Assembly: GCA_026692865.1 (NCBI GenBank)
Contig: JAPLNI010000051.1
Location: forward strand, 62,001 to 126,000
Direction: 5' to 3'
DNA length: 64,000 nucleotides
Origin: Planctomycetota bacterium
Lineage (GTDB): Bacteria; Planctomycetota; Planctomycetia; Pirellulales; Pirellulaceae
Under the pieces are notes generated by a model. It was not told the origin of the DNA, ran no database searches, and saw only the letters and a program-made list of their open reading frames with translations. Each line of letters opens with the position of its first letter. Position 1 is the first letter of the stretch. The translations under genes were made by a program, and so were the position numbers. Shown piece after piece: positions 1 through 64,000 of the stretch.

Positions 1-298
1 CGACGATCTTTCCACGACGCGTTCGCCTTACAAACCAAACACCACACCCAAGTCTTTCTTCCCATTTTTCGGCAAGCTTTAAAGCAAATGCTGGGTCCAT
101 CAATTCAATCGACGACGGAGCTCGCCAGCTTGGATTCTTCGGCTGAATCTGTCCCTCGACAGCTTCAGCGGAAATCCCAGTTTCAGCCAACCCATTGCTG
201 GGCGGCATGTTGCTACTGTTAGCATTCGCTTCGACACTCTCAATCGTGTGCCCTGAACAAATGGAAGCACCGGAGTTTGGTAAGGTGTTTTGTGTCAT
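1..298 (-). CDS. Partial CDS, probable membrane-fusion/efflux accessory protein (N-terminus only)
   Basis: An uninterrupted frame starts with ATG at 298 and runs off the left edge, giving about 99 residues. The product begins MTQNTLPNSGASIC and later reads SWRAPSSIELMDPAFALKLA and KWEERLGCGVWFVRR. There is no signal peptide in the first 60 residues, which are Asn/Ser-rich and look disordered. The gene lies 68 bp downstream of the HlyD-like gene on the same strand, so the two are probably co-transcribed. I infer a role in the same envelope or efflux system from this position only. I do not recognise a domain in the visible part. Confidence 0.55.
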   Translation of the reverse strand, partial: MTQNTLPNSGASICSGHTIESVEANANSSNMPPSNGLAETGISAEAVEGQIQPKNPSWRAPSSIELMDPAFALKLAEKWEERLGCGVWFVRRTRRGKIV

Positions 299-366
299 AG
301 CCGAATACGTTTTGAACTTGTTAAAGAGTAGCTATTCTGCGGGTTGCAGGATGCCTTCCGCTTCGA

Positions 367-1206
367 TTATGGCAAACGTTGGCATCGTGATCCGACGATC
401 TTAGTGTCGGAATTTTCGATGACCACACTGATCATGAACCATCCAGTTTCTGGATCTGCGACTGGCGGAACATATTCAACCGTACCTTCGACGCTATGGC
501 CGTTTGAAAGTTGAACTCGCATGGCACCGCCTCGAGTAATTGTTGGAAGTTCGCTCTCTTGGACCGAGAATGTCGCTCGCAATTTGGAAACATCGACGAG
601 CCTTAGAAGGACCGGTGCACTTGCTGCGACAAATTCGCCAATCTGCTTCTGAACATCTGTAACGATTCCGTCGATTGGTGCGACAATCGTTCGATCAGCA
701 AGCATCTTGCGATATCGATCTAGGTCGGCTTCAAGCACGACCGCGATGTCTTCCTCGGACTCCAGTCGCCCCTGACTGATAATCATTTCAGATTGAGTCC
801 GATCGAGTTCCGCGTTGCTGATTTTTCCTTCGGCGAATAGCTTCGTGATTTTGTCGAACTTTGTTTTCTGAAGCGCAAATTCAGCTCGGGCTTGCTTGAT
901 TTTTCCGGTACGCGCGGCCTCGGTCTCTTTCATCCGGAGTTGGGCTTCGACTGTCTCGGAGTGCAGGACAGCAAGCGGCTGGCCGGCATTTACAAAGTCG
1001 CCTGGTCGAACCAGCATCTTTTCGATAATACCCGTTTCCACCGTGGCAACTTCGATGTCTTGATACGGTTGCAAGACTCCGTCGAGTGCTCGGTCGCTCC
1101 ACGGAGAGGCGGCAGTCCCGGCTTTCCCGTTTTGAGCAATCGCCAATGACGAATCAACGGAAAGTAGCCAGAAACTAATGACGATGGCCGATAGTTTTCG
1201 AGTCAT
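367..1206 (-). CDS. HlyD-family periplasmic adaptor (efflux/secretion membrane fusion protein)
   Basis: This is a periplasmic adaptor of the HlyD/RND membrane-fusion type. The chosen ATG at 1206 gives a clean signal peptide (MTRKLSAIVISFWLL...LAIAQ). The frame stays open upstream to an ATG at 1341, with another ATG at 1236, but those extensions look unlike a leader. After the signal come a biotinyl-lipoyl half-motif (VETGIIEKMLVRPGDFVNAG), a coiled-coil hairpin with many Lys/Glu/Gln, and the second lipoyl half (RTIVAPIDGIVTDVQKQIGE). A beta-barrel segment follows (LRATFSVQESELPTI). The protein is about 279 residues, short for the family, and lacks a long C-terminal membrane-proximal domain. 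It is probably the first gene of an operon with the partial gene to its left. It is divergent from sufR. Confidence 0.8.
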   Translation of the reverse strand: MTRKLSAIVISFWLLSVDSSLAIAQNGKAGTAASPWSDRALDGVLQPYQDIEVATVETGIIEKMLVRPGDFVNAGQPLAVLHSETVEAQLRMKETEAARTGKIKQARAEFALQKTKFDKITKLFAEGKISNAELDRTQSEMIISQGRLESEEDIAVVLEADLDRYRKMLADRTIVAPIDGIVTDVQKQIGEFVAASAPVLLRLVDVSKLRATFSVQESELPTITRGGAMRVQLSNGHSVEGTVEYVPPVADPETGWFMISVVIENSDTKIVGSRCQRLP

Positions 1207-1458
1207 TCTCAGGCTAGTTAGAGTAGTATTAATCATCGCAATTCTTGATATAAAAGACAAAAGGATGAGGCCTTTGAGCCGTCTTATTCTGAAAGCTTCT
1301 AAGCCAAAAAATTGTTTCTCAACTGAGCTTTCCCAACTCATTTCCTTCGAACCCTAAGTCACGGAAATGGGCCACATGGTGGTGAAGCCGCAGTTGTTTA
1401 CCGAAAGTTCTCTGCGTGTAGCGATTGTTCGCGATTTTCCGGTTTTGACACGCTTATG

Positions 1459-1470
1459 AACGCAAGCGTT
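1459..1470. promoter_or_regulatory. Candidate operator palindrome between the divergent hlyD-like gene and sufR
   Basis: The sequence AACGCAAGCGTT has 5-bp inverted arms around an AA centre. It lies 54 bp upstream of the predicted -35 box of the SUF operon, in the spacer of two divergent genes. A regulator such as the adjacent SufR-like protein could bind here. The motif is short and does not match the CAAC-N6-GTTG site described for cyanobacterial SufR, so this is only a suggestion. Confidence 0.2.
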
Positions 1471-1523
1471 GAGCGAGTTCAATGGGCCAGTCGATCCCTT
1501 TTGTCGAATTAAAACAACGCCAC

Positions 1524-1552
1524 TTGTCAAAAATCAACCCAATCGCTATGAT
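1524..1552 (+). promoter_or_regulatory. Sigma-70 type promoter of the SUF operon
   Basis: A TTGTCA -35 box at 1524-1529 and a TATGAT -10 box at 1547-1552 are separated by exactly 17 bp. This predicts a start near 1559 and a leader of about 65 nt before the sufR-like ATG at 1624. No comparable promoter is obvious before sufC, so the regulator and the suf genes are probably transcribed together. Confidence 0.6.
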
Positions 1553-1623
1553 CTGAGTAATATTTAGATACACGAAAGTCATACAAATCTAGGCGATTTG
1601 CAACCTCTTTTTAGTTTCACCGA

Positions 1624-2349
1624 ATGACAATCACTCAAAAGGAAGCAGTCGAAGACACAATCGCAGCTGACTCCGTTAGTGTGCAAACGTCAGGTGGCGA
1701 CGCTCTTCGCCCCGTAGATCAGGTGGTTCTAGACCTGCTCCGTCGAAGACCTGGTTTGACAGTCACTGAGTTTCTTGAGCTGCTCGAAGTCACCCAAACT
1801 GCTGTCCGGATTCGACTTGATCGGCTGGAATCCCTGCAATTGATTGAAAGAAAGAAAGTTTCTGTAGGTCGAGGCCGTCCGGTTTACCAATATCACTTGA
1901 CGGACGCTGGCTGGCGTCATGTCGGAGTTACCTACGCGGATCTCGCCAGCGCGATCTGGTCTGAGATTGAGTCGATTCCCAATGAGGAGTTTCGAAAGCA
2001 ACTTCTAGGCGGGATTGCAAAACGGATGGGACAAGCGTACGCACTGCTGCTTCCCGTAAGTTCAACCTCGGACCGAATGGATGCTATGGCGAAATTGCTG
2101 ACTCAAAGAAAAATCCCAGCACAATTTAACAACCGATCGTCCGGGTCCGCAATGCATTTGCCGGTCATAACGGTACACGCTTGTCCGTTCCCAGACCTGG
2201 CAGCGGTGAATCGCAGGAGTGCCTGCGAGCTGGAGCAGGCGGTCTTCAGCGAAGCCGTCGGAGCACCGATGGAGTTGTCTTGCTGCCGTTTAGACGGTCA
2301 TGACTCATGCCAATTTCGCCCAGCAACTGCCGCTCTCGTAGCAAACTGA
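1624..2349 (+). CDS. sufR: SufR-like iron-sulfur sensing transcriptional regulator
   Basis: This is a 241-residue winged-helix repressor of the type that controls suf operons in cyanobacteria and actinobacteria. Residues about 33-100 form the DNA-binding domain (VTEFLELLEVTQTAVRIRLD, then the wing VGRGRPVYQYHLTDAG). The C-terminal half holds five cysteines, C187, C201, C220, C221 and C229. Their arrangement, CPFPDL, then RSACELE, then ELSCCRLDGHDSC, matches the [4Fe-4S]-binding region of SufR proteins. The gene lies directly upstream of sufC, so it probably shuts down the operon when its cluster is loaded. The ATG at 1624 has no clear Shine-Dalgarno. Without the cysteine pattern it could be called only an ArsR/DeoR-like regulator. 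Confidence 0.8.
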   Translation: MTITQKEAVEDTIAADSVSVQTSGGDALRPVDQVVLDLLRRRPGLTVTEFLELLEVTQTAVRIRLDRLESLQLIERKKVSVGRGRPVYQYHLTDAGWRHVGVTYADLASAIWSEIESIPNEEFRKQLLGGIAKRMGQAYALLLPVSSTSDRMDAMAKLLTQRKIPAQFNNRSSGSAMHLPVITVHACPFPDLAAVNRRSACELEQAVFSEAVGAPMELSCCRLDGHDSCQFRPATAALVAN

Positions 2350-2417
2350 ACAGTTCAATCTGATTTATCCCGTATCGTTCAAGTTTTATCCGTAAAAGTT
2401 CAACTACTAAGATTCAA

Positions 2418-3242
2418 ATGTCCCACATCCTAAAAATCGAAAACCTACACGTCGCAATCGAAGGCAAAGTAATTCTCAGAGGCGTCAACCTTGAGATGCA
2501 CCACGGCCAGACGCACGCTCTAATGGGACCAAATGGCTCAGGCAAAAGCACGCTTGGATTGGCGATCATGGGACATCCGAGCTACACAGTGACCGAAGGT
2601 TCAATCACTCTCGACGGCCAAGACATCACCGAGATGGAAGCTGATGAGCGTTCACGAATGGGTTTGTTCATGGCATTCCAACGACCAGTCGCGGTGCCTG
2701 GCGTGAAGATGGCAGATTTCCTTCGTCATGCTGCAACAAACGTTCGCCGACCAGATCGAAAAGAAGGCGAAGAATTGATTCCAATGCGTGAGTTCCGAAA
2801 AGAACTTAAGTCGAAGATGGAGCAACTGAAGATGGACTCCGAATTCGCTAGGCGTTACGTCAACGATGGCTTTTCGGGTGGAGAAATGAAGCGAGCTGAG
2901 ATTTTAACGATGGCAATGCTATCGCCAAAGTTTGCTGTTCTGGATGAAACAGATAGCGGGCTGGATGCTGATGCAGTACGGCTTGCAAGCACATCGATCG
3001 CTGAAATTGGTCGCGAGAAAATGGGCCTTTTGATCATCACTCACCACGACAAATTGCTCGAACACAATCCACCAGACTACACACACGTCATGCTTGGCGG
3101 TCGAATTGTTGAAACGGGCGGAATCGAACTGGCTCGCGAACTTCATGACCACGGTTACGATCGCATTCGAAAGGCTTACCCAGAAGCCGATGCCGCCAAT
3201 CAAGAACTCAATTCAAAAGAAGAACCAGCGATGATCGTGTAA
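2418..3242 (+). CDS. sufC: SufC, ABC-type ATPase of the SufBCD scaffold
   Basis: SufC is the cytosolic ATPase that drives conformational change in the SufB-SufD iron-sulfur scaffold. The 274-residue product has Walker A GPNGSGKST at 37-45, the signature FSGGEMKRAE at 152-161, and Walker B FAVLDETDSGLD from 172. The DETDSGLD form is typical of SufC. It is some 25 residues longer than the usual length of about 250. The extra residues lie in the helical region around 108-140 (RRPDRKEGEELIPM) and in a C-terminal tail. It starts 68 bp after the regulator, with sufB next on the same strand. Confidence 0.95.
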   Translation: MSHILKIENLHVAIEGKVILRGVNLEMHHGQTHALMGPNGSGKSTLGLAIMGHPSYTVTEGSITLDGQDITEMEADERSRMGLFMAFQRPVAVPGVKMADFLRHAATNVRRPDRKEGEELIPMREFRKELKSKMEQLKMDSEFARRYVNDGFSGGEMKRAEILTMAMLSPKFAVLDETDSGLDADAVRLASTSIAEIGREKMGLLIITHHDKLLEHNPPDYTHVMLGGRIVETGGIELARELHDHGYDRIRKAYPEADAANQELNSKEEPAMIV

Positions 3243-3330
3243 TACGATTTAGCATTGACTACAGCGAAAGTCATAACTTTCAAACCAAGACTGAAAATTG
3301 CAAAACCTGTTTCTAGAAAACGATAAAAAT

Positions 3331-4737
3331 ATGTCAACCGATATTGCCGGTAACGAAGCTGTTGGTGAAATCAACAAGTACGACTTTCGAACCGAAAGTA
3401 AAGCGTTCTTCAAAGCTCGTAAAGGTATCGATAAGGAAATCGTTAACCAAATTTCCGAGATCAAAAATGAACCTACTTGGATGCGAGACTATCGCTTGCA
3501 AGCTTTAGATATCTTTAATTCAAAGCCCATGCCAAAATGGGGCGGTGCGATCGATTTAGATTTCCAAGATATCTTTTACTACCTGAAACCGACCAGCAAG
3601 CAAGGGAAGACTTGGGATGAAGTTCCTCAAGAAATTAAGGACACTTTTGACAAGCTAGGCATCCCTGAAGCGGAGAAGAAGTTTCTTTCGGGTGTGAAGG
3701 CTCAGTTCGAGAGCGAAGTCGTTTATGGTTCTTTAAAAGAAGATCTCACTAAACAGGGCGTGGTTTTTACAGATACCGACACGGCTGTTCGCGAGCACTC
3801 GGACTTGCTCCGTGAGTACTTCGGTAAAGTCATTCCATCAACCGATAATAAGTTTGCGGCTCTGAATTCGGCTGTTTGGTCAGGTGGCTCGTTCATCTAT
3901 GTACCCAAAGGGGTCAAGATCGACTTCCCGCTGCAGGCGTACTTCCGCATTAATGCCGAGAACATGGGACAGTTCGAGCGAACCTTGATCATCGTCGACG
4001 AAGGCGCTTCGGTTCACTATGTCGAAGGTTGCACAGCACCGATGTACTCATCCGAGTCGTTGCATTCAGCTGTCGTCGAAGTTGTTTGCAAACGAGGCAG
4101 CCGATGCCGATACACGACCATTCAAAACTGGGCGAACAACATCTACAACCTCGTTACCAAACGTGCTGTCGCTTACGGCGATGCGACCATGGAGTGGGTT
4201 GATGGGAATCTTGGAAGCAAGCTTACCATGAAGTACCCCGCAGTTTACATGATGGAGCCCGGTGCTCGCGGTGAGATACTTTCGATCGCTTTTGCTTCTG
4301 CTGGTCAGCACCAAGATGCGGGCGCGAAACTGGTCCACGCGGCACCTCACACCACCGGCCAAATCATTAGCAAGTCGATTTCCAAAGGTGGCGGGCGAAG
4401 CAGTTATCGAGGTCTGGTTCGCGTTGAGAAAAACGCCGCCAAGTCCAAGTGCAACGTCGTTTGTGACGCGTTGATCCTGGACCCGCAATCTCGCAGTGAC
4501 ACCTACCCGTACATTGAGATTCTTGATCAAGATGTGTCCGTAGGTCACGAAGCCAGCGTGTCTCGTATCGGTGAAGAGCAACTCTTCTACTTGATGAGCC
4601 GAGGCCTTTCGGAAGCTGAGGCGGGGACCATGATTGTGAATGGATTTATCGAGCCACTCGTAAAAGAGCTTCCGATGGAGTACGCGGTCGAGATGAATCG
4701 ACTGATCCAACTGCAAATGACCGGATCCGTTGGCTAA
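3331..4737 (+). CDS. sufB: SufB, Fe-S cluster assembly scaffold
   Basis: SufB is the main scaffold subunit of SufBC2D, on which nascent clusters form. The product is 468 residues, normal for the family, starting [17 protein letters not shown]. An upstream in-frame TTG at 3298 is possible but less likely. Family landmarks include [20 protein letters not shown], the beta-helix segments [12 protein letters not shown] and [20 protein letters not shown], and the C-terminal [20 protein letters not shown]. The cysteine in VEGCTAP and the late glutamate and histidine residues are the usual candidates for cluster assembly. It is followed by a 101-bp gap and then sufD. Confidence 0.96.
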
Positions 4738-4838
4738 AGGATGTTTGGCGATAATCTCGCACTTGATCGTCCAACGACAGCGAACCCCGTAACCTCATCA
4801 GTCAAATCAACACTCGATATTCTGTCTTTTATTTTCCT

Positions 4839-6164
4839 ATGTCAGCCGTCATCAAAAAACCAACTGCTCTCGAACCAAACCAATTCAAATCATTTCTCGA
4901 TCGACGCGTCGAGCCGAAGTGGTTGATCGAACAGCGTAAAGCCGCATGGCAGCAATTTGAGTTGATGGATTGGCCAAGTCGTAAATCCGAAGATTGGATG
5001 AGATCGGACTTGCGAGGATTCCACCTGGATAAATATACGGTTCTAGAGAATCCAGTTGACTTCAAGCCAGTATCGGAACATGGTTGCCCTATCCGCTTGC
5101 TGGAAGATGTTGATGTTGGAGGAAGGATAGTCGGATTCGACGGTCGGCTATTGCATGCATCTCTTGACCAGGAGATCGCGAATCAGGGAGTTATTTTTGA
5201 GTCGCTCGAATCGGCTTCCGTAAATCATAGCGAGCTGGTTCAAAAGTATTTGTTCTCGACAATCGATTCGACACTCGACAGGTTCGCTTCGCTGGAGGCT
5301 GCTGCTTGGTCGTCAGGTGGTTTCCTTTATGTCCCCAAAAATACGACTGTCACTAAACCGCTTCACGTCTTCGCGGGAATGTCTGATGGCGGTTGCGACG
5401 TTAGTCACCTGCTCGTAGTGCTTGAAGAAGGCGCGCAGGCGACTGTTCTCTACGAATGCTCGAGTGTGACCAAAACTTCAAGTGGATTCCACTGCGGTGG
5501 TTTAGAACTGATCGTGAAACCAGGTGCTCGTCTACGATTTGTCAAACTCCAAGAGTGGGGAGACCGTGTTTGGCACTTCTCGCATCAGCGAGCGACCGTC
5601 GATCGCGATGCCACACTACAATGGACAATCGCTGCCATGGGTGCGCGGTTCTCACAAGTCAATCAACAAGTGTCACTCGTAGGTGCTGGTGCTACCAGTC
5701 AAGTCAACGGCACGATGTTTACGAGTGGCAAGCAGCAGATGACTTTCAACACGATTCAGTACCATCTTGCTCCACATTGCCGAAGCGACTTTCTATATAA
5801 GGCCGCCCTTCAAGACAGTTCGAGAACCGTCTGGCGAGGAATGATAAAAGTCGCTCCAGGCGCGATGAAGACCGACGGTTACCAACGTAACGATAATCTG
5901 ATGTTGAGCGATCTGGCACGTGCTGACTCCATTCCTGGTTTGGAGATTAAGGCCGACGATGTTCGTTGCACTCACGGAAGCACTTCCGGAAAAGTTGACG
6001 AGGAATTGATTTTCTACGCTCAATCCCGAGGTTTCACTCGCCATGAAGCAGTCCGAATGATTGTGACTGGTTTCTTCCAGCAAATCTTTGACCGAATCAC
6101 CATCGAAAGCGTTCGGAAAGCACTTGGCTCGGCAATCGCCCGCCAAGTTCGCCAATACGATTAG
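4839..6164 (+). CDS. sufD: SufD, scaffold partner of SufB
   Basis: SufD is the SufB paralogue that completes SufBC2D and is linked to iron entry. The 441-residue product has a helical N-terminus (EQRKAAWQQFELMDWPSRKS, with the ED-W motif just after) and the core AAAWSSGGFLYVPKNTTVTK. A beta-helix follows, then the C-terminal DVRCTHGSTSGKVDEELIFY and SRGFTRHEAVRMIVTGFFQ. The CTHG(S/A)T-G motif is a SufD hallmark. It is the third structural gene of the operon, and the next gene follows after 218 bp that hold a palindromic repeat. Confidence 0.94.
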   Translation: MSAVIKKPTALEPNQFKSFLDRRVEPKWLIEQRKAAWQQFELMDWPSRKSEDWMRSDLRGFHLDKYTVLENPVDFKPVSEHGCPIRLLEDVDVGGRIVGFDGRLLHASLDQEIANQGVIFESLESASVNHSELVQKYLFSTIDSTLDRFASLEAAAWSSGGFLYVPKNTTVTKPLHVFAGMSDGGCDVSHLLVVLEEGAQATVLYECSSVTKTSSGFHCGGLELIVKPGARLRFVKLQEWGDRVWHFSHQRATVDRDATLQWTIAAMGARFSQVNQQVSLVGAGATSQVNGTMFTSGKQQMTFNTIQYHLAPHCRSDFLYKAALQDSSRTVWRGMIKVAPGAMKTDGYQRNDNLMLSDLARADSIPGLEIKADDVRCTHGSTSGKVDEELIFYAQSRGFTRHEAVRMIVTGFFQQIFDRITIESVRKALGSAIARQVRQYD

Positions 6165-6183
6165 AATCATGCACGATCAAGGC

Positions 6184-6280
6184 GAGAGGCAGAATGAAAA
6201 CTACCAGTGGCATAGGCTTCCAGCCTATGATCACATTACCACACAGGCTGGAAGCATAGCCATCTTGGTAAACTGACATC
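6184..6280. repeat. Palindromic intergenic repeat, family 2 (copy 1), inside the SUF operon
   Basis: A roughly 95-bp imperfect inverted repeat. The left arm contains GGCATAGGCTTCCAGCCT and the right arm AGGCTGGAAGCATAGCC, separated by about 17 nt. Almost the same sequence, with the same flanking GAGGCAGAATGA and a closing ACTGA, recurs at 42061-42157. In RNA it would fold into a long hairpin between sufD and the Rieske gene and could reduce read-through or stabilise the upstream mRNA. That effect is inferred. Confidence 0.8.
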
Positions 6281-6382
6281 CACCGCTTGCCTACGATCAT
6301 CCTCGATTAAAACCATAATCGCGTAAAATGTCGAAGTTCTTTAAGCCGCCGCTAAGTTAAACGATAAGAAATCTATTTACCC

Positions 6383-6721
6383 ATGAATAATGCCTCGAGT
6401 GCATCCAATAACGAATTTGTCTTCGTAGTGAAATTTGAAAAATTGATGCTCAATGTTCCCGCTACTTTCGAAGTCGATGATCGCTTTATCGTTATCGTTA
6501 AATGCGAAGATGGAGTATTCTGTGTGGACGATGTTTGTACACATGACGGTGGTACACTCGGGGATGGCGAGTACATTGATCATTGTCTGGTTTGCCCAAG
6601 ACACGGTGCGAAGTTTGATGTAAGAACCGGCGATGCCGTAACAATGCCAGCGACCGAACCGACCGGAAGTCATGAAATCAAAATCGATGGCGATGACGTT
6701 CTCGTCCGATTAGCAAGTTAA
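6383..6721 (+). CDS. Rieske [2Fe-2S] ferredoxin in the SUF operon
   Basis: A 112-residue soluble Rieske protein. The ligand motifs are CTHDGG (C52, H54) and CPRHGAKFD (C71, H74), spaced as in NirD-like and dioxygenase-type Rieske ferredoxins. There is no signal peptide or membrane anchor, so it is cytosolic. Its place between sufD and the SufT-like gene suggests that it is an electron carrier for, or a client of, the assembly machinery; that role is inferred. A second, different Rieske ferredoxin lies at 58334-58660. Confidence 0.88.
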   Translation: MNNASSASNNEFVFVVKFEKLMLNVPATFEVDDRFIVIVKCEDGVFCVDDVCTHDGGTLGDGEYIDHCLVCPRHGAKFDVRTGDAVTMPATEPTGSHEIKIDGDDVLVRLAS

Positions 6722-6767
6722 CATTATTCATTGTCAGTGACTCCTTTGTGGTTGAGGTCCATACGCT

Positions 6768-7175
6768 ATGCCAGTTACAGAAGATCTAGTTCGAGATGAA
6801 CTCAAAAAGGTGATTGATCCCGAATTGTTTGTAAACATCGTCGATCTCGGTTTAATCTACGTTGTAGATATTCAACCGGCAGCCGCAGACACTCCTGTTG
6901 CAGAAACCTCTGCCGCTGAGCTAGCCGGTGAATCTTCGGACAATCAACCGGCAGCACCTGTCGAAGCCACGGCTATTAACAAGTGTGACGTGAAGATCGA
7001 GATGACCATGACCAGCCCTATGTGTCCGGCAGGTCCTCAGCTAGTGGCCAACTCGAGACAAGTTGTTGAAGCGATTGAAGGGGTTGCAAAGGTTGATATT
7101 AAAGTCGTTATGGATCCACCTTGGACTCCAGACTGTATGACTGAAGATGCACGTGATCAATTAGGGATTTTCTAA
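6768..7175 (+). CDS. sufT: SufT-like MIP18/DUF59 protein with an internal acidic insert
   Basis: A 135-residue MIP18-family (DUF59) protein. Such proteins, including SufT, assist Fe-S maturation and delivery. The fold is recognisable at both ends: VRDELKKVIDPELFVNIVDL at the start, and MTMTSPMCPAGPQL followed by VKVVMDPPWTPDCMTEDAR-type sequence at the end, with the conserved cysteine in SPMCPAG. Between the first beta strands lies an Ala/Glu/Ser-rich insert of about 35 residues (PAAADTPVAETSAAEL onward), where other family members have a short loop. It sits 3 nt before the SufE-SufS gene and is probably translationally coupled to it. Confidence 0.82.
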   Translation: MPVTEDLVRDELKKVIDPELFVNIVDLGLIYVVDIQPAAADTPVAETSAAELAGESSDNQPAAPVEATAINKCDVKIEMTMTSPMCPAGPQLVANSRQVVEAIEGVAKVDIKVVMDPPWTPDCMTEDARDQLGIF

Positions 7176-7178
7176 ACG

Positions 7179-8879
7179 GTGAGCAGTTCCATACACCCGG
7201 TCAGCGTCGATGAGATTCGCGAAGAAATGGCTGACTTGGAGACCGCTGAAGAGCGAGTCGGATATCTAATTGAGCTTGGGGACACGCTTGCGCCTTTTGA
7301 TGACGCAGCGAAAACGGAAGTCAATCGCGTTCTTGGTTGCCAAAGCATGGTTTGGTTGACCTCGTCGAATTTCCATGAGCAGCTAGTTTTTTCTGCCACC
7401 AGCGATGCCCCAATGGTCAAAGGCTTGGTTGCTATCCTTGTCGGTGCGTTTTCTTATAAGAGCCCGCAGCAGATAATCGATTTTCCGATATTGGAACTTT
7501 TTGACGATCTTCAGCTCAAAACCTTTGTCTCACCACTTCGGAGCAACGGTTTGTTCTCAATGGTACAAAAGGTGATTTCCATTGCCCAGGCAACTCAGGC
7601 AGTCGAACATCCAAGCGGAGAGATACAAACGAACGACTTCGTGCGACCCGTTCCAACGAAGTCGATCGCGGCATGCCGATCCGATTTTCCGATTTTGTCG
7701 CGAGTGTTACCAAACGGGAAACCTTTAATCTATCTCGATAACGCAGCCACCTCGCAGCGTCCGGCTTCTGTCATGAAAGCAATGGACGAAGCTTATGAAC
7801 AACATTTCAGTAATGTTCATCGATCCGGTCACGCATTAGCTGCCGAAACCACGACGGCGATGGAAGAGTCGAGACAGTCGATCGCAGATTTTATTAACGC
7901 AGCTTCAAAAGATGAGATTGTTTTTACTTCGGGCACGACTGCTTCAATCAATCTCGTTGCCCGGGCATGGGGCGATGCATTTCTTCAAGCTGGCGATGAA
8001 ATCCTTCTCACCGAAATGGAACATCACTCGAACATCGTTCCATGGCAGCAGCTAGCTTCAAGAACGGGCGCGGTCATCCGTTGGGTTCCAATTACAGATG
8101 ATTTCCATCTTGATCTGGTGGCTTTCGAGAATGCTTTGGGGCCTCGAACAAAGATAGTCGCCATCACTGCTGTCTCCAACGTTTTAGGAACAATCAATCC
8201 GATCAGAAAGATCACCGATCTCGCTCATCATGTTGGAGCCGTTGTGCTCGTGGATGCAGCCCAAGCGATTCCTCATGGTGATGTAAATGTTCAAGCAATG
8301 GACGCTGATTTTTTAGTCTTCAGCGGACACAAAATGCTAGGTCCAACGGGCATTGGGGTTTTGTATGGAAATCGAAAGCTTTTAGAGTTAATGCCTGCCT
8401 TTCTTGGTGGCGGGAATATGATCCAGAGTGTTACTACTGAGGGTTTCACTCAAGCAGGTATACCGCATCGATTTGAAGCAGGAACTGCGGCCATTGTCGA
8501 ATCGATCGGGTTAAAACCAGCCGTGGATTATCTACTCGCACTTGGTCCTGAAGCAATTTTGCAGCAAGAGCGACTGCTGTGTGATCGAGCGATGCATGGT
8601 ATATCCGCCATGCCTGGTGTGCGAACCTTTGGGCCTGGACTTAATGATAAGACAGGCGTGTTAACATTCGTCGTCGATGGTGTGGACTCGCAACAGGTAG
8701 CTCACCTTCTGGACAACCAAGGGATCGCGATTCGGGTTGGGCATCATTGTGCAATGCCACTCCACCACCGACTGGGGCTCGGTGCGTCGTGTCGCGCTTC
8801 TTTCTACTTCTACAATACGATAGAAGAAGTCGACCATTTCATCTCGGCCATGCATTCGATAGTTAGATCGAAGGCGTAA
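7179..8879 (+). CDS. sufS: SufE-SufS fusion: sulfur acceptor joined to cysteine desulfurase
   Basis: A 566-residue fusion. Residues 1-140 are SufE, with the sulfur-accepting cysteine C54 in VLGCQSMVWL. A linker of about 25 residues follows. Residues from about 165 are a class V aminotransferase-fold cysteine desulfurase of the SufS group. It shows IYLDNAATSQRP, NVHRSGHAL, the PLP lysine K385 in FSGHKMLGPTGIG, RVGHHCAMPL, and the catalytic cysteine C538 in GASCRASFYFYNT. The start is a GTG at 7179, only 3 nt after the SufT-like stop. A fusion would tether donor and acceptor so that persulfide passes within one chain. It closes the operon and converges on the next gene. Confidence 0.93.
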   Translation: MSSSIHPVSVDEIREEMADLETAEERVGYLIELGDTLAPFDDAAKTEVNRVLGCQSMVWLTSSNFHEQLVFSATSDAPMVKGLVAILVGAFSYKSPQQIIDFPILELFDDLQLKTFVSPLRSNGLFSMVQKVISIAQATQAVEHPSGEIQTNDFVRPVPTKSIAACRSDFPILSRVLPNGKPLIYLDNAATSQRPASVMKAMDEAYEQHFSNVHRSGHALAAETTTAMEESRQSIADFINAASKDEIVFTSGTTASINLVARAWGDAFLQAGDEILLTEMEHHSNIVPWQQLASRTGAVIRWVPITDDFHLDLVAFENALGPRTKIVAITAVSNVLGTINPIRKITDLAHHVGAVVLVDAAQAIPHGDVNVQAMDADFLVFSGHKMLGPTGIGVLYGNRKLLELMPAFLGGGNMIQSVTTEGFTQAGIPHRFEAGTAAIVESIGLKPAVDYLLALGPEAILQQERLLCDRAMHGISAMPGVRTFGPGLNDKTGVLTFVVDGVDSQQVAHLLDNQGIAIRVGHHCAMPLHHRLGLGASCRASFYFYNTIEEVDHFISAMHSIVRSKA

Positions 8880-8889
8880 TCGTTGAATA

Positions 8890-11037
8890 CTACTGACTGG
8901 TCGTTTTTCGCAACCAACTCCATAAACTTGCAAGCTTATTCGATTCAGACGAATCGACTGACTTAGCCGCATAGGCGAGTCGGTTATACAACCCCGTCAA
9001 ACGCTGAAATGATTCAGATTGAATTGGGTAACGTGTCGCAAGTCTCGTCAGGTACTCCTCGGCAGTTTCGTTTGAAGTGCGTGGAAGGTTTCGTTCGCTT
9101 CCCCAAGCTTCAATCGCTTGGAACGTATGACTGACGATCTTAGGTGGAGTCCATTGCGACTGGTTTTGCTGAAACGGATCAGCAAAATCATTGAATGAGT
9201 TCTTGCGAGCTTGTATTGCTAATTGATTGAGTTTGGCATCTTCGAATGACTCTGGAAGCGTCGGTCGTCGGATGTTGAAAAAACCGGATAAGGATTCAAG
9301 CAACTGTCGCCACGCGTTAGCTAAGTCTGCGCGGTATCGGATAGCACAATAGAGAAGAAAGATCGCCAACGCCACCATCAAAAGCCAACGCAACAGCTCG
9401 GAGATTCCACCTGTAAGTGCGATCGACCAAGAACTTGGAGTATCTGATTGTTGGCGAGCGTCGGGTTTTGATGCGGGCTCCTCATTTGGCTTCTGTGCTT
9501 GCACGTCCTTGGGTTGCTCAGCGTTTCTTTCAGCGGTTTTATTAACTTCTTGATTATCAGGTTGTTTAGAAGGTTGCTCAGCACTTTTCTCAGGAGCCTT
9601 TTCAGGAATCTGTTTAGGTTTTGACTCAGGTTCCGATTGGTTGGCTTTGCCTTGTTGCGGTTGGGGTTCTTGCTGCTGGCTCGGGGGCCTCTCGTTCTTG
9701 TTGTTACGATCGTTATCGCTTGTCTTTTCGGGGCTCGCAGGGGGGGATTCCGCGCTCTGGTCTTTGTCGGCATTCTGCTTAGCGGAATCACTTTTGCTTT
9801 CGTTGTTTGACTGATTCTTATCCGATTGAGAACCAGACTCGCGTGGAGATCCATCTTTAGAATCTATATTCCTTGCTTGGTTTTCGTTAGCATCCGCCGA
9901 ATCGTTTTTAGAATCTGCACTGCTAGTTGAGTTGTCGGATGATTTGCGCTTCGGTGCAGCGTTTTGTTTTTCTGGTTTAGCGGTTTTTCCCGCTGGGTCA
10001 GGTTGGTTCGCATTTCCGTTTGGTTTCTCAGTCAATACACCTTCTGGTCCCCATCCGTTTGGGCTTGCTTTCATTCCTTCCGGCGTTGTTATCGTGAATG
10101 GCAGACTAAGGAGTCCTGTATTCCCCGAGGGGAGCGAGATGAAACTAAGAACCCCTAAGATTCCGACTATGCCGAAAATGCCAGAAAGAAACCACACCGC
10201 AGTGATACCCAATGGCATCTCGATTTGTCGACGCCGAAGGTAGCGTCGCAGGCTAAGCAAACTTGTTACTACCAGTAAGCTTAACGTGCAGTACCAGTAA
10301 CCAACCAAGAATACAAATGCGAGTTGATTCCGAACACGATCCCAAGACGGGATCATGATTTGCCCCAGTCCAAAAAGCGGTACGGCTAAAAAAGCAAAAT
10401 ACAAAACCCAAACTCCAGGATTATGCTTCTTCTTAGCGACTTTCGCCTTCGTTGCGACCGCGGTGCCATCTTGGGAGCCCCGCTCGGGGCCAGCTGTTGC
10501 AAGCATTTGGTCAGTAGGACGTTGTTCGCGATCCTTTGCGCGCACATTACTTGGAACCATGCCGAGAGTTTGAAGGAGGCCTTCGCTTGCTCCGTCCGAC
10601 GATTCATCGATCAACGTGCAGTCGTGGGTGATTCGGTCGGCTAGAAATGCAATAAGGGCTAGAAACACAATCGTTGCGGGAATCGAGAATGGTGCAAGAG
10701 CGCCAGAGAATTGAACGAATCGTAAGGTGACGCAGAATGTTGCGAAACCCAAAATCGCGGCGTAGGCTGTCGCAATTGAGCGACTTTGCTCGATAGCAAT
10801 TCGCGCGGTAAAGACACTTGCAAACGTAAAGAGCCCGAAGATATACATCAACCGAATCGTAAAGTTGCCTGAGTAAAGCACTGTTACAAGAAAGAAAACA
10901 AGGCAGCAAATCATTCCGATAATGAGCATCGGAGAAAAACCCATGAGTACAGCATCAACCCAATTTGATTTCAATCGCCTGTGGATTTGCTCGACTGAAG
11001 CGAACGGCTTAGTCTCTTGATTTTCGAGGATTTTCAT
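8890..11037 (-). CDS. Large membrane protein with disordered linker and DUF4129 domain
   Basis: A 715-residue membrane protein. The N-terminus has about eight hydrophobic segments (for example SPMLIIGMICCLVFFLVTVL). A charged, Gln/Asn/Lys/Pro-rich low-complexity stretch spans roughly 340-540, then one more membrane helix (LLMVALAIFLLYCAIRY). The C-terminal cytosolic domain resembles DUF4129 (RTSNETAEEYLTRLATRYP, then FQRLTGLYNRLAYA). DUF4129 proteins usually occur with transglutaminase, DUF58 and MoxR genes, as here. The ATG at 11037 follows AGGGAG with 9-nt spacing. It is last in the minus-strand cluster MoxR-DUF58-DUF4129. The molecular function is unknown. Confidence 0.8.
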   Translation of the reverse strand: MKILENQETKPFASVEQIHRRLKSNWVDAVLMGFSPMLIIGMICCLVFFLVTVLYSGNFTIRLMYIFGLFTFASVFTARIAIEQSRSIATAYAAILGFATFCVTLRFVQFSGALAPFSIPATIVFLALIAFLADRITHDCTLIDESSDGASEGLLQTLGMVPSNVRAKDREQRPTDQMLATAGPERGSQDGTAVATKAKVAKKKHNPGVWVLYFAFLAVPLFGLGQIMIPSWDRVRNQLAFVFLVGYWYCTLSLLVVTSLLSLRRYLRRRQIEMPLGITAVWFLSGIFGIVGILGVLSFISLPSGNTGLLSLPFTITTPEGMKASPNGWGPEGVLTEKPNGNANQPDPAGKTAKPEKQNAAPKRKSSDNSTSSADSKNDSADANENQARNIDSKDGSPRESGSQSDKNQSNNESKSDSAKQNADKDQSAESPPASPEKTSDNDRNNKNERPPSQQQEPQPQQGKANQSEPESKPKQIPEKAPEKSAEQPSKQPDNQEVNKTAERNAEQPKDVQAQKPNEEPASKPDARQQSDTPSSWSIALTGGISELLRWLLMVALAIFLLYCAIRYRADLANAWRQLLESLSGFFNIRRPTLPESFEDAKLNQLAIQARKNSFNDFADPFQQNQSQWTPPKIVSHTFQAIEAWGSERNLPRTSNETAEEYLTRLATRYPIQSESFQRLTGLYNRLAYAAKSVDSSESNKLASLWSWLRKTTSQ

Positions 11038-11149
11038 TCTGCTGACTCCCTTTAAGAGGATTCTCCCACTGTCAAAGATTGTACTGAGTCGTGTCGTATG
11101 ATGTGAAATCGCAATCGATTCTGCGGAATTTGAATCATATGAAAGAGGC

Positions 11150-12460
11150 TCAATACTTCAGTAGCATTTTTTGGCAGAGGTCGGGAATCGATGACTCGTC
11201 ATGAAGATGGAACACGGGGATGCGCTGGGAAATTAGCTTTGCAGTCGCATGATGGACGGCGTCTTCGTCGTATTGATTTACGATCGCTGAAACAGCGTAG
11301 CCTTGTCGGGCTAACATTCCCAAAGCTAAAGAAGTTTCGTCGTCGACTTGCTGAACAATCACGATGATCGAAGCGTCGCGTGGTAACCGGCTTTGGGTTT
11401 CAAACAGGAGTTCTGATAACTCCAGCCCATCGGTTCGTTCCAGTCGTGCTAACATCCGATGCATTTCATGAAATTGTTGTGGCCCGCGATTGCATGGCAG
11501 CACAATTGGTCGCAAGCGCGCGTTGATTTGTTCTTCTTGCGTTGTTTTTAATACTGCATCCCGAGATCGAAAATCTGTTTCCCATCCCTCGGTGCGTATG
11601 CGATCGGCGGCATCGCGACCATTGGTGGCGAGCCCGAATTGTTGCTTCATCAGATAGAGCGTGTGTGCGATGCTTGCCGCAGCGGTGACTGCTAAATCGG
11701 TTCTATTTGGCTCGTGATGATCAGGATTGCTTTTGCGATGCATGTCGAGAACGATCATTGCACCGGCAACACTTGTCGGTTGAAAGACTTTGCTGTGAAG
11801 CTTGCCAGTCCGGGCAGTCGCGTGCCAGTGGACACGATTCATGGAGTCGCCAATTTGGTACTCGCGAATGCTCGACAGGAGCGTTGGATCCTCCATGGTT
11901 CGATAGGAGACTTGAATTTCACCGATGGGGCGCTTCGAACTCACGTCGTAGCCGGCGAGTGGAATAAGCTTCGGAAGGACAAGCAAAAAGTGAGGGGCAG
12001 TCGCAACGCGATAGCGACGATGCAAACCTAACAAGTCACCCGATTCGACAATGGTAGGTCCTATTTGATAGTAGCCTCGTCGAAGGGCTCTAATGCCGTA
12101 AGTCAGCAACCGTTGCTTCATCGGTGCAAGCATTATTAAACGAATCGTGCTCCCATCCAACTCAAGGGCCTTTGGAGGGAGTCGTATCGATCGCAGAGAC
12201 AGTACGTCTTCGATGACAATCCAAGGGATATACCATCCGCTGGTGTTGCTGATTGCGATACCGACTTGAAGTCGCTGTCCTACTTCAATTTCATGCGTTA
12301 GCAATTGTCGACGAACCGAGATTGATTCAGACCATCTCTTGGTGAGGAAGTGGCTGATTGCAAAGACTGCTACCATCGCGATTGCAGAATACGCCAGAAG
12401 AGTCGCTCCTGTTACCAAGCCGACGAAAAGAAAAAAAGCGATCCCGGCGATGTATCGCAT
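11150..12460 (-). CDS. DUF58 domain protein (MoxR-associated)
   Basis: A 436-residue protein with two N-terminal membrane segments (IAGIAFFLFVGLVTGATLLA, then a second) followed by a beta-rich region. The DUF58 core is visible in REYQIGDSMNRVHWHATART and GKLHSKVFQP, followed by a von Willebrand A-like fold (GAMIVLDMHRKSNPD, then SIIVIVQQV). DUF58 proteins are encoded next to MoxR ATPases and are thought to act with them in envelope or metal-related assembly. Translation starts at ATG 12460. Its Shine-Dalgarno AAAGGAG lies 9 nt upstream and sits inside an inverted repeat (see 12461-12483). Confidence 0.88.
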   Translation of the reverse strand: MRYIAGIAFFLFVGLVTGATLLAYSAIAMVAVFAISHFLTKRWSESISVRRQLLTHEIEVGQRLQVGIAISNTSGWYIPWIVIEDVLSLRSIRLPPKALELDGSTIRLIMLAPMKQRLLTYGIRALRRGYYQIGPTIVESGDLLGLHRRYRVATAPHFLLVLPKLIPLAGYDVSSKRPIGEIQVSYRTMEDPTLLSSIREYQIGDSMNRVHWHATARTGKLHSKVFQPTSVAGAMIVLDMHRKSNPDHHEPNRTDLAVTAAASIAHTLYLMKQQFGLATNGRDAADRIRTEGWETDFRSRDAVLKTTQEEQINARLRPIVLPCNRGPQQFHEMHRMLARLERTDGLELSELLFETQSRLPRDASIIVIVQQVDDETSLALGMLARQGYAVSAIVNQYDEDAVHHATAKLISQRIPVFHLHDESSIPDLCQKMLLKY

Positions 12461-12483
12461 GGGTTAAAACTCCTTTGGAGTGC
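12461..12483 (-). promoter_or_regulatory. Strong ribosome-binding site of the DUF58 gene inside a self-complementary arm
   Basis: On the minus strand GCACTCCAAAGGAGTT is followed by TTAACCC and ATG. AAAGGAG is a near-perfect Shine-Dalgarno in a region where most genes have none. The arm is itself palindromic (ACTCC-AAA-GGAGT) and is perfectly complementary to a second arm at 12600-12615, which is transcribed first. Pairing would hide the site. Confidence 0.55.
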
Positions 12484-12615
12484 GTCGACTGGTGGCCGCT
12501 TGAGGATTCATCGGTCAGCTTTCCATTCGCAGTAAATTTTGTGACGAAGAAAACTTCCCTATCATTAAATCGCTTCCCCGAAAGCTGTGACGAGTCCCAG
12601 CACTCCAAAGGAGTT
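12468..12615. repeat. Pair of 16-bp inverted repeats between moxR and the DUF58 gene (family 4)
   Basis: AACTCCTTTGGAGTGC at 12468-12483 and its exact reverse complement at 12600-12615 bracket 116 bp. Inner similarity continues weakly (GTCAGCTTTC on the left, GAAAGCTGTGAC on the right). Each arm is also a small hairpin on its own. This could be two copies of a palindromic repeat facing each other or the ends of a small element. It occupies almost the whole moxR-DUF58 spacer. Confidence 0.75.
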
Positions 12616-12640
12616 GCTCAATACGATGGAACTATGGAAG

Positions 12641-13603
12641 TTACTCATCGAGCACAGACGCTTGTGTGATTGTAGGGATCGCGATGTCGGCAACAATTTC
12701 GTCGATGATTTTTTCTGCAGTCATTCGTCGGAGTCGACTCTCTGGTTTTAGTATGACCCTATGCGACATGACTGGTCCTACGATCTTCTTGATATCGTCC
12801 GGCTGTACGTACTCACGCCCTCGAACAGCAGCCATGGCTTGCGAGCTTCGAAACAAAGCGATGCTTGCTCGCGGGCTTGCTCCCAAAGCGAGATCCTCGT
12901 GAGCTCGTGTTGCGTGAACGATTTGCAAAATATATTGACGAACCTTGGGATCAACAAAGATGCCTTTGATGGCTTCTTGACAAGCAACTAGATCCGCCGA
13001 GGAAACCACTGCTTGAAGGGCATCCAGCGGATTCTGCTTTTCAAGCATTTGAAGCATGCGAAGTTCATCTTCCATGGTTGGATAGCCGAGCGAAAATCGC
13101 ATCAGGAACCGATCGAGCTGTGCTTCTGGAAGTGGGAATGTTCCTTCATGATCGACCGGGTTTTGCGTCGCGATGACAAGGAAGGGGGGGGGAAGGTCAC
13201 GCGTTACACCATCGACGGTGACTCGCGCTTCGGCCATTGCTTCCAGAAGAGCTGCCTGGGTTCGTGGTGTTGTACGATTGATTTCATCGGCAAGCAGTAG
13301 ATTGCAAAAAATCGGTCCCGCACGAAACTCAAACTCGTTGGTCTTCTGATTGAAGATCGAGGCGCCCGTAACATCTGTTGGAAGCAGGTCCGGCGTGCAT
13401 TGAATTCGCTTGAAGTTACAGCCAACACTTTTTGCAAGTGCTCGAGCGAGCATTGTTTTGGCAACGCCTGGGACATCTTCAAGCAAGATATGCCCATTGG
13501 AAAACCAAGCAACGATCGAAAGAACCAGTTGCTTGCGTTTCCCGACAATCGCCTTTTCGACGTTAGTGATGATTCGCTTGGCTGTCTCGTTTGCGATATT
13601 CAA
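12641..13603 (-). CDS. MoxR-family AAA+ ATPase
   Basis: A 320-residue MoxR-type AAA+ ATPase. Walker A is EDVPGVAKTMLARAL around residues 42-56, with Ala where many relatives have Gly before the Lys. Walker B is LLLADEINRTTPRTQAALLE, and sensor 1 lies near FLVIATQNPVDHEGTFPLPE. The C-terminal lid domain is also present (LALGASPRASIALFRSSQAM). It probably remodels a partner complex, with the downstream DUF58 and DUF4129 proteins as the natural candidates. It is the first gene of that minus-strand cluster, and a GTACTC-rich repeat lies upstream. Confidence 0.92.
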   Translation of the reverse strand: MNIANETAKRIITNVEKAIVGKRKQLVLSIVAWFSNGHILLEDVPGVAKTMLARALAKSVGCNFKRIQCTPDLLPTDVTGASIFNQKTNEFEFRAGPIFCNLLLADEINRTTPRTQAALLEAMAEARVTVDGVTRDLPPPFLVIATQNPVDHEGTFPLPEAQLDRFLMRFSLGYPTMEDELRMLQMLEKQNPLDALQAVVSSADLVACQEAIKGIFVDPKVRQYILQIVHATRAHEDLALGASPRASIALFRSSQAMAAVRGREYVQPDDIKKIVGPVMSHRVILKPESRLRRMTAEKIIDEIVADIAIPTITQASVLDE

Positions 13604-13650
13604 AGTGAAAGCCTTGTGTCAAGAAAATTGTCACGCTCGGGACTTAAATG

Positions 13651-13753
13651 TTTCTGCATTTTCGTACTCGTACTCAGGTGTAAGCCGGTACTCGTGCTCG
13701 TGCTCCGTTCGCGGTCGAGTACGAGCAAGAGTATCATTTCATTGAGTACGAAC
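13651..13753. repeat. GTACTCG-rich palindromic repeat, family 5 (copy 1)
   Basis: The stretch begins TTTCTGCATTTTCGTACTCG and continues with alternating TACTCG and GAGTACGA units, so the two halves are complementary. A second copy, in reverse orientation, lies at 62201-62305. It shares the leading TTTCTGCATTTTCGTACTCG (as reverse complement), the GTAAGCCG core and the closing GAGTACGA. It lies upstream of the moxR gene, between it and the PH-like gene. Confidence 0.75.
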
Positions 13754-13799
13754 GATTAGAAAACCCTAAGTTGGAAGCTCGGTCTACTGTCAGTTTGTT

Positions 13800-14492
13800 T
13801 TACTCTTCGATGAGTGGTGCGTTAGCACTTCGTGTATCCGCAACTTCTACAACTCTCGTTGAAAGCATTGCGTCGGTGGCTTTCAGTAGATAAGCGATGC
13901 GAAGAACATTGTTGAGAATAACTGGTCTCGGGCTTCCGGGGATATTCATGATGATCCGACCGGATCCGGCCAAGATGTATTCGAATATGTCATTGATTTC
14001 AGTGTTCAGCTTGAGTCCTGCTGTCGAGAATCGCTCCACATCGCCAAGTAATCCTGAATGATGGATCAACTCGTTTGATGACAGTTCCCAATAGTCAAAT
14101 CGAGTTGAAATTGCCATTCCTATAAGCAATACGAACAAGACGATAAAAATTGTGAGATAGAAGTCACGCGACGCGTTGATTTGCAGGCTTGCCACCCACT
14201 GCTGAAGCGAGCCGATGAACCCGAATTGTTGATTTAGGAGCACCAAAGCTAGAACGACAGAGACCGTAATCACGCTTACCAAGAGCGAGGTCGATCTTGG
14301 GAAGTCAAAGGTCAGGACGACGAGGTTCAAAGCGACACCAACGACAAAAATTCCGCCGATCAAGTTCAGTGATTCAGGCGAAGTCATCATCGCGATTGTT
14401 GCCATCGCTGAAAGCAAAGTCGTGGGCCAAAGAAAAATCATCTTTGGCCAAGCGCGAAGGACAATCATCTTGGGGCGGTCCGAACTGGGCAT
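13800..14492 (-). CDS. Membrane protein with PH-like cytosolic domain
   Basis: A 230-residue product from ATG 14492 (MPSSDRPKMIVLRAWPKMIF). The frame is open for 61 further codons upstream, but these look non-coding. There are four hydrophobic segments (LNLIGGIFVVGVALNLVVLT and FYLTIFIVLFVLLIGMAIST among them), followed by about 100 residues resembling a bacterial PH domain (FDYWELSSNELIHHSGLL, FEYILAGSGRIIMNIPGSP). Such proteins are usually uncharacterised membrane-associated factors. It lies upstream of moxR on the same strand and may belong to that cluster. Confidence 0.7.
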   Translation of the reverse strand: MPSSDRPKMIVLRAWPKMIFLWPTTLLSAMATIAMMTSPESLNLIGGIFVVGVALNLVVLTFDFPRSTSLLVSVITVSVVLALVLLNQQFGFIGSLQQWVASLQINASRDFYLTIFIVLFVLLIGMAISTRFDYWELSSNELIHHSGLLGDVERFSTAGLKLNTEINDIFEYILAGSGRIIMNIPGSPRPVILNNVLRIAYLLKATDAMLSTRVVEVADTRSANAPLIEE

Positions 14493-14617
14493 TTTTATGG
14501 TTCTCGTGAAGGTTTTATTTGTGACTTGGCTTTCAGGGCATACTCCTAACCAGATTTTAACCGAATTGAGCCTCGGATAGTAAAGGGAGTGTTTGTTGCT
14601 CGCACGACTTTTTCCCT

Positions 14618-14763
14618 TAGTCGTATGGTAAGCAGAAAAGCAAGTGTTATGCACGTAGCAGATGTCGTAAGACATCTGCCCATGGTAGCGAAGGTTGGTT
14701 TTTCGGTGGCTTTCGAATTTTTACGAACTCGGCTACCAGTAGATTCAAGTACGACTAAGCACT
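14618..14763 (+). repeat. MITE-like element, copy A
   Basis: The core at 14655-14736 runs from GTAGC to GCTAC, with the palindrome AGATGTCGTAAGACATCT and a second, imperfect one near GAATTTTTACGAACTC. The left end starts TAGT at 14618. The right end TTCAAGTACGACTAAGCACT closes at 14763 and resembles the other copies. It fills the spacer between the PH-like gene and the small WYL-like ORF. Confidence 0.75.
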
Positions 14764-14796
14764 GGAAATTCCTTCTCTGCGAAAAAATCCATTCCC

Positions 14797-15156
14797 GTGA
14801 CCAAACGTGTCCGAGCGTATCCGATTATTCTCATGTCGAGCATGTCGCTCGGGCAAGTTCTTCTTTCAAACTCTGGAAAATCAGAAATGTCCAACCTCAA
14901 ATCGCTTCTTTCTCGGGTCATGCAGCAGTCGGACGACTTGGTGATCGTGTTCGACTATTGCGATGCCAGGGGGGCAGTCTCAAGAAGGGTGGTGAGTCCC
15001 TACCGCTTCTTAGGCGACACACATTTTCTCGGACTGTGCCTAACGCGCGAGGAGCCTCGTCAATTTCAGGTGTCTCGATGCCAGAACGTTCGAGTAGATT
15101 TAGCGATGAATTATGTGATGCCGGTCGATTTTAGCCACCAAACTGCGGTCGCGTAA
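14797..15156 (+). CDS. Small WYL-like protein (hypothetical)
   Basis: The frame starts with GTG at 14797 (119 residues) or, more conservatively, with ATG at 14887 (89 residues, MSNLKSLLSRVMQQSDDLVI). The segment VIVFDYCDARGAVSRRVVSP followed by FLGLCLTREEPRQFQVSRC resembles the core of a WYL domain, a ligand-sensing Sm-like fold. There is no DNA-binding domain. It stands alone on the plus strand just after a MITE-like element. The function is unknown, and the WYL assignment is by eye. Confidence 0.6.
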   Translation: MTKRVRAYPIILMSSMSLGQVLLSNSGKSEMSNLKSLLSRVMQQSDDLVIVFDYCDARGAVSRRVVSPYRFLGDTHFLGLCLTREEPRQFQVSRCQNVRVDLAMNYVMPVDFSHQTAVA

Positions 15157-15398
15157 CGAGTTTCCCGGCAGAAAACGGCCCTTCGCATTGAACAATCTGC
15201 ATCGTTTGCTATAGATTCAGACTAATCAATCGTGAGATACTCAAGTTATGGAAAATCTGGCTAGCCGGTTTACAATAGCTCTATCCTCGCTGTTCTAGTT
15301 AACACCGGGATTTGTGATGGATTCGAAGGATCGAAAGCAGTTTTGAGGTTTCCAAAGTTTGTTTTGGAGATCGTTTTATTTGAAGGAACAATGGCAAC

Positions 15399-16436
15399 AT
15401 GTCGTCTATGCAACTCCAGTCGTCCCCGTCCGCCGAAACTCCACAACCGGCGAATCCAGGTTCCACGTCAGCCGTTTCAGAGCCGACTCACGGAATCGAC
15501 AATCTGACCAGCCTACGGTTGGATCACCCTGAAGAGACGAAGCCATTGCGAGTATATTGGCCGTATGCGATCTCCCTGGGAATCGTGCATTTACTGGGAT
15601 TACTTGCTTTTTTCCCATACTTCTACTCGACCAGCGGGCTAATTCTCGCGATTGTTGCCCACACGATTTTTGACGGTTTCGGCGTTTCGATTGGCTACCA
15701 TCGGTTATTGACTCACCGAGGATTTGTTTGTCCGAAGTGGCTCGAGCATTCGATGGCAATTTGCGGAATTTGTACACTTCAAGATTCCCCTGCGAGATGG
15801 GTCGCAGTTCACCGCATGCATCACCAACACAGCGACCATCAACCGGATCCTCATTCTCCACTAGTCGATTTTCTTTGGGGGCATGTTGGCTGGTTGTTAT
15901 TCATCGATCGTCGCCATGACGGTGTAATTCATTTTGAGCGCTACGTCCGAGATATGCTTCGGGACCCGTTTTATCTCAACATGGAACGTAAATACATGTG
16001 GTTGTGGGTCTATTTGGCACATGCGTTGGTGATTACGGTTGCCGGGGCTATCACCGGAGCACTTTGGTTCGGCACGTTGGCTGGTGCAACTCAGCTTGCG
16101 GCCTCTTGGTTTGTGTGGGCGGTGATCGTTCGAACCATCTTTACACTCCACGTGACCTGGGCTGTCAATTCAGCATGCCATATGTGGGGCTATCGAAACT
16201 ATGAGACCAAGGACAACAGTCGCAACACTTGGTGGGTTGCTTACCTGACTTTTGGCGAAGGCTGGCACAACAATCACCATGCGGACCAGAAGAGTGCCAT
16301 GCATGGACATCGCTGGTTCGAATTCGATCCATCTTGGTGGGCGATCAATTTGATGAAACGAGTCGGATTGGTTTCCGAAGTGGTCGGGCCGAAAGTAAGG
16401 CACGGCGGAAAGCTAGACGAAGTTACCGGCTACTAA
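15399..16436 (+). CDS. Acyl-CoA/acyl-lipid delta-9-type fatty acid desaturase
   Basis: A 345-residue integral membrane di-iron desaturase that puts a double bond into acyl chains. The three histidine boxes are present: HRLLTHR at 101-107, HRMHH at 138-142 and HNNHH at 290-294. Hydrophobic segments lie at about 55-95 and 200-255. The first 50 residues are a Ser/Pro/Glu-rich, probably disordered cytosolic extension. The gene stands alone with a 5' spacer of about 240 bp. Box spacing fits the delta-9 stearoyl-CoA desaturase class, but the substrate (CoA, ACP or lipid) cannot be read from the sequence. Confidence 0.92.
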   Translation: MSSMQLQSSPSAETPQPANPGSTSAVSEPTHGIDNLTSLRLDHPEETKPLRVYWPYAISLGIVHLLGLLAFFPYFYSTSGLILAIVAHTIFDGFGVSIGYHRLLTHRGFVCPKWLEHSMAICGICTLQDSPARWVAVHRMHHQHSDHQPDPHSPLVDFLWGHVGWLLFIDRRHDGVIHFERYVRDMLRDPFYLNMERKYMWLWVYLAHALVITVAGAITGALWFGTLAGATQLAASWFVWAVIVRTIFTLHVTWAVNSACHMWGYRNYETKDNSRNTWWVAYLTFGEGWHNNHHADQKSAMHGHRWFEFDPSWWAINLMKRVGLVSEVVGPKVRHGGKLDEVTGY

Positions 16437-16519
16437 AGAAGCGGTGCATAAGCTGTGTGAAATAATCCACATGTAAAATGCGGATCATTGCAATACAGTA
16501 TCTTGAAGCTTAAAGGCCC

Positions 16520-16882
16520 TTATGGATTCGTTAAGATTCCGCGTACTTTTTCTGGTGTTGGATCAGTACCGTTGAATTCGTCTAAAAGAAAGTCCGCTGT
16601 CACGTTTCGGACACTTTTTAGCTGGATCGCCCCCGAGTCAGTTGCGATCTCGTAGACAGCCATCGCCTTGCGTTGCGTGTCGACGATTACCATCTGCGTA
16701 TTGCCGTTAAGCGTGCGGTTGCTGGTGACGATCATTGCCTCGTTGGAGCTTGAAGAGCCCGCCGGGATGCTTGGAAGCCAGGCGTTTTGCATGTTTGCGG
16801 GCTGTTGGCTTATCGTCCACGAGGGAGCGGTTATGGCTAGAACACCTGCGGCAATGACCAGATATAACAAGCGTTTACTCAT
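16520..16882 (-). CDS. Small secreted protein of unknown function
   Basis: A 120-residue product from ATG 16882, which follows a good ribosome site (TGGAGCC just before the ATG). The frame extends upstream to 16924 without need. It has a signal peptide (MSKRLLYLVIAAGVLAITAP) and then a single small domain (EAMIVTSNRTLNGNTQMVIV, QRKAMAVYEIATDSGAIQLK) that resembles a beta-propeller blade or a short sheet. The tail is DPTPEKVRGILTNP. I do not recognise the family. Confidence 0.72.
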   Translation of the reverse strand: MSKRLLYLVIAAGVLAITAPSWTISQQPANMQNAWLPSIPAGSSSSNEAMIVTSNRTLNGNTQMVIVDTQRKAMAVYEIATDSGAIQLKSVRNVTADFLLDEFNGTDPTPEKVRGILTNP

Positions 16883-17016
16883 GGCTCCACCAAGACTCCG
16901 TTTAAAAGTGAAACTACATCGCACAAAATGTTGCGACCAAATTTTGTTAACGCCAGCGCTCCCTGACTTTGTATGTTTGGGACATTAAGCAAGCAGCCAA
17001 GCTAGTATCAATGCCA

Positions 17017-18639
17017 TTAAGAACCGATTCGGGTCTTAATCTCTTGAGTTAGTTCGTTTACGGCGATTCGCGTTTGGACAAGCGTATCACGGTCGCGGAC
17101 GGTTACTGTGCCATCGACCAGCGATTGCCCATCGACTGTGATGCAGTAGGGCGTACCCGCTTCGTCTTGACGGCGGTATCTTCGTCCGACAGCACCTTTC
17201 TCATCATAGAAGACGTTCATATGCTTCTTGAGGTCACCATAGATCTTCTGAGCGAGCTCCGGCATTCCGTCTTTTTTCACAAGCGGAAACACGGCTGCTT
17301 TGATTGGAGCGATGCGTGGATGGAGCCGCATGACGACTCGTGTCTGCATCTTTCCATCTTCATCAGGTGCTTCATCTTCCGTGTAGGCTTCGCACAAGAA
17401 CGCGAGCATGGCTCGATCCGCGCCAGCCGATGGTTCGATCACATGAGGCGTGTAACGTTCATTTGTAAGGTCGTCGCGATACGTAAGATCTCGACCGCTG
17501 CCACGATGCTTGGGTTGGCCGTCTTCGGTTCGTTCCAGCTCTAGCGGTCGCTTCTTCGGATCCAGCTTGCCTTCCATATGGCTTCGCAAATCAAAGTCAC
17601 CGCGATGAGCGATCCCTTCCAATTCGCCGTATTCACCTTCAGCGAGAAACGGAAAGGCGTATTCGATATCAGCTGTGCCGCACGAGTAGTGACTGAGTTC
17701 GTCCGCATGATGCTCGCGCAATCGAAGGCGATTGTCGGACAGTCCTAGGTCGCGGTACCATTGCATGCGTCGGTTTCGCCAATAGGTGTACCAGCCAGGC
17801 GATTCAGTTGGATTGCAGAAAAACTCGATCTCCATCTGCTCGAACTCGCGCGAACGGAATGTAAAATTGCGAGGAGTAATTTCATTTCGGAAGCTTTTAC
17901 CGATTTGAGCTACACCGAATGGAATCTTCACGCGGGTACTGTCGAGCACGTTCTTGAAGTTCACGAAGATTCCTTGAGCGGTCTCTGGTCGCAAAAACGC
18001 GGCACCTTCTTCGCCACTGAGCGCACCAACGTAGGTCTTGAACATCAAATTGAATTCACGTGGTGCGGTGAATGTCCCGAGCGCGTTCGCATCAGGAGCA
18101 AGTGTGACAGCGTGCTCTTCGGGAGTCAGTTTGTCGAGCGAAACAAAGCCCGATTCCCAGACAAGCTGATCTACATCTTTGGCTCGCAAATTAAAGAATT
18201 TCTGTGCTTTGCGTTGTGTTTCTTCGACTTCGCTATCGGCTTCGACCATGGTGGTCACAAAGATTTTCTGAGATTTTGCGGAGACCCATCGACCGCGAAC
18301 TTGATCGAACCGGTATCGTTTTTTCGATTCGCGGCAGTCGACCATGAAATCATGAAATAAATCATAGTGGCCCGAGCATTTCCAAACTTGTGGATGCATC
18401 AGGATCGTACAGTCCAAGCCGACCATTTCGAAAGTCGAAGGAGCACCATCAAGCTGAATAAGCTCGTTATGCCCGGCGCACATGTCTTGCCACCAAGCGT
18501 TCTTGACGTTTCGCTTGAGTTCTACGCCCAGCGGTCCGTAGTCCCAAAAACCGTTCATTCCACCGTAAATCTCACTGGACTGAAACATAAAACCGCGTCT
18601 CTTGCAAAGCGAGACGAGTTTTTCCATTTGCATGATCAT
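17017..18639 (-). CDS. glyQS: Glycyl-tRNA synthetase, single-chain class II type
   Basis: Charges tRNA-Gly with glycine. This is the homodimeric, eukaryote/archaeon-like GlyRS found in many bacteria. Residues near the start read MEKLVSLCKRRGFMFQSSEI then YGGMNGFWDYGPLGVELK. Class II motif 2 is in KIPFGVAQIGKSFRNEITPR then FTFRSREFEQMEIEFF. Motif 3 lies near PHVIEPSAGADRAMLAFL, and the C-terminal anticodon-binding domain begins at RLHPRIAPIKAAVFPLVKKD. ATG 18639 gives 540 residues; an in-frame TTG at 18687 would add 16. No alpha/beta split is present, and the gene stands alone. Confidence 0.94.
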   Translation of the reverse strand: MIMQMEKLVSLCKRRGFMFQSSEIYGGMNGFWDYGPLGVELKRNVKNAWWQDMCAGHNELIQLDGAPSTFEMVGLDCTILMHPQVWKCSGHYDLFHDFMVDCRESKKRYRFDQVRGRWVSAKSQKIFVTTMVEADSEVEETQRKAQKFFNLRAKDVDQLVWESGFVSLDKLTPEEHAVTLAPDANALGTFTAPREFNLMFKTYVGALSGEEGAAFLRPETAQGIFVNFKNVLDSTRVKIPFGVAQIGKSFRNEITPRNFTFRSREFEQMEIEFFCNPTESPGWYTYWRNRRMQWYRDLGLSDNRLRLREHHADELSHYSCGTADIEYAFPFLAEGEYGELEGIAHRGDFDLRSHMEGKLDPKKRPLELERTEDGQPKHRGSGRDLTYRDDLTNERYTPHVIEPSAGADRAMLAFLCEAYTEDEAPDEDGKMQTRVVMRLHPRIAPIKAAVFPLVKKDGMPELAQKIYGDLKKHMNVFYDEKGAVGRRYRRQDEAGTPYCITVDGQSLVDGTVTVRDRDTLVQTRIAVNELTQEIKTRIGS

Positions 18640-18955
18640 TGCGTAGTTATCACGAACTGAAGGAGACGGACGTCCAAAACCTGACAAGGTTTCGATAAAA
18701 GCTTTATCAAAGCAGCCAGAGTCCCAACTCAGGGGAAATTGCTACCTCAATTGCCAGAATTTATCAGACTGGCGCAATTTAGACAGCACCAGTTGCGAGA
18801 GTAGTCATCATTCCCAAGTCACAATCTCGGCTACGAAATGGTCGGGAATTACAAGCAAATCTAAAGAGAGTCCGGATCTATTCCATCGTTGGTACCGATG
18901 TTTGGTCCGCCTGACTAGGATAAATTTAAGGTCGCTCGCTCATCAAGAAATTTGT

Positions 18956-19706
18956 TTAGTAAGGATAAAGAGTACCGATGAGGAGATTGGCAATCTCCCG
19001 TCCGATATCAACTACGTATAAAATGTCGTTATAGTCGCGGTCACCACCGCCCCAAAGGTCTTCGAAGCCAACTAAAATCAATGGGCTATCTGGGATCAAG
19101 AAGCAAACAACGTGCTGAAGTCCGTCACCATTCTTTTTAATCTCATTCCAGTACCAAGTCTGACCATTCCGAGCACCATCGGCGATAAGAAAAAAATCCA
19201 ATTGCCAGCCGTTACCACCGACACCCAAATCGACGAAGTCACCTTCGCGAACAGGAGTGTTAATCGTTCTCGATTTACCGGGATCATCTGATGCATTTGG
19301 GAAGATCAAATAAGGCGTCCCAGACGTGTCCTGGCCGGCAGGCGTAAACGCGAAACCTAACGAATTCCAATATCCAGCACCTTCGGCCAGAAAGTAAACG
19401 CGAATCGGATAGGGGCTCTTGCGAACAAGGAAAAACTTGGACGGGTCCAATTTAAACCCCGATACGCCATTAAAAACAACCGATTCTGAAAGGTTGTCGT
19501 TGATGATTTGGCGGATTATGGGAAGATGATTTCTGTTGAACGCTGCTGAAGGAGAATCACTACCGGTTCGAATGGTCGGCGAAATCAACGGCAAATTGAA
19601 TGGTCGAAGTGTTGGTTGTGGACTTGTCGGCGTTTGAGCATGCCCGCCCGATCGAAACGAGCGATACAGCTAAAGCGACTGTGAGAAACCATTTTGAGGT
19701 TTTCAT
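18956..19706 (-). pseudogene. DUF4114 domain exported protein, apparently frameshifted after the signal peptide
   Basis: The leader MKTSKWFLTVALAVSLVSIG from ATG 19706 is a clear signal peptide, but its frame ends after about 48 codons. In the next frame HAQTPTSPQPTLRPF continues straight into a 212-residue body. That body ends with a DUF4114-like motif (FEDLWGGGDRDYNDILYVV). Joining the frames near GGGCGGGCATGCTC (about 19640-19655) restores a perfect cleavage site, GRA-HAQ. The gap is one missing base. This is either a recent null allele or a sequencing error. Otherwise the body could be translated from a TTG at 19594 without export. DUF4114 proteins are extracellular and calcium-binding-like. 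Confidence 0.65.
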
Positions 19707-19973
19707 CGTAAGATCTCGTTGAATCAGGTGTTTCCGACAAGCAAAACATGTTCGATTGACTCCTTGTTGCAGATCTTCGACGGCAAAAGCCACCATGCTG
19801 CTCCAAGATTAGTAAGTCGAATTTTTCGATGGTCCGACTGAATTGACTACTCCAGTTCCCATCTCGCTTTAAAAGTGGGTTTTTTGAACGAAGTGCAAAA
19901 AGAAATTCTTGAAAATAACCGATTTTCTATAGGGAAATCCTTTTGTCTTGGGTTTCGATGGTGGAGCACGTTT

Positions 19974-22334
19974 ATGTCGCTCGCAATCTTAGCCGCATGG
20001 AACGCTAATCTTTCGGCCCAGAATGTCACGCCGGAAATGGTCGACCGCTCAATCAAGGCCGCAGTGAATTTTCTTCGCCGCGAGCAAAATGAGAATGGAA
20101 GCTGGACTGGATATCCTCGATATGTGAGTGCACAAACTTCTCTGTGTGTACTGTCGTTACTCAATTGTGGGCTTACGCCTCAGGACCCAACGGTGGACCG
20201 CGGATTGCGATTCATCTCTGGAATCACAACAGATTCAACCTATGAGGCATCCTTGCAGATCATGGCATTCTGTGCCGCAAACCCGGTTCGATATGCTGCT
20301 TTGATTCGACGAAACGTGGAATGGCTAGAAGCGGCTCAAGTAAAATCTGGGGAAACCACTGGCGGTTGGTCTTACGACAAAGGCCCAGGTCGTAGCGACA
20401 CATCTAATGCGCAGTTCGCTGTCTTAGCCCTATGGGAAGCACAACGCGCGATGCAACCAATTCCACTCGCAACAATGATTGCCGCTCGCAAATATTGGGC
20501 TAGTAATCAAGCCTTGCCGGCAAGAAAAAAGGACCTCAATTTTCAATCGATGGGAGGATGGTCTTATCCAGGGGTAGGCAACGGCGAAACAATTACCGGA
20601 AGCATGACTTGCGCGGGGATCGCGTCCATGGTCATGACCGAAGACGCTCTCGATTCGTCTGACGTGAGAATCATCGATGGGAAAATTCAGTGCTGTGGCG
20701 AAGAAGTCGATCTGACACCGGCGGAGATTGGTTTGCGATGGTTGGATGCTAACGCATCGATTACGAATAATCCCAATGGTGGTTACCTATTTTACTACTT
20801 GTACGCGCTCGAGCGAGTTGGAAGACTGACTGGACAACGCTTTTTCAATAACCACGATTGGTATCGCGAAGGTTGCGAAGTTATCCTTCAGCGCCAAGTT
20901 CCAGCTAACGGATACTTTTCGAACGGTGGCGGCGAGAATGACCGGACCACCGACACTGCGTTGGCCTTGCTCTTTCTGTCTAAAGGAAAAAGACAGATTG
21001 TTCTCAGCCGTGTTGAATTGAGTGGCGATGCAAAAAATGACTCCTTTCATCGACGATCATTGCAACATCTTACTGGGCATATCGAGCAAGCTTGGAAGCG
21101 TGATCTAGCTTGGCAATCTTTGACTCTTGGAAACACGACTGTCGAGCAGTTGTTGGACTCGCCTATTCTTTTCATGTCGGGATCATCAGCATTTCAATTG
21201 CCTGACAAGCAAAAGAAACTTTTGAAAGATTACATTGAACAAGGTGGCTTTGTCTTTGCAGAAGCCTCCAACGGAAACGGATGCGATGGAAAAGAGTTCG
21301 AACGCTCTTTTCGCGAGTTAATAGAGGAATTGTTTCAACGCCCGCTTGTTAAGCTCCCTGTTTCTCATCCGATCTGGTTCGCGGAAGCTTCCGTCGACAT
21401 CGATAAAATGCCTTCGGATTTTTGGCTTTATGGAATGGAGGCCTGCTGTAGAACGAGCGTTGTCTTCAGTCCGATTAGTCTCTCTTGCCGATGGGAACTA
21501 CTGCGCCCCTATGGTTTCCCGTCCAGGCTCCCTGAGAATGTGCTCGGAGAATGCCAACAGTCCACCCTGATTGGAGTCAATGTAGCGACCTATGCGACAG
21601 GTCGCGAGTTGAAGCAGAAGCTAGATGCAGTCGACATCATCAAAGAAACAGCGACGACGTTTGAAAACCCGCGCGGAGTTACTCAAGTCCCACGCTTGGC
21701 TCATAACGGCGGGGCCGAGGATACTCCACGAGCTGTTCCTCATTTGATGGATTTGCTTGTTCGAGAGCTTCCCTCGCGCGTATCCAACGTTTCGCCGCTA
21801 TTGTTACCATCCTCACAAGAACTCAGCCAACATTCAGTAGCCTATCTCTCTGGTCGCCGATCCTTTCAGTGGAATGATGCGGAGCGTGTTGCTATGCGCG
21901 AGTACTTTAAGAATGGCGGTATGGTGATTGGTGATGCTGTTTGCGGCAATGCAGATTTCACCAAATCGGTTCGTGAAGAGATCTCAGCAATCGTTCCCGA
22001 AGCAACTTGGAGAACGGTCGAGGCCAACCATCCGATGATGACCGATGAATATCAGGGATTCGATGTTCGACGAGTCACCATTAATCGGCCGACCGCTGAA
22101 GCTGGACAAGCGATCCAAATACAAAAATACGAAGGAACGCCCGCAATCGAAATGTTGGTTTGGGAAGGTCACCCAATTGTTGTCTTTTCACCCTATGATT
22201 TAAGCTGTGCACTTGAGTCACGTCAGTCCTCACAGTGCCTAGGTTATCCGCGAGATGACGCGGCTAAGATCGCAATTAATATGGTTCTCTACGCGCTCAT
22301 GCATGATCGCGAAGCAACGTCCGAAACAAAATAG
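19974..22334 (+). CDS. Exported squalene-cyclase-like toroid protein with two DUF4159 domains
   Basis: A long secreted or periplasmic protein, 786 residues from ATG 19974, which has a GGTGGAG ribosome site 7 nt upstream. A GTG at 19875 is also in frame. After a short signal (MSLAILAAWNANLSAQ) come repeats of the prenyltransferase/squalene-oxidase alpha-toroid type (AVNFLRREQNENGSW, GLRFISG, GWSYDKGPGRSDTSNAQFAV). There are two DUF4159-like domains (ILFMSGSSAFQLPDKQKKLL; VAYLSGRRSFQWNDAERVAM) with the ending HPIVVFSPYDLSCALES. The cyclase DXDD motif is not evident, so enzymatic cyclisation is unlikely. The function is unknown; the domain pairing is common in planctomycetes. Confidence 0.85.
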   Translation: MSLAILAAWNANLSAQNVTPEMVDRSIKAAVNFLRREQNENGSWTGYPRYVSAQTSLCVLSLLNCGLTPQDPTVDRGLRFISGITTDSTYEASLQIMAFCAANPVRYAALIRRNVEWLEAAQVKSGETTGGWSYDKGPGRSDTSNAQFAVLALWEAQRAMQPIPLATMIAARKYWASNQALPARKKDLNFQSMGGWSYPGVGNGETITGSMTCAGIASMVMTEDALDSSDVRIIDGKIQCCGEEVDLTPAEIGLRWLDANASITNNPNGGYLFYYLYALERVGRLTGQRFFNNHDWYREGCEVILQRQVPANGYFSNGGGENDRTTDTALALLFLSKGKRQIVLSRVELSGDAKNDSFHRRSLQHLTGHIEQAWKRDLAWQSLTLGNTTVEQLLDSPILFMSGSSAFQLPDKQKKLLKDYIEQGGFVFAEASNGNGCDGKEFERSFRELIEELFQRPLVKLPVSHPIWFAEASVDIDKMPSDFWLYGMEACCRTSVVFSPISLSCRWELLRPYGFPSRLPENVLGECQQSTLIGVNVATYATGRELKQKLDAVDIIKETATTFENPRGVTQVPRLAHNGGAEDTPRAVPHLMDLLVRELPSRVSNVSPLLLPSSQELSQHSVAYLSGRRSFQWNDAERVAMREYFKNGGMVIGDAVCGNADFTKSVREEISAIVPEATWRTVEANHPMMTDEYQGFDVRRVTINRPTAEAGQAIQIQKYEGTPAIEMLVWEGHPIVVFSPYDLSCALESRQSSQCLGYPRDDAAKIAINMVLYALMHDREATSETK

Positions 22335-22361
22335 TAAACCTGGAAAAAAGTATACTTTTGA

Positions 22362-23453
22362 ATGATCAGTGCGACCGGAGAATTAATTCAAGCCAAGCCA
22401 TTATACCGTTCTTTGAAAATCGGAACGCTCGAGATTGGCTTCCCGGTCGTACAAGCTGCGTTAAGTGGTTACAGCGATTGGCCGATGCGATTGATCGCTC
22501 GAGAAATGGGTGCTTCGTACAGTTTATGCGAAGTAATGCTTGATCAGTTTTTAGTCGCCTTAAAGGATCGCGAACGAACGCGTCACTTTTTGTTCAATAC
22601 TCCCGAAGAGCAACCCGTCGCAGGGCAACTAATGGGAGCCGAACCGGAGCAGTTCGCTCTCGGTGCAAAGAAGCTCGCTGAAGCGGGATTTGCCGTGATC
22701 GATATCAACTTTGGATGCCCTGTGAAAAAGGTCCTCGGAAGATGCCGCGGAGGCTTTCATCTCAGTCAACCGACAGTCGCACTTGAGATAGTCAAGAGGA
22801 CTCGCGATATCGTTCCCGAGCATATTCCAGTAACAATTAAAATGCGACGCGGTATCGATGATTCAGAGAAAAGTCGTGACGACTTCTATACGATCCTCGA
22901 AGGAGCATTTGAACTGGGAATTGATGCGATAACCGTGCATGGACGAACCGTCGAACAGCGATACGTTGGTCCTAGTCGCTGGGAGTTCCTGAAACAAGTT
23001 AAACAGCATGTTGGAAACCGATGTATTCTCGGCAGTGGCGATTTATTTTCTGCTCAAGATTGTCTCCGTATGATGCAAGAGACGGGAATCGACGGAGTAA
23101 CAGTCGCTCGTGGTGCAATCGGGAATCCGTGGATCTTTCAGCAGTGCCGAGCGATCTTCGCTGGTCAAGATTTGCCTGCTCCACCTAGCCTCTGGGAACA
23201 GCGAGAGACCATGAAGCGTCACTTCTTGCTTGCCGAGCAAATCTATGGCGAAGAGCGTGCAAGCGTTCAAATGCGGAAGTTTGGAATTAAGTATTCCGCA
23301 TTACATCCGGAACATTTGAGCGTCCGAGAGAGCTTCGTGCGCGTCAAGTCAAGAGCCGAATGGATGAGCAAACTAGACCAGTGGTATCACGATGATCTAC
23401 CCGGTGTTTACCCAGACCCATCGTTGCACCGAAGCACAACCGAATGCGACTGA
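22362..23453 (+). CDS. dus: tRNA-dihydrouridine synthase
   Basis: An FMN-dependent enzyme that reduces uridine to dihydrouridine in tRNA. The 363-residue TIM barrel begins with AALSGYSDWPMRLIARE. It has the catalytic cysteine C119 in DINFGCPVKKVLGRCRGG, VTIKMRRGIDDSEKSRDDF, the ITVHGRTVEQRYVGPSRWEF motif, GSGDLFSAQDC, and the FMN-site RGAIGNPWIFQQC. The C-terminal helical domain is present. It is about DusB length with some extension. It starts 27 nt after the DUF4159 gene on the same strand, so the two may share a transcript. Confidence 0.93.
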   Translation: MISATGELIQAKPLYRSLKIGTLEIGFPVVQAALSGYSDWPMRLIAREMGASYSLCEVMLDQFLVALKDRERTRHFLFNTPEEQPVAGQLMGAEPEQFALGAKKLAEAGFAVIDINFGCPVKKVLGRCRGGFHLSQPTVALEIVKRTRDIVPEHIPVTIKMRRGIDDSEKSRDDFYTILEGAFELGIDAITVHGRTVEQRYVGPSRWEFLKQVKQHVGNRCILGSGDLFSAQDCLRMMQETGIDGVTVARGAIGNPWIFQQCRAIFAGQDLPAPPSLWEQRETMKRHFLLAEQIYGEERASVQMRKFGIKYSALHPEHLSVRESFVRVKSRAEWMSKLDQWYHDDLPGVYPDPSLHRSTTECD

Positions 23454-23591
23454 ACACCCAACTTCATAATCTAGTAGTAGAAGTCCTGAGAATTCTGCAC
23501 TCACCGCAACGCCCAGTCGTCACCATCCACTGAATTACTCTGATGAATTCCGCAACCAACAAAGCTCAAGAAGTGATCGAACTAGATTGCA

Positions 23592-23969
23592 TTACCAGCC
23601 CGAGCTTGGGCCGTAGAAATTCATCCATCGATAAGAAGGAACTGGCGGTGCGTTGAACATGAAGCCAGCGTTGACGGTGGGCCGCGCTGGTTGATGGCCT
23701 GCATACATCTGTGCGATCTGCAATTCTGTTCGAGCCTCGCTTAATCGGCGATTTCTTTCCATGCGAAGTGCCCGATTAGCCGCTTCGATTTCAAGCCTGC
23801 TGCGTCGATACTCGTAGATGCTTGAAGTATCCACGAGCGGCGTATGGACAACAACTGGTTGCGATGGAGCGATTGGTTCTGGAAGAGATTCTTCCTGTGC
23901 AAAGCTATTGCTGCTTGCAAGCATCAGAAGCGAACTCATCGCAGCGAACGACAATACCGAATTCTTCAC
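23592..23969 (-). CDS. Small secreted protein of unknown function
   Basis: A 125-residue product with a typical signal peptide (MKNSVLSFAAMSSLLMLASS...SFAQEE). The mature part is Pro-rich, then a basic amphipathic helix (YEYRRSRLEIEAANRALRME), then a Pro/Phe/Tyr-rich tail ending YRWMNFYGPSSGW. There are no cysteines. I recognise no family. The leader and codon pattern support a real gene. It is convergent with dus, and the 407 bp beyond it carry no gene. Confidence 0.68.
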   Translation of the reverse strand: MKNSVLSFAAMSSLLMLASSNSFAQEESLPEPIAPSQPVVVHTPLVDTSSIYEYRRSRLEIEAANRALRMERNRRLSEARTELQIAQMYAGHQPARPTVNAGFMFNAPPVPSYRWMNFYGPSSGW

Positions 23970-24376
23970 AATTGCTCTCCCCTAAACACTTATCCCAAAA
24001 TTGCTTGGTTTTTCACTCTGGAAGGCTGAGACCAACCACGACCCGGTTCTGTAATCGGTTTACGAGTTGGTCAACGTCGAGAATAATGTTTACGGTAGTC
24101 AATCCTTTGGCAAATCATGTATCTTTTGGATCAATATTAACGATTGTGATAATCAACGATTCAAAGCGAACCTCGTTGGTACTTTTCTACTGCGCTGGGT
24201 CGTTTGTGCGGATTGGCTCTACCGCGCGACTGCAAGTCATGGACGTTAAGTCAAAACAAACCGACTCGAAGGTAGTGGCCCAAAGTCCGGTGCAGGCCAA
24301 CCGCTAAGATCATGCGTTCCGAATACAATAAAAATCGCAACCGGATTTCTATCGATCGATACTAAGGATTCGTCAT
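23970..24376. other. Intergenic stretch without a recognised gene
   Basis: The 407-bp spacer lies between the secreted protein and the divergent alpha/beta hydrolase. Short open frames exist but none has a leader, domain or ribosome site. No hairpin of note and no copy of the repeat families was seen. AAGGATTCGTCAT just before ATG 24377 is the hydrolase ribosome site. Confidence 0.5.
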
Positions 24377-25195
24377 ATGCCAATTATTACAACGCGTGAT
24401 CACACAAAGCTCTATACCAAGGTCTGGGGGACTGGCCGGCCGATTGTCTTGATCCATGGTTGGCCGTTGTCTGCCGATAGCTGGGACGATGTTGCGGTTC
24501 CGTTGGTGGAAGCGGGCTTTCAAACGATTGCGTATGATCGACGTGGTTTTGGTCGATCCGATCAGCCTTGGACAGGATATGAATACGACACGCTTTCGGA
24601 CGATCTCGCAGATGTCATGAGGGAGTTAAACTTGGAGGATGTGACACTGGTCGGATTCTCCATGGGAGGTGGTGAGGTCGCTCGGTACATGTCACGACAT
24701 CAGGCAAAGGGAGTTCGGTCGGCAGCGTTGATCGCGTCAGTGGTACCCTACATGCTGAAAACGAGTGATAACCCGCTTGGCGTAGATCCTGGCGTGTTCG
24801 ATTTCATCGCATCAAGTATTCGAGAGGATCGCGCTAAGTTCTTTGCCGCATTCTTTAAAGACTTTTATGGAGTTGGCTCCAAGAGTAGTTCTGTAAGTGA
24901 CGAAGTACTCGAGTGGACGCACTCGCTCGCCATGCAAGGAAGTTTACGCGCTATACTCGCCTGTGCCCATGCTTTTGGAATGACTGATTTTCGTCCTGAC
25001 ATGCCATCGTTCACAGTTCCAACTTTGATTGTTCACGGAACAGGTGACAGAGCCGTACCCATCGACGTTTCTGCTCGTCAAGCATCGAAGTTTATCGCGG
25101 GCTCAAAGCTAATCGAATACGACTGCGAATCACACGGGCTCTTTGCAACACACCGAAAGCAACTCGTGGACGACCTTCTTGCTTTCCTGCGATAA
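24377..25195 (+). CDS. Alpha/beta hydrolase (non-haem haloperoxidase/arylesterase-like)
   Basis: A 272-residue cytosolic alpha/beta hydrolase of the bromo/chloroperoxidase-esterase group. The oxyanion motif HGWP is at 27-30, the nucleophile elbow GFSMGGGEVARY has S95, and the acid and base are in LIVHGTGDRAVP and CESHGLFATH. The cap region has Trp/Phe-rich turns (FFAAFFKDFYGVGSKSS). The family hydrolyses esters and can form peracids; the natural substrate cannot be told. It is a single gene with a clear ribosome site. Confidence 0.9.
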   Translation: MPIITTRDHTKLYTKVWGTGRPIVLIHGWPLSADSWDDVAVPLVEAGFQTIAYDRRGFGRSDQPWTGYEYDTLSDDLADVMRELNLEDVTLVGFSMGGGEVARYMSRHQAKGVRSAALIASVVPYMLKTSDNPLGVDPGVFDFIASSIREDRAKFFAAFFKDFYGVGSKSSSVSDEVLEWTHSLAMQGSLRAILACAHAFGMTDFRPDMPSFTVPTLIVHGTGDRAVPIDVSARQASKFIAGSKLIEYDCESHGLFATHRKQLVDDLLAFLR

Positions 25196-25404
25196 AAGTC
25201 AATTCGAGCCAAATGCAACATGAATCGGCTTATTGTTTTCTTGTAACCAAGACACAGGTTTGAAAGCGACAAAAGGAAACGGCGAATTATTTGCTTTTCC
25301 GCCCTGTTTCTCCGCTTCTATACTTGGTCTGACGGAATTGTTAAGAAGTGTGTCCGTCGATTGGTATTGCAAGCCGCTGGCGAACGATACTGTGATTTGC
25401 TTGG

Positions 25405-27759
25405 ATGGGTTTGCTCTGCCATAATGATGGCTGCAGATTGTCAAAGGTTTGGCTAAGGCTTGCTCCCCGATTTTCCAGATTGAACTACCAACAAGTGTTT
25501 TACAGTATCCTGAATCGATTTGCTCGGTTTTTCGCAGTCGGTTGCTCCTGCTTTGTCTTCTTGGCTAGCGCGATGGCAATGGAACTCCCGGGTGTTGAAG
25601 ATAAGCAGACTGCTCCTTTGGCTCTCCTGCACGCTGACGCTGTTGCCTTGGCGGACAAGCCTGCGGGGAACGATGGGCATTGGATCCAAGTTCGTTTCCC
25701 GCTTACCGAGGCGGATGATCGAAATCTAAGATTGCGAATTCAGGCGATCAGTGAGCAATCTGTAGTTAACAAGCGACCGATTGTCGTAATTGATTTTGTT
25801 AGCCGAGATACAAGCAGTGCTGATCCGACAGAAGGGGATGTTGCTTTGGAACCAATTGGTCGAGGCACAGAATTTGAGCGAGCGCTCGCTTTGGCGAGGT
25901 TCCTGGTTGGACCGGTGGCTTTACGGTGCCGAACCGTTGGGTACTGCTCGCGAGATGTCGAAGGTCACGCTGTACTAGTTGCTCTGGGATGCGAAGAAAT
26001 CGCTATGAATGCGAAAGCGAACCTAGGGCGCGTCGCAATCGATGAAGCTGCGATCGATGGAGTCGTGACCGATGCCTATCAAACGATTGCGAAGCGTCGT
26101 CAGAATGTTCCAGCTGATGCGGTGACTTCGATGTTAGATCGCGATGCGGGGTTGTTTCGTGTGGAATCGACAGGGGGGAAAATCGAGTTTGTATCTCAGG
26201 CTCGTCTTGAGGAAAAACGGATCGCTGGTGATGTTATCAGTGAAGATCAGCTTTCGATCGCAGGGCAACTTGGAAACTTTTCGTCGCAACAGATGCGAAA
26301 GTGGTTATGGATTCGACAGGTAGTCAAAGACGAACAGGAACTCAAAGATTCTTTTGGAGTCAATGGTTGGGTCGTTGGAGGGGTATCGCTTATCACTGGG
26401 CCACGAAAAGCGGGAGTTGTTGAAATTCACGGCATTGTTACTGAGGCGACTGTCAGTCGTTGGATGCGAGCAATTGATGAAATGATTCGCGACACAGATA
26501 CCAACCTTTTGTTCTTAGACATTCAATCGCCTGGTGGAGATCTATCACAGAGCCTTCGGCTGGCTGAGTACATTGCCGACTTAGACGATTCTAAAGTAGA
26601 AACGATTGCCTGGATAAATGGAGAAGCACTTGGCGATAGTGTTCTGATTGCGATGGCCAGTGATAGGCTGTATATCAAACCCGGTTCTAAGTTGGGAGGG
26701 CCTGGAGAGGCGTCGATCACGAATGTCGATATTGAGTCGCTAACCGGCAAATGGCAAGACCTTGCCAAACGTGTCCAGCGAACGCCAGGCGAGCTCTATT
26801 CGTTGCTTTGCCCGACCCTTCCTATTCATGAGTTCCAAGCCGAAAATGGTCGAAAGGAAGTCGGTACCGAGTCTATCTTTTTCGCGAATAACGCTCATCC
26901 GAATTGGAAGATGACGGATAAGGTAAAAGTGAACTTGGGGATGCAGTCGGAGGAATTGGTACAGCGTCGTTGGGCGAAAGGCTTAGAAGGAAGTCTGAAG
27001 GATCTCGCGACAACTTGGGGATTGAACCAGTTGCCGGAGCCAAAACGGGTGAGTCGAATCGAGCAGATAGTCCAGCGAATTGCAGGGATGGAATGGCTTG
27101 CGAGCCTTTTGCTAATCGCCTCGTTCACGCTTATTACGAACGAGTTTACTTCACCAGGGATTGGGGTCCCTGGTTTCTTGGCGTTGATTTGCTTTTCGCT
27201 TTTCGTTTGGATGAAGGTGCTCGGCGGAACGGTCGAGTGGTTGGAGATAATTCTTATCGGGGCAGGGATTTTGTGTGTTGCTATCGAAATTTTTGTCCTG
27301 CCTGGGTTTGGCGTATTCGGATTCGGAGGGCTCATTCTGCTTGTTTCCGGAATCGTTCTGGCCAGCCAGACCTTTGTCGTTCCGACCAACGAGTATCAAT
27401 GGCGTTCGACAGCTTGGCATACTTCGCAAGTCGCTATTGCCTGTCTTTCGGTCTTTGCGATGTTGTACTGGATGAAGGATCAACTTGAGCAACTCCCGTT
27501 CTTTCGGTGGCTAAAGCTCGAGCCGCCCGCAGCGGACGTGTTTGATGAGTCCCAGTCGAATCAATTAGCGGCTTTCATTGGCGAAATGGGTGTCACAACG
27601 ACGATGTGTACCCCCTACGGTAAAGCGAGATTTGCGGGTGGGTATTTTGATGTTCACAGTCAAGACGGCTTGATTGGATCTGAGACTACTGTAAAAGTCA
27701 TAGGAGTCTCTGGCAAATCAATGGACGTTGTTCGAGTTGAACCCCCGGTCGTTGACTAG
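25405..27759 (+). CDS. NfeD-like membrane protein with two ClpP/SppA-type domains
   Basis: A 784-residue exported membrane protein. The leader is FAVGCSCFVFLASAMA. The start is ATG 25405 or possibly GTG 25495. Two Clp-protease-fold units follow. The first (about 75-230, PIVVIDFVSRDTSS, VALGCEEIAMNAKA) is degenerate. The second (about 335-450) is closer to NfeD proteases (LLFLDIQSPGGDLSQSLRLA), but the usual catalytic serine segment reads INGEALGDSVLIAMASD. Four or five membrane helices come at about 570-690, then an OB-like C-terminal domain (GYFDVHSQDGLIGSETTVKV). NfeD family members cleave stomatin-like partners, but no stomatin gene is nearby. Confidence 0.85.
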   Translation: MGLLCHNDGCRLSKVWLRLAPRFSRLNYQQVFYSILNRFARFFAVGCSCFVFLASAMAMELPGVEDKQTAPLALLHADAVALADKPAGNDGHWIQVRFPLTEADDRNLRLRIQAISEQSVVNKRPIVVIDFVSRDTSSADPTEGDVALEPIGRGTEFERALALARFLVGPVALRCRTVGYCSRDVEGHAVLVALGCEEIAMNAKANLGRVAIDEAAIDGVVTDAYQTIAKRRQNVPADAVTSMLDRDAGLFRVESTGGKIEFVSQARLEEKRIAGDVISEDQLSIAGQLGNFSSQQMRKWLWIRQVVKDEQELKDSFGVNGWVVGGVSLITGPRKAGVVEIHGIVTEATVSRWMRAIDEMIRDTDTNLLFLDIQSPGGDLSQSLRLAEYIADLDDSKVETIAWINGEALGDSVLIAMASDRLYIKPGSKLGGPGEASITNVDIESLTGKWQDLAKRVQRTPGELYSLLCPTLPIHEFQAENGRKEVGTESIFFANNAHPNWKMTDKVKVNLGMQSEELVQRRWAKGLEGSLKDLATTWGLNQLPEPKRVSRIEQIVQRIAGMEWLASLLLIASFTLITNEFTSPGIGVPGFLALICFSLFVWMKVLGGTVEWLEIILIGAGILCVAIEIFVLPGFGVFGFGGLILLVSGIVLASQTFVVPTNEYQWRSTAWHTSQVAIACLSVFAMLYWMKDQLEQLPFFRWLKLEPPAADVFDESQSNQLAAFIGEMGVTTTMCTPYGKARFAGGYFDVHSQDGLIGSETTVKVIGVSGKSMDVVRVEPPVVD

Positions 27760-27770
27760 GCAGATAAAAC

Positions 27771-27851
27771 CTGAGCCGATGGCGCTAGCCACGGGTTTCT
27801 ATTCTGCCGCAATTTGCCAGGTAGCACCCGAGGCTAGCGCCTACGGCTCAG
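27771..27851. repeat. Palindromic intergenic repeat, family 3
   Basis: Arms CTGAGCCGATGGCGCTAGCC (27771-27790) and GGCTAGCGCCTACGGCTCAG (27832-27851) are complementary at 18 of 20 positions and are separated by 41 bp. A run of A follows. This type of GCGCTAGCC-armed palindrome looks like a dispersed planctomycete repeat, but only one copy lies in this window. It may also act as a transcript-end hairpin for the NfeD-like gene. Confidence 0.7.
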
Positions 27852-27940
27852 AAAAAAATGCCCATTTCATCAGGCAAGTAGTTAACTCTCAGTAGTCGAC
27901 ACGCAATTAAGCGAATATTTCAAGGAAAGTCTCTGTCTGC

Positions 27941-29794
27941 ATGCGTTTGGTAACACTCTCGAAAGTCGGATTCACCTACCGTAAACCTTCACTTCTGGAA
28001 GACATCGACCTCGCAATCGATAGTGGCCAGCGAATTGGTCTGCTTGGTCGAAATGGTGCTGGTAAGTCGACGCTCATGAAGATTATCGCTGGGGAAATTC
28101 AACCCGACCACGGCGAGTTACGTCGTGGACCCAAGTTGAAGGTTGCTCGTCTCATTCAGGAAGTGCCCGCTTCGTCTGGACTCTCGATTTACGAGATGGT
28201 TTCCAATGGGTTGCGATCTTCGCCTTCGGAAGAAGCGTTCCATGATGTCGAGCACTGGAAGGAAGAAGCTGCGATTCACAAAACGCTTTCGAGGATGGAG
28301 CTTGATGGGGAAGCGTCCTTCGATTCGCTGTCCGCCGGAATGAAGCGACGCGTTCTCCTGGCACAAGCGATTGTCGGTGAGCCAGATCTGCTACTTTTGG
28401 ATGAACCGACTAACCACTTGGACATCGAATCAATTCTTTGGTTAGAAGGATTTTTAAAGGGCTTCTCAGGGTCGCTTCTGTTCGTGACTCACGATCGCTA
28501 CTTTCTGCAATCTTTGGCAACTCGGATACTGGAAGTGGATCGCGGGCGGATATTCGACTGGGAGTGCGATTACCCAACCTTCTTGAAACGAAAGGAAGAT
28601 TCGCTTAACGCACAAGAAAAGCAAGAAGCTCTTTTTGATAAGCGACTTGCGGCGGAAGAAGTGTGGATTCGACAAGGTGTAAAAGCACGTCGAACGCGAA
28701 ATGAAGGTCGCGTGAGAGCTCTAGAGTCGATGCGATTGGATCGAGCAGCTCGTCGCAATCAGCAGGGGAACGCTCGTATCAATGTGGTCGAAGCGGAGAA
28801 GTCAGGTCAGCTTGTCATGGATATCGAAGATGTTTCATTTTGCTATGGCAATCGGAAAATTATCAATAACTTTTCTGCTACGATCATGCGAGGCGATAAG
28901 ATTGGTATCGTCGGTCCCAATGGTGCTGGTAAGAGTACGCTTTTGAAGTTGTTGCTTGGCAGGATCACACCTGATTCTGGCAAGATGAAGATGGGGACAA
29001 AGGTCGAGCTTCTGTACTTTGACCAACTGCGAGAACAAATCGATGGAGAGAAGTCGGTAGCGTTTAATGTCGCTGATGGCGAAGAGAAACTACTAATCGA
29101 TGGGAAACAGAAACACATCTTCAGCTATCTTCAGGATTTTCTATTCACACCAGATCGTTCGAGAGACCTTGCCAAGTTTCTTTCGGGTGGCGAGCGGAAT
29201 CGGCTTCTTCTGGCGAGACTTTTTCGGCATTCTTCCAACCTTCTCGTGCTGGACGAACCGACGAATGATTTGGATGCTGAAACACTAGAATTGTTGGAAG
29301 AATTGGTTGCTGCTTATAAGGGAACGCTTCTGCTTGTCAGCCACGATCGTGCATTCTTGAACAATGTTGTCACGACTATTTTCGCCGTTGACGGTTCAGG
29401 AGAAGTAAAGGAGTACGGCGGAGGGTATGACGATTATCAGCGCGCGAAAGCGGCAGAAGATAAAATTTCAGATAGCAAGGAATCGGTCCTTCCAATTTCA
29501 TCAGGCAGTTCATCGATTAGCAATTCATCGAATAGCAGTGCGACGATCGCCAAACCTGCTGTTAAATTGAGCTTCAAAGAGAAAAAGGATTTGGATGATA
29601 TGCCTAAAAAGATTCAGCTTCTCGAAACCGAGCAAGCAACCATCCACGAAGCGATGGCCGACCCTGGCTTTTTTAAGCAACCTGTTCCAAAACGGACCGA
29701 GGCGACCTCGCGATTGGCAACCATCGAGCAACAGCTTGCCAAAATCTATAGCCGATGGGAAGAATTAGAAGCAAAGCAAAATGGAGGCGGCTAA
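27941..29794 (+). CDS. uup: ABC-F family ATPase (Uup-like)
   Basis: A 617-residue soluble protein with two ATPase cassettes and no membrane segment. First cassette: Walker A GRNGAGKST, signature LSAGMKRRVLLA, Walker B LLLLDEPTNHLD. Second cassette: GPNGAGKSTLLKLL, LSGGERNRLLLA, LLVLDEPTNDLD. A Lys/Arg-rich interdomain linker and a C-terminal coiled coil (KLSFKEKKDLDDMPKKIQLL) mark the Uup branch. ABC-F proteins act on ribosomes or DNA recombination intermediates. The acidic/Ser-rich stretch before the C-terminal domain (SSGSSSISNSSNSSATIA) is a low-complexity linker. It is a single gene. Confidence 0.92.
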   Translation: MRLVTLSKVGFTYRKPSLLEDIDLAIDSGQRIGLLGRNGAGKSTLMKIIAGEIQPDHGELRRGPKLKVARLIQEVPASSGLSIYEMVSNGLRSSPSEEAFHDVEHWKEEAAIHKTLSRMELDGEASFDSLSAGMKRRVLLAQAIVGEPDLLLLDEPTNHLDIESILWLEGFLKGFSGSLLFVTHDRYFLQSLATRILEVDRGRIFDWECDYPTFLKRKEDSLNAQEKQEALFDKRLAAEEVWIRQGVKARRTRNEGRVRALESMRLDRAARRNQQGNARINVVEAEKSGQLVMDIEDVSFCYGNRKIINNFSATIMRGDKIGIVGPNGAGKSTLLKLLLGRITPDSGKMKMGTKVELLYFDQLREQIDGEKSVAFNVADGEEKLLIDGKQKHIFSYLQDFLFTPDRSRDLAKFLSGGERNRLLLARLFRHSSNLLVLDEPTNDLDAETLELLEELVAAYKGTLLLVSHDRAFLNNVVTTIFAVDGSGEVKEYGGGYDDYQRAKAAEDKISDSKESVLPISSGSSSISNSSNSSATIAKPAVKLSFKEKKDLDDMPKKIQLLETEQATIHEAMADPGFFKQPVPKRTEATSRLATIEQQLAKIYSRWEELEAKQNGGG

Positions 29795-30012
29795 GGTAGA
29801 AGTGGAAGTCGAGCTAGGCTACCGTTACCAACTGTCTCCTTACAATTGTCTCATAGCGTACGTTTGCAGTTCGTTTTTCAGGTGAAATTGTTGACCATTA
29901 CGTTAATGATATAGCGTAAACTGTATCCGTATCTCTCCAACTGGCGTGCGATGCGGTCTCTCCATCGATCCACAATTTAATGATTTCCTTGTGTTTTTCG
30001 TAGAGTATCTGT

Positions 30013-32139
30013 ATGCGATCTTCAGTCATTAATGTCACCCAATTAATCATGTCTTTGAATGATTTCACCTGTCGAGTTGCAGTAGCTTCGCTATTCATTC
30101 TTGCTTTTATGAGCGGAGCGAGTCCGACGCAATCGGTATCTGCAGAGTCCCCTAACCCAGCGAAGCTTTCATCGCCTGATAAGGCTGCGACGATTCTTGC
30201 TTTGGAGAACGCCATTCGGCCTTTGGTCAAAGACTATAAAGGTGACGTTGCGGTTGCTCTATATCATTTCGAAAGCGATACACATTGGTCGATTCGCGGT
30301 GACGAAGTTATGCCTACTGCAAGTCTGATCAAGCTGCCGGTGATGATTGAAGCTTATCGCCAAGTCGAAGCGGGCAAGCTCAAGCTCGATCAACGCATCG
30401 AAATGACAAAAGACGATATGGTTCAGGGGTCAGGGATCCTGACAACCCATTTTTCGCCCGGCACGAATATCTCGCTTCGCGATGCAATTCGACTGATGAT
30501 TGTCTATTCGGACAACACCGCCACCAATTTGGTAGTTGATGCGATTGGCTTACCGTCGACGACCAAGACCATGACGGAACTCGGGTTTCCTGAGACACAG
30601 CTGAATGGAAAGGTATACCGCCGCGACCTATCGATTGCTCCCGAGCGTAGCAAAAAGTATGGATTGGGAAGTACTACCGCTAACGAGATGGTGACGCTTT
30701 TGACGCGACTCAAGCGAGGTGAATTTGCAAAGCCCGAGTCGAACGAAGCAATCCTGGATCACTTGGTCAATTGTGACGATACATCATGCTTCCCATTGTT
30801 GATGCCTAAAGATGTCAAGGTCGGGCATAAGACTGGAGCAGTCACGCGAGTTCGTACCGACGCGGGGTTGCTCATGGGAAAGGGTTGCACGATCGCGCTT
30901 TGCGTACTCATAGATAACAATGCTGACACGCGATGGACGGATGATAATGTTGGAAATCGTTTATGTGCCGAGATTTCCAAGACCGTTTATGAAACTCTTG
31001 CTCCAAAGGAAACCGAGGCCAAAAGCGACTCTTCTGATCCAAGTGAAATGAAGATTGGAGCAACCGGTGAGCTCGTAGAAGCACTTCAGCGGACACTCAA
31101 TGCTAGGAGCAATCCTTCAGTGAATGTTTCGGTCGATGGCGACTTTGGACCGGGTACAGAAGCCGCTGTCAAAGCATTTCAGAGTCAGAAAAAGATCAAA
31201 CCTTCTGGAATCGTTAATGCGGCTACGTGGACCGCTTTGGGTGCACTCATCGAAAAGGATGAACCGGCTCCAGCACCAGCTGCAATCAATGAAGAGAAAC
31301 TTCCTATCGCTGCTGCTGACGATCCGTTTGGTCCACCTCAGGTTACATGTGCTGGATGGACTATCGTTGATGCAGCCACCGGCGAGGAGATTGCCAGCAA
31401 GAACGCAGATCAGAAATTGCACATTGCAAGCACCACTAAAATCATGACTGCATATGTTGCACTTCAGTATGCAGCGAGCCAACCCGAAGTATTGAAGGAA
31501 ATGCTTACTTTTTCAAAGCGCGCGGACAACACGACTGGATCAACCTCGGGTGTTCGAGCGGGCGAGCAACTTCCGGTAGGTGAGTTGCTTTATGGATTGA
31601 TGCTGCCTTCAGGCAATGACGCTTCGGTTGCTATCGCTGAATTCTTCGGTCGAAAGTTTAGTAGTGACGATAAAGTCGATGATATTGTTGCGTATGATCG
31701 GTTCATTGAGCGAATGAACATAGTGGCTGCGGACCTGGGTATGAATCAAACCCATTTCACAAATACGCACGGTCTGACCGACGAGACTCATCTGTCTACA
31801 GTCGCAGACATGGCGAAGCTTACCAAAGCTGCTCTGAGTATTCCGCTGTTTCGAGAGCTAGTTTCTTGTCGGCAGCACGGTTGCGAAGTAATGGTCCCTG
31901 GAGGATACAAACGCAACGTGCTATGGCAAAACACGAATCGACTACTCGGTATCGAAGGCTACACGGGAATCAAAACGGGAACAACTAACGCAGCCGGAGC
32001 ATGCTTGGTCTCAAGCAGTCAACGGGAAGGGCGAGAGCTGATCGTCGTCACGCTCAAGTCTGCCGATAGCGACGCTCGTTACATAGATGCTCGAAACCTA
32101 CACGCTTTCGGATGGCGTAAGCTGACCGAAAAGAAGTAG
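30013..32139 (+). CDS. Three-module exported protein: class A beta-lactamase-like, peptidoglycan-binding, S11 D,D-carboxypeptidase
   Basis: A 708-residue exported protein, signal MSLNDFTCRVAVASLFILAF (the in-frame ATG at 30049 may be the true start). Module 1 (about 60-330) has a serine beta-lactamase/DD-peptidase fold: S104-L-I-K107, S-D-N 166-168, K-T-G 273-275. Module 2 (about 345-415) is a PG_binding_1 repeat (VDGDFGPGTEAAVKAFQSQK). Module 3 (about 440-708) is a D-alanyl-D-alanine carboxypeptidase with S473-T-T-K476, S-G-N 533-535 and K-T-G 654-656. Two complete active-site sets in one chain are unusual. The class A general-base glutamate is not obvious (loop around IAPERSKKYGLG), so module 1 may be a hydrolase other than a true beta-lactamase. 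It should act on cell-wall muropeptides in the periplasm. Confidence 0.88.
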   Translation: MRSSVINVTQLIMSLNDFTCRVAVASLFILAFMSGASPTQSVSAESPNPAKLSSPDKAATILALENAIRPLVKDYKGDVAVALYHFESDTHWSIRGDEVMPTASLIKLPVMIEAYRQVEAGKLKLDQRIEMTKDDMVQGSGILTTHFSPGTNISLRDAIRLMIVYSDNTATNLVVDAIGLPSTTKTMTELGFPETQLNGKVYRRDLSIAPERSKKYGLGSTTANEMVTLLTRLKRGEFAKPESNEAILDHLVNCDDTSCFPLLMPKDVKVGHKTGAVTRVRTDAGLLMGKGCTIALCVLIDNNADTRWTDDNVGNRLCAEISKTVYETLAPKETEAKSDSSDPSEMKIGATGELVEALQRTLNARSNPSVNVSVDGDFGPGTEAAVKAFQSQKKIKPSGIVNAATWTALGALIEKDEPAPAPAAINEEKLPIAAADDPFGPPQVTCAGWTIVDAATGEEIASKNADQKLHIASTTKIMTAYVALQYAASQPEVLKEMLTFSKRADNTTGSTSGVRAGEQLPVGELLYGLMLPSGNDASVAIAEFFGRKFSSDDKVDDIVAYDRFIERMNIVAADLGMNQTHFTNTHGLTDETHLSTVADMAKLTKAALSIPLFRELVSCRQHGCEVMVPGGYKRNVLWQNTNRLLGIEGYTGIKTGTTNAAGACLVSSSQREGRELIVVTLKSADSDARYIDARNLHAFGWRKLTEKK

Positions 32140-32282
32140 TCGTCTTGGAAGAGATGTTTTACAGAGAAGATGATTCGCATGATTGACTGGATTCATTCGG
32201 ATATTGAATAGATTAAACTTTAAAATCCCTTGTGCATCCATGCACGATGAGCTGTTCGACGATTTACTGAAGGTTCCTCACA

Positions 32283-33032
32283 ATGAAATTGAAATTGATT
32301 GTTGCTTACGCGTTCCTATGTGCATCATCCGCATATGCCGTAGACCTGCCGCCCGTCCCCAAAGATCCAATCGCGATGAAGCAAGACTTGCTTTTTGCAG
32401 ATGACTTCGAGGGCAAGGTTCCGGATAAAGTGTGGCATCGCGTTGTCCCAACATTTTCTGTTGAGAACGGCACACTCAAAGGGGTACAGACTCGTGATGT
32501 AACAATCCCTGCCAAAGACGGCAAACCAGAGGTGAAGGCTCACGCTGCCGTTCATGGGCTTGATGTTCCAACTTCCAATAGCATTGTCGAGGCGAAGATT
32601 CGTTTCGAAGGGGCATCGATGATTGATATCGAGTTTGATGATCGGGCCTATAAAGGAGCTCACTACGGCCACCTTTGCAGGGCTCAATTCCGATTGAATG
32701 GAGTTACTATCATCGACGAATGCGAAGGCAATATGCGAAATGATATTCGTGAGATGCGGAACGACCCGACTAAAAAAGCCGAGGTCGCCAAGCTTCTTAT
32801 TGGGCGGCAAGTTACCTATCCACTTAAATTACAGGCCAACCAGTGGTACAACGTCGTTGTTGAAACCGTCGGTGATTCGATGCGAGTTACCGTAGATGGT
32901 AAACCAGTCGCTTATCTCAAGTCGCCGGGCATAGCTCATTCGCCAAAATCGAAAATTGAGCTGGGGGTTGCGGGTAAGGACGGGTACTTAGATGACATCA
33001 AAGTTTGGTCTGCTGAACCAACTCAGCCCTAG
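32283..33032 (+). CDS. Exported beta-sandwich protein, 3-keto-disaccharide-hydrolase/LamG-like
   Basis: A 249-residue secreted protein (signal MKLKLIVAYAFLCASSAYAV). The mature part looks like one concanavalin-type beta-sandwich of the DUF1080 or LamG kind: LLFADDFEGKVPDKVWHRVV, then SIVEAKIRFEGASMIDIEF, and the end VTVDGKPVAYLKSPGI plus YLDDIKVWSAEP. Such proteins are abundant in planctomycetes and usually bind or process sugars. The stop codon TAG (33030-33032) is also the first three bases of a MITE-like element, which suggests that insertion occurred in the stop codon. Confidence 0.75.
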   Translation: MKLKLIVAYAFLCASSAYAVDLPPVPKDPIAMKQDLLFADDFEGKVPDKVWHRVVPTFSVENGTLKGVQTRDVTIPAKDGKPEVKAHAAVHGLDVPTSNSIVEAKIRFEGASMIDIEFDDRAYKGAHYGHLCRAQFRLNGVTIIDECEGNMRNDIREMRNDPTKKAEVAKLLIGRQVTYPLKLQANQWYNVVVETVGDSMRVTVDGKPVAYLKSPGIAHSPKSKIELGVAGKDGYLDDIKVWSAEPTQP

Positions 33033-33264
33033 CACTTCGCAAGTTTGTTAAATGGCGTCTAAACCCGTGACAGATGTCTTAAGGCATCTGAAGAAGGCGG
33101 CCTATTCTGTTTTTTCGACTGCGTTCTGAATTCTTACGAATTTTGCTACTTCATAATCTCAATAGCAGATGTCGTATGACATCTGAACACCGCAATAATG
33201 CTTGTCGTTTCCACGGACTACTGAACTCTTACGAATCCAGCTAGCGTCTCAGGCTGCTAAACAC
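33030..33264 (+). repeat. MITE-like element, tandem copies B and C
   Basis: Core B is 33067-33149 and core C is 33162-33244, both 83 bp. They carry the AGATGTC...GACATCT-type palindrome and a TCTTACGAAT palindrome. One left end (TAGCACTTCGCAAGTTTG at 33030) precedes B, and a worn right end (CTAAACACT near 33263) follows C. Only 12 bp separate the cores, so this looks like a head-to-tail dimer inside one pair of ends. It occupies the whole 244-bp space between a secreted-protein gene and the rpoD stop. Confidence 0.75.
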
Positions 33265-33276
33265 TTTTGCTTTTCG

Positions 33277-34971
33277 TTAAGCAGCGTTTGGTAGGAAGCT
33301 TTCAAGTCGCGATGATCGCACGGGACTTTGAAGTTTTGCTACTGCTTTGGCTTCGATTTGTCGAACTCGTTCGCGGGTTACCTTGAAAATACGTCCCACT
33401 TCTTCAAGCGTGTAAGAGTACCCATCGGTGAGGCCATATCGAAGGCGGATGATTTCGCGTTCGCGGAACGTTAGACTTTTCAGTAGTACATCAATACGAT
33501 CGCGTAACAATCCGTTGCACGCATTTGCAAGCGGGCTATCGTTCTGATTGTCTTCGATGAATTCTCCAAATGCGTTATCTTCGCCTTCGCCTACTGGTCG
33601 GTCCAAAGAAATTGGATGGCGACCGATATCCATGACTCGGCGAACTTCTTCGACTTCCATCTCAGCAGCGATGGCAATTTCATCAGTGCTTGGATCGCGA
33701 CGAAGTTCTTGGGTCAATTGCTTTTCAATGTTTCGTAGCTTACTCAGCACGTCGATCATGTGAACAGGGATGCGGATAGTTCGTGCTTGGTCTGCGATGG
33801 CTCGAGTAATCGCTTGACGAATCCACCAAGTTGCATAGGTGGAGAATTTGAAGCCACGTCGGTATTCGTACTTGTCGACGGCTCGCATCAATCCAGTGTT
33901 GCCTTCTTGAATCAAATCCAGGAAGCTCATTCCTCGATTTCGATACTTCTTCGCGATCGAGACAACCAATCGGAGATTGCCGCTCGATAGTTGACGCTTG
34001 ACCGCTTCGAATTCACGATAAGCGTTTTGGAATGTTTGCACGCGACGTCGGAGAGACGATGGGCTTTCTTGCATCGTAAGAATCAGATGACGATACTCAG
34101 CCTTCATTCGTCGAAGTTCCAATGGGCTTGTTCCCGATTCGGAAAGGCCATCGATTCGGGTTTTCAACCAGTCAATTCTCTGAGACTTATCGGCAAGAAG
34201 CTTCATCATTGGTACGACACGTCGCGATCGCAGCGATAGCTCCTCGACTAAAGTCAAGCACTTCATGCGTCGACGTTGGTAGCTGCACATTGCTTCTTTT
34301 TTGCTTTGATTGCTTGTCTTCTTGTTCACGATCTCGCGGAAATCGCGGCGGTTCTCGTTGATGAGGAAGTCAAGGGTTGCCAAGTTGTGCGGCATACGCC
34401 CTGAAACTTGATCCTTGGTAAGTCGTTCGGTGAGTGAGACCTTGATCGTGCGATCGAAAGGCAATGCGCCTTGGTGGACTTTGCGAAGGACTTCAACCGT
34501 GTTACGAAGTGCGAAATCATTGCCAAGTACGGCCCGTCGCCACTGCTTGCGAGTCAATTCGATTTTCTTCGCGAGCGAAATTTCTTGATCACGATTAAGT
34601 AGTGGAATCTCCGACATTTGGCTTAGGTAGAGCCGAATCGGATCGTTAGTAATTTTGGGAGTGGATGCGGTCGGGGCTTCGACCGTGACTTCGAGATCGG
34701 TGTTGGGTTCGGCGTCGAAATTACTGACATCGAATTCGTCTTCTAATCCGAATTCGCTTTCGTTTTGCGGTGGAGCATACAACTTCATGCCTGCTGCTGG
34801 CTTGTCAACAACGCTAACTCCGAGCCGTTCAAGAGTAACAATGACAGCATCCAAATGTTCGGCATTATTGGCTTCGTCAGGCAAGTATGAATTGACTTGA
34901 TCGTAGGTAACGAACCCTTGATGACGGGCCATTTGAATGAACTGGGTCTGATTGAAGTTTCGATATTCCAC
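33277..34971 (-). CDS. rpoD: Primary RNA polymerase sigma factor (RpoD/SigA)
   Basis: The 564-residue primary sigma factor directs RNA polymerase to housekeeping promoters. A region 1.1-like N-terminus ([20 protein letters not shown]) and region 1.2 ([20 protein letters not shown]) come first. Region 2 has [20 protein letters not shown] and [20 protein letters not shown]. Region 3 follows ([11 protein letters not shown]), then region 4 with [20 protein letters not shown] and the helix-turn-helix [20 protein letters not shown]. The start is GTG 34971, preceded by AAAGGGA with 8-nt spacing. It lies 193 bp downstream of dnaG in the same direction, the classic dnaG-rpoD order without rpsU. Confidence 0.95.
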
Positions 34972-35164
34972 GGCTAAATCCCTTTATTGATTCGTAGATG
35001 TCAGAATCTCTTCCGCACAATTGCTTGTGCGACACGTCTTCCATGACGAATGCGGAAATAAAAAACAGGTTGATGTCTAGATTCGCAGAACCATTCTTTG
35101 AATCAAATTAAAAAGCAATTCAGGTTTCACACGCAGATCCTCTGAGTGCGATTGACTTCGAGTA

Positions 35165-37144
35165 TTAAATAGGTGGAACGATTCGTTGTTTGTCGCGAGC
35201 TTGAGCGATCACTTGCTGTAGTAAGCTTAGCTCATCATCTGCGGCAAGTCGTTTCGATTCCAACTCTCGTACTCGGAGTTGATCTTGCATAGCTTGATCT
35301 TGCGTTGCCAGTCGCTCGCATAATACGTGCAATCTGTCATTCGCTTCGACCTTCAAAAACTGCACTTTCTCAGTTGCCTCCGTTTCCAAACAAACCAAAA
35401 TATTCTTGAGTTCAGGGTCCTCGGTCGCTGACATGACCGAATCAAAATCGAGTGCATAACCGGCCAGCTCCAGATCGGTGTAAAGTTTCCACAATTGCCG
35501 TGCTGGTTCCGAACCGAGGATCGTCGAAGGGAATCGTTCGATCGCAAACGGTACTGAATCTGGTGCGAGGATCATGATTTCAAACAGTTCGCGATCCATC
35601 GGTGACATATCGCCATATCGCATCGGCGATGCAGCGAATGATGGTGTCAAATCATAAGCCCCAGACGGCGTTTGCTCGTCCTCGGAAAGGCTATTGAGTT
35701 GGTCGTTGATGGACGCGTTACTCAGTGACTTGTTTTGCGATGCTTGTTGGTTGGTAACCTGGGCGGCATTCTCATTGCGCGTTTTAAGCCGCTTAGCGAC
35801 TTCGCCACGCAGGGCTGCTAGGCGTGCTTTCAACGCAGGCGTTTCAACTCCAAACTCGCGGCTTAATCGCATCAAGATTTGATCTTGCCGAACACGGGCC
35901 GACTCATCGGTGAGAAGCTGCTGGCGAGTCGCCTTGGAGAGCAGCTCGAGCATTTGTTCAAGTGCAACATTCGCTCGGTATGTATCGGTAAGCGGATCGA
36001 ATCCTTTACAGACCGAACGCAGCTTATGCTCAAGAGCATCCACAGTGCGATCCAAGATAGACTGCATCGCCTCGGCACCATGCTTGAGAAGAAAATCGCA
36101 TGGATCCAGTTCATCAGGCAGCATTGCAACGCGAAGGTCAAGCTGAGCCGCAATAAACAACTCCAGGATTTCGTTGGTGCGCTTCTGGCCTGCTTCGTCG
36201 CCGTCAAGCAACAGAACAACCGAGTCGCAGTAACGACGAAGAAGCTTAATGTGCCCCTCGCCAAGAGCGGTTCCACAAACGGCAACGGTATTCTTAATGC
36301 CGAATTGGTTTGACATGATGACGTCGGTGTAGCCTTCGACAACAACCGCTGTTCGTGACTTCTGAATCGTCTCGCGAGCGATGTCTAGACCGTAGAGCTC
36401 ATTACTTTTGTGATAGAGCCGTGTCTCGCTACAATTCACATATTTGGCTTGATTCGAATCCGTACCTGGCAAGACACGCCCGCCGATGGAAATCGGTCGA
36501 CCTTGTGGATCACGAATTGGAAACAGGACTCGGCCTCGAAAGCGATCGTAGAATGAACCCCGTTCGGACTTCGCTGTTAGACCAACAGACGTTAAGACAT
36601 CGGTCGTGAAAGACTTGCTTGCTGCTTTGTCGATCAACCAACTCCAACCCTGCGGTGCAAAGCCAACTTGGTAGCGTTGAATGCTGTCGTGTGTGAGTCC
36701 TCGCTCTTGCAAATATTCTCTAGCGGCGGCCGCATCGGGGCTGCTACAAAGACACTCATGATATTCTCGACAAGCCCAAGCCATCGCATCGTAAAGGACC
36801 TTCTTTTGGTCCGCTGTCATGTCGTTGCGACGTTGCGATCCCGATTTTTTGGGAAGTGTAATTCCAGCACGATCGGCAAGAAGTTGCAATGCTTCTCCAA
36901 ACGTAACGCGTTCTTTTTCCATCAGGAAACTAAAGACATCGCCACCCTTTGAACAAACCCAACATCGCCAGGTTTGCCGAGCTGGATTTACGGTGAAGCT
37001 TGGGTTGCTGTCTTCATGAAACGGGCAAAGACCAACGAACTGAGCCGCACGTCGGCGAAGCTGTAGATAGCTACCGACGAGGTCGACAATATCGACAGCG
37101 GATCGAACTCGATCTTTGACTTCGTTGTCAACTAAGAAAGACAC
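35165..37144 (-). CDS. dnaG: DNA primase
   Basis: The 659-residue primase makes RNA primers at the replication fork. The CHC2-type zinc-binding domain reads CPFHEDSNPSFTVNPARQTW followed by RCWVCSKGGD. The catalytic core has TDVLTSVGLTAKS and YDRFRGRVLFPIRDPQGR. The TOPRIM domain shows VVVEGYTDVIMSNQFGI and DSVVLLLDGDEAGQKRTNE. The C-terminal third, with a long Asn/Gln-rich linker near 455-485, should bind DnaB. It starts with ATG 37144 and leads the dnaG-rpoD transcript. Confidence 0.95.
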   Translation of the reverse strand: MSFLVDNEVKDRVRSAVDIVDLVGSYLQLRRRAAQFVGLCPFHEDSNPSFTVNPARQTWRCWVCSKGGDVFSFLMEKERVTFGEALQLLADRAGITLPKKSGSQRRNDMTADQKKVLYDAMAWACREYHECLCSSPDAAAAREYLQERGLTHDSIQRYQVGFAPQGWSWLIDKAASKSFTTDVLTSVGLTAKSERGSFYDRFRGRVLFPIRDPQGRPISIGGRVLPGTDSNQAKYVNCSETRLYHKSNELYGLDIARETIQKSRTAVVVEGYTDVIMSNQFGIKNTVAVCGTALGEGHIKLLRRYCDSVVLLLDGDEAGQKRTNEILELFIAAQLDLRVAMLPDELDPCDFLLKHGAEAMQSILDRTVDALEHKLRSVCKGFDPLTDTYRANVALEQMLELLSKATRQQLLTDESARVRQDQILMRLSREFGVETPALKARLAALRGEVAKRLKTRNENAAQVTNQQASQNKSLSNASINDQLNSLSEDEQTPSGAYDLTPSFAASPMRYGDMSPMDRELFEIMILAPDSVPFAIERFPSTILGSEPARQLWKLYTDLELAGYALDFDSVMSATEDPELKNILVCLETEATEKVQFLKVEANDRLHVLCERLATQDQAMQDQLRVRELESKRLAADDELSLLQQVIAQARDKQRIVPPI

Positions 37145-37193
37145 ATTTGCTCCTTGCGTTGGTCTTTGCGTGTCATCCTTAACACGGGCAAAG

Positions 37194-37223
37194 AGTATGT
37201 GATACGAACAAGGTAAACGTCAA
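37194..37223 (-). promoter_or_regulatory. Candidate sigma-70 promoter of dnaG-rpoD
   Basis: Reading the minus strand, TTGACG (37223-37218) and CATACT (37199-37194) are separated by 18 bp. The start would fall near 37186, about 42 nt before the dnaG ATG. The -10 box departs from TATAAT at its first and fifth bases, but both boxes sit where a promoter is expected. Confidence 0.5.
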
Positions 37224-37369
37224 CCTCGTTTTGACTTTTTTTAAAAGATTCATTCAAGTTATCCGTTGTCGCAGAATTCGCAAGAAATGCAAGCATTCTT
37301 TGGTGACTGAATTAAGCGAGCGTGGAGTAATGAAAGTTTCTTCTTAACGAGCCGCAGGTGATCGCCGCG

Positions 37370-37459
37370 TTAGAACGATATGCCATCTGCTTGGGCTGCC
37401 ATGTCCAGTAACGCGGCTCGTGCTGGCGGCTCAGATTCTTTGACTTGTGTCTTAGCCAT
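37370..37459 (-). CDS. Possible 29-residue ORF overlapping the aldo/keto reductase stop
   Basis: ATG 37459 overlaps the end of the aldo/keto reductase gene (its stop is at 37452-37454). It opens a short frame that reads MAKTQVKESEPPARAALLDM and ends AAQADGISF. The overlap is of the kind that allows translational coupling. The amphipathic ending looks peptide-like rather than random, but there is no domain. It could be chance; conservation in relatives would decide. Confidence 0.25.
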   Translation of the reverse strand: MAKTQVKESEPPARAALLDMAAQADGISF

Positions 37460-38495
37460 TTTGCGATTGGAAGATGGCTATCGCTTGGTTGATTCGATCA
37501 ATCTTTTCGTCGTTTAATTGAGCGTGCATGGCTGATGCGGATTCTTGGATTTGATCAGGCCGCTTCGCTCCGCAGAGAACAGTTGTGATGCCAGGTTGGT
37601 TGAGAGTCCATGCGATGACAATGGTTGCTATAGGAGTTTTCAATTCCAGACTGACGTCCCGAAGCGTGTCGAGGAGGTTTTGTGCTCGCTGCCAAGTTTC
37701 ACCTTGAAAAATTGAGTAGGTCACGCGTCGATCTTGTGGGTTAAATTGATGATCGCGAGACATCTTTCCAGCGAGCAAGCCTTTCATCAGCGGCCAGTAG
37801 CAAGCGATTCCACATTCTTGCTTCCTGCAAAAGCCGAGAAGCGACCGCACTGCGTCCTGCTGTAACATATTGAACGGAGGTTGAATTACGACCGGGCGAA
37901 TGACGTGACTGAAACGTGTCGCATGCTCGGCGTCGACATTGCTGACTCCGATATATTTTACGATTCCTCCATCGACGAACTTTGCAAGTACTTCTGCGCT
38001 GGATTCGATTGGCGTGACGGCATCTGGCGAATGCAAGTAGAGCAATTCAAGAACATCACGATTTAATCTTTTGCGAATCTCGTCAACTTCGAAACGCAGT
38101 CGTTTTGGGGAAGCGTCAAGTATTCGCTGTCGGCTTGCGTCGTAGTGCATCCCGACTTTTGTAGCGACAACGACTTCTTCAGTACGACTTTCTAATGCGA
38201 TGCGAAGGATACGATCGCTGCGGCCATCATATCCGTAGCTGAAGGCTGTGTCGAAGTGATTGATGCCCGCATCTATGGCCGCATGAATCGTAGCGATACT
38301 CTCATGGTCTTCGACATCCAGCGTGCTGATGCCTGCCATGGGCCAACAACCGAGTGCTACGGGGCTCACAAAAAGATCCGAGTTTCCAAGTCGTCGCAGC
38401 CCAGAGGGCTTGGAAGTAGGTGATTGAGGCGCGGTCGTTGAAATTGGGGGGACGGTTTTCAGTTCGCGCTCCATGGATTTTGCCAGTCGCCCCAT
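37452..38495 (-). CDS. Aldo/keto reductase
   Basis: A 347-residue NADPH-dependent aldo/keto reductase with a TIM-barrel fold. The catalytic tetrad is in HFDTAFSYGYDG (Asp and Tyr), VVVATKVGMHYDAS (Lys) and LLYLHSPDAVTPIES (His). VKYIGVSNVDAEHATRF and the cofactor-binding end TTVLCGAKRPDQIQESASAM are typical. The first ATG (38495) overlaps the upstream exonuclease gene by 37 nt; an ATG at 38474 shortens the overlap to 16 nt. Translation is therefore probably coupled. The substrate is not predictable, though the sequence resembles sugar-dehydrogenase-like AKRs (L-fucose/D-threo-aldose group). Confidence 0.9.
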   Translation of the reverse strand: MGRLAKSMERELKTVPPISTTAPQSPTSKPSGLRRLGNSDLFVSPVALGCWPMAGISTLDVEDHESIATIHAAIDAGINHFDTAFSYGYDGRSDRILRIALESRTEEVVVATKVGMHYDASRQRILDASPKRLRFEVDEIRKRLNRDVLELLYLHSPDAVTPIESSAEVLAKFVDGGIVKYIGVSNVDAEHATRFSHVIRPVVIQPPFNMLQQDAVRSLLGFCRKQECGIACYWPLMKGLLAGKMSRDHQFNPQDRRVTYSIFQGETWQRAQNLLDTLRDVSLELKTPIATIVIAWTLNQPGITTVLCGAKRPDQIQESASAMHAQLNDEKIDRINQAIAIFQSQNG

Positions 38496-39283
38496 TGTTC
38501 AAGATACTTCATATAAGCCGGATGATGGTCGACTTCTGCTTCCAGCATTGCCTTGGTCTGAGCGACGAGTTCAATTTCTCGCTCTAAGGTGATCGTTCCC
38601 ATTAAAACGTTGCACCGAAGAAATACAAAGTAGGTATCTAGAACATCGCAGCGGCAATACTCGTTAATCTCCGCGACCTTTCCTTGCTGATACAGATCTT
38701 GAACCATGTCGCCATGTACATCCATCTTGCCCGGCTTGTTCAGCAAGTGGGCTGCAAGATTGAGTCCACCTCGAAACCAAGTACTTCCAAAATTCGTTAG
38801 CACTTCATGAAGGTCGATGTGAGATTGAAGGTTGTACCGATTGCGGTTCTGAATGTAAGACTTTTCAAGGATATTAAACCAACCGGGAACGCTGATGCCG
38901 TAGCGATACGCTGCCAGCTCCAGGAGCGGCACATCAAAGCCCCGGCCATTGAAAGTAACTAGTGTTGGTTGTTGATACTTTTCCCATCCCAGCCAAAAGT
39001 GCTTGGTGATTACACTTGGGCGATGCTGTGGTTGATCGAGCGAAACGATTTCTGCCAGACTGTAATCCTCGCGAAGTTTTGCGACAACGACAGCGACAGG
39101 AATGTGATAGGTGTAAGGAATAAAATCTCGACCAGATTCCGTTTGGAGCTCATGTCTGAATTTTGTTATCGCTTGCTCGGGAGTTAGAGCCTGCCCCGGG
39201 TAGCGAGTCTTGGCGATAGCGACTCCATCGGAAACGCTTTCACAATCGAATAAGAAGTAGTGAATCTCTTTTTTTGTAGCCAT
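38459..39283 (-). CDS. PolB-like 3'-5' exonuclease (DEDD family)
   Basis: A 274-residue predicted exonuclease of the family related to the proofreading domain of DNA polymerase B (the PF10108 group). The DEDD-type motifs are visible: YFLFDCESVSDG (Exo I, D and E), VTFNGRGFDVPLLELAAYRY (Exo II), and YCRCDVLDTYFVFLRC (Exo III, with Tyr and Asp). HIDLHEVLTNFGSTWFRGG is also typical of this group. It begins with ATG 39283 and overlaps the next gene at its 3' end, so the two are co-expressed. A link to nucleic-acid repair is inferred from family only. Confidence 0.88.
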   Translation of the reverse strand: MATKKEIHYFLFDCESVSDGVAIAKTRYPGQALTPEQAITKFRHELQTESGRDFIPYTYHIPVAVVVAKLREDYSLAEIVSLDQPQHRPSVITKHFWLGWEKYQQPTLVTFNGRGFDVPLLELAAYRYGISVPGWFNILEKSYIQNRNRYNLQSHIDLHEVLTNFGSTWFRGGLNLAAHLLNKPGKMDVHGDMVQDLYQQGKVAEINEYCRCDVLDTYFVFLRCNVLMGTITLEREIELVAQTKAMLEAEVDHHPAYMKYLEQWGDWQNPWSAN

Positions 39284-39508
39284 GGTTGGAGTCGGATTGT
39301 AGCTGATTTTATTCCGTGATGCACTTGGCGGGCTGGTTGTCGATACAGACTTTTATTCGAAGTCTGTTTTCCATTTTTCGCCTTCTGCTGATCTCCGGCT
39401 TGCACGGTTAGAGTACAATTTGGCAATTGAGTTATTAGCAACTGCAAGCCGGTTTTTCACGACCGGCGATTGCTCCTTTAAATAGTCTTTCCGTATAGGT
39501 TTTTTCTC

Positions 39509-40444
39509 ATGTCGCAACCAATTGACAATTTGAATATTTCCCGTCGAGGTTTTGCAGCGAAAGCAACCGCTACGGCAGGGGTTGCAGCCGCTCTTAGCGC
39601 CTCTCTTTTAGGATCCGGGAATGCTCGAAGCGATGAGGCCGGCACCGCAATCGCGGGTGCTTCGTTAGACGCGAAAGTCGATGCGAAAAAGGGGAAGCTG
39701 AAGCAGGCTTTCTGTCGTTGGTGCTTCAAAAACTTCTCGTTAGAAGATCTATCCATTAAAGCTGCTTCTTTAGGATTAGTAGGAATCGATCTGCTCGACC
39801 CCAAGGATTTCCCGGTAATCAAGAAACATGGCCTCGTATGCACCATGGTCAACTCGGCTCCGTTGGCTGATGGGATGTGTGATACGAAGTTTCATGACAT
39901 GTGCATCGAAAAGATATCAGCAGCCATCGAAGCGACCTCTGCCGAGGGCTGGCGCAATGTGATTTGCTTCTCGGGAAATGCTCGCGGGATTGATCGTGAA
40001 ACCGGGATGAATAACTGCGTCGCTGCCTTGAAGAAGCTGACACCGCTGGCTGAGAAGAAAAAAGTTATCCTGAACATGGAGCTGCTCAATAGCCGCGTGA
40101 ATCATGCAGACTATATGTGCGACAACACGACATGGGGCATTGAGCTCGTGAAGCGTGTTGGATCTGACAATTTCAAGCTTCTGTACGACATCTACCATAT
40201 GCAAATTATGGAGGGTGATATCATCCGAAGCATCCAAAACAATCATCAATGTTTTGGGCACTATCACACCGCAGGAAACCCAGGCCGACATGAACTAGAT
40301 GGCAACCAAGAATTGAACTACGTGCCGATTGCGAAGGCCGTTTCAGAGGTCCCATTTGATGGTTACTTCGTTCACGAGTTTATCCCTGCGCGAGATCCTA
40401 TGACCGGTTTGGAAGAAGCAGTTAAGCTTTGTATGGTTTACTAG
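39509..40444 (+). CDS. Tat-exported hydroxypyruvate-isomerase-like TIM barrel
   Basis: A 311-residue xylose-isomerase-like TIM barrel of the hydroxypyruvate isomerase/sugar phosphate isomerase type. The leader has a twin-arginine signal (SRRGFAAKATATAG then ALSASLLGSG), so it is probably exported folded. The barrel shows FCRWCFKNFSLEDLS, VGIDLLDPKDFPVIKKHGL, VILNMELLNSR, LLYDIYHMQIMEGDI and the closing FIPARDPMTGLEEAV. The metal ligands are expected in MELLN, YDIYHMQ and HEFIP. The stop TAG at 40442-40444 doubles as the first bases of a MITE-like element. Confidence 0.85.
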   Translation: MSQPIDNLNISRRGFAAKATATAGVAAALSASLLGSGNARSDEAGTAIAGASLDAKVDAKKGKLKQAFCRWCFKNFSLEDLSIKAASLGLVGIDLLDPKDFPVIKKHGLVCTMVNSAPLADGMCDTKFHDMCIEKISAAIEATSAEGWRNVICFSGNARGIDRETGMNNCVAALKKLTPLAEKKKVILNMELLNSRVNHADYMCDNTTWGIELVKRVGSDNFKLLYDIYHMQIMEGDIIRSIQNNHQCFGHYHTAGNPGRHELDGNQELNYVPIAKAVSEVPFDGYFVHEFIPARDPMTGLEEAVKLCMVY

Positions 40445-40592
40445 TGCTGTGTCCAGTTTGAAAATGAGGGTTGGACGCTTGTAGCAGATGTCGCAAGACA
40501 TCTGAAGGCCGAAGATTTGGTAACTGTTTCTGCCGACTTCGGAATTCTTACGAATTCCGCTACCGCTATAATTCATTTGTACTCGACCACTA
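40442..40592 (+). repeat. MITE-like element, copy D (best preserved)
   Basis: The left end TAGTGCTGTGTCCAGTTTGA starts at 40442. The core at 40481-40563 (83 bp) runs from GTAGC to GCTAC and holds the palindromes AGATGTCGCAAGACATCT and GAATTCTTACGAATTC. The right end closes with GACCACTAGG. Both ends start or finish with TA, as for Tc1/mariner/IS630 insertions. It lies between the isomerase-like gene, whose stop codon it forms, and ispF. Confidence 0.82.
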
Positions 40593-40698
40593 GGTTTTGT
40601 TTCCAAACACGCAGTCGCGTGGCTTCAGTCATGAGCAGATTAAAGTATTTGTAGTAATGCGTTTGCGAAACTCTTTCCTTCAACGATTGATTTGACGA

Positions 40699-41178
40699 AT
40701 GTTTCGAATTGGTTTGGGCATAGACTCGCATCGCATCGCCGAGGGCGGGCCGATGAAGATCGGGGGCTTCGATATTCCTTGCGAGTTGCATCTTGTCGGT
40801 CATTCGGATGCTGATGTGCTTTTACACGCGATTACCGATGCGGTTCTTGGCGCGGCGGGATTGGAGGATATTGGCCAGTTGTTTCCCGATACTGCAGCGG
40901 AGAATCGCAACCGTGATTCAGGAGAGATGCTGAAGCTGGCGTGGCAAGCTGTTGAAAAAGCGGGCTTCCAGCTTGTCAATCTTGATTGCGTTTTGCGGTT
41001 GGAAAGACCGAAGATTTCGCCCCACAAGGCTGCGATTCGGCGGAAAGTCGCCGAGCTACTTTCGGTCGATGAATCGCAGATTTCTTTGAAAGGTAAGACG
41101 GGTGAATCGATCGGGGATATTGGTCATGGACGCCTTGTAGAAGCTCATTGCGTTGCGTTGTTGTCGAAAAATCAATAG
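40699..41178 (+). CDS. ispF: 2-C-methyl-D-erythritol 2,4-cyclodiphosphate synthase (IspF)
   Basis: The MEP-pathway enzyme that makes 2-C-methyl-D-erythritol 2,4-cyclodiphosphate for isoprenoid synthesis. The 159-residue product has the metal ligands D9 and H11 in GLGIDSHRIAEGG and H43 in SDADVLLHAITDAVLGAA, plus DIGQLFPDT. The C-terminal CDP-site and trimer segments are ISPHKAAIRRKVAELL and GKTGESIGDIGHGRLVEAHC. The length is normal. It stands alone, without ispD next to it, 107 bp after a MITE-like element. Confidence 0.95.
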   Translation: MFRIGLGIDSHRIAEGGPMKIGGFDIPCELHLVGHSDADVLLHAITDAVLGAAGLEDIGQLFPDTAAENRNRDSGEMLKLAWQAVEKAGFQLVNLDCVLRLERPKISPHKAAIRRKVAELLSVDESQISLKGKTGESIGDIGHGRLVEAHCVALLSKNQ

Positions 41179-41343
41179 CTCACCAGCGATAGCGGTTGCC
41201 AAAAAGTCTGGCACAGAAACTGCACATATGTTTTGAAGAAGGTTTTTGAACTGCGTTGTTGACCGTCGTAGCCGCCGGATGGTCTCCTTTGGCGTATTCA
41301 GTCTATATCTACTAAAACTTTTTAATGGTTTGGAAAAAATTAA

Positions 41344-42054
41344 ATGTTCTTTGATCCGCTCTTGATGATGATGACCCTCCCTGCGGTTGCTCTGGCGTTT
41401 TATGCGCAGTGGCTAGTCAAAAGCAACTTTGAAAAAATGAGTCAGGTAGGTGCTAGGATGACTGGAGCACAAGCAGCGCGACGCATCTTGGATTCTCAAG
41501 GGCTTCAAAGTGTGCCTATTGAAATGGTTCACGGACATTTGTCTGACCACTATGACCCATCGTCGAAAGTGGTTCGGTTGAGCGAAAGCGTATACGGTAC
41601 AAATTCGATGGCCGCTGTTGGGATTGCCGCGCACGAGGTTGGTCATGCGATTCAAGATGCCAACCGCTACGCACCGCTGGTGATTAGGAACATGGCAGTC
41701 CCGATCGCCAACATCGGCGGATCGATTGGATCTGTGTTGTTGATGGTTGGATTAGGAATTGGTATCGCCGGAAGTGCTGCGGTACTTGGCAAGGGAGTCT
41801 TCCTGCTTGGACTGATCTTGTTCGGTGCGACTGTGGCTTTCCAGTTGGTAAACTTACCAGTGGAGTTTGACGCGAGTTCGCGAGCCAAAACGCTTCTTAT
41901 CGAATCCGGAATTATTTCCGGGCCGGAGCTTCCCTATATTAGCAAGGTATTGAACGCGGCTGCTCTGACGTACGTTGCGGCCACGCTGCATACTCTTCTG
42001 ACGTTAGTCTATTACGTTATTCAGTTCTCGTCAGCGAATCGTTCGCAGGACTAA
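41344..42054 (+). CDS. YugP-like zinc metallopeptidase (membrane)
   Basis: A 236-residue membrane-bound metalloprotease-like protein of the YugP/Zn_peptidase_2 group. An N-terminal membrane helix (LLMMMTLPAVALAFYAQWLV) leads to the zinc-binding motif H97-E-V-G-H101 in GIAAHEVGHAIQDANRYAPL. Further helices follow (GGSIGSVLLMVGLGIGIAG, VFLLGLILFGATVAFQLVNL). LPVEFDASSRAKTLLIESGI carries the third-ligand Glu region. The family is distantly related to M48 peptidases; substrates are unknown. It ends next to a bidirectional terminator. Confidence 0.9.
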   Translation: MFFDPLLMMMTLPAVALAFYAQWLVKSNFEKMSQVGARMTGAQAARRILDSQGLQSVPIEMVHGHLSDHYDPSSKVVRLSESVYGTNSMAAVGIAAHEVGHAIQDANRYAPLVIRNMAVPIANIGGSIGSVLLMVGLGIGIAGSAAVLGKGVFLLGLILFGATVAFQLVNLPVEFDASSRAKTLLIESGIISGPELPYISKVLNAAALTYVAATLHTLLTLVYYVIQFSSANRSQD

Positions 42055-42060
42055 TAAGGC

Positions 42061-42157
42061 TAGAGGCAGAATGACAACTACATAGTGGCATAGGCTTCCA
42101 GCCTGTGATTAGATTTAAACACAGGCTGGCAGCCTATGCCGCATCAGTACACTGAAA
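42061..42157. repeat. Palindromic intergenic repeat, family 2 (copy 2)
   Basis: The arms contain GGCATAGGCTTCCAGCCT and AGGCTGGCAGCCTATGCC, separated by about 16 nt, with the same outer GAGGCAGAATGA and ACTGA as the copy at 6184-6280. The two copies differ mostly by paired changes that keep the stem. It lies between the YugP-like gene and its terminator. Confidence 0.8.
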
Positions 42158-42216
42158 TTTGCCGTTGTACTAAATACTTCCAGCATTCTTGACACTGTGT
42201 CCTTATAGCAAAAAAC

Positions 42217-42246
42217 AAGCGTCTCGGAGTGAGACGCTTATTTTTT
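42217..42246. terminator. Bidirectional Rho-independent terminator
   Basis: A perfect 9-bp stem, AAGCGTCTC and GAGACGCTT, closes a GGAGT loop, followed by ATTTTTT. On the other strand the same stem is followed by TTGTTTTTTGC. It sits between the convergent YugP-like and SPOR-like genes and can end both transcripts. Confidence 0.9.
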
Positions 42247-42291
42247 GAACGTGTTTTGGAGTAAGCGATCTTTCGCATTTTTCTTGCGAAT

Positions 42292-43473
42292 CTACCTGCT
42301 ACCGAGTAGCGAACCCGAGTACAGTCCACTGGTTTCTGGACGTGGTACAGCCATTGGTTTGGGTTCGATGTCGAAGGGAATCGAGTAGAGCTTTACCTTG
42401 GCGAGCTTTTCGCTTTCGGTACCCGTATTAAGTTCTGGAATCTTTCGATAGCTCACAACATCGAGCAATGTCTTTGCAACTGGAACTAAGCCCATTGCGG
42501 AGTTCTTGAAGTCGCGTGCACCGCCGAACTCACGGACTGTGTCTTGAATTGCTAGGTCATAGATGAAGGTTCCTTGACCATCGGTTTTGCCGAGCGAATC
42601 AAATGACCCGACCGTAACGCTACTTGAATTACGGTCGTGAAATTCGAACGCATCGTAACCCGCTTTGCGTAGGGTGACGGCAGCTAGGTGGGCATGCTCT
42701 GCTGCCCGCGTAAGTCCTTCGCCGCTTTCGCCGAATTGCTTTTCAGGATTGTTGCGATCTAGATATAAACCATCTGCACCTCGGAATGTTGCGATACGAA
42801 CTGTGAATCTGCCTTTGCTTTCGAGCAGCGAGAATTCAGCATTCTGATTGAGGCTCTTGACGAACTTGTCGACTTTTGGAGCTTGGAAGTAGTCTTCAGG
42901 TAGGAGCGGGTTTTTCATCAAGAATGCTGCAGCCATTGGGCCTGCAGGAGCGTTTGGATCAGGCTTCTTTGTGATCCACTTTTTCAAGCTTAAGTCCGCT
43001 TGTCCAGTCAATGATTTTGGTTGAATGGTTTTCACTTTACGAAGTGTTTCGCGAGACTGCGGATGATCTAGCGAATCGAAGTCACCGACCAAGACACCGT
43101 ATCCTAATACCTTGCGTTGATCCTGGTACTTCATCTTTTTCTGGCCACCGGTTTCGCTGAATCCTGATCCGGTTACTGAATTTGTGTAGTCGAACTTCTT
43201 TGGCAAGACGTAAGCCTTGAGTCGATATTGCTTGCGTAGTTCTGTCGCTAACTCAATCGCGCGCTTTTCGGCATCTTCTTGTTCGAAAGAGGCGGCAAGT
43301 ATCAACCATGGGCCATGCTCAGGAGCTAGCTCCAATGAGGTTTCCTGAGGCTTGGCGGATTTGTCGGTTGATTTCAAGAAACTCAGAAAGCTTGGTGGGT
43401 CCGCAAACCCTTGGCAAGCAATTCCTAGCCAAAGCGATAAAACTGTGACGGAGAAAATGAATCGGAATAGCAT
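42292..43473 (-). CDS. Exported hypothetical protein with SPOR-like repeats
   Basis: A 393-residue secreted protein from ATG 43473 (signal MLFRFIFSVTVLSLWLGIAC). The frame is open upstream to 43590, without a leader. It contains two or three alpha/beta units of the kind GPWLILAASFEQEDAEKRAI and LKAYVLPKKFDY, then LLESKGRFTVRIATFRGADG and LAAVTLRKAGYDAFEFHDRN. These resemble SPOR domains, which bind denuded peptidoglycan, but the match is by eye. A role in the cell envelope is inferred. It is a single gene, converging on the bidirectional terminator. Confidence 0.7.
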   Translation of the reverse strand: MLFRFIFSVTVLSLWLGIACQGFADPPSFLSFLKSTDKSAKPQETSLELAPEHGPWLILAASFEQEDAEKRAIELATELRKQYRLKAYVLPKKFDYTNSVTGSGFSETGGQKKMKYQDQRKVLGYGVLVGDFDSLDHPQSRETLRKVKTIQPKSLTGQADLSLKKWITKKPDPNAPAGPMAAAFLMKNPLLPEDYFQAPKVDKFVKSLNQNAEFSLLESKGRFTVRIATFRGADGLYLDRNNPEKQFGESGEGLTRAAEHAHLAAVTLRKAGYDAFEFHDRNSSSVTVGSFDSLGKTDGQGTFIYDLAIQDTVREFGGARDFKNSAMGLVPVAKTLLDVVSYRKIPELNTGTESEKLAKVKLYSIPFDIEPKPMAVPRPETSGLYSGSLLGSR

Positions 43474-43828
43474 GATCGAGGGGGGCTCCGAGCAGTCAGG
43501 GAGTTGTAATATGCGTCGAACGTAAATTGCCTGTAATTCCTCGATTAATTTGAATCGAAAGCTCACAGAGACTTTATGAGGTGATATCAAAATATGCCAT
43601 TCGATTGCTAGGTGACTTTGAACTCGTTGTACGAGCAGGAAAACTTGAGGCTAACTTGGATTGCTCTTCCTTTTTTGCATAGAAAAATAGTAAGTATTAA
43701 ACGCAATCGAGCTAAGAATGCGCCATCACAAGTACAAAATTACTTTGTTGGTTGCAAAATCACTCGACCATTGACTTGCACAAAACAGCCCTGCGTTAGA
43801 GCAAAGTTGTCTAACCAACCTGACATGG
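43474..43828. other. Intergenic stretch between divergent genes
   Basis: About 355 bp separate the divergent SPOR-like and DUF11 genes. It must hold both promoters, but I see no convincing -35/-10 pair with correct spacing and no repeat-family copy. A short plus-strand frame at 43612-43953 overlaps the DUF11 start and is not credible. Confidence 0.4.
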
Positions 43829-46447
43829 ATGTCATCGGCTATGAAACGTTTTTCCATTGCTGCATCAGCGATTTTACTAACTTCTGGTTTAGCGTTTTTC
43901 GCGATTGCCGTAGCGCATCGCGACTCTCGCAATCAGATGGATTTCGGGATTGAATCGCGCCCCGAGTACGCTGATCAAGCTGTTGCTCCCATCGAAATTC
44001 AGTTTCCGTCCAAAAACGAGTTGCGCGCAAGCCTGCACGAGATCGGCTCCTTACGTTCGACGAGTACACCTGCTCAAGAGAGTGTCGACGAGAGCGAAAG
44101 TGATTCGTTTGAATCGGTTGCTGAGCCGCCGCGAATTTCTAACAGCGAGCAGTTTGTAAATAATCCTTTGCCAGCTGAAATGCACGTGGATAGTGAGCAA
44201 CAAATCTCCGGTGAATCTGATCAGCTAGAACCTACTCCATTCGCATCGATTCAAACTATCCAGAATGTTTCCTCACAAGACAACTATGTTAAAGGGCACA
44301 TTGACGGGCCAATCGATGCTTCGAACGAGCCGTCAGAAGTCCAGCTCGCAGGAAGTTTTGAAGGCAGCATACGTCCACTTCCTCCAGCGAAACTGCTTCC
44401 CCCGCCTTCGGTCGTCACGCCACCTGTCGTAACGCCGGGTCCGATCGGTGATTCTACGGCGGGCGCTGCTCCAGTAGCCAACGCAGCCCCAGCGTTAATG
44501 CCACCCAGTTCATTTCCTTCGGCTCCTACTGCTACGGAGAATCGAGTGGTCGCATCACCTGGATTTGCTGTGCCAAGCAATGTGGCTCCAAAGCTGGGAC
44601 CGCCAACGAGTGTCGTTCCAGGTGCGACGCCGTTTGGAAACGCGTCAGGAAATGATCCAGCGGCTTTGACTGGTTCAGAGCGAGTCGAGTCCCCCTCAGG
44701 GTTCGCAGCGGGGGTTCCGAATCCAGCTAGTGAAGCACCATCGCTAACGCGGGGAAATAGTCTAAACGGCACTGCTTCCGCGACACCTTCACCCTTCGCG
44801 AAGCCAACTTCCTCTTGGCCCAACAGCACAATTCAAACTGCCCAGCCTCTTGCCACGGAGCGAGCGTCAGCCCCTCAAGTGCCCTCTAGCTTCCAGTCGG
44901 CAACTTCTCAATCTGCTGCTTCCCAACGGGCATCTAGCCAGATGATGAGTCCGCAACCCATGCAATCGCAGCCAATCAATAACAGGCCGCTTAATTCATC
45001 GATGACGTTTAAAGCCGAACCAGCCCAAGCAACTGAAGCACTTTTAGCGAGTAGTGCTCCTGGAGTTCGCCAGCTTGATGGTTCACAAAATCCGAGCTTA
45101 CAAATACATAAGCGTGCTCCCGAGGAAGTCCAGGTTGATCATCCGGCGACGTTTACACTATTGATTCGTAACGTTGGAACGGCAACAGCCTATGACGTCG
45201 TGATCACCGATTCGGTGCCGCGTGGGACGCGACTGTCGAAGACGAATCCGCCGGCTCAATCCAGAAACGATGGTGCACTGGTTTGGTCGCTCGGCGAGAT
45301 GTCTGCTGGTAGCGAGCAGGTACTTACAGTGGAAGTCATTCCGGAAACTGAAGGAGAAATTGGAAGCGTTGCGAGTGTTACCTTCGCCGCACAAGCTTCT
45401 GTTCGGACAGTCAGCACGCAACCTAAGTTGGTTGTAAACCAGTCTACATCCGGAAAAGTTTTACTCGGCCAACCAGTCAAGATTCAAATATCGATCACCA
45501 ATGAAGGAACCGGTGTGGCGCGTGGGGTGTCCCTTGAGGAGGACGTCCCACCGGGGCTACGACACCCCATGGGCGCGACCTTGGGAGTACCGTTAGGAGA
45601 TCTTGTACCAGGGCAGTCTCGAACGACTCAACTAGAGTTGATTGGAGTAGAGCCAGGTGTTGTACAAAACCTTCTTCGAGCCGTGTCGTCAAATGCATCC
45701 ACTGCCGAATCGAGTGTTCCAATCGAGGTCGTTGCACCTCAACTGAGGCTGACTGCTGGTGGGCCCAAATTGCGATACCTTGAACGTCCGGCAACGTATC
45801 AAGTCAGTATCACAAACTCGGGTACTTCGATGGCCCACAACGTCGAGATTTTTGCTTACTTACCACGCGGAATGCAATTCAACTCAGCAATCAACGATGG
45901 TGAGTATCTCTCCGATCAGCATGCCGTCACTTGGGGGCTAGAGGAGCTTGCAGTCGGAGCGACAGCAACCACCGAAATGACCCTACTTCCTGTTGAAGAG
46001 GGAGACTATGTCATTCGCATGCAAGGCCGAGGAGATGGCGTAAAGTCAGAGCCATTTGAAAAGCCACTTCGAATCGAAGGACAGAGCGAGCTTGCTTTCT
46101 CGATCGAAGACGACAACGACCCTATTGAGACAGACGAACAAACGACCTATGTCGTAAAGCTAACGAATAATGGGACCCGAATCGATCAAGATGTAAGTCT
46201 TTTAATTGAGTTACCGCCGGGAGCAAAAGTGCTTCAAGTAAACGCGCCGGTCGCCTACAACGTAACTCGTGAGGGAATCGTATTTGACCCTATTCCACAG
46301 GTGAAAGCGAAGGATCAACAGTCCTTCCGATTCAGTCTCCAGCTAACTCAAGAAGGAACTCAAGTCGTGCGTGCTCAAGTCAAGAGCAAGCTTCGACCGC
46401 TCGCAATTGTCAAAGAAGAAAGCACGCAAGTTTACCACGATCACTAA
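43829..46447 (+). CDS. Exported DUF11-repeat surface protein with Pro/Ser-rich stalk
   Basis: An 872-residue exported protein with a signal-anchor leader (MKRFSIAASAILLTSGLAFF). Residues about 180-410 are a long Pro/Ala/Ser-rich disordered region (PPAKLLPPPSVVTPPVVTPG). The rest is four tandem beta-sandwich repeats of the DUF11/conserved-repeat type (VDHPATFTLLIRNVGTATAY, VKIQISITNEGTGVARGVSL, ATYQVSITNSGTSMAHNVEI, QTTYVVKLTNNGTRIDQDVS). Such stalks occur in cell-surface or cell-cell contact proteins. No sorting motif was seen at the C-terminus. The opposite strand carries a long Gly-rich open frame caused by the Pro-rich codons. Confidence 0.85.
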   Translation: MSSAMKRFSIAASAILLTSGLAFFAIAVAHRDSRNQMDFGIESRPEYADQAVAPIEIQFPSKNELRASLHEIGSLRSTSTPAQESVDESESDSFESVAEPPRISNSEQFVNNPLPAEMHVDSEQQISGESDQLEPTPFASIQTIQNVSSQDNYVKGHIDGPIDASNEPSEVQLAGSFEGSIRPLPPAKLLPPPSVVTPPVVTPGPIGDSTAGAAPVANAAPALMPPSSFPSAPTATENRVVASPGFAVPSNVAPKLGPPTSVVPGATPFGNASGNDPAALTGSERVESPSGFAAGVPNPASEAPSLTRGNSLNGTASATPSPFAKPTSSWPNSTIQTAQPLATERASAPQVPSSFQSATSQSAASQRASSQMMSPQPMQSQPINNRPLNSSMTFKAEPAQATEALLASSAPGVRQLDGSQNPSLQIHKRAPEEVQVDHPATFTLLIRNVGTATAYDVVITDSVPRGTRLSKTNPPAQSRNDGALVWSLGEMSAGSEQVLTVEVIPETEGEIGSVASVTFAAQASVRTVSTQPKLVVNQSTSGKVLLGQPVKIQISITNEGTGVARGVSLEEDVPPGLRHPMGATLGVPLGDLVPGQSRTTQLELIGVEPGVVQNLLRAVSSNASTAESSVPIEVVAPQLRLTAGGPKLRYLERPATYQVSITNSGTSMAHNVEIFAYLPRGMQFNSAINDGEYLSDQHAVTWGLEELAVGATATTEMTLLPVEEGDYVIRMQGRGDGVKSEPFEKPLRIEGQSELAFSIEDDNDPIETDEQTTYVVKLTNNGTRIDQDVSLLIELPPGAKVLQVNAPVAYNVTREGIVFDPIPQVKAKDQQSFRFSLQLTQEGTQVVRAQVKSKLRPLAIVKEESTQVYHDH

Positions 46448-46568
46448 AAACACTTGATAGTCCTAACAAGTGTCATTTGGAACAATTGTTTTGGATATAC
46501 TGCTATGACGTTGTTAGCTTTACAGCAATGACTTCGTCACGTAGTCCCAAACATAGGTAAGCAAATTC

Positions 46569-47570
46569 ATGGCATTCCATACAAACCGAAGAGATTTTCT
46601 TCGTCGCGTTTCAAGCAGCTCTATTTTGATGGCATCCACCTTGGGTGCTACTAACGTGCTTGGTGAGTACGGTCCAATCCAGCGTACAGCCGGGTCCCAT
46701 TTACGCGTTTCGCTCAACGCGTACTCTTTTCTCGAGTTGTTGAATGCAAATGCCAAAGACTCAAGTACGGGTGTTAATCTATTTCAAGTCTGCGACTTTT
46801 GCGCGCGGCATGGATTTGATGCGGTCGATTTGACTGGCTATTTCTTCCCTGGATATCCCAACGCACCCGATGATAACTACATCATAAAATTAAAGCGTTA
46901 TGCTTTTGATCGCGGTTTGGATATCAGCGGTACTGGTGTAAGAAATGATTTTACCACTGCTGAAAAATCAGTCCGCGATGAAGGCGTTCAGCGCATCAAG
47001 ATGTGGATAGAAGTTGCCGCGAAATTGGGTGCACCGGCCATTCGTGCTTTTGCAGACTGCCAAACTCCATTCAAGAATTGGCAAGAAGCCTCTCAAAGTT
47101 CAACCCGCAACGCGGTCGAAAGCTGGATGGCAGATTCGCTTCGTGAGTGTGCCGAGTATGGTCAAAAGTTTGGTGTCGTTGTTGCTGTTCAGAATCATGG
47201 CGACTTCATCAACACTGGCGAAGACCACCTAAGCCTTTTAAGAAAAGTCGATCATCCTTGGTGTGCTGCTCTTGTCGACACAGGCAAGTACTTAACAGCC
47301 GACCCGTATGCCGACATCGCAATTATGGCACCCTATGCGGTGAATTGGCAGATCAAGGAGACGATGAATAGTCTTCCCACAGGTTCTCCTACCGATATGA
47401 ATCGTTTAGTCACGATTGTTAGGCAATCTGGATATCGTGGATACCTTCCCATTGAAACACTTGCGATGAAGCGAAAGAACTACGACCCATTTGTCGAAGT
47501 TCCAAAAGTGCTCGCTGAACTCCGCAAGGCAATTGCCGAGACATCTGAAGTCGCACCCCTTCCGAATTAG
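46569..47570 (+). CDS. Tat-exported sugar phosphate isomerase/epimerase-like protein
   Basis: A 333-residue xylose-isomerase-like TIM barrel with a twin-arginine leader (NRRDFLRRVSSSSILMASTL). The barrel shows FCARHGFDAVDLTGYFFPGY, VAAKLGAPAIRAFADCQTP, FGVVVAVQNHGDFINTGEDH, AALVDTGKYLTADPYADIAI, VNWQIKETMNSLPTG and YRGYLPIETLAMKRKNYDPF. Metal ligands are expected in VQNHGD, LVDTGK and PIETL. It resembles the other Tat isomerase-like gene at 39509-40444 in design but not closely in sequence. Its transcript ends at the terminator 47637-47680. Confidence 0.85.
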   Translation: MAFHTNRRDFLRRVSSSSILMASTLGATNVLGEYGPIQRTAGSHLRVSLNAYSFLELLNANAKDSSTGVNLFQVCDFCARHGFDAVDLTGYFFPGYPNAPDDNYIIKLKRYAFDRGLDISGTGVRNDFTTAEKSVRDEGVQRIKMWIEVAAKLGAPAIRAFADCQTPFKNWQEASQSSTRNAVESWMADSLRECAEYGQKFGVVVAVQNHGDFINTGEDHLSLLRKVDHPWCAALVDTGKYLTADPYADIAIMAPYAVNWQIKETMNSLPTGSPTDMNRLVTIVRQSGYRGYLPIETLAMKRKNYDPFVEVPKVLAELRKAIAETSEVAPLPN

Positions 47571-47636
47571 TTTTGCACGCAATTCGTATTGTTTGCGTCC
47601 GCTAAAGCCATCGAGTCAATTTGAATCTACAAATGC

Positions 47637-47680
47637 GAATCGCCTAGCCTCGAACGTTCGAGACTGGGCGATTCTTTTTT
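47637..47680 (+). terminator. Rho-independent terminator of the isomerase-like gene
   Basis: The stem GAATCGCC / GGCGATTC encloses a second, self-complementary part (CTCGAACGTTCGAG), and TTTTTT follows directly. It lies 66 nt after the stop of the isomerase-like gene. The inner palindrome makes the whole hairpin unusually long. Confidence 0.88.
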
Positions 47681-47733
47681 CTTCGGATCTTTTTCTGGAC
47701 GACATGTCGCTACGAGGATCAGGATTTTCATCC

Positions 47734-48368
47734 TAGTGTTTTGTCCAGATTAAAAACTGGGGTTCCCTTGGTTGGGCCCAAGAGACGATACTGCATTCCT
47801 TGCAAGGAGGAATGCAATGAACAAGGAACGCATTGTAACGCTGACGGATCAGCAACGAGAGACTCTAGCAAAGATAGTCAAGACTGAGACGGTTCGCCCG
47901 CCAAAGTGCGCCGTTCGCAGGTGCTGTTAAAAGCTGATCATGTCAGTGGCGGTTGGACAGGCCAGCAGATTACCGAGGCATATTCTTGTCGCGTTCAAAC
48001 GGTCGAGAACATTCGAAAGCGGTTTTGTGTTGAGGGATTTGACGCTACCGTTTCCAAGAAACGCGAGCATGTTCCACTCGGTCCGAAGTTGGATGGTGAG
48101 CAAGAAGCGAAGGTCATTGCATTGCGTTTGGGAGAAGCACCTGAGGGCTATTCGAATTGGACCTTGCGTCTGCTTCAGACAAAGGTTGTGGAGTTATCGA
48201 TTGTCGATTCTGTGTCTCGTCACTTGGAGATCTAAAGAATGCAACGCACGCTTGGCAGGCCGCAACCAACGATCGAAAGCGTGGCGTTGATTGGCAGTTC
48301 AAGATCGACGATGCTAGAGTAAAACTAACGTCGCTCTACCCAAAAAAGCTAATCTGTACAAAGCACTG
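47734..48368 (+). mobile_element. Decayed IS630-type insertion sequence, about 635 bp
   Basis: The left end TAGTGTTTTGTCCAGATTA at 47734 matches the reverse complement of the right end TAATCTGTACAAAGCACT at 48350-48367, with few mismatches. Inside lie the N-terminal and C-terminal parts of one transposase, with the middle missing. The ends resemble those of the MITE-like elements elsewhere in the window. A canonical element of this family should be about 1.1 kb, so nearly half has been deleted. Confidence 0.75.
47817..48349 (+). pseudogene. IS630-family transposase remnant (frameshifted, catalytic core deleted)
   Basis: ATG 47817 follows a perfect AAGGAGG site that is folded into the hairpin GCATTCC...GGAATGC. 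The first frame (MNKERIVTLTDQQRETLAKI) stops after 37 codons. The next frame continues VRRSQVLLKADHVSGGWTGQ with the helix-turn-helix ITEAYSCRVQTVENIRKRF and a second one, EAPEGYSNWTLRLLQTKVVE. After a stop, another frame gives NDRKRGVDWQFKIDDARVKL, the usual C-terminal end of these transposases. The DDE catalytic residues fall in the missing middle, so the gene cannot be active. Confidence 0.8.
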
Positions 48369-48409
48369 GGTTTTTTCTTCGTGCCTAGCAGCGGGATTTA
48401 ACAAAAGTC

Positions 48410-51400
48410 TCAACTTTGCGCTAACGCGACGTCGTTACAATGGGTAGTCTTTCCCAATACCTGTTCGCGTGAAAACGTAAGTATTGTGTAGAGCTTGAAG
48501 AGTAGTGGGACCATAATCAGTACCAATAGTGTGCTTCCAATCAGTCCAAACGCTAAACTCGTTGCCATCGGAATTAGTGCTTGGGCTTGCAGAGATTTTT
48601 CGAGCAACATCGGGAGCAGGCCTGCGACGGTAGTCACACTTGTCAAAAACACGGCCCTAAGTCTTCGAGAACCTGCGTTTAGCAAGGCCTGATCGACGGG
48701 CATACCATCGCGAATACAATGATTTATAAAGTCAACGAGAACAATTGAATCGTTCACGACCACACCGGCCAAGGTCACCATTCCAAACATACTAAAAAGA
48801 GTAAGCGGTAGCCCCATGAATGCGTGACCGAAGATCGCCCCGACGATACTAAAAGGAATAATCGCCAGAATAATTAATGGCTGCAAATAGGATCGAAACT
48901 CGAATACAAGTAAGAGATACATCGTCATTAGGGCCACGATGAAGCCGACGAGCAAACTAAAAAACGACTCGGCTGTCTCTTGCTGTTGACCTTCCCAACG
49001 GAAACGTAGTGACGGATACTTCGCCATCAATTTGGGAACGATATTGTTTTGGAGATGCTGAGCGACTAGTGCGGCATTAGCCTGAGTTGAATCCACATCG
49101 GCGCTCACTGTGATCGACCGAAGCTGGTCAAGACGATTGATTTCGGAGTATCCTCGTGCGACTTCGATATCGGCAAGTTCACTGAGCGGCCTCTCCTTAC
49201 CATCGGCACCTCGCACGCGAAGTTCTTGCATATCGGAAAGAGATCGACGTTGTTCGATTGGGTACCGAACCATAAGTTTGACTTCATGACGACCGCGTTG
49301 AAGTCGCATTACTTCCGCACCATAGTAGGAATTGCGAACCGTCTCTGAGAGATCTTCATTTGATAACCCAAGCGACACGGCTTCGTCCTTGATGCTGAAT
49401 TGATATTCGATTTTCCCTGGATTGGAATCGTCGCGGATATCAGAGACGCCTGCAAAACTGGACAATGCCTTTTTCGAAGCTTCGATCGCTGCTTCCAAAG
49501 CTTTCACGTCTTGCGATGGTGCGAGTATCTTGAATTCGAGTGCTTTGCCGCCAGGCCCCATGTTAGCAGTTTCGTAAGAAACACGCTCTGCGCCTGGGAA
49601 AATACCTGCTTTCTCTCGCCATCTTTTAATGATGTCAGAGCTCGTCACGTTTCGGCGGGTTGCTTCATGGATTTCTACTTGAACTTGCGCAACATGCGAA
49701 CCGCTGATTCGATCACCTGCGGCAGGATCTCCGTTGACAGCCGAGCCAACTTGAAGGAAGGTCAATATTACAGGCCCGCGTGGCGCGGTTGGATCGGTCG
49801 GGTCAGGAGTTAGGTTAGTTCCTTCGGAGTTTTCTTGCTCAGCGATTTCCGCACTGACATCGCGAATCGCCTGTTCCATCCGCCTCGCAGCTTCACTCGT
49901 AATTGCAACCGGAGTTCCATCCGGGTAGACGACCTGGGCAATTAATGTCTTCCCATCTAATTGCGGGAAGAACTCGAAAGCGACCCAACCCGATCGAATC
50001 ATACCCAGTGCAAGGCAAACCAAAAGCACACCGACAGAGATCGGTAAGAGCGGGAAACTAAGTGATAATTTTAGGGCGTTAAGAAATACGACTTCGCCAA
50101 ACCAATCTAATGCTGCATTGCATCGTTGTGAAACCTTATCGAGCAGCATTTCAAGCGGCCTGATGATGCTTGAAAGTCTATACTTGGTTTTTTCCCAAAA
50201 CGACTTCGGGGGACCATCGTGAGATACCAGGTGACCTGGCAATGCGAAAGTTGCCTCAGCCAGGGAGATCAATAGCATGGCGATAATCGCCGCCGGCATC
50301 ACAGCGATGAACTTACCCATGACTCCTGAAACATAGAATAGTGGTACGAAGGCAACGATCGTAGTTGCTACGCTTGAGAAGACACTCGGTAGGACTTCCA
50401 AAGCACCATCGATGGCTGCTTGTTCGTGCGATTTTCCCATCATTCGATGTTCGTAGATATTTTCGCCAATTACAATTCCATCATCGACGACGATTCCCAC
50501 TGCCATCAAAAATGCGAACATAGTAAGCATGTTAAGTGTCTCGCCGGTAAAATACAGATAAATACCGGCTCCCATTAAACTGACGGGTATTCCCAGTGCG
50601 ACCCAAAACGCTAAACGTAGATTGAGGAACATTGCCAAAAGCACGAAAACAATTACACCACCTTGAATACCATTCTCGCGAAGCATGCGCATTCGATCTC
50701 GAACATCTTCGCTTTCATCTCCCCAGGTTTTAACCGAGTATCCCTCAGGAACTTCTAACGTAGATACTAACGCGTTGACTTCGTCTGAGATGTTTAAAAG
50801 GTCTTCATCACTCGTCCGTTCGATTAAGATCACCATTGCCGGACGTCCGTTGACCTCACTCAGAGCAGTGACATCATCAAATGCATCGCGAACAATCCCG
50901 AGATCGGAGACATTTAATACAACTCCGTTGGTTTGTGAAAGAATCGGCAATTTGGCAATGTCCTCGCCTAGGTCGCTTTTGTTTTTTCCTCTCAATAGAA
51001 TTTCTTGGCCGTCGCTCTTTAATTGTCCGCCGGGAAGCTCAAGATTTTCGCGACGCAATGTTTGAGCAACCTGTGCAAGTGTAAGCCCATGCTTACGGAG
51101 TGTTGCTTCGGGGATTTCGACGTCGATTTGATACGGCTTCTCGTTCTGTATTTTTGCTTGGGAGACAGATGGCAATTCGAGCAGGCGTTCGCGAATGAGT
51201 TCGGTGTAACTTCTGAGACGCAACTCAGCATCCGAATTGGTTTTGTCCGAGTGATTGTTTACCCTGGTTTCTGGGCCTAGAACCGCAACGCGAATCGCAG
51301 GCAAGCGAAACGTGATCTGCTCGACCGTCGCTTTCTCGCTACGATTTGGAAAAAAGACAGAGACTCGATCTACGGCAGATCGAATCTCGGAGAGAATCTT

Positions 51401-51712
51401 CTGCGGATCGGTAACATCGCTTTCTAGTTGGGCGAGTGTGAATCCAGAGCCTTCGCGGCAGATACTAGATAACTTCTTAATGCCCGAGATCGCTTGGATA
51501 GACTCTTCAATCTTTTGGCAGATGCCGCTTTCGACTTCGTCCGGAGTCGCTCCAGGATACGAGACTGTAACAAGAATTACATCTAACTGAAATTCTGGAA
51601 ACGTTTCACGACGCATCCCGAAGAACGACAAGAAGCCTCCTACCAGCAGTAAGACAACCAGCACGTTCATGCCGGCCATATTTCGTACGGCCCAAGTAAT
51701 TACCGATCTCAT
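48410..51712 (-). CDS. RND-family efflux transporter permease (AcrB-like)
   Basis: An 1100-residue inner-membrane pump of the resistance-nodulation-division superfamily, proton-driven and trimeric. It has a first helix (MNVLVVLLLVGGFLSFFGMR), a large periplasmic loop (FQLDVILVTVSYPGATPDEV), and a helix cluster with LAMFLNLRLAFWVALGIPVS and FLMAVGIVVDDGIVIGENIY. It also has a second periplasmic loop and a matching helix cluster (MFGMVTLAGVVVNDSIVLVD). VVDDGIVIGENIYEH carries the conserved Asp pair. The substrate cannot be told, and no adaptor gene is adjacent. It ends 42 bp from the decayed IS, so insertion occurred just past its 3' end. Confidence 0.93.
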   Translation of the reverse strand: MRSVITWAVRNMAGMNVLVVLLLVGGFLSFFGMRRETFPEFQLDVILVTVSYPGATPDEVESGICQKIEESIQAISGIKKLSSICREGSGFTLAQLESDVTDPQKILSEIRSAVDRVSVFFPNRSEKATVEQITFRLPAIRVAVLGPETRVNNHSDKTNSDAELRLRSYTELIRERLLELPSVSQAKIQNEKPYQIDVEIPEATLRKHGLTLAQVAQTLRRENLELPGGQLKSDGQEILLRGKNKSDLGEDIAKLPILSQTNGVVLNVSDLGIVRDAFDDVTALSEVNGRPAMVILIERTSDEDLLNISDEVNALVSTLEVPEGYSVKTWGDESEDVRDRMRMLRENGIQGGVIVFVLLAMFLNLRLAFWVALGIPVSLMGAGIYLYFTGETLNMLTMFAFLMAVGIVVDDGIVIGENIYEHRMMGKSHEQAAIDGALEVLPSVFSSVATTIVAFVPLFYVSGVMGKFIAVMPAAIIAMLLISLAEATFALPGHLVSHDGPPKSFWEKTKYRLSSIIRPLEMLLDKVSQRCNAALDWFGEVVFLNALKLSLSFPLLPISVGVLLVCLALGMIRSGWVAFEFFPQLDGKTLIAQVVYPDGTPVAITSEAARRMEQAIRDVSAEIAEQENSEGTNLTPDPTDPTAPRGPVILTFLQVGSAVNGDPAAGDRISGSHVAQVQVEIHEATRRNVTSSDIIKRWREKAGIFPGAERVSYETANMGPGGKALEFKILAPSQDVKALEAAIEASKKALSSFAGVSDIRDDSNPGKIEYQFSIKDEAVSLGLSNEDLSETVRNSYYGAEVMRLQRGRHEVKLMVRYPIEQRRSLSDMQELRVRGADGKERPLSELADIEVARGYSEINRLDQLRSITVSADVDSTQANAALVAQHLQNNIVPKLMAKYPSLRFRWEGQQQETAESFFSLLVGFIVALMTMYLLLVFEFRSYLQPLIILAIIPFSIVGAIFGHAFMGLPLTLFSMFGMVTLAGVVVNDSIVLVDFINHCIRDGMPVDQALLNAGSRRLRAVFLTSVTTVAGLLPMLLEKSLQAQALIPMATSLAFGLIGSTLLVLIMVPLLFKLYTILTFSREQVLGKTTHCNDVALAQS

Positions 51713-51822
51713 CTAATTATCGATCTCATCATTCAAAACATCCTATCAACGAAAACGGCTTCAACAGTCGGCGTGGATAGTTTAGTCGTGTGACGAGTCG
51801 GACGATACGCTTATTTGGCTAC

Positions 51823-52395
51823 TCAGAAGCCACTTGGACGGCGATGCATGAATCGTGGGTAGGGAGGGTCGCAGTGAGGAGGAAGTTCGCCTTCGTTTTC
51901 CTCGAGCCACTCATCCCGTTCTGCATCGGTTGCGTAGTACCGGAGCCAGGTTTCCGAATCATTTTCATCCAGACAATGCCAGTGAAGATAATTCTTGGGA
52001 TGCTCGATTTTCTTCTCGTAACTTGGAAGAATGTCTCGCGAAATCAAGCAGTAAAGCTGCCGGTCGCTTAGGTGATCAGTAAATGCCAAAACAATTCTTT
52101 GGCCGTATAGTTTTTGCAAGGTTTCGTTCAGGTAACGCTTGACCTGAGCGTCCGAGAGTTCGTCCATTCGGGGGAGCAGCAGTTCAGGCTCAAACCAACG
52201 GCTGATTGGAAGTGCTGGGGCACGCTCCCAATCAAGCATCGACTGGAGGAAGTCATTTTCCTGAGCAAGAGGCAGATGTCGAACGGCAACCAAATCGACC
52301 GCTTCGTCTAAATATGGTTCGAGCTCATCCCTCAACTGAGCATTCAGCAGCAGTTGATCGACTTCGTCTTCGAGCGGGAATGGTAGATGGTTCAT
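51823..52395 (-). CDS. Acidic hypothetical protein
   Basis: A 190-residue soluble protein without a signal peptide (MNHLPFPLEDEVDQLLLNAQ). It is rich in Leu, Asp and Glu, with segments WFEPELLLPRMDELSDAQVK, RIVLAFTDHLSDRQLYCLIS and HWHCLDENDSETWLRYYATD, and an end rich in Pro/Arg. It is helical throughout by appearance. I recognise no family. It lies 110 bp upstream of the RND permease on the same strand, and a joint transcript is possible. Confidence 0.65.
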   Translation of the reverse strand: MNHLPFPLEDEVDQLLLNAQLRDELEPYLDEAVDLVAVRHLPLAQENDFLQSMLDWERAPALPISRWFEPELLLPRMDELSDAQVKRYLNETLQKLYGQRIVLAFTDHLSDRQLYCLISRDILPSYEKKIEHPKNYLHWHCLDENDSETWLRYYATDAERDEWLEENEGELPPHCDPPYPRFMHRRPSGF

Positions 52396-52644
52396 ACTTC
52401 TTTCGAGCGCCTGGCACGTCCTACGGGCTGAATACTTTTGTGAAATGCTCTGTGTGAACTGAGCCCTTCCACTCTATCCGAAGAGCCCCGCTCGATCAAA
52501 GCTTTGACTTGAATGCAAACCAGGAAAACATCGATTTAAGAAATCGGTTGGGCAAAGAAGCGTCATAATCGTCACGAATTAACGTTTGGGACGCATGGAG
52601 CACGAAACAACAAGCTAGCGATCAAGGAACTTCCAGCAATTTGC

Positions 52645-52793
52645 TTTTGCTTCGGCCAGATTTGAAACCTTGACTTACCCTTGTACCAGATGTCGTAAGA
52701 CATCTGCCGACATCAGCTTTAGCCGCTATTTCGATCGACATCTGAATTCTTAGGAATTCAGCTATCCCAGTTTTTGAGTTGGACAAAGCATCA
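52645..52793 (+). repeat. MITE-like element, copy E
   Basis: The left end TTTTGCTTCGGCCAGATTTG at 52645, the core 52683-52765 (83 bp, palindrome AGATGTCGTAAGACATCT and GAATTCTTAGGAATTC), and the right end CCCAGTTTTTGAGTTGGACA followed by AAGCATCA, closing at 52793. Both ends align with copies A, D and F. It takes up about a quarter of the 527-bp spacer between an acidic hypothetical gene and the DksA-like gene; nothing else was seen there. Confidence 0.8.
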
Positions 52794-52922
52794 AGAGCGA
52801 AATGCGACTTTAAAACTGCGATTGTGACGATTATCACATTGCCATTAGCCCACGGGCAATCTCAGCAATTGCTTTGAAACTGCTTGCGGAGAGAGCCGAA
52901 TAAAGGAGAATCAGCCTCGGGT

Positions 52923-53336
52923 CTACCAAGCGGAATGTTCGGCTGAGTCATCCACGTAGGAATTAAAACGTGGGATGATTTTTTCTTTTTGACGTGCACA
53001 CGCGATGCAAGCGGTCGCATAGGGAACTGCCTGAAGACGCGCGAGTGGGATTGGTTTCTCGCAAACGTCGCAATCCCCGTAGCGTCCCTCTTTCATCCGA
53101 TTGAGGGCTTCTTCGATATGTCCGAGTTCTCGGCTTTCAACCTGTGCAAGCTGACTGCTTATTTCGTCTTGGGTAGTGTCCATTGCGATGTCGACAACAT
53201 CGCCGCCGTCCATCGACAACTGCTGAAGAAGACTTAAATCCCCTGCCAAAGCCTTTCTCAAAGCTTCTCGGCGAAATAATAAGACGTCACGTAGTTTAGC
53301 CAGAGACTCTTTTCGCGTCATGGTCTTTCCGGGCAA
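52923..53336 (-). CDS. DksA/TraR-type C4 zinc-finger protein
   Basis: A 137-residue protein of the DksA/TraR family. The coiled-coil N-terminus (LAKLRDVLLFRREALRKALA, then QDEISSQLAQVESRELGHIE) leads to a zinc finger with C89, C92, C110 and C113 (YGDCDVCEKPIPLARLQAV, ATACIACARQKEK). Members bind the secondary channel of RNA polymerase and adjust transcription during starvation. DksA itself has Asp-Ala at the coiled-coil tip; here the tip region has MDTTQDE, so activity may differ. Many planctomycetes carry several such paralogues. Confidence 0.85.
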   Translation of the reverse strand: MPGKTMTRKESLAKLRDVLLFRREALRKALAGDLSLLQQLSMDGGDVVDIAMDTTQDEISSQLAQVESRELGHIEEALNRMKEGRYGDCDVCEKPIPLARLQAVPYATACIACARQKEKIIPRFNSYVDDSAEHSAW

Positions 53337-53880
53337 CGCCCGATCCGTAGGGAACTATTTTTTCTGTAATGCTGCAAGATCCCCGCGTGGGCAGGTAATC
53401 TGTTGGAAAAAACGCACTCTGAAAAACCCTCCACATGGGGGTGGAAGAGACGTTTCTGTACTATAGGCCACAATCAGCCAGTAGCATAAAAAATTTGTAA
53501 CGAAGTCATCGGTTTACGCAGCTTGAAACGCGATCATAGTCATTTAAGATCGGCTCAAATTCTTGCTGTTTCGGTATTTACGTCGCTGAGTCGATGGCGG
53601 TTCATGAACTATTAGAAAAGTGGCTTCATCTTATTTTTAACGGGACATTTGCTTGAAAATGCAACAAAAACCTTTGGGTGCTATTGGCAACTGGGAATAT
53701 TAGGTTGTGTCTTTGGTTTGGCGAATCTGTGTAAAACGGTCGACGGACGCAAAAAATTATGGCCCGCGATTCGATTTTTTCCCTCTCTTTGCAAACTTCT
53801 TTGGTGACAGGTTCCGATATAAGGGGATCCAATGGTCATACGACGTAATTCGCAGCCAGACTTTCCAAGAGCCGGCCAGT
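53337..53880. other. Intergenic stretch with no recognised gene
   Basis: About 544 bp lie between the DksA-like gene and the FHA-like gene. The last 174 bp are an open in-frame extension of the FHA-like frame from a GTG at 53707, but the translation looks unlike protein. A weak hairpin, TCCAC...GTGGA, lies near 53430. No repeat-family copy was found. Confidence 0.4.
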
Positions 53881-56349
53881 ATGCAAAAAGAATTCATCAT
53901 AGCAGCCGATCTGCATTCGTATCAGCGTTTCGAGCCGACTCGTCTGAGTAGCCAATACGAATCTGATGCCAATTCGACTCTCGGACAAATCGATTGGATT
54001 GGAGAAAATGGAGAATTCAAGAAGTCCTGGAAAATCGAATGTGAATCCGTTACGCTTGGCTCAAATGAGGGCTGTTCAGTAGTCATCCCCACTTTAGGAC
54101 TGGAAGCTATTCATGCCGCGATCACGTTTGGCAGAAACCATATTCTTGTTCAGGCAATCGAAGGGGAAGTCAAAATCTCGGGGCGATTGATTCGCGAATG
54201 GCTAATTGATGAGCCAACCTACGTTCAACTGGGCGCGGCAAAAATTCAAGTTATCCCGGCTTCCTTTATCAAGAATCAATTCGCATCGCATCAACTTACA
54301 CCTGGAGATGTAGCCGATCAGGCCACTCGTCTTCAATCGCTTACAAGTTTAGATCCATCAGAAATCGATGTTGCTGGCGAAGTAGATATCGAAAACACGG
54401 TAGAGGATTGTGATTCGGGTGCCTCAGTAATCGCGACATTGCCCACCATGCTTGCTCCAGCGGATTCGAGCCCTTCGCTTGAGCCTAAGTTGAACGCAGC
54501 CGACGTAGCAAACGAAATGAAAGCGGCGATCGAACCACTTCGCGATTCTTTAGAGGCTATTCGCAGCAGCGTGATCGAAAGCTTACGCGATTTGTCTACT
54601 AACCTCGCTGAACGCTACGAACAGCGTTTTCAAGATACTTCAGCGGTAATCGATAGCCGATTCGAACGACTTGAGAACTTATTGGTCGCCAGTCAATCAA
54701 CCTTGCGACACGACGAACCTCAATACGCTGAACCTCAGTACGAAACAGCTCAGTACGAAACAGCGACCTACGAGGCAGAAAGCAGCTCTGCTCGTTCACA
54801 GCATGATGACGCGAATCTACAGCCAGAAGCCTCATCAACGATTGAAGCCTATGAGTCACCAGCGATACAATCGCCCGAGTGCTTCGATCCGTTGAGGGCC
54901 CAGATTTTAGAAGAGTCGCAGCTTGCGATAGAGGCTCCGCTGCCGGTGCCGGATGATGAGTACTTCGCTACTCAGTATCCGAAAGCTTCGAGTAATAATG
55001 GCGCTGAAATCGGCGAGTTCACGAATCAGTATCTCGATCAAGAACCCGAGCGGTATCTTCCAGCAGAAACATCAGAGACATACGAATTTCAAAGCAAGAA
55101 AGTGGGCTATGAATATTCGACTTTGGAAACCCAGTCAGACACTCCTCATGAAGTGGCATCGTTGTTTGGTTCGGAGGTCGATTACTCTGCCGAACCCGGG
55201 CAAGCACCCCAGCAATCATTCGCCGACGACAACTCAACCTATCACGATTCTCGTTTCGGGATCGATGATTTAGATGCTATTTCTGAGGTCGAATCAGGTG
55301 CGGTCGAATCGAATGTGAGCATTGATGACCAGGATGCTTTTGCCTCCGATCTGCAAAGTCGCGATTCGGACCCTGAGTTACCAGCATGGTTTACCGCTCC
55401 ATCATCTGAAGACTTAAATTCCGATGTTTCCTATGCCGATCATTCAGTTGCGGGCGTGACTGGGATAGGATCCGAATCTGAGGTTGAGGAAAACTCTGAG
55501 GAATCGATTGAGGCTTACGGGACGGGTCTGCTGGAGGAATTGGGCTATAGGGGTTCGAGCGAATCTCAGTTGAATTCCCAGTCCAGCATTAATGCGAACC
55601 ACTTGGAAGACGACTCACAAGATATTGCTGCGGCGAGCGACGAGCCTCCGCAATACGAAACAGATGATTCCCAACAGTCGTATGCCGAAGAACCTGTAAA
55701 GTCGAACCGTCCGGAATCGAATCAGGATTTGTCAGAAGCTTCTGACTACGACGAGGAAGAGTCGATCGAAGTTTATATGCAGCGGTTGCTTCAAAGGGCC
55801 AAAGGCGGGGGCGATAGCCCGGTTTCGATTGCAAGTAGTTCGTCTACTGCTGGCAAGGAAAAGCCTGTTCAACAAAAAGCGACTACCCGGACACCGGAAC
55901 CCACTGAGCCTACTAAATCGGTCCAATCGCGGCCTGAAGGCCAGCAGTTCGAAAGCGAATCAGGCTCGGAATATAAGCATTATGGGGCTATACCAAGTAC
56001 TTCGGACGAGCAGGCGGTAATGACGCGTCAAGTACCCCGGGTAAGCGTCGAAGAGCAGCAGCAGAGTCTTGTCGCGCTTCGCGAATTGGCCAATCACACC
56101 GCTCGCAAAGCGATTACGCTAAACACCCAGAAACGGATGACGGGCGAGTTTAACACTAAGTTGTTGATCTCAGTTTCTGGTTTTCTTGGCGGAACGCTCG
56201 TCCTGCTGATCAATGGTCTCACCCCGAACGTCGCGATGGCGGGTATGATATGTGCTTACGCTGTCTTCTTATTGTGGGGCTATGATGCTTGGCGCCACAG
56301 TCGACGGCTGGTCGAAGCAAAAAAAGAGGACGAGGTTGAAGACGAATAG
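53881..56349 (+). CDS. FHA-like membrane protein with long acidic disordered region
   Basis: An 822-residue protein from ATG 53881 (MQKEFIIAADLHSYQRFEPT). Residues about 30-135 resemble an FHA fold (IECESVTLGSNEGCSVVIPT, LEAIHAAITFGRNHILVQAI), which in other proteins reads phosphothreonine. A long Glu/Ser/Tyr-rich stretch follows, with short repeats such as QYETAQYETATYEAE, and appears disordered. Near the end are two membrane helices (LLISVSGFLGGTLVLLING and VAMAGMICAYAVFLLWGYDA) and a short basic tail. The next gene, aguB, starts inside its 3' end. The function is unknown; an envelope scaffold is possible. Confidence 0.65.
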   Translation: MQKEFIIAADLHSYQRFEPTRLSSQYESDANSTLGQIDWIGENGEFKKSWKIECESVTLGSNEGCSVVIPTLGLEAIHAAITFGRNHILVQAIEGEVKISGRLIREWLIDEPTYVQLGAAKIQVIPASFIKNQFASHQLTPGDVADQATRLQSLTSLDPSEIDVAGEVDIENTVEDCDSGASVIATLPTMLAPADSSPSLEPKLNAADVANEMKAAIEPLRDSLEAIRSSVIESLRDLSTNLAERYEQRFQDTSAVIDSRFERLENLLVASQSTLRHDEPQYAEPQYETAQYETATYEAESSSARSQHDDANLQPEASSTIEAYESPAIQSPECFDPLRAQILEESQLAIEAPLPVPDDEYFATQYPKASSNNGAEIGEFTNQYLDQEPERYLPAETSETYEFQSKKVGYEYSTLETQSDTPHEVASLFGSEVDYSAEPGQAPQQSFADDNSTYHDSRFGIDDLDAISEVESGAVESNVSIDDQDAFASDLQSRDSDPELPAWFTAPSSEDLNSDVSYADHSVAGVTGIGSESEVEENSEESIEAYGTGLLEELGYRGSSESQLNSQSSINANHLEDDSQDIAAASDEPPQYETDDSQQSYAEEPVKSNRPESNQDLSEASDYDEEESIEVYMQRLLQRAKGGGDSPVSIASSSSTAGKEKPVQQKATTRTPEPTEPTKSVQSRPEGQQFESESGSEYKHYGAIPSTSDEQAVMTRQVPRVSVEEQQQSLVALRELANHTARKAITLNTQKRMTGEFNTKLLISVSGFLGGTLVLLINGLTPNVAMAGMICAYAVFLLWGYDAWRHSRRLVEAKKEDEVEDE

Positions 56350-57214
56350 CACGAGTGTTCGATTAGGAATTATCCAATCGACTTGTTCCGAATCACGCCC
56401 AGCCAATCTTGAAAAAGCAATTGCTCAAGTGCACCAGGCCGCCTCCTTGGGGGCGAAGATCATCTGTTTGCAGGAGCTCTTTACCGGGCAGTATCCTTGC
56501 CAATTAGAAGATTACGAACACTTCACTTGGGCCGAGCCTATCCCGGGTCCGACAACCAAGCGGCTTAGTCAAACGGCAGCCGAACTTCAGGTGGTGATTA
56601 CTGGTTCGATCTTTGAGCGGCGTAGCCACGGTCTTTACCATAATACGGCCGTCGTGTTTGACGCTGATGGATCGCAAGTAGGGATGTATCGCAAGATGCA
56701 CATTCCTGACGATCCATTGTATTACGAAAAGTTTTACTTCACGCCCGGCGACACGGGCTTCACTGTTGCCAAGACTCGCTACGCGACCATCGGTGTTGGC
56801 GTTTGCTGGGACCAATGGTATCCGGAAGCAGCAAGGCTTTTTGCGCTGGCTGGAGCTGAGATTATCTTTTACCCAACTGCAATCGGCTGGAATGCGGTTG
56901 ATAAGCCTAAGTACGGAGTCAGTCAGCACGTCGCATGGGAAACGATGATGCGTTCCCATGCGATCGCCAATGGATGTTTTGTGGCTGCGGCTAATCGTGT
57001 TGGGGTCGAGTCAGAGATTGAATTCTGGGGAGCCTCGTTTGCCTTTGACCCATACGGAAACTTGTTGCATCGCGCTTCGCATACTGAAGAGGCGATCGTG
57101 GTTGTCGACTGCGACTTGACAAGCCTTGATGCTGCAAGAACCCACTGGCCTTTTTTACGCGATCGTCGAATCGACGCTTACCAAGACCTCACCAAAAGAT
57201 GGATCGGACCATGA
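56336..57214 (+). CDS. aguB: N-carbamoylputrescine amidase
   Basis: A nitrilase-superfamily enzyme that hydrolyses N-carbamoylputrescine to putrescine. From TTG 56336 the product is 292 residues, the normal length, with GAGG 6 nt upstream. An ATG at 56252 would add an unlikely 28. The catalytic triad is E47 (CLQELFTGQYPCQ), K120 (MYRKMHIPDDPLYYEKFYF) and C157 (GVGVCWDQWYPEAARLFAL). The start lies inside the FHA-like gene (14-nt overlap). The stop overlaps the aguA ATG as ATGA, so aguB and aguA are translationally coupled. Confidence 0.92.
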   Translation: MKTNSTSVRLGIIQSTCSESRPANLEKAIAQVHQAASLGAKIICLQELFTGQYPCQLEDYEHFTWAEPIPGPTTKRLSQTAAELQVVITGSIFERRSHGLYHNTAVVFDADGSQVGMYRKMHIPDDPLYYEKFYFTPGDTGFTVAKTRYATIGVGVCWDQWYPEAARLFALAGAEIIFYPTAIGWNAVDKPKYGVSQHVAWETMMRSHAIANGCFVAAANRVGVESEIEFWGASFAFDPYGNLLHRASHTEEAIVVVDCDLTSLDAARTHWPFLRDRRIDAYQDLTKRWIGP

Positions 57215-58299
57215 GCGAACCGACGACATTATCACTACCAGACGATCGCGTGACGGCGTCTCAAGCAGGGTTTCGTTGGGTAGCCGAGTGGGAGCCTCAC
57301 GAAGCAACATGGATTTCGTGGCCTCACAATTTGAAAACGTGGCCGAATCGATTTGAAAAGATACCGCAAACATTTGAGCGACTGGTCGGTGCAATCGCCG
57401 AGGTCGAGCAGGTTCATGTACTGGGTGGCCCGCCAGAGTCTTTGGCCGTGGCAAATGACTTACTTTCAGGCATGCCGAATGTAACCGTTCATCCTACGAA
57501 AACGAATGATTGTTGGATTCGCGATTTTGGACCAACGTTTTTGCTTAGCAACGATGGAATTCAGCTTGGTGCCGTGGATTGGACCTTCAATGCTTGGGGA
57601 GGCAAGTATCCGCCGTTTGATGACGATGCAGACAACGCGCGAAGGATCTGCAGTATTCTAGATGCCAAGCGTTTTGTTTCGCCTCTGACATGCGAAGGTG
57701 GCGGCCTGGAAACCGACGGGAAAGGGACCCTGTTAACAACCAGTAGTTGCCTGCTGTCGCTGAGTCGAAATGCTGATTACTCGCGACAACAAGTCGAAGC
57801 GGAGTTAATGCGACAATTATCAGTTGAACGTGTTTTGTGGATCGATGGTGGCTTGCTTGCCGGTGACGATACCGATGGACATATCGATCAGCTTGTGCGT
57901 TTCATTCGGCCAGGACTAGTAGTGGCTGCTCTGTCTTTCTCCTCGGATGATTCGAATGCCGCACCGCTCGAGTTGCAATTTCAAAACTTGCGTGCGGCTC
58001 GAGACGCTTCTGATCGGTTGCTAGAAATCATTCCACTTCGAACGCCACCGCCGCGTTACATTCAAGGGCAGCGAGTTCCTGAGAGTTACTGTAACTTTTA
58101 CATCGCAAATGAAATCGTGATCGTACCTACATTTGGCTTTCGCGAGACGGATGAAGCTGCGATTCGCACTCTTGGAGAGCTGATGCCCGATCGTCGGATG
58201 GTTCCTATCGATGCGAGCGATTTGGTTTGGGGGCGTGGAGCGTTTCACTGTGTTACGCAACAGCAACCGCGAACCCGACCTGAACAGATAGCCTCTTAG
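57211..58299 (+). CDS. aguA: Agmatine deiminase
   Basis: A guanidino-group hydrolase of the peptidyl-arginine-deiminase fold that turns agmatine into N-carbamoylputrescine plus ammonia. From ATG 57211 it has 362 residues; an ATG four codons upstream is possible. Signatures: TNDCWIRDFGPTFLLSN, LTCEGGGLETDGKGTLLTTS, DDTDGHIDQLVRFIRPG, and the catalytic cysteine C347 in GRGAFHCVTQQQP. With aguB it forms the arginine-decarboxylase-linked putrescine route; the arginine decarboxylase gene is not in the window. Confidence 0.94.
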   Translation: MSEPTTLSLPDDRVTASQAGFRWVAEWEPHEATWISWPHNLKTWPNRFEKIPQTFERLVGAIAEVEQVHVLGGPPESLAVANDLLSGMPNVTVHPTKTNDCWIRDFGPTFLLSNDGIQLGAVDWTFNAWGGKYPPFDDDADNARRICSILDAKRFVSPLTCEGGGLETDGKGTLLTTSSCLLSLSRNADYSRQQVEAELMRQLSVERVLWIDGGLLAGDDTDGHIDQLVRFIRPGLVVAALSFSSDDSNAAPLELQFQNLRAARDASDRLLEIIPLRTPPPRYIQGQRVPESYCNFYIANEIVIVPTFGFRETDEAAIRTLGELMPDRRMVPIDASDLVWGRGAFHCVTQQQPRTRPEQIAS

Positions 58300-58333
58300 T
58301 CATCTCTTGAGTTATCGCTGAAATACTTCACAC

Positions 58334-58660
58334 ATGACAACGCAAGCACATCGTATTTGCATGAGTAGCGACGTTCGCGATGACGAGTCGCGAGAGATCT
58401 TGGTTGAAGGGTTGGTCATTGCCATCTTTCGCAACGCAGGCAATCTTTTTGCGATGGATGGTATGTGCATGCATCAGGGAGGTCCGATTGCGCGAGGAAA
58501 GGTTGAGGGCGGTTGCGTGACGTGTCCTTGGCATGGCTGGCAGTACGAATTGAACTCGGGAAACAACGCTGCGACAGGTAAACCAATGCTTAGTACTTAC
58601 CCGATTCGAGATCGTGAAGGTTGGATCGAAATTGAAATACCAACTAACGAGCAAAGTTGA
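58334..58660 (+). CDS. Rieske [2Fe-2S] ferredoxin, dioxygenase type
   Basis: A 108-residue soluble Rieske protein. Ligands are C45 and H47 (MCMHQGGPIARG) and C64 and H67 (CVTCPWHGWQYELNSGNN). The PWHGWQYE form is typical of ferredoxins serving ring-hydroxylating dioxygenases and of NirD-like subunits. No oxygenase gene is nearby. It lies 34 bp after aguA and may be co-transcribed with it, but no functional link to putrescine synthesis is known to me. Confidence 0.88.
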   Translation: MTTQAHRICMSSDVRDDESREILVEGLVIAIFRNAGNLFAMDGMCMHQGGPIARGKVEGGCVTCPWHGWQYELNSGNNAATGKPMLSTYPIRDREGWIEIEIPTNEQS

Positions 58661-58670
58661 ACGTCGACAC

Positions 58671-58810
58671 TATTGCTTATTCGAACTTGTATTCGGGGAA
58701 GCTGAATTCGTTAGAATTCAGAAGTCGATGCAAACACCGAAAATCGCCATAATGTTCGGATGTCTTACGCTATACACTACAAGTAAAGCCTTTTCTTTTC
58801 CGCTGGGCTA
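58671..58810 (-). repeat. MITE-like element, copy F (reverse orientation, diverged)
   Basis: The plus strand begins TATTGCTTATTCGAACTTGT (matching reversed right ends of copies A and E). It continues through an 83-bp core at 58698-58780 with GCTGAATTCGTTAGAATTCA and a worn copy of the first palindrome (GGATGTCTTACGCTATACAC). It closes near CTGGGCTAG. It is the most diverged copy and the only one in reverse orientation. It lies between the Rieske gene and thrS. Confidence 0.65.
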
Positions 58811-58944
58811 GATAAGGTGGGCGATGCGCCGAATGGCCCCTACTTGCCAATACCTTCGTTTCGGGCGACGATTTAGACCGAGGATGCTGGAAAGCAACTT
58901 GCCATTTGTGACGGTGAGATAACAAGACTTTAAGAGAGAAGAAG

Positions 58945-61134
58945 ATGCTCGAAATTCAATTGCCTGATGGAACCATCGTTTCCCATCCCGATTCTGCGAC
59001 TTCCCTGACTGTTGCCGAAGCGATCGGTGCAAGGCTCGCCAAAGCGGTCATCGCAGCGAAGATTGGCGACAAGATCATTGACGCTTCGAAGCCACTTTCG
59101 GAGTTTGCTGGCGATGGGCCGATTCCGCTTAAGCTCCTAACCGACCGTGATCCAGAATCGCTCGGTGTTCTTCGACATTCCTGTGCGCACGTCATGGCCC
59201 GCGCAATCATGCGAATTTTCCCAGATGTTTCACTGGCGTTTGGACCGACAATCGCCGGTGGTTACTACTATGATTTTGATTTGAATCACAAGCTGAACGA
59301 ATCCGATTTCGCGTTGATCGAAGCGGAAATGGCAAAGATCGTAGAAAAGGCGGAGCCCTTCGAAAATTTTGTGCTTAATAGAAAAGAAGCCGTCGAACTT
59401 TGTCGCGGATTGAGTCAATCGCTGAAGGTCGAGCACATCGAGACGGGGCTTGCAAGCCACAGCGAGCTTGGATTTTATCGACAGGGCGAGTTCGTCGATT
59501 TGTGCCGCGGTCCTCACGTCCCTGATGCGGGTAGGATCAAGGCGTTTAAGATTATGAATGTCGCGGGCTCACACTGGAAAGGCGATGTTTCCGGTAAGGC
59601 ATTGCAGCGAGTCTACGGCACGGCATGGTTTAGTGCAAAAGACCTTCAAGCACACTTGGAACAAATCGAAGAAGCCAAGCGTCGCGATCACCGCGTGATC
59701 GGAAAGAGACTCGGGCTGTTCCAGATCTCGCCCGAAGTAGGATCGGGCTTGTGCTTGTGGCTACCCAAGGGTGCCCGAGTGCGAATGGTGCTCGAAGACT
59801 TCCTAAGGAACGAGCTGTTGAAGCGTGGCTATGAGCCCGTTTACAGCCCGCATCTAGGTCGTGTCGAACTCTACGAAACGAGCGGTCACTTCCCCTACTA
59901 CCGTGACAGCCAATTTCCACCGCTATTTGTCGAGAGCGCCGGAGCCCTTGTTGATGCGTGGATCGAGCGATTGAAGAACCCGCAAGGTTTGCTACCCGTG
60001 CATGAGAAAGCACTGTTGCAAGCGGCTGAAGTTTTAGGTTGTGAAGTGAAAACCTATTCGACGCTTACGAATGTTGATGACAAGATTGCTGTGCTTCAGC
60101 AATGGCAACAGCAAGGCGAGCGATATCTTCTAAAGCCGATGAACTGCCCTCATCACGCGATGATTTTCAAATCGCAACCTCGATCGTATAAGCAACTCCC
60201 GTTACGGCTATTCGAGTTTGGTTCCGTCTATCGATTTGAACAAACGGGCGAACTCAACGGGATGTTGCGAGTGCGTGGGCTTACACAAGACGACGCTCAC
60301 TTGTTCTGCACGGCTGATCAAGTCGAAGAGGAATTCCGGAACACTCTCGAACTCACACGATTCGTTCTGAAGTGCGTGGGCTTAGATGATTACCGAGTTC
60401 AGCTTTCGCTGCGAGATCCCAAGAGTGATAAGTATGTTGGCTCCGAGGAGAATTGGCAGCGAGCAGAAGCATCGCTTCGAAAAGTGCTCGTGGAATCAGG
60501 AATGAATTTCTCCGCGGCAGAAGGGGAAGCAGCATTCTATGGTCCCAAAGCAGACTTTATGGTTCGCGACTGTATCGGTCGACAGTGGCAGTTGGGAACA
60601 GTACAGCTTGACTATAACCTGCCCGAACGGTTCCAACTCGAATACACAGGATCGGATAACAAGGCTCATCGACCAGTGATGATTCACCGTGCTCCTTTTG
60701 GTTCGATGGAACGATTTGTTGGTATGTTAATCGAGCACTTCGCGGGTGCATTCCCGCTGTGGTTGGCTCCGGAACAGATTCGAATTTGCCCGTTGAGCGA
60801 AAAGACCAACGAGTTCGCACTGCAAGTTGCAAAACGCTTGACCGATGCCGGCTTCCGTGCAACGACCGATTTGCGTGGTGCGAAAGTTCAAGCGAAGATT
60901 CGTGACGCTCAGCTTGAGCTGATCCCATACATGGCGATCATTGGTCCGAAGGAAGCCGAGTCAGATTCGCTGGCCCTTCGTGATCGTTTGGACGGCGACT
61001 TGGGCTCCAAACCGATCGACGAAGTAATCGCGATGCTCACGCGAGAAGTTTCCGAGCGAAAGATTCGTCACATCGCGAAAAAGGAATCTGAAACGGTAGA
61101 GGATAAGACAAGCGAATTGTCTAACGAGTATTGA
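58945..61134 (+). CDS. thrS: Threonyl-tRNA synthetase with a catalytic-domain insertion
   Basis: The 729-residue enzyme charges tRNA-Thr. It has an N-terminal TGS domain ([20 protein letters not shown]), an editing SAD domain ([20 protein letters not shown], then [14 protein letters not shown]), the class II core, and an anticodon-binding domain ([20 protein letters not shown]). The zinc ligands appear in [20 protein letters not shown] and [12 protein letters not shown]. Between [11 protein letters not shown] and KPMNCPHH, where relatives have about 15-20 residues, there are about 75. The extra part ([17 protein letters not shown] to [12 protein letters not shown]) has no match I know. GAGAGAAGAAG lies right before ATG 58945. 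Confidence 0.93.
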
Positions 61135-61180
61135 TCTCAATAGACGATCGCATGATTTACCATGGACGAGGCGAGCCGCA

Positions 61181-61513
61181 TTAGCTGCCTAGCATTCGAG
61201 CTTGTCCCATGGCGTCTTCGGCCATCGTAATGAACTGCTTGTCGCCTGTTCCTGCCCAAGCTCGCTGGTAGGCGACACTGAGTGCGGTGAAATTGAACGC
61301 TTCTGTTGGCTCAATTTCGCAAGCTCGCAGTCCATGAACAATCGCCTCGCCATGTCGGCCTGTTTGCGTATAGATTCGACACAGAAGTAGGTGTGAAAGG
61401 ACGTGGGTTTCGTCTTCGGTTAGTGCTTGCTGGAGAACTTCGATGGCTTCATCGGGTTTTCCTGCATCTTTAAGAGCGTCCGCTTGGTCATAAAGTTGAT
61501 GTACGTCTGGCAT
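61181..61513 (-). CDS. Small tetratricopeptide-repeat protein
   Basis: A 110-residue soluble protein composed of about three TPR units: YDQADALKDAGKPDEAIEVL, LLCRIYTQTGRHGEAIVHGL and LSVAYQRAWAGTGDKQFI. The tail AEDAMGQARMLGS completes the last helix. It probably binds a partner protein; no catalytic motif is present. It converges on thrS and stands alone. Confidence 0.8.
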   Translation of the reverse strand: MPDVHQLYDQADALKDAGKPDEAIEVLQQALTEDETHVLSHLLLCRIYTQTGRHGEAIVHGLRACEIEPTEAFNFTALSVAYQRAWAGTGDKQFITMAEDAMGQARMLGS

Positions 61514-61757
61514 ATTATGGAAATTCTTTATTTGGCTTGAGGAACTATTCTTGGATCCGACAAATTGTAGTGTTGTTGTAAAGAGCTGCAGTTGAATTAA
61601 GTGAGTTAGCTGAACAACCGTCGTATTACAACACTCTTGCGAGGACGCAGCGACATTGCCACCACAAAACCGTGGTTTTATTCTATAACTTGGTTTTTGT
61701 CTTGCGGCCGATTTATGAATTTGCGGCTGATTTTTATTGTTCTCGAGTGGCTAACCA

Positions 61758-62195
61758 ATGAAAGATCGTTTTTTAGAAAAGCCGAGTTGGAGACTTCACT
61801 GGGTCTGGCTGAGACGGATGATGTTTTTGGTGGCGTTGGTTCAGGGTTGCGCGGTTTTTGCGGTGGTGATGCCTCGTAGCTGGATGGATGCTTCGTCGAG
61901 CCTGCTAAGGGTTGATCAGTTGGGCGATTCGCCACTTGCAGGTTATTTAGCGAGGCTCGCCTCTGCCCTGTATGCGCTTCACGGGTCGACACTTGGAATC
62001 ATCGCATGGTATCTCCCACGTTCTCTATTCATGGTGAAGCCCATCGGTGTCGCCACGATTTGTTTTGGGCTGTTGATGTATTGGATCGACTTGGCTGAGG
62101 GGATGCCAACATATTGGTCGGCTGTTGAGGGAACAGCGCTGATACTTGGAGGCGGATCGTTTATCGTAATGGCTTCGTGCGTCGATGCCGAGTAG
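61758..62195 (+). CDS. Small polytopic membrane protein of unknown function
   Basis: A 145-residue protein with four predicted helices: MMFLVALVQGCAVFAVVMP, LARLASALYALHGSTLGIIA, IGVATICFGLLMYWIDL and TALILGGGSFIVMASCV. The N-terminus is cytosolic by the positive-inside pattern (KDRFLEKPSWRLHWVWLRR). I recognise no family. Its ATG is followed by normal codon use, and the frame closes just before a repeat. Confidence 0.62.
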   Translation: MKDRFLEKPSWRLHWVWLRRMMFLVALVQGCAVFAVVMPRSWMDASSSLLRVDQLGDSPLAGYLARLASALYALHGSTLGIIAWYLPRSLFMVKPIGVATICFGLLMYWIDLAEGMPTYWSAVEGTALILGGGSFIVMASCVDAE

Positions 62196-62200
62196 TTGTT

Positions 62201-62305
62201 TCGTTCTCGTACTCTAATGAAGTGGTACTTGTACTCGAATCGACTGCAATCCGATCGAGTGCGAGTATCGGCTTACGCCTGAGTACGAGTACGAAAATGC
62301 AGAAA
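62201..62305. repeat. GTACTCG-rich palindromic repeat, family 5 (copy 2)
   Basis: The reverse complement of copy 1 (13651-13753). Shared are GAGTACGAGTACGAAAATGC, then AGAAA at the right edge, CGGCTTACGCCTGAGTACGA, and TCGTACTC near the left edge. The middle differs in sequence but keeps complementary GAGT/ACTC pairs. It fills the spacer between the membrane-protein gene and the lipid-kinase gene. Confidence 0.75.
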
Positions 62306-62383
62306 TACTAGGTTTCTAAGCTGGAAAGTCTCTATCGCGAGTCGGCTTATTTTTGCTTCTTTAAATTCAAACACGGCATCATG

Positions 62384-63340
62384 TCAAAGGATGATTCTCA
62401 CACGTTTTGGCAGGACGCGAATTTCCACCGGTAGGTTTCCTCCCCAATCACCGTCGATTTGATAGGACGCGGAGTTCGTTTTGTTTTCAGAACCTTTGGG
62501 ATCGATTTCTTCGATGCGAAAGTCGCTGATACAGATCGATTGAAAGTCTTCGAGCAGAGAATGCTGTCCGCGACGAAGGGCATAAAAATACTTCAAGCCC
62601 GAAACCAACCCACCAAGCCGAAATGATGACACGTTGAGCAATCCATCGTCATCGATTGCATGCTTTGCAATCGCGAGGTTATCGGCGTAGCAAGGTAGAT
62701 TTTGCACAAACAGCCAAGCCACCTCGGCATTGGATAAACTATTGGAGTCGAAGATCTTCTCTTCGGGAGTAACATCGGCTATTGGGATGACTCGCAGCTT
62801 CGGGAATCGGTAGCTGAAAACAGAAGCCACGATGTACCACCAGTAGTGCCAACGTCGAATGTGTCCTGTGCGGTTTGTGTGAAGTCGTCGAACAACATCC
62901 GCATCAAAGCCAATACCGGCCATAATCAGGAAGAGTTTTCCGTTGGCGGTCGCGGCGTCGATTTGATGTGTCTTCATTCGTTCAATTGCATTAGCCGTCG
63001 TAACGGGATTCGCATCGAATTGAAAATTCTTGGCAAGCAAATTTTCGGTACCAAGCGGGAAGACTCGAAGTGGGACGCTTTGGTTAACTCTGGTAGCGAC
63101 AGCGGCAGCCGTGCCGTCCCCCCCTGCGGCGACGACCGCGCGAAGCTTTCCCTCAGAAAACAGAAGATTGACCCGTTGCTCGAAAGTATTCAGGTCATGA
63201 AACGACTCGACATTCCAGCCGCGCGAGCGAAGCTCTGCAAGCAGTTCGTCAATCAGTTCAATGGCATGTCGCGCTCCTGATTTTGGGTTGTGCAGGACTG
63301 CGACAGTATCTGATTGTTTCAAGCTATCGGTATCGGACAT
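62384..63340 (-). CDS. Diacylglycerol/lipid kinase family protein (DagK/YegS-like)
   Basis: A 318-residue lipid kinase of the DAGK catalytic family. It opens with VAVLHNPKSGARHAIELIDE. The nucleotide-binding glycine loop is GGDGT (73-77), and PLGTENLLAKNF (95-106) is the conserved downstream motif. The C-terminal beta-sandwich has MAGIGFDADVVRRLHTNRTG and SYQIDGDWGGNLPVEIRVLP. Members phosphorylate diacylglycerol, sphingoid bases or related lipids; the substrate cannot be told. It is a single gene, divergent from the gene at the right edge. Confidence 0.9.
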   Translation of the reverse strand: MSDTDSLKQSDTVAVLHNPKSGARHAIELIDELLAELRSRGWNVESFHDLNTFEQRVNLLFSEGKLRAVVAAGGDGTAAAVATRVNQSVPLRVFPLGTENLLAKNFQFDANPVTTANAIERMKTHQIDAATANGKLFLIMAGIGFDADVVRRLHTNRTGHIRRWHYWWYIVASVFSYRFPKLRVIPIADVTPEEKIFDSNSLSNAEVAWLFVQNLPCYADNLAIAKHAIDDDGLLNVSSFRLGGLVSGLKYFYALRRGQHSLLEDFQSICISDFRIEEIDPKGSENKTNSASYQIDGDWGGNLPVEIRVLPKRVRIIL

Positions 63341-63515
63341 ACGCTACTTTAGATAGCCAAGCGGAAAGATTTCGCAACGCGTTACAGTTTACCAAGCTTA
63401 CCGAACCGGCATAAGCGCGATTGGATGAACGGGATACTCGTTAAGCTCCGATGACATACTTGTGAAGTTGTATCTGACAACCAGCAATTCTTGCCAGCCG
63501 AGGGAGTAAAAACCC

Positions 63516-64000
63516 GTGCCTCGTCTCTCGATTCTCATTCCGCACCTCGACTCCCCTCGCATCGAATCGACTCGAAGCAAGCGCTGCTTTGAGAAAGATT
63601 CGTCGTTTGAATCGACGGTCTTAGCAGTCTTGGAAAGTCAGCCTTCCGATTCTGAAGTAATCGTTGCACACAGTGGATCTTACGCGGATCCGTATGAGTT
63701 AGACGGCAACGAAGTGAAAATGGTCAATGTCGGCGAGGGAGCTGGGTTTGCCGAGTTGATCAACTCGGCACTCTCCCAATCGCGAGGAACAATTGTTCAC
63801 ACGTTACTGCCAGGTTGTGTTGTCGAATCTGGTTGGACAGACCCAGCGATGGAACACTTTCGCGATGTAAATGTTTCGAGCGTTGCTCCAAGACTTGCTC
63901 CCAACGATTGCAAAGAAAGAAGTTGCTATTCCTTAGACCCCAACTGGATTCCTAGGAGAGCTTGGTTGAACCATGCGCGGTCGGGCGATCCAGGGGTTGC
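63516..64000 (+). CDS. Partial CDS, glycosyltransferase family 2-like protein
   Basis: From GTG 63516 (GAGGGAG lies 9-10 nt upstream) the frame stays open to the right edge, 161 codons. It begins MPRLSILIPHLDSPRIESTR, then FESTVLAVLESQPSDSEVIV and INSALSQSRGTIVHTLLPGC. The first strand, the first helix and an aspartate-like acceptor loop resemble a GT-A glycosyltransferase, but the usual DxD region near GTIVHTLLPGCVV is altered (LPGC). It may be a degenerate or divergent member. The function cannot be settled from the N-terminus. Confidence 0.6.
   Translation, partial: MPRLSILIPHLDSPRIESTRSKRCFEKDSSFESTVLAVLESQPSDSEVIVAHSGSYADPYELDGNEVKMVNVGEGAGFAELINSALSQSRGTIVHTLLPGCVVESGWTDPAMEHFRDVNVSSVAPRLAPNDCKERSCYSLDPNWIPRRAWLNHARSGDPGV

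Follow-up and report, generated by a model that had tools for sequence, protein, structure and literature searches.

Short repeats of about 151 bp in this planctomycete genome carry the ends of an IS630-family insertion sequence, and among the matches listed a gene stop codon lies exactly at the end of 29 of the 123 distinct elements (24%) that have a locatable end. We consider it probable that they are IS630-type MITEs that insert at the TA of CTAG, rebuild the stop codons they enter, and have accumulated at gene 3′ ends through survival. The copies discussed individually lie in the window, by which we mean the whole analysed stretch of 64,000 nucleotides, and its features are as follows.

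14655..14737, + strand: core copy with weak outer arms.
32283..33032, + strand: gene 5′ of copy B, 249 aa; stop position matched by the congener ortholog (L222).
33030..33066, + strand: left outer MITE arm of copy B, starting with the TA of the stop; terminal inverted repeat (TIR) score 8, control frequency 0.6%.
33067..33149, + strand: 83-bp core of copy B with two hairpins (nhmmer 77.8 bits).
33150..33161, no strand: 12-bp spacer between copies B and C.
33162..33244, + strand: 83-bp core of copy C, without recognisable outer arms.
39509..40444, + strand: gene 5′ of copy D, 311 aa, hydroxypyruvate-isomerase-like TIM barrel.
40442..40592, + strand: copy D, complete MITE of 151 bp, both copies of TA counted; left TIR 18, right TIR 13.5; core at 40481-40563, right-end CTAG at 40590-40593.
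47733..48369, + strand: decayed IS630-family insertion sequence (C51:109772-110223), with ends CTAGTGTTTTGTCCAGATTAAAAACTGGGGTT... and ...CTAATCTGTACAAAGCACTGG the same as those of the MITE.
52645..52794, + strand: complete copy, not on a stop codon; core at 52683-52765.
58698..58780, − strand: core copy with recognisable right arm.

The preliminary description of this DNA had copies B and D begin on the TAG stop of the upstream gene, and three lines of evidence agree on this. Read directly from the letters, the TAG of copy B occupies 33030-33032 (context ...CAGCCCTAGCACTTCGC) and that of copy D 40442-40444 (context ...GGTTTACTAGTGCTGTG), each within a CTAG (33029-33032 and 40441-40444, respectively); the gene caller ends genes at 33032 and 40444, exactly at the starts of B and D; and TIR mapping places the terminal TA of the element at 33030 and 40442. 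The protein encoded 5′ of copy B has a weak laminin-G/ConA-like domain under the Pfam cut-off, and the closest named relatives of the copy D protein, a comparison of this one gene only, come from a Planctomycetota MAG (73%) and Rubripirellula obstinata (62%). Copies B and C had been described as a head-to-tail pair 12 bp apart, and their arrangement and spacing are as given, but they do not form two complete MITEs: the order is arm-core-12 bp-core, because B has a left outer arm only and C has no recognisable one. The count of five loci in the window needs correction to six good cores and one weak one, the latter a heavily decayed core at 23474-23556 (12 bits). The predicted RNA fold is strong for copy D (z −3.35) and unremarkable for copy B (z −1.1). 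An Rfam search of the window gave no match, and no terminator-like or promoter-like signal was found between 32900 and 33400.

The element is a short MITE without a transposase gene (about 151 bp, as copy D shows in full), in which inverted repeats of about 30 bp enclose a core of 83 bp; this core is a head-to-head REP dimer made of two GTAG-tagged hairpins. The core pattern has 173 forward and 168 reverse matches genome-wide (control, 2 and 1), which represent about 170 places rather than 341 because the core is a near-palindrome. Its consensus, built from 135 left and 131 right halves, is GTAG-CAGATGTC-GTAA-GACATCTG ... CTGAATTC-TTAC-GAATTCAG-CTAC, and where both halves could be located (123 copies), the core measures 83 bp in 86. 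Both the logo and the covariation reveal a GTAG tag beside an imperfect palindrome in head-to-head pairs, as in REPINs and GTAG REP dimers; compensatory double changes were counted in 9 and 30 cells compared with shuffle maxima of 6 and 13, counts in which relatedness among copies remains. Decayed inverted arms (CTAGTGCTTTGTCCARATT...) flank the core. The most frequent position of the terminal T is 38 bp before it (43 of 84 ends), and that of the terminal A, found at 69 of 113 ends, is 28 bp past it; directly past CTAG on the right side, the information in the logo is near zero. An outer end with two or fewer mismatches occurs at 58 places (control, 10). We also considered that the element might consist only of the 81–83 bp core, its start having been drawn 37–39 bp too far out, and rejected this, since the outer CTAGTGCTTTGTCC repeat is present in other copies and the original boundary is right.

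The same ends also enclose other contents. A 63-bp relative has no core (C55:73721), an 86-bp relative has one hairpin (C51:294975), and relatives of 131 bp (C20:10507-10637 and C25:221765) have a different GTAG hairpin pair with a GCCA loop, the shared transposon ends thus enclosing more than one kind of REP dimer. A recognisable outer end is absent in 44 of 167 elements. A second tandem core pair resembling B/C lies at C51:225763 and 225864, with an 18-bp gap and no recognisable outer arms. Among 44 TIR-ascertained copies, which remained of the 58 outer-end places after 14 had been removed by hand (IS copies, elements that were shortened or of another family, and coreless matches), per-base difference from the consensus is 6.5% and 7.0% in the hairpins and 19% in the opposite outer end, compared with 38% in a shuffled control. 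The hairpins thus vary less than the transposon ends, which suggests that they serve some role after insertion or that the core moves separately. Judging from this sequence conservation, the hairpins probably keep such a role, as an mRNA 3′-end hairpin or as a protein-binding site. Cores could also move without arms, given that armless cores diverge by 7.7% (32 scorable matches) and those with both arms by 7.6% (57 matches) in a comparison that left out 35 of the 173 matches with poorly alignable hairpins.

The assignment to the IS630/Tc1-mariner type, made in the preliminary description, is upheld by ends common to the MITE and to IS630 remnants. At three genomic loci the first ~32 bp are as in the MITE and are followed by an IS630-type transposase reading frame, so that the terminal inverted repeats are shared over ~32 bp with three remnants in the same genome; the decayed insertion sequence at 47733-48369 is a remnant of the likely partner of the MITE. 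The longest of the IS630 reading frames has 186 aa and matches NCBIfam NF033545 with E=2e-16, its 60 bits falling short of the cut-off, 100. The partner was deduced from remnants because no intact IS630 of the MITE's group was found in the genome, where five matches at three loci are all broken. An IS5-like origin of the CTAG boundary had been considered as well and was discarded when IS630 remnants were found instead. Insertion at TA, as first proposed, stands with respect to the duplication of TA, but CTAG, and not TA in general, is the target: the 185 mapped ends include 61 with CTAG, 17 with CTAA, and 12 with TTAG. End tetramers, the logo, and two empty sites in a congener (L207 and L224, described below) all reveal TA insertion with duplication and a preference for CTAG. 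IS630 itself reportedly prefers CTAG, to judge by the title of a paper by Tenzen and Ohtsubo from 1991 that PMC2170065 cites.

We then carried out the genome-wide count of stop-codon starts that had been suggested along with the original observation. The copy set comprises the matches listed, about 100 per pattern (of 341, 142, and 174), and is biased to well-conserved copies. Outer ends were mapped at a control frequency of ~1% in 157 stretches around the listed matches; nhmmer gave 174 matches after overlap removal, of which 173 were usable, or 167 after merging split elements, and an end could be mapped in 125 elements of the unmerged and 123 of the merged set. The unmerged set underlies the counts of ends, of background sites, and of gene context, as well as the comparisons of end thresholds and of core divergence. 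Genes were called with our own codon-usage caller, not taken from an annotation, which gave 716 genes (262 ending in TAA, 220 in TAG, and 137 in TGA). The 29 of 123 elements on stop codons compare with 20 of 373 non-coding, non-element CTAG sites that are stops (5.4%) and with 344 of 6,152 TA. The excess over CTAG corresponds to an odds ratio of 6.0 (p=1.2e-8) with nine gene-entered elements left out and of 5.4 (p=6e-8) with these included. In this background, in which 300 bp at each stretch edge were left out (the near-gene-end count of 24 stop CTAG given below keeps the edges), masking covered the mapped elements but left in IS630 ends and other repeat families. The stop-codon rate stays at 19–23% of elements across end thresholds from 6 to 18. 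A converging stop lies up to 400 bp before or 130 bp inside 100 of the 185 mapped ends, and at 30 of the 185 the offset is exactly 0; any other offset between −60 and +60 is taken by at most three ends. At C50:115055-115199 there is a stop at both ends, belonging to two convergent genes, which we infer once shared one CTAG. Five genes (in the C41, C28, C55, C58, and C30 stretches) end on the inner GTAG of a core and not on the outer CTAG.

Elements crowd at gene 3′ ends. The 173 unmerged matches comprise 71 between convergent genes, 67 between tandem genes, 28 between divergent genes, 6 at stretch edges, and 1 inside a called gene, compared with 51 convergent, 157 tandem, and 154 divergent background CTAG sites. 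Counted outward from the stop in 15-bp bins, the ends number 19, 10, 7, 5, 4, and 1 and background CTAG sites 23, 18, 15, 12, 9, and 15. When the background was restricted to the surroundings of gene ends, the comparison on which the original idea of stops as landing sites hinged, an excess of stops over TA was retained within 60 bp (43% vs. 27%, p=0.003) and within 150 bp (35% vs. 15%, p=4e-6), but within 30 bp it was not significant: here the stop accounts for 30 of 59 ends (51%), compared with 385 of 948 TA (41%, p=0.13) and 24 of 64 CTAG (38%, p=0.15). Relative to CTAG, the excess is significant within 60, 100, and 150 bp (p=0.04, 0.002, and 0.0006, respectively). The elements thus crowd at 3′ ends, where stops provide TA more often than any other position; a specific pull to stops is not established. 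The data are compatible with survival at gene ends, given this supply of sites.

Proteins that end on an element are complete as a rule. Matches to full-length family models cover 510/510 positions for PurH, 176/176 for Apt, 184/184 for EF-P, 208/209 for Upp, 405/407 for FabF, 412/413 for Rho, 246/247 for MetAP, and 340/345 for McsB; 7 of the 30 stop-abutting proteins have no NCBIfam match, and some models extend past the match (e.g., 436/487 at C58:388841, where the congener stop is at the same place). Orthologs of 28 of the 30 stop-abutting genes (all except C59:146333 and C51:271745) were fetched from one congener, G001, and 25 of the 28 have an in-frame stop at the homologous position, 16 with TAG, 9 with TAA, and none with TGA; in the other three (L225-L227) the congener stop comes 4, 7, and 16 codons earlier. 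From usage, 5 to 6 TGA are expected among 25 conserved stops (p=0.002, for loci that are non-independent where an insertion is shared; the 11 loci where no element was seen give 0.06). The earlier suggestion that stop codons are safe landing sites thus holds genome-wide, for 29 of 123 elements and as a rule without truncation, and the stops look like tolerated, self-restoring sites.

In the congener, the MITE is at the stop in the same orientation in 5 of the 25 loci (L200, L209, L214, L219, and L220) and in the opposite orientation in 2 (L211, where it is split by other sequence, and L223), the latter representing independent insertions or inversion in place. In seven further loci (L202, L203, L205, L208, L212, L216, and L217) it has the same orientation and lies 38–247 bp further out, and in 11 no copy was seen in the next 420 bp or up to the end of the contig, which comes within 122 bp at L204, L218, and L221. 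Of the 18 loci without a MITE at the congener stop, 7 have TAA, and 6 of these have TAG in our genome, the change that insertion into a TAA stop would produce. Clean empty sites, with no element match within 420 bp, were seen at two of the 25 comparable loci. At L207 the empty site reads CCCTAG/GTATGC and the filled site GTAG-element-GCACTTG/GTTTGC; at L224 the empty site reads CCCTAG/CCCGCC and the filled site CCCTAG-element-CCTTAG/ATCGCC. The far copies of TA read TT and TA, respectively, and both empty alleles lack arms and core together. The locus of copy D was also considered as an empty site and was not counted as a clean one because other repeats are present there in the congener, with a core copy 89 bp beyond. 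The duplication of TA agrees with the proposal in the preliminary description that insertion rebuilds TAG.

The mechanism that we consider probable would run as follows. An IS630-family (Tc1/mariner-type) transposase would move the MITEs in trans and insert them at the TA of CTAG with duplication of TA. Because the element proper starts with G (GTGCTTTGTCC...), insertion into a TAG or TAA stop would rebuild TAG in either orientation and keep the length of the protein. Insertions into coding sequences or promoters would mostly be lost, and surviving copies would therefore accumulate at gene 3′ ends, chiefly between convergent genes, with stops providing the most frequent TA there. We infer that survival, not target choice, is the cause of the crowding. 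An alternative, which we regard as unlikely, is that stops or 3′ ends actively attract the transposase or the element, through terminating complexes or a wider motif, beyond what the availability of TA or CTAG and survival provide. The sixfold odds over background CTAG speak for it, as do the outward fall in density and the higher stop share within 60 bp, and in the congener an unrelated repeat starts on stops in 5 of 30 loci. Within 30 bp, however, the share of stops does not depart significantly from availability (p=0.13–0.15), and enrichment between convergent and depletion between divergent genes are what survival alone predicts. That the two copies in the window sit on stops by chance would be a natural reading of two cases, but it is hardly credible in view of the genome-wide excess (p about 1e-8).

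It is quite unlikely, in our estimate, that the core is an independently mobile REPIN, a GTAG REP doublet moved by a RAYT, and that the arms are a landing palindrome or a passenger. The GTAG tag and hairpin at both core ends, head-to-head, have this form; there are armless tandem cores (at B/C and at C51:225763/225864), and armless cores are no more diverged than armed ones; and REP dimers inside palindromes are published, in the portion of that account relevant here, for A. variabilis and H. neapolitanus (PMC3733652). The arms, however, are common to IS630 and end at CTAG/TA, arms and core are missing as a unit from both empty sites, and no cognate RAYT with the same REPs was found: five Y1_Tnp (PF01797) loci have no core or GTAG-tagged hairpin in ~3.2–3.3 kb around them. 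Four of these five loci were scanned with NCBIfam, of which one matched IS200/IS605 over the cut-off, two fell below it, and one had no match. Truncation of genes by insertions that supplied new stop codons is very improbable, even though a TAG is available in one of the three frames at element ends, called genes run into 9 of the 123 elements without stopping at the end, and 3 of 28 orthologs stop elsewhere. As a general explanation it was rejected on the family-model lengths and the 25 of 28 orthologs with a stop at the same place, none of them TGA; several essential proteins are complete, and stops just inside the element (+2 to +20) occur at 5 ends only, compared with 30 at offset 0.

Other repeats also begin on stops in the congener. 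An unrelated repeat that reads CTAG and then ATCGATTCTTAGG... begins on the same stop at L204 (upp), L216 (purH), and L218. This second repeat family in G001 (L235-L264; CTAG and then ATCGATTCTTAGGTTGATGTAGCT...GTAGGATAGGCTTCCAGCCTGTCGG) has 48 pattern places there (control, 0), and its 28-base pattern has no match in our genome; of the 30 loci read, 5 have it starting on a stop and 8 have no converging gene. At purH the second-family repeat separates the stop from an older copy of the MITE. Repeated insertion at one stop is proposed because 3 of the 25 loci have the second family, 7 have the MITE 38–247 bp further out, behind other sequence, and 2 have it in the opposite orientation; some of the seven displaced copies may represent insertions into the MITE arm, and L205 keeps an arm-like start. 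We tentatively raise the possibility that CTAG and CTAA stops are self-renewing docking sites, where every insertion would restore the stop and provide a new TA target at the codon, so that successive families might enter the same stop and push older copies outward, layering the 3′ regions and leaving the proteins untouched. Just 3′ of the congener stops at L202, L203, and L215 there are other GTAG-tagged hairpin pairs (e.g., GTAGCTGCGTCTCTCCGAGACGCA...), apparently further REP families. A third congener repeat (CCACTTTGAACCTGACA...CAATCTCAACTYTGCTGGAGTRCAGCCTT...) occurs 3′ of the stop and beside MITE-end-like sequence at two stop-docked sites, L205 and L222.

One close likeness is to RUP of Streptococcus pneumoniae, which its published accounts, in the parts drawn on here, present as a non-autonomous 107-bp MITE with IS630-Spn1 ends, a TA target, and 108 copies (PMC2229807), overrepresented between convergent genes (PMC3049150). 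Our element has the same properties, being non-autonomous with ends as in an IS630 of the same genome, a TA target, and enrichment between convergent genes; it differs in its REP-dimer core, which these parts do not describe for RUP, and the coincidence with stops is reported there for BOX (PMC3049150). For BOX of S. pneumoniae, the relevant part records 36 CDSs that end in a BOX encoding the stop and finds no strong sign that they are truncated (PMC3049150); BOX differs in sequence and in its modular structure, and neither a background rate nor empty sites are given in that part. GTAG-tagged REPs are described, in the portion cited, as head-to-head stem-loops that are intergenic and mostly 3′ of genes, whose termini often give TAG stops, with REP dimers inside longer palindromes in A. 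variabilis (PMC3733652). The GTAG tag, the stem-loop, the head-to-head pair, and the location mostly downstream of genes are shared with such REPINs or BIMEs, whereas here the stop is usually on the outer IS630-type end, ~27–38 bp outside GTAG, and no cognate RAYT was found. ISY100/IS630 elements duplicate TA according to the portion cited (PMC2170065) and are autonomous, unlike the relatives in our genome, of which only broken copies were found. Open-licence literature searched by title and start of the abstract yielded no further claim of stop-codon docking by such elements. The CTAG preference of IS630 and the supply of stops by repeats are already in print; what is added here is the composite element and a genome-wide, comparative test.

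The target rule and the first base of the element together permit landing in the last codon of genes such as those for EF-P, PurH, FabF, and methionyl aminopeptidase with the protein unshortened, and published statements about small repeats that "encode the stop codon" can now be given numbers. For annotation, this is a warning that TAG stops can be partly mobile-element DNA. The findings also offer a testable model, in which stops would be renewed as targets and 3′ regions would grow in layers.
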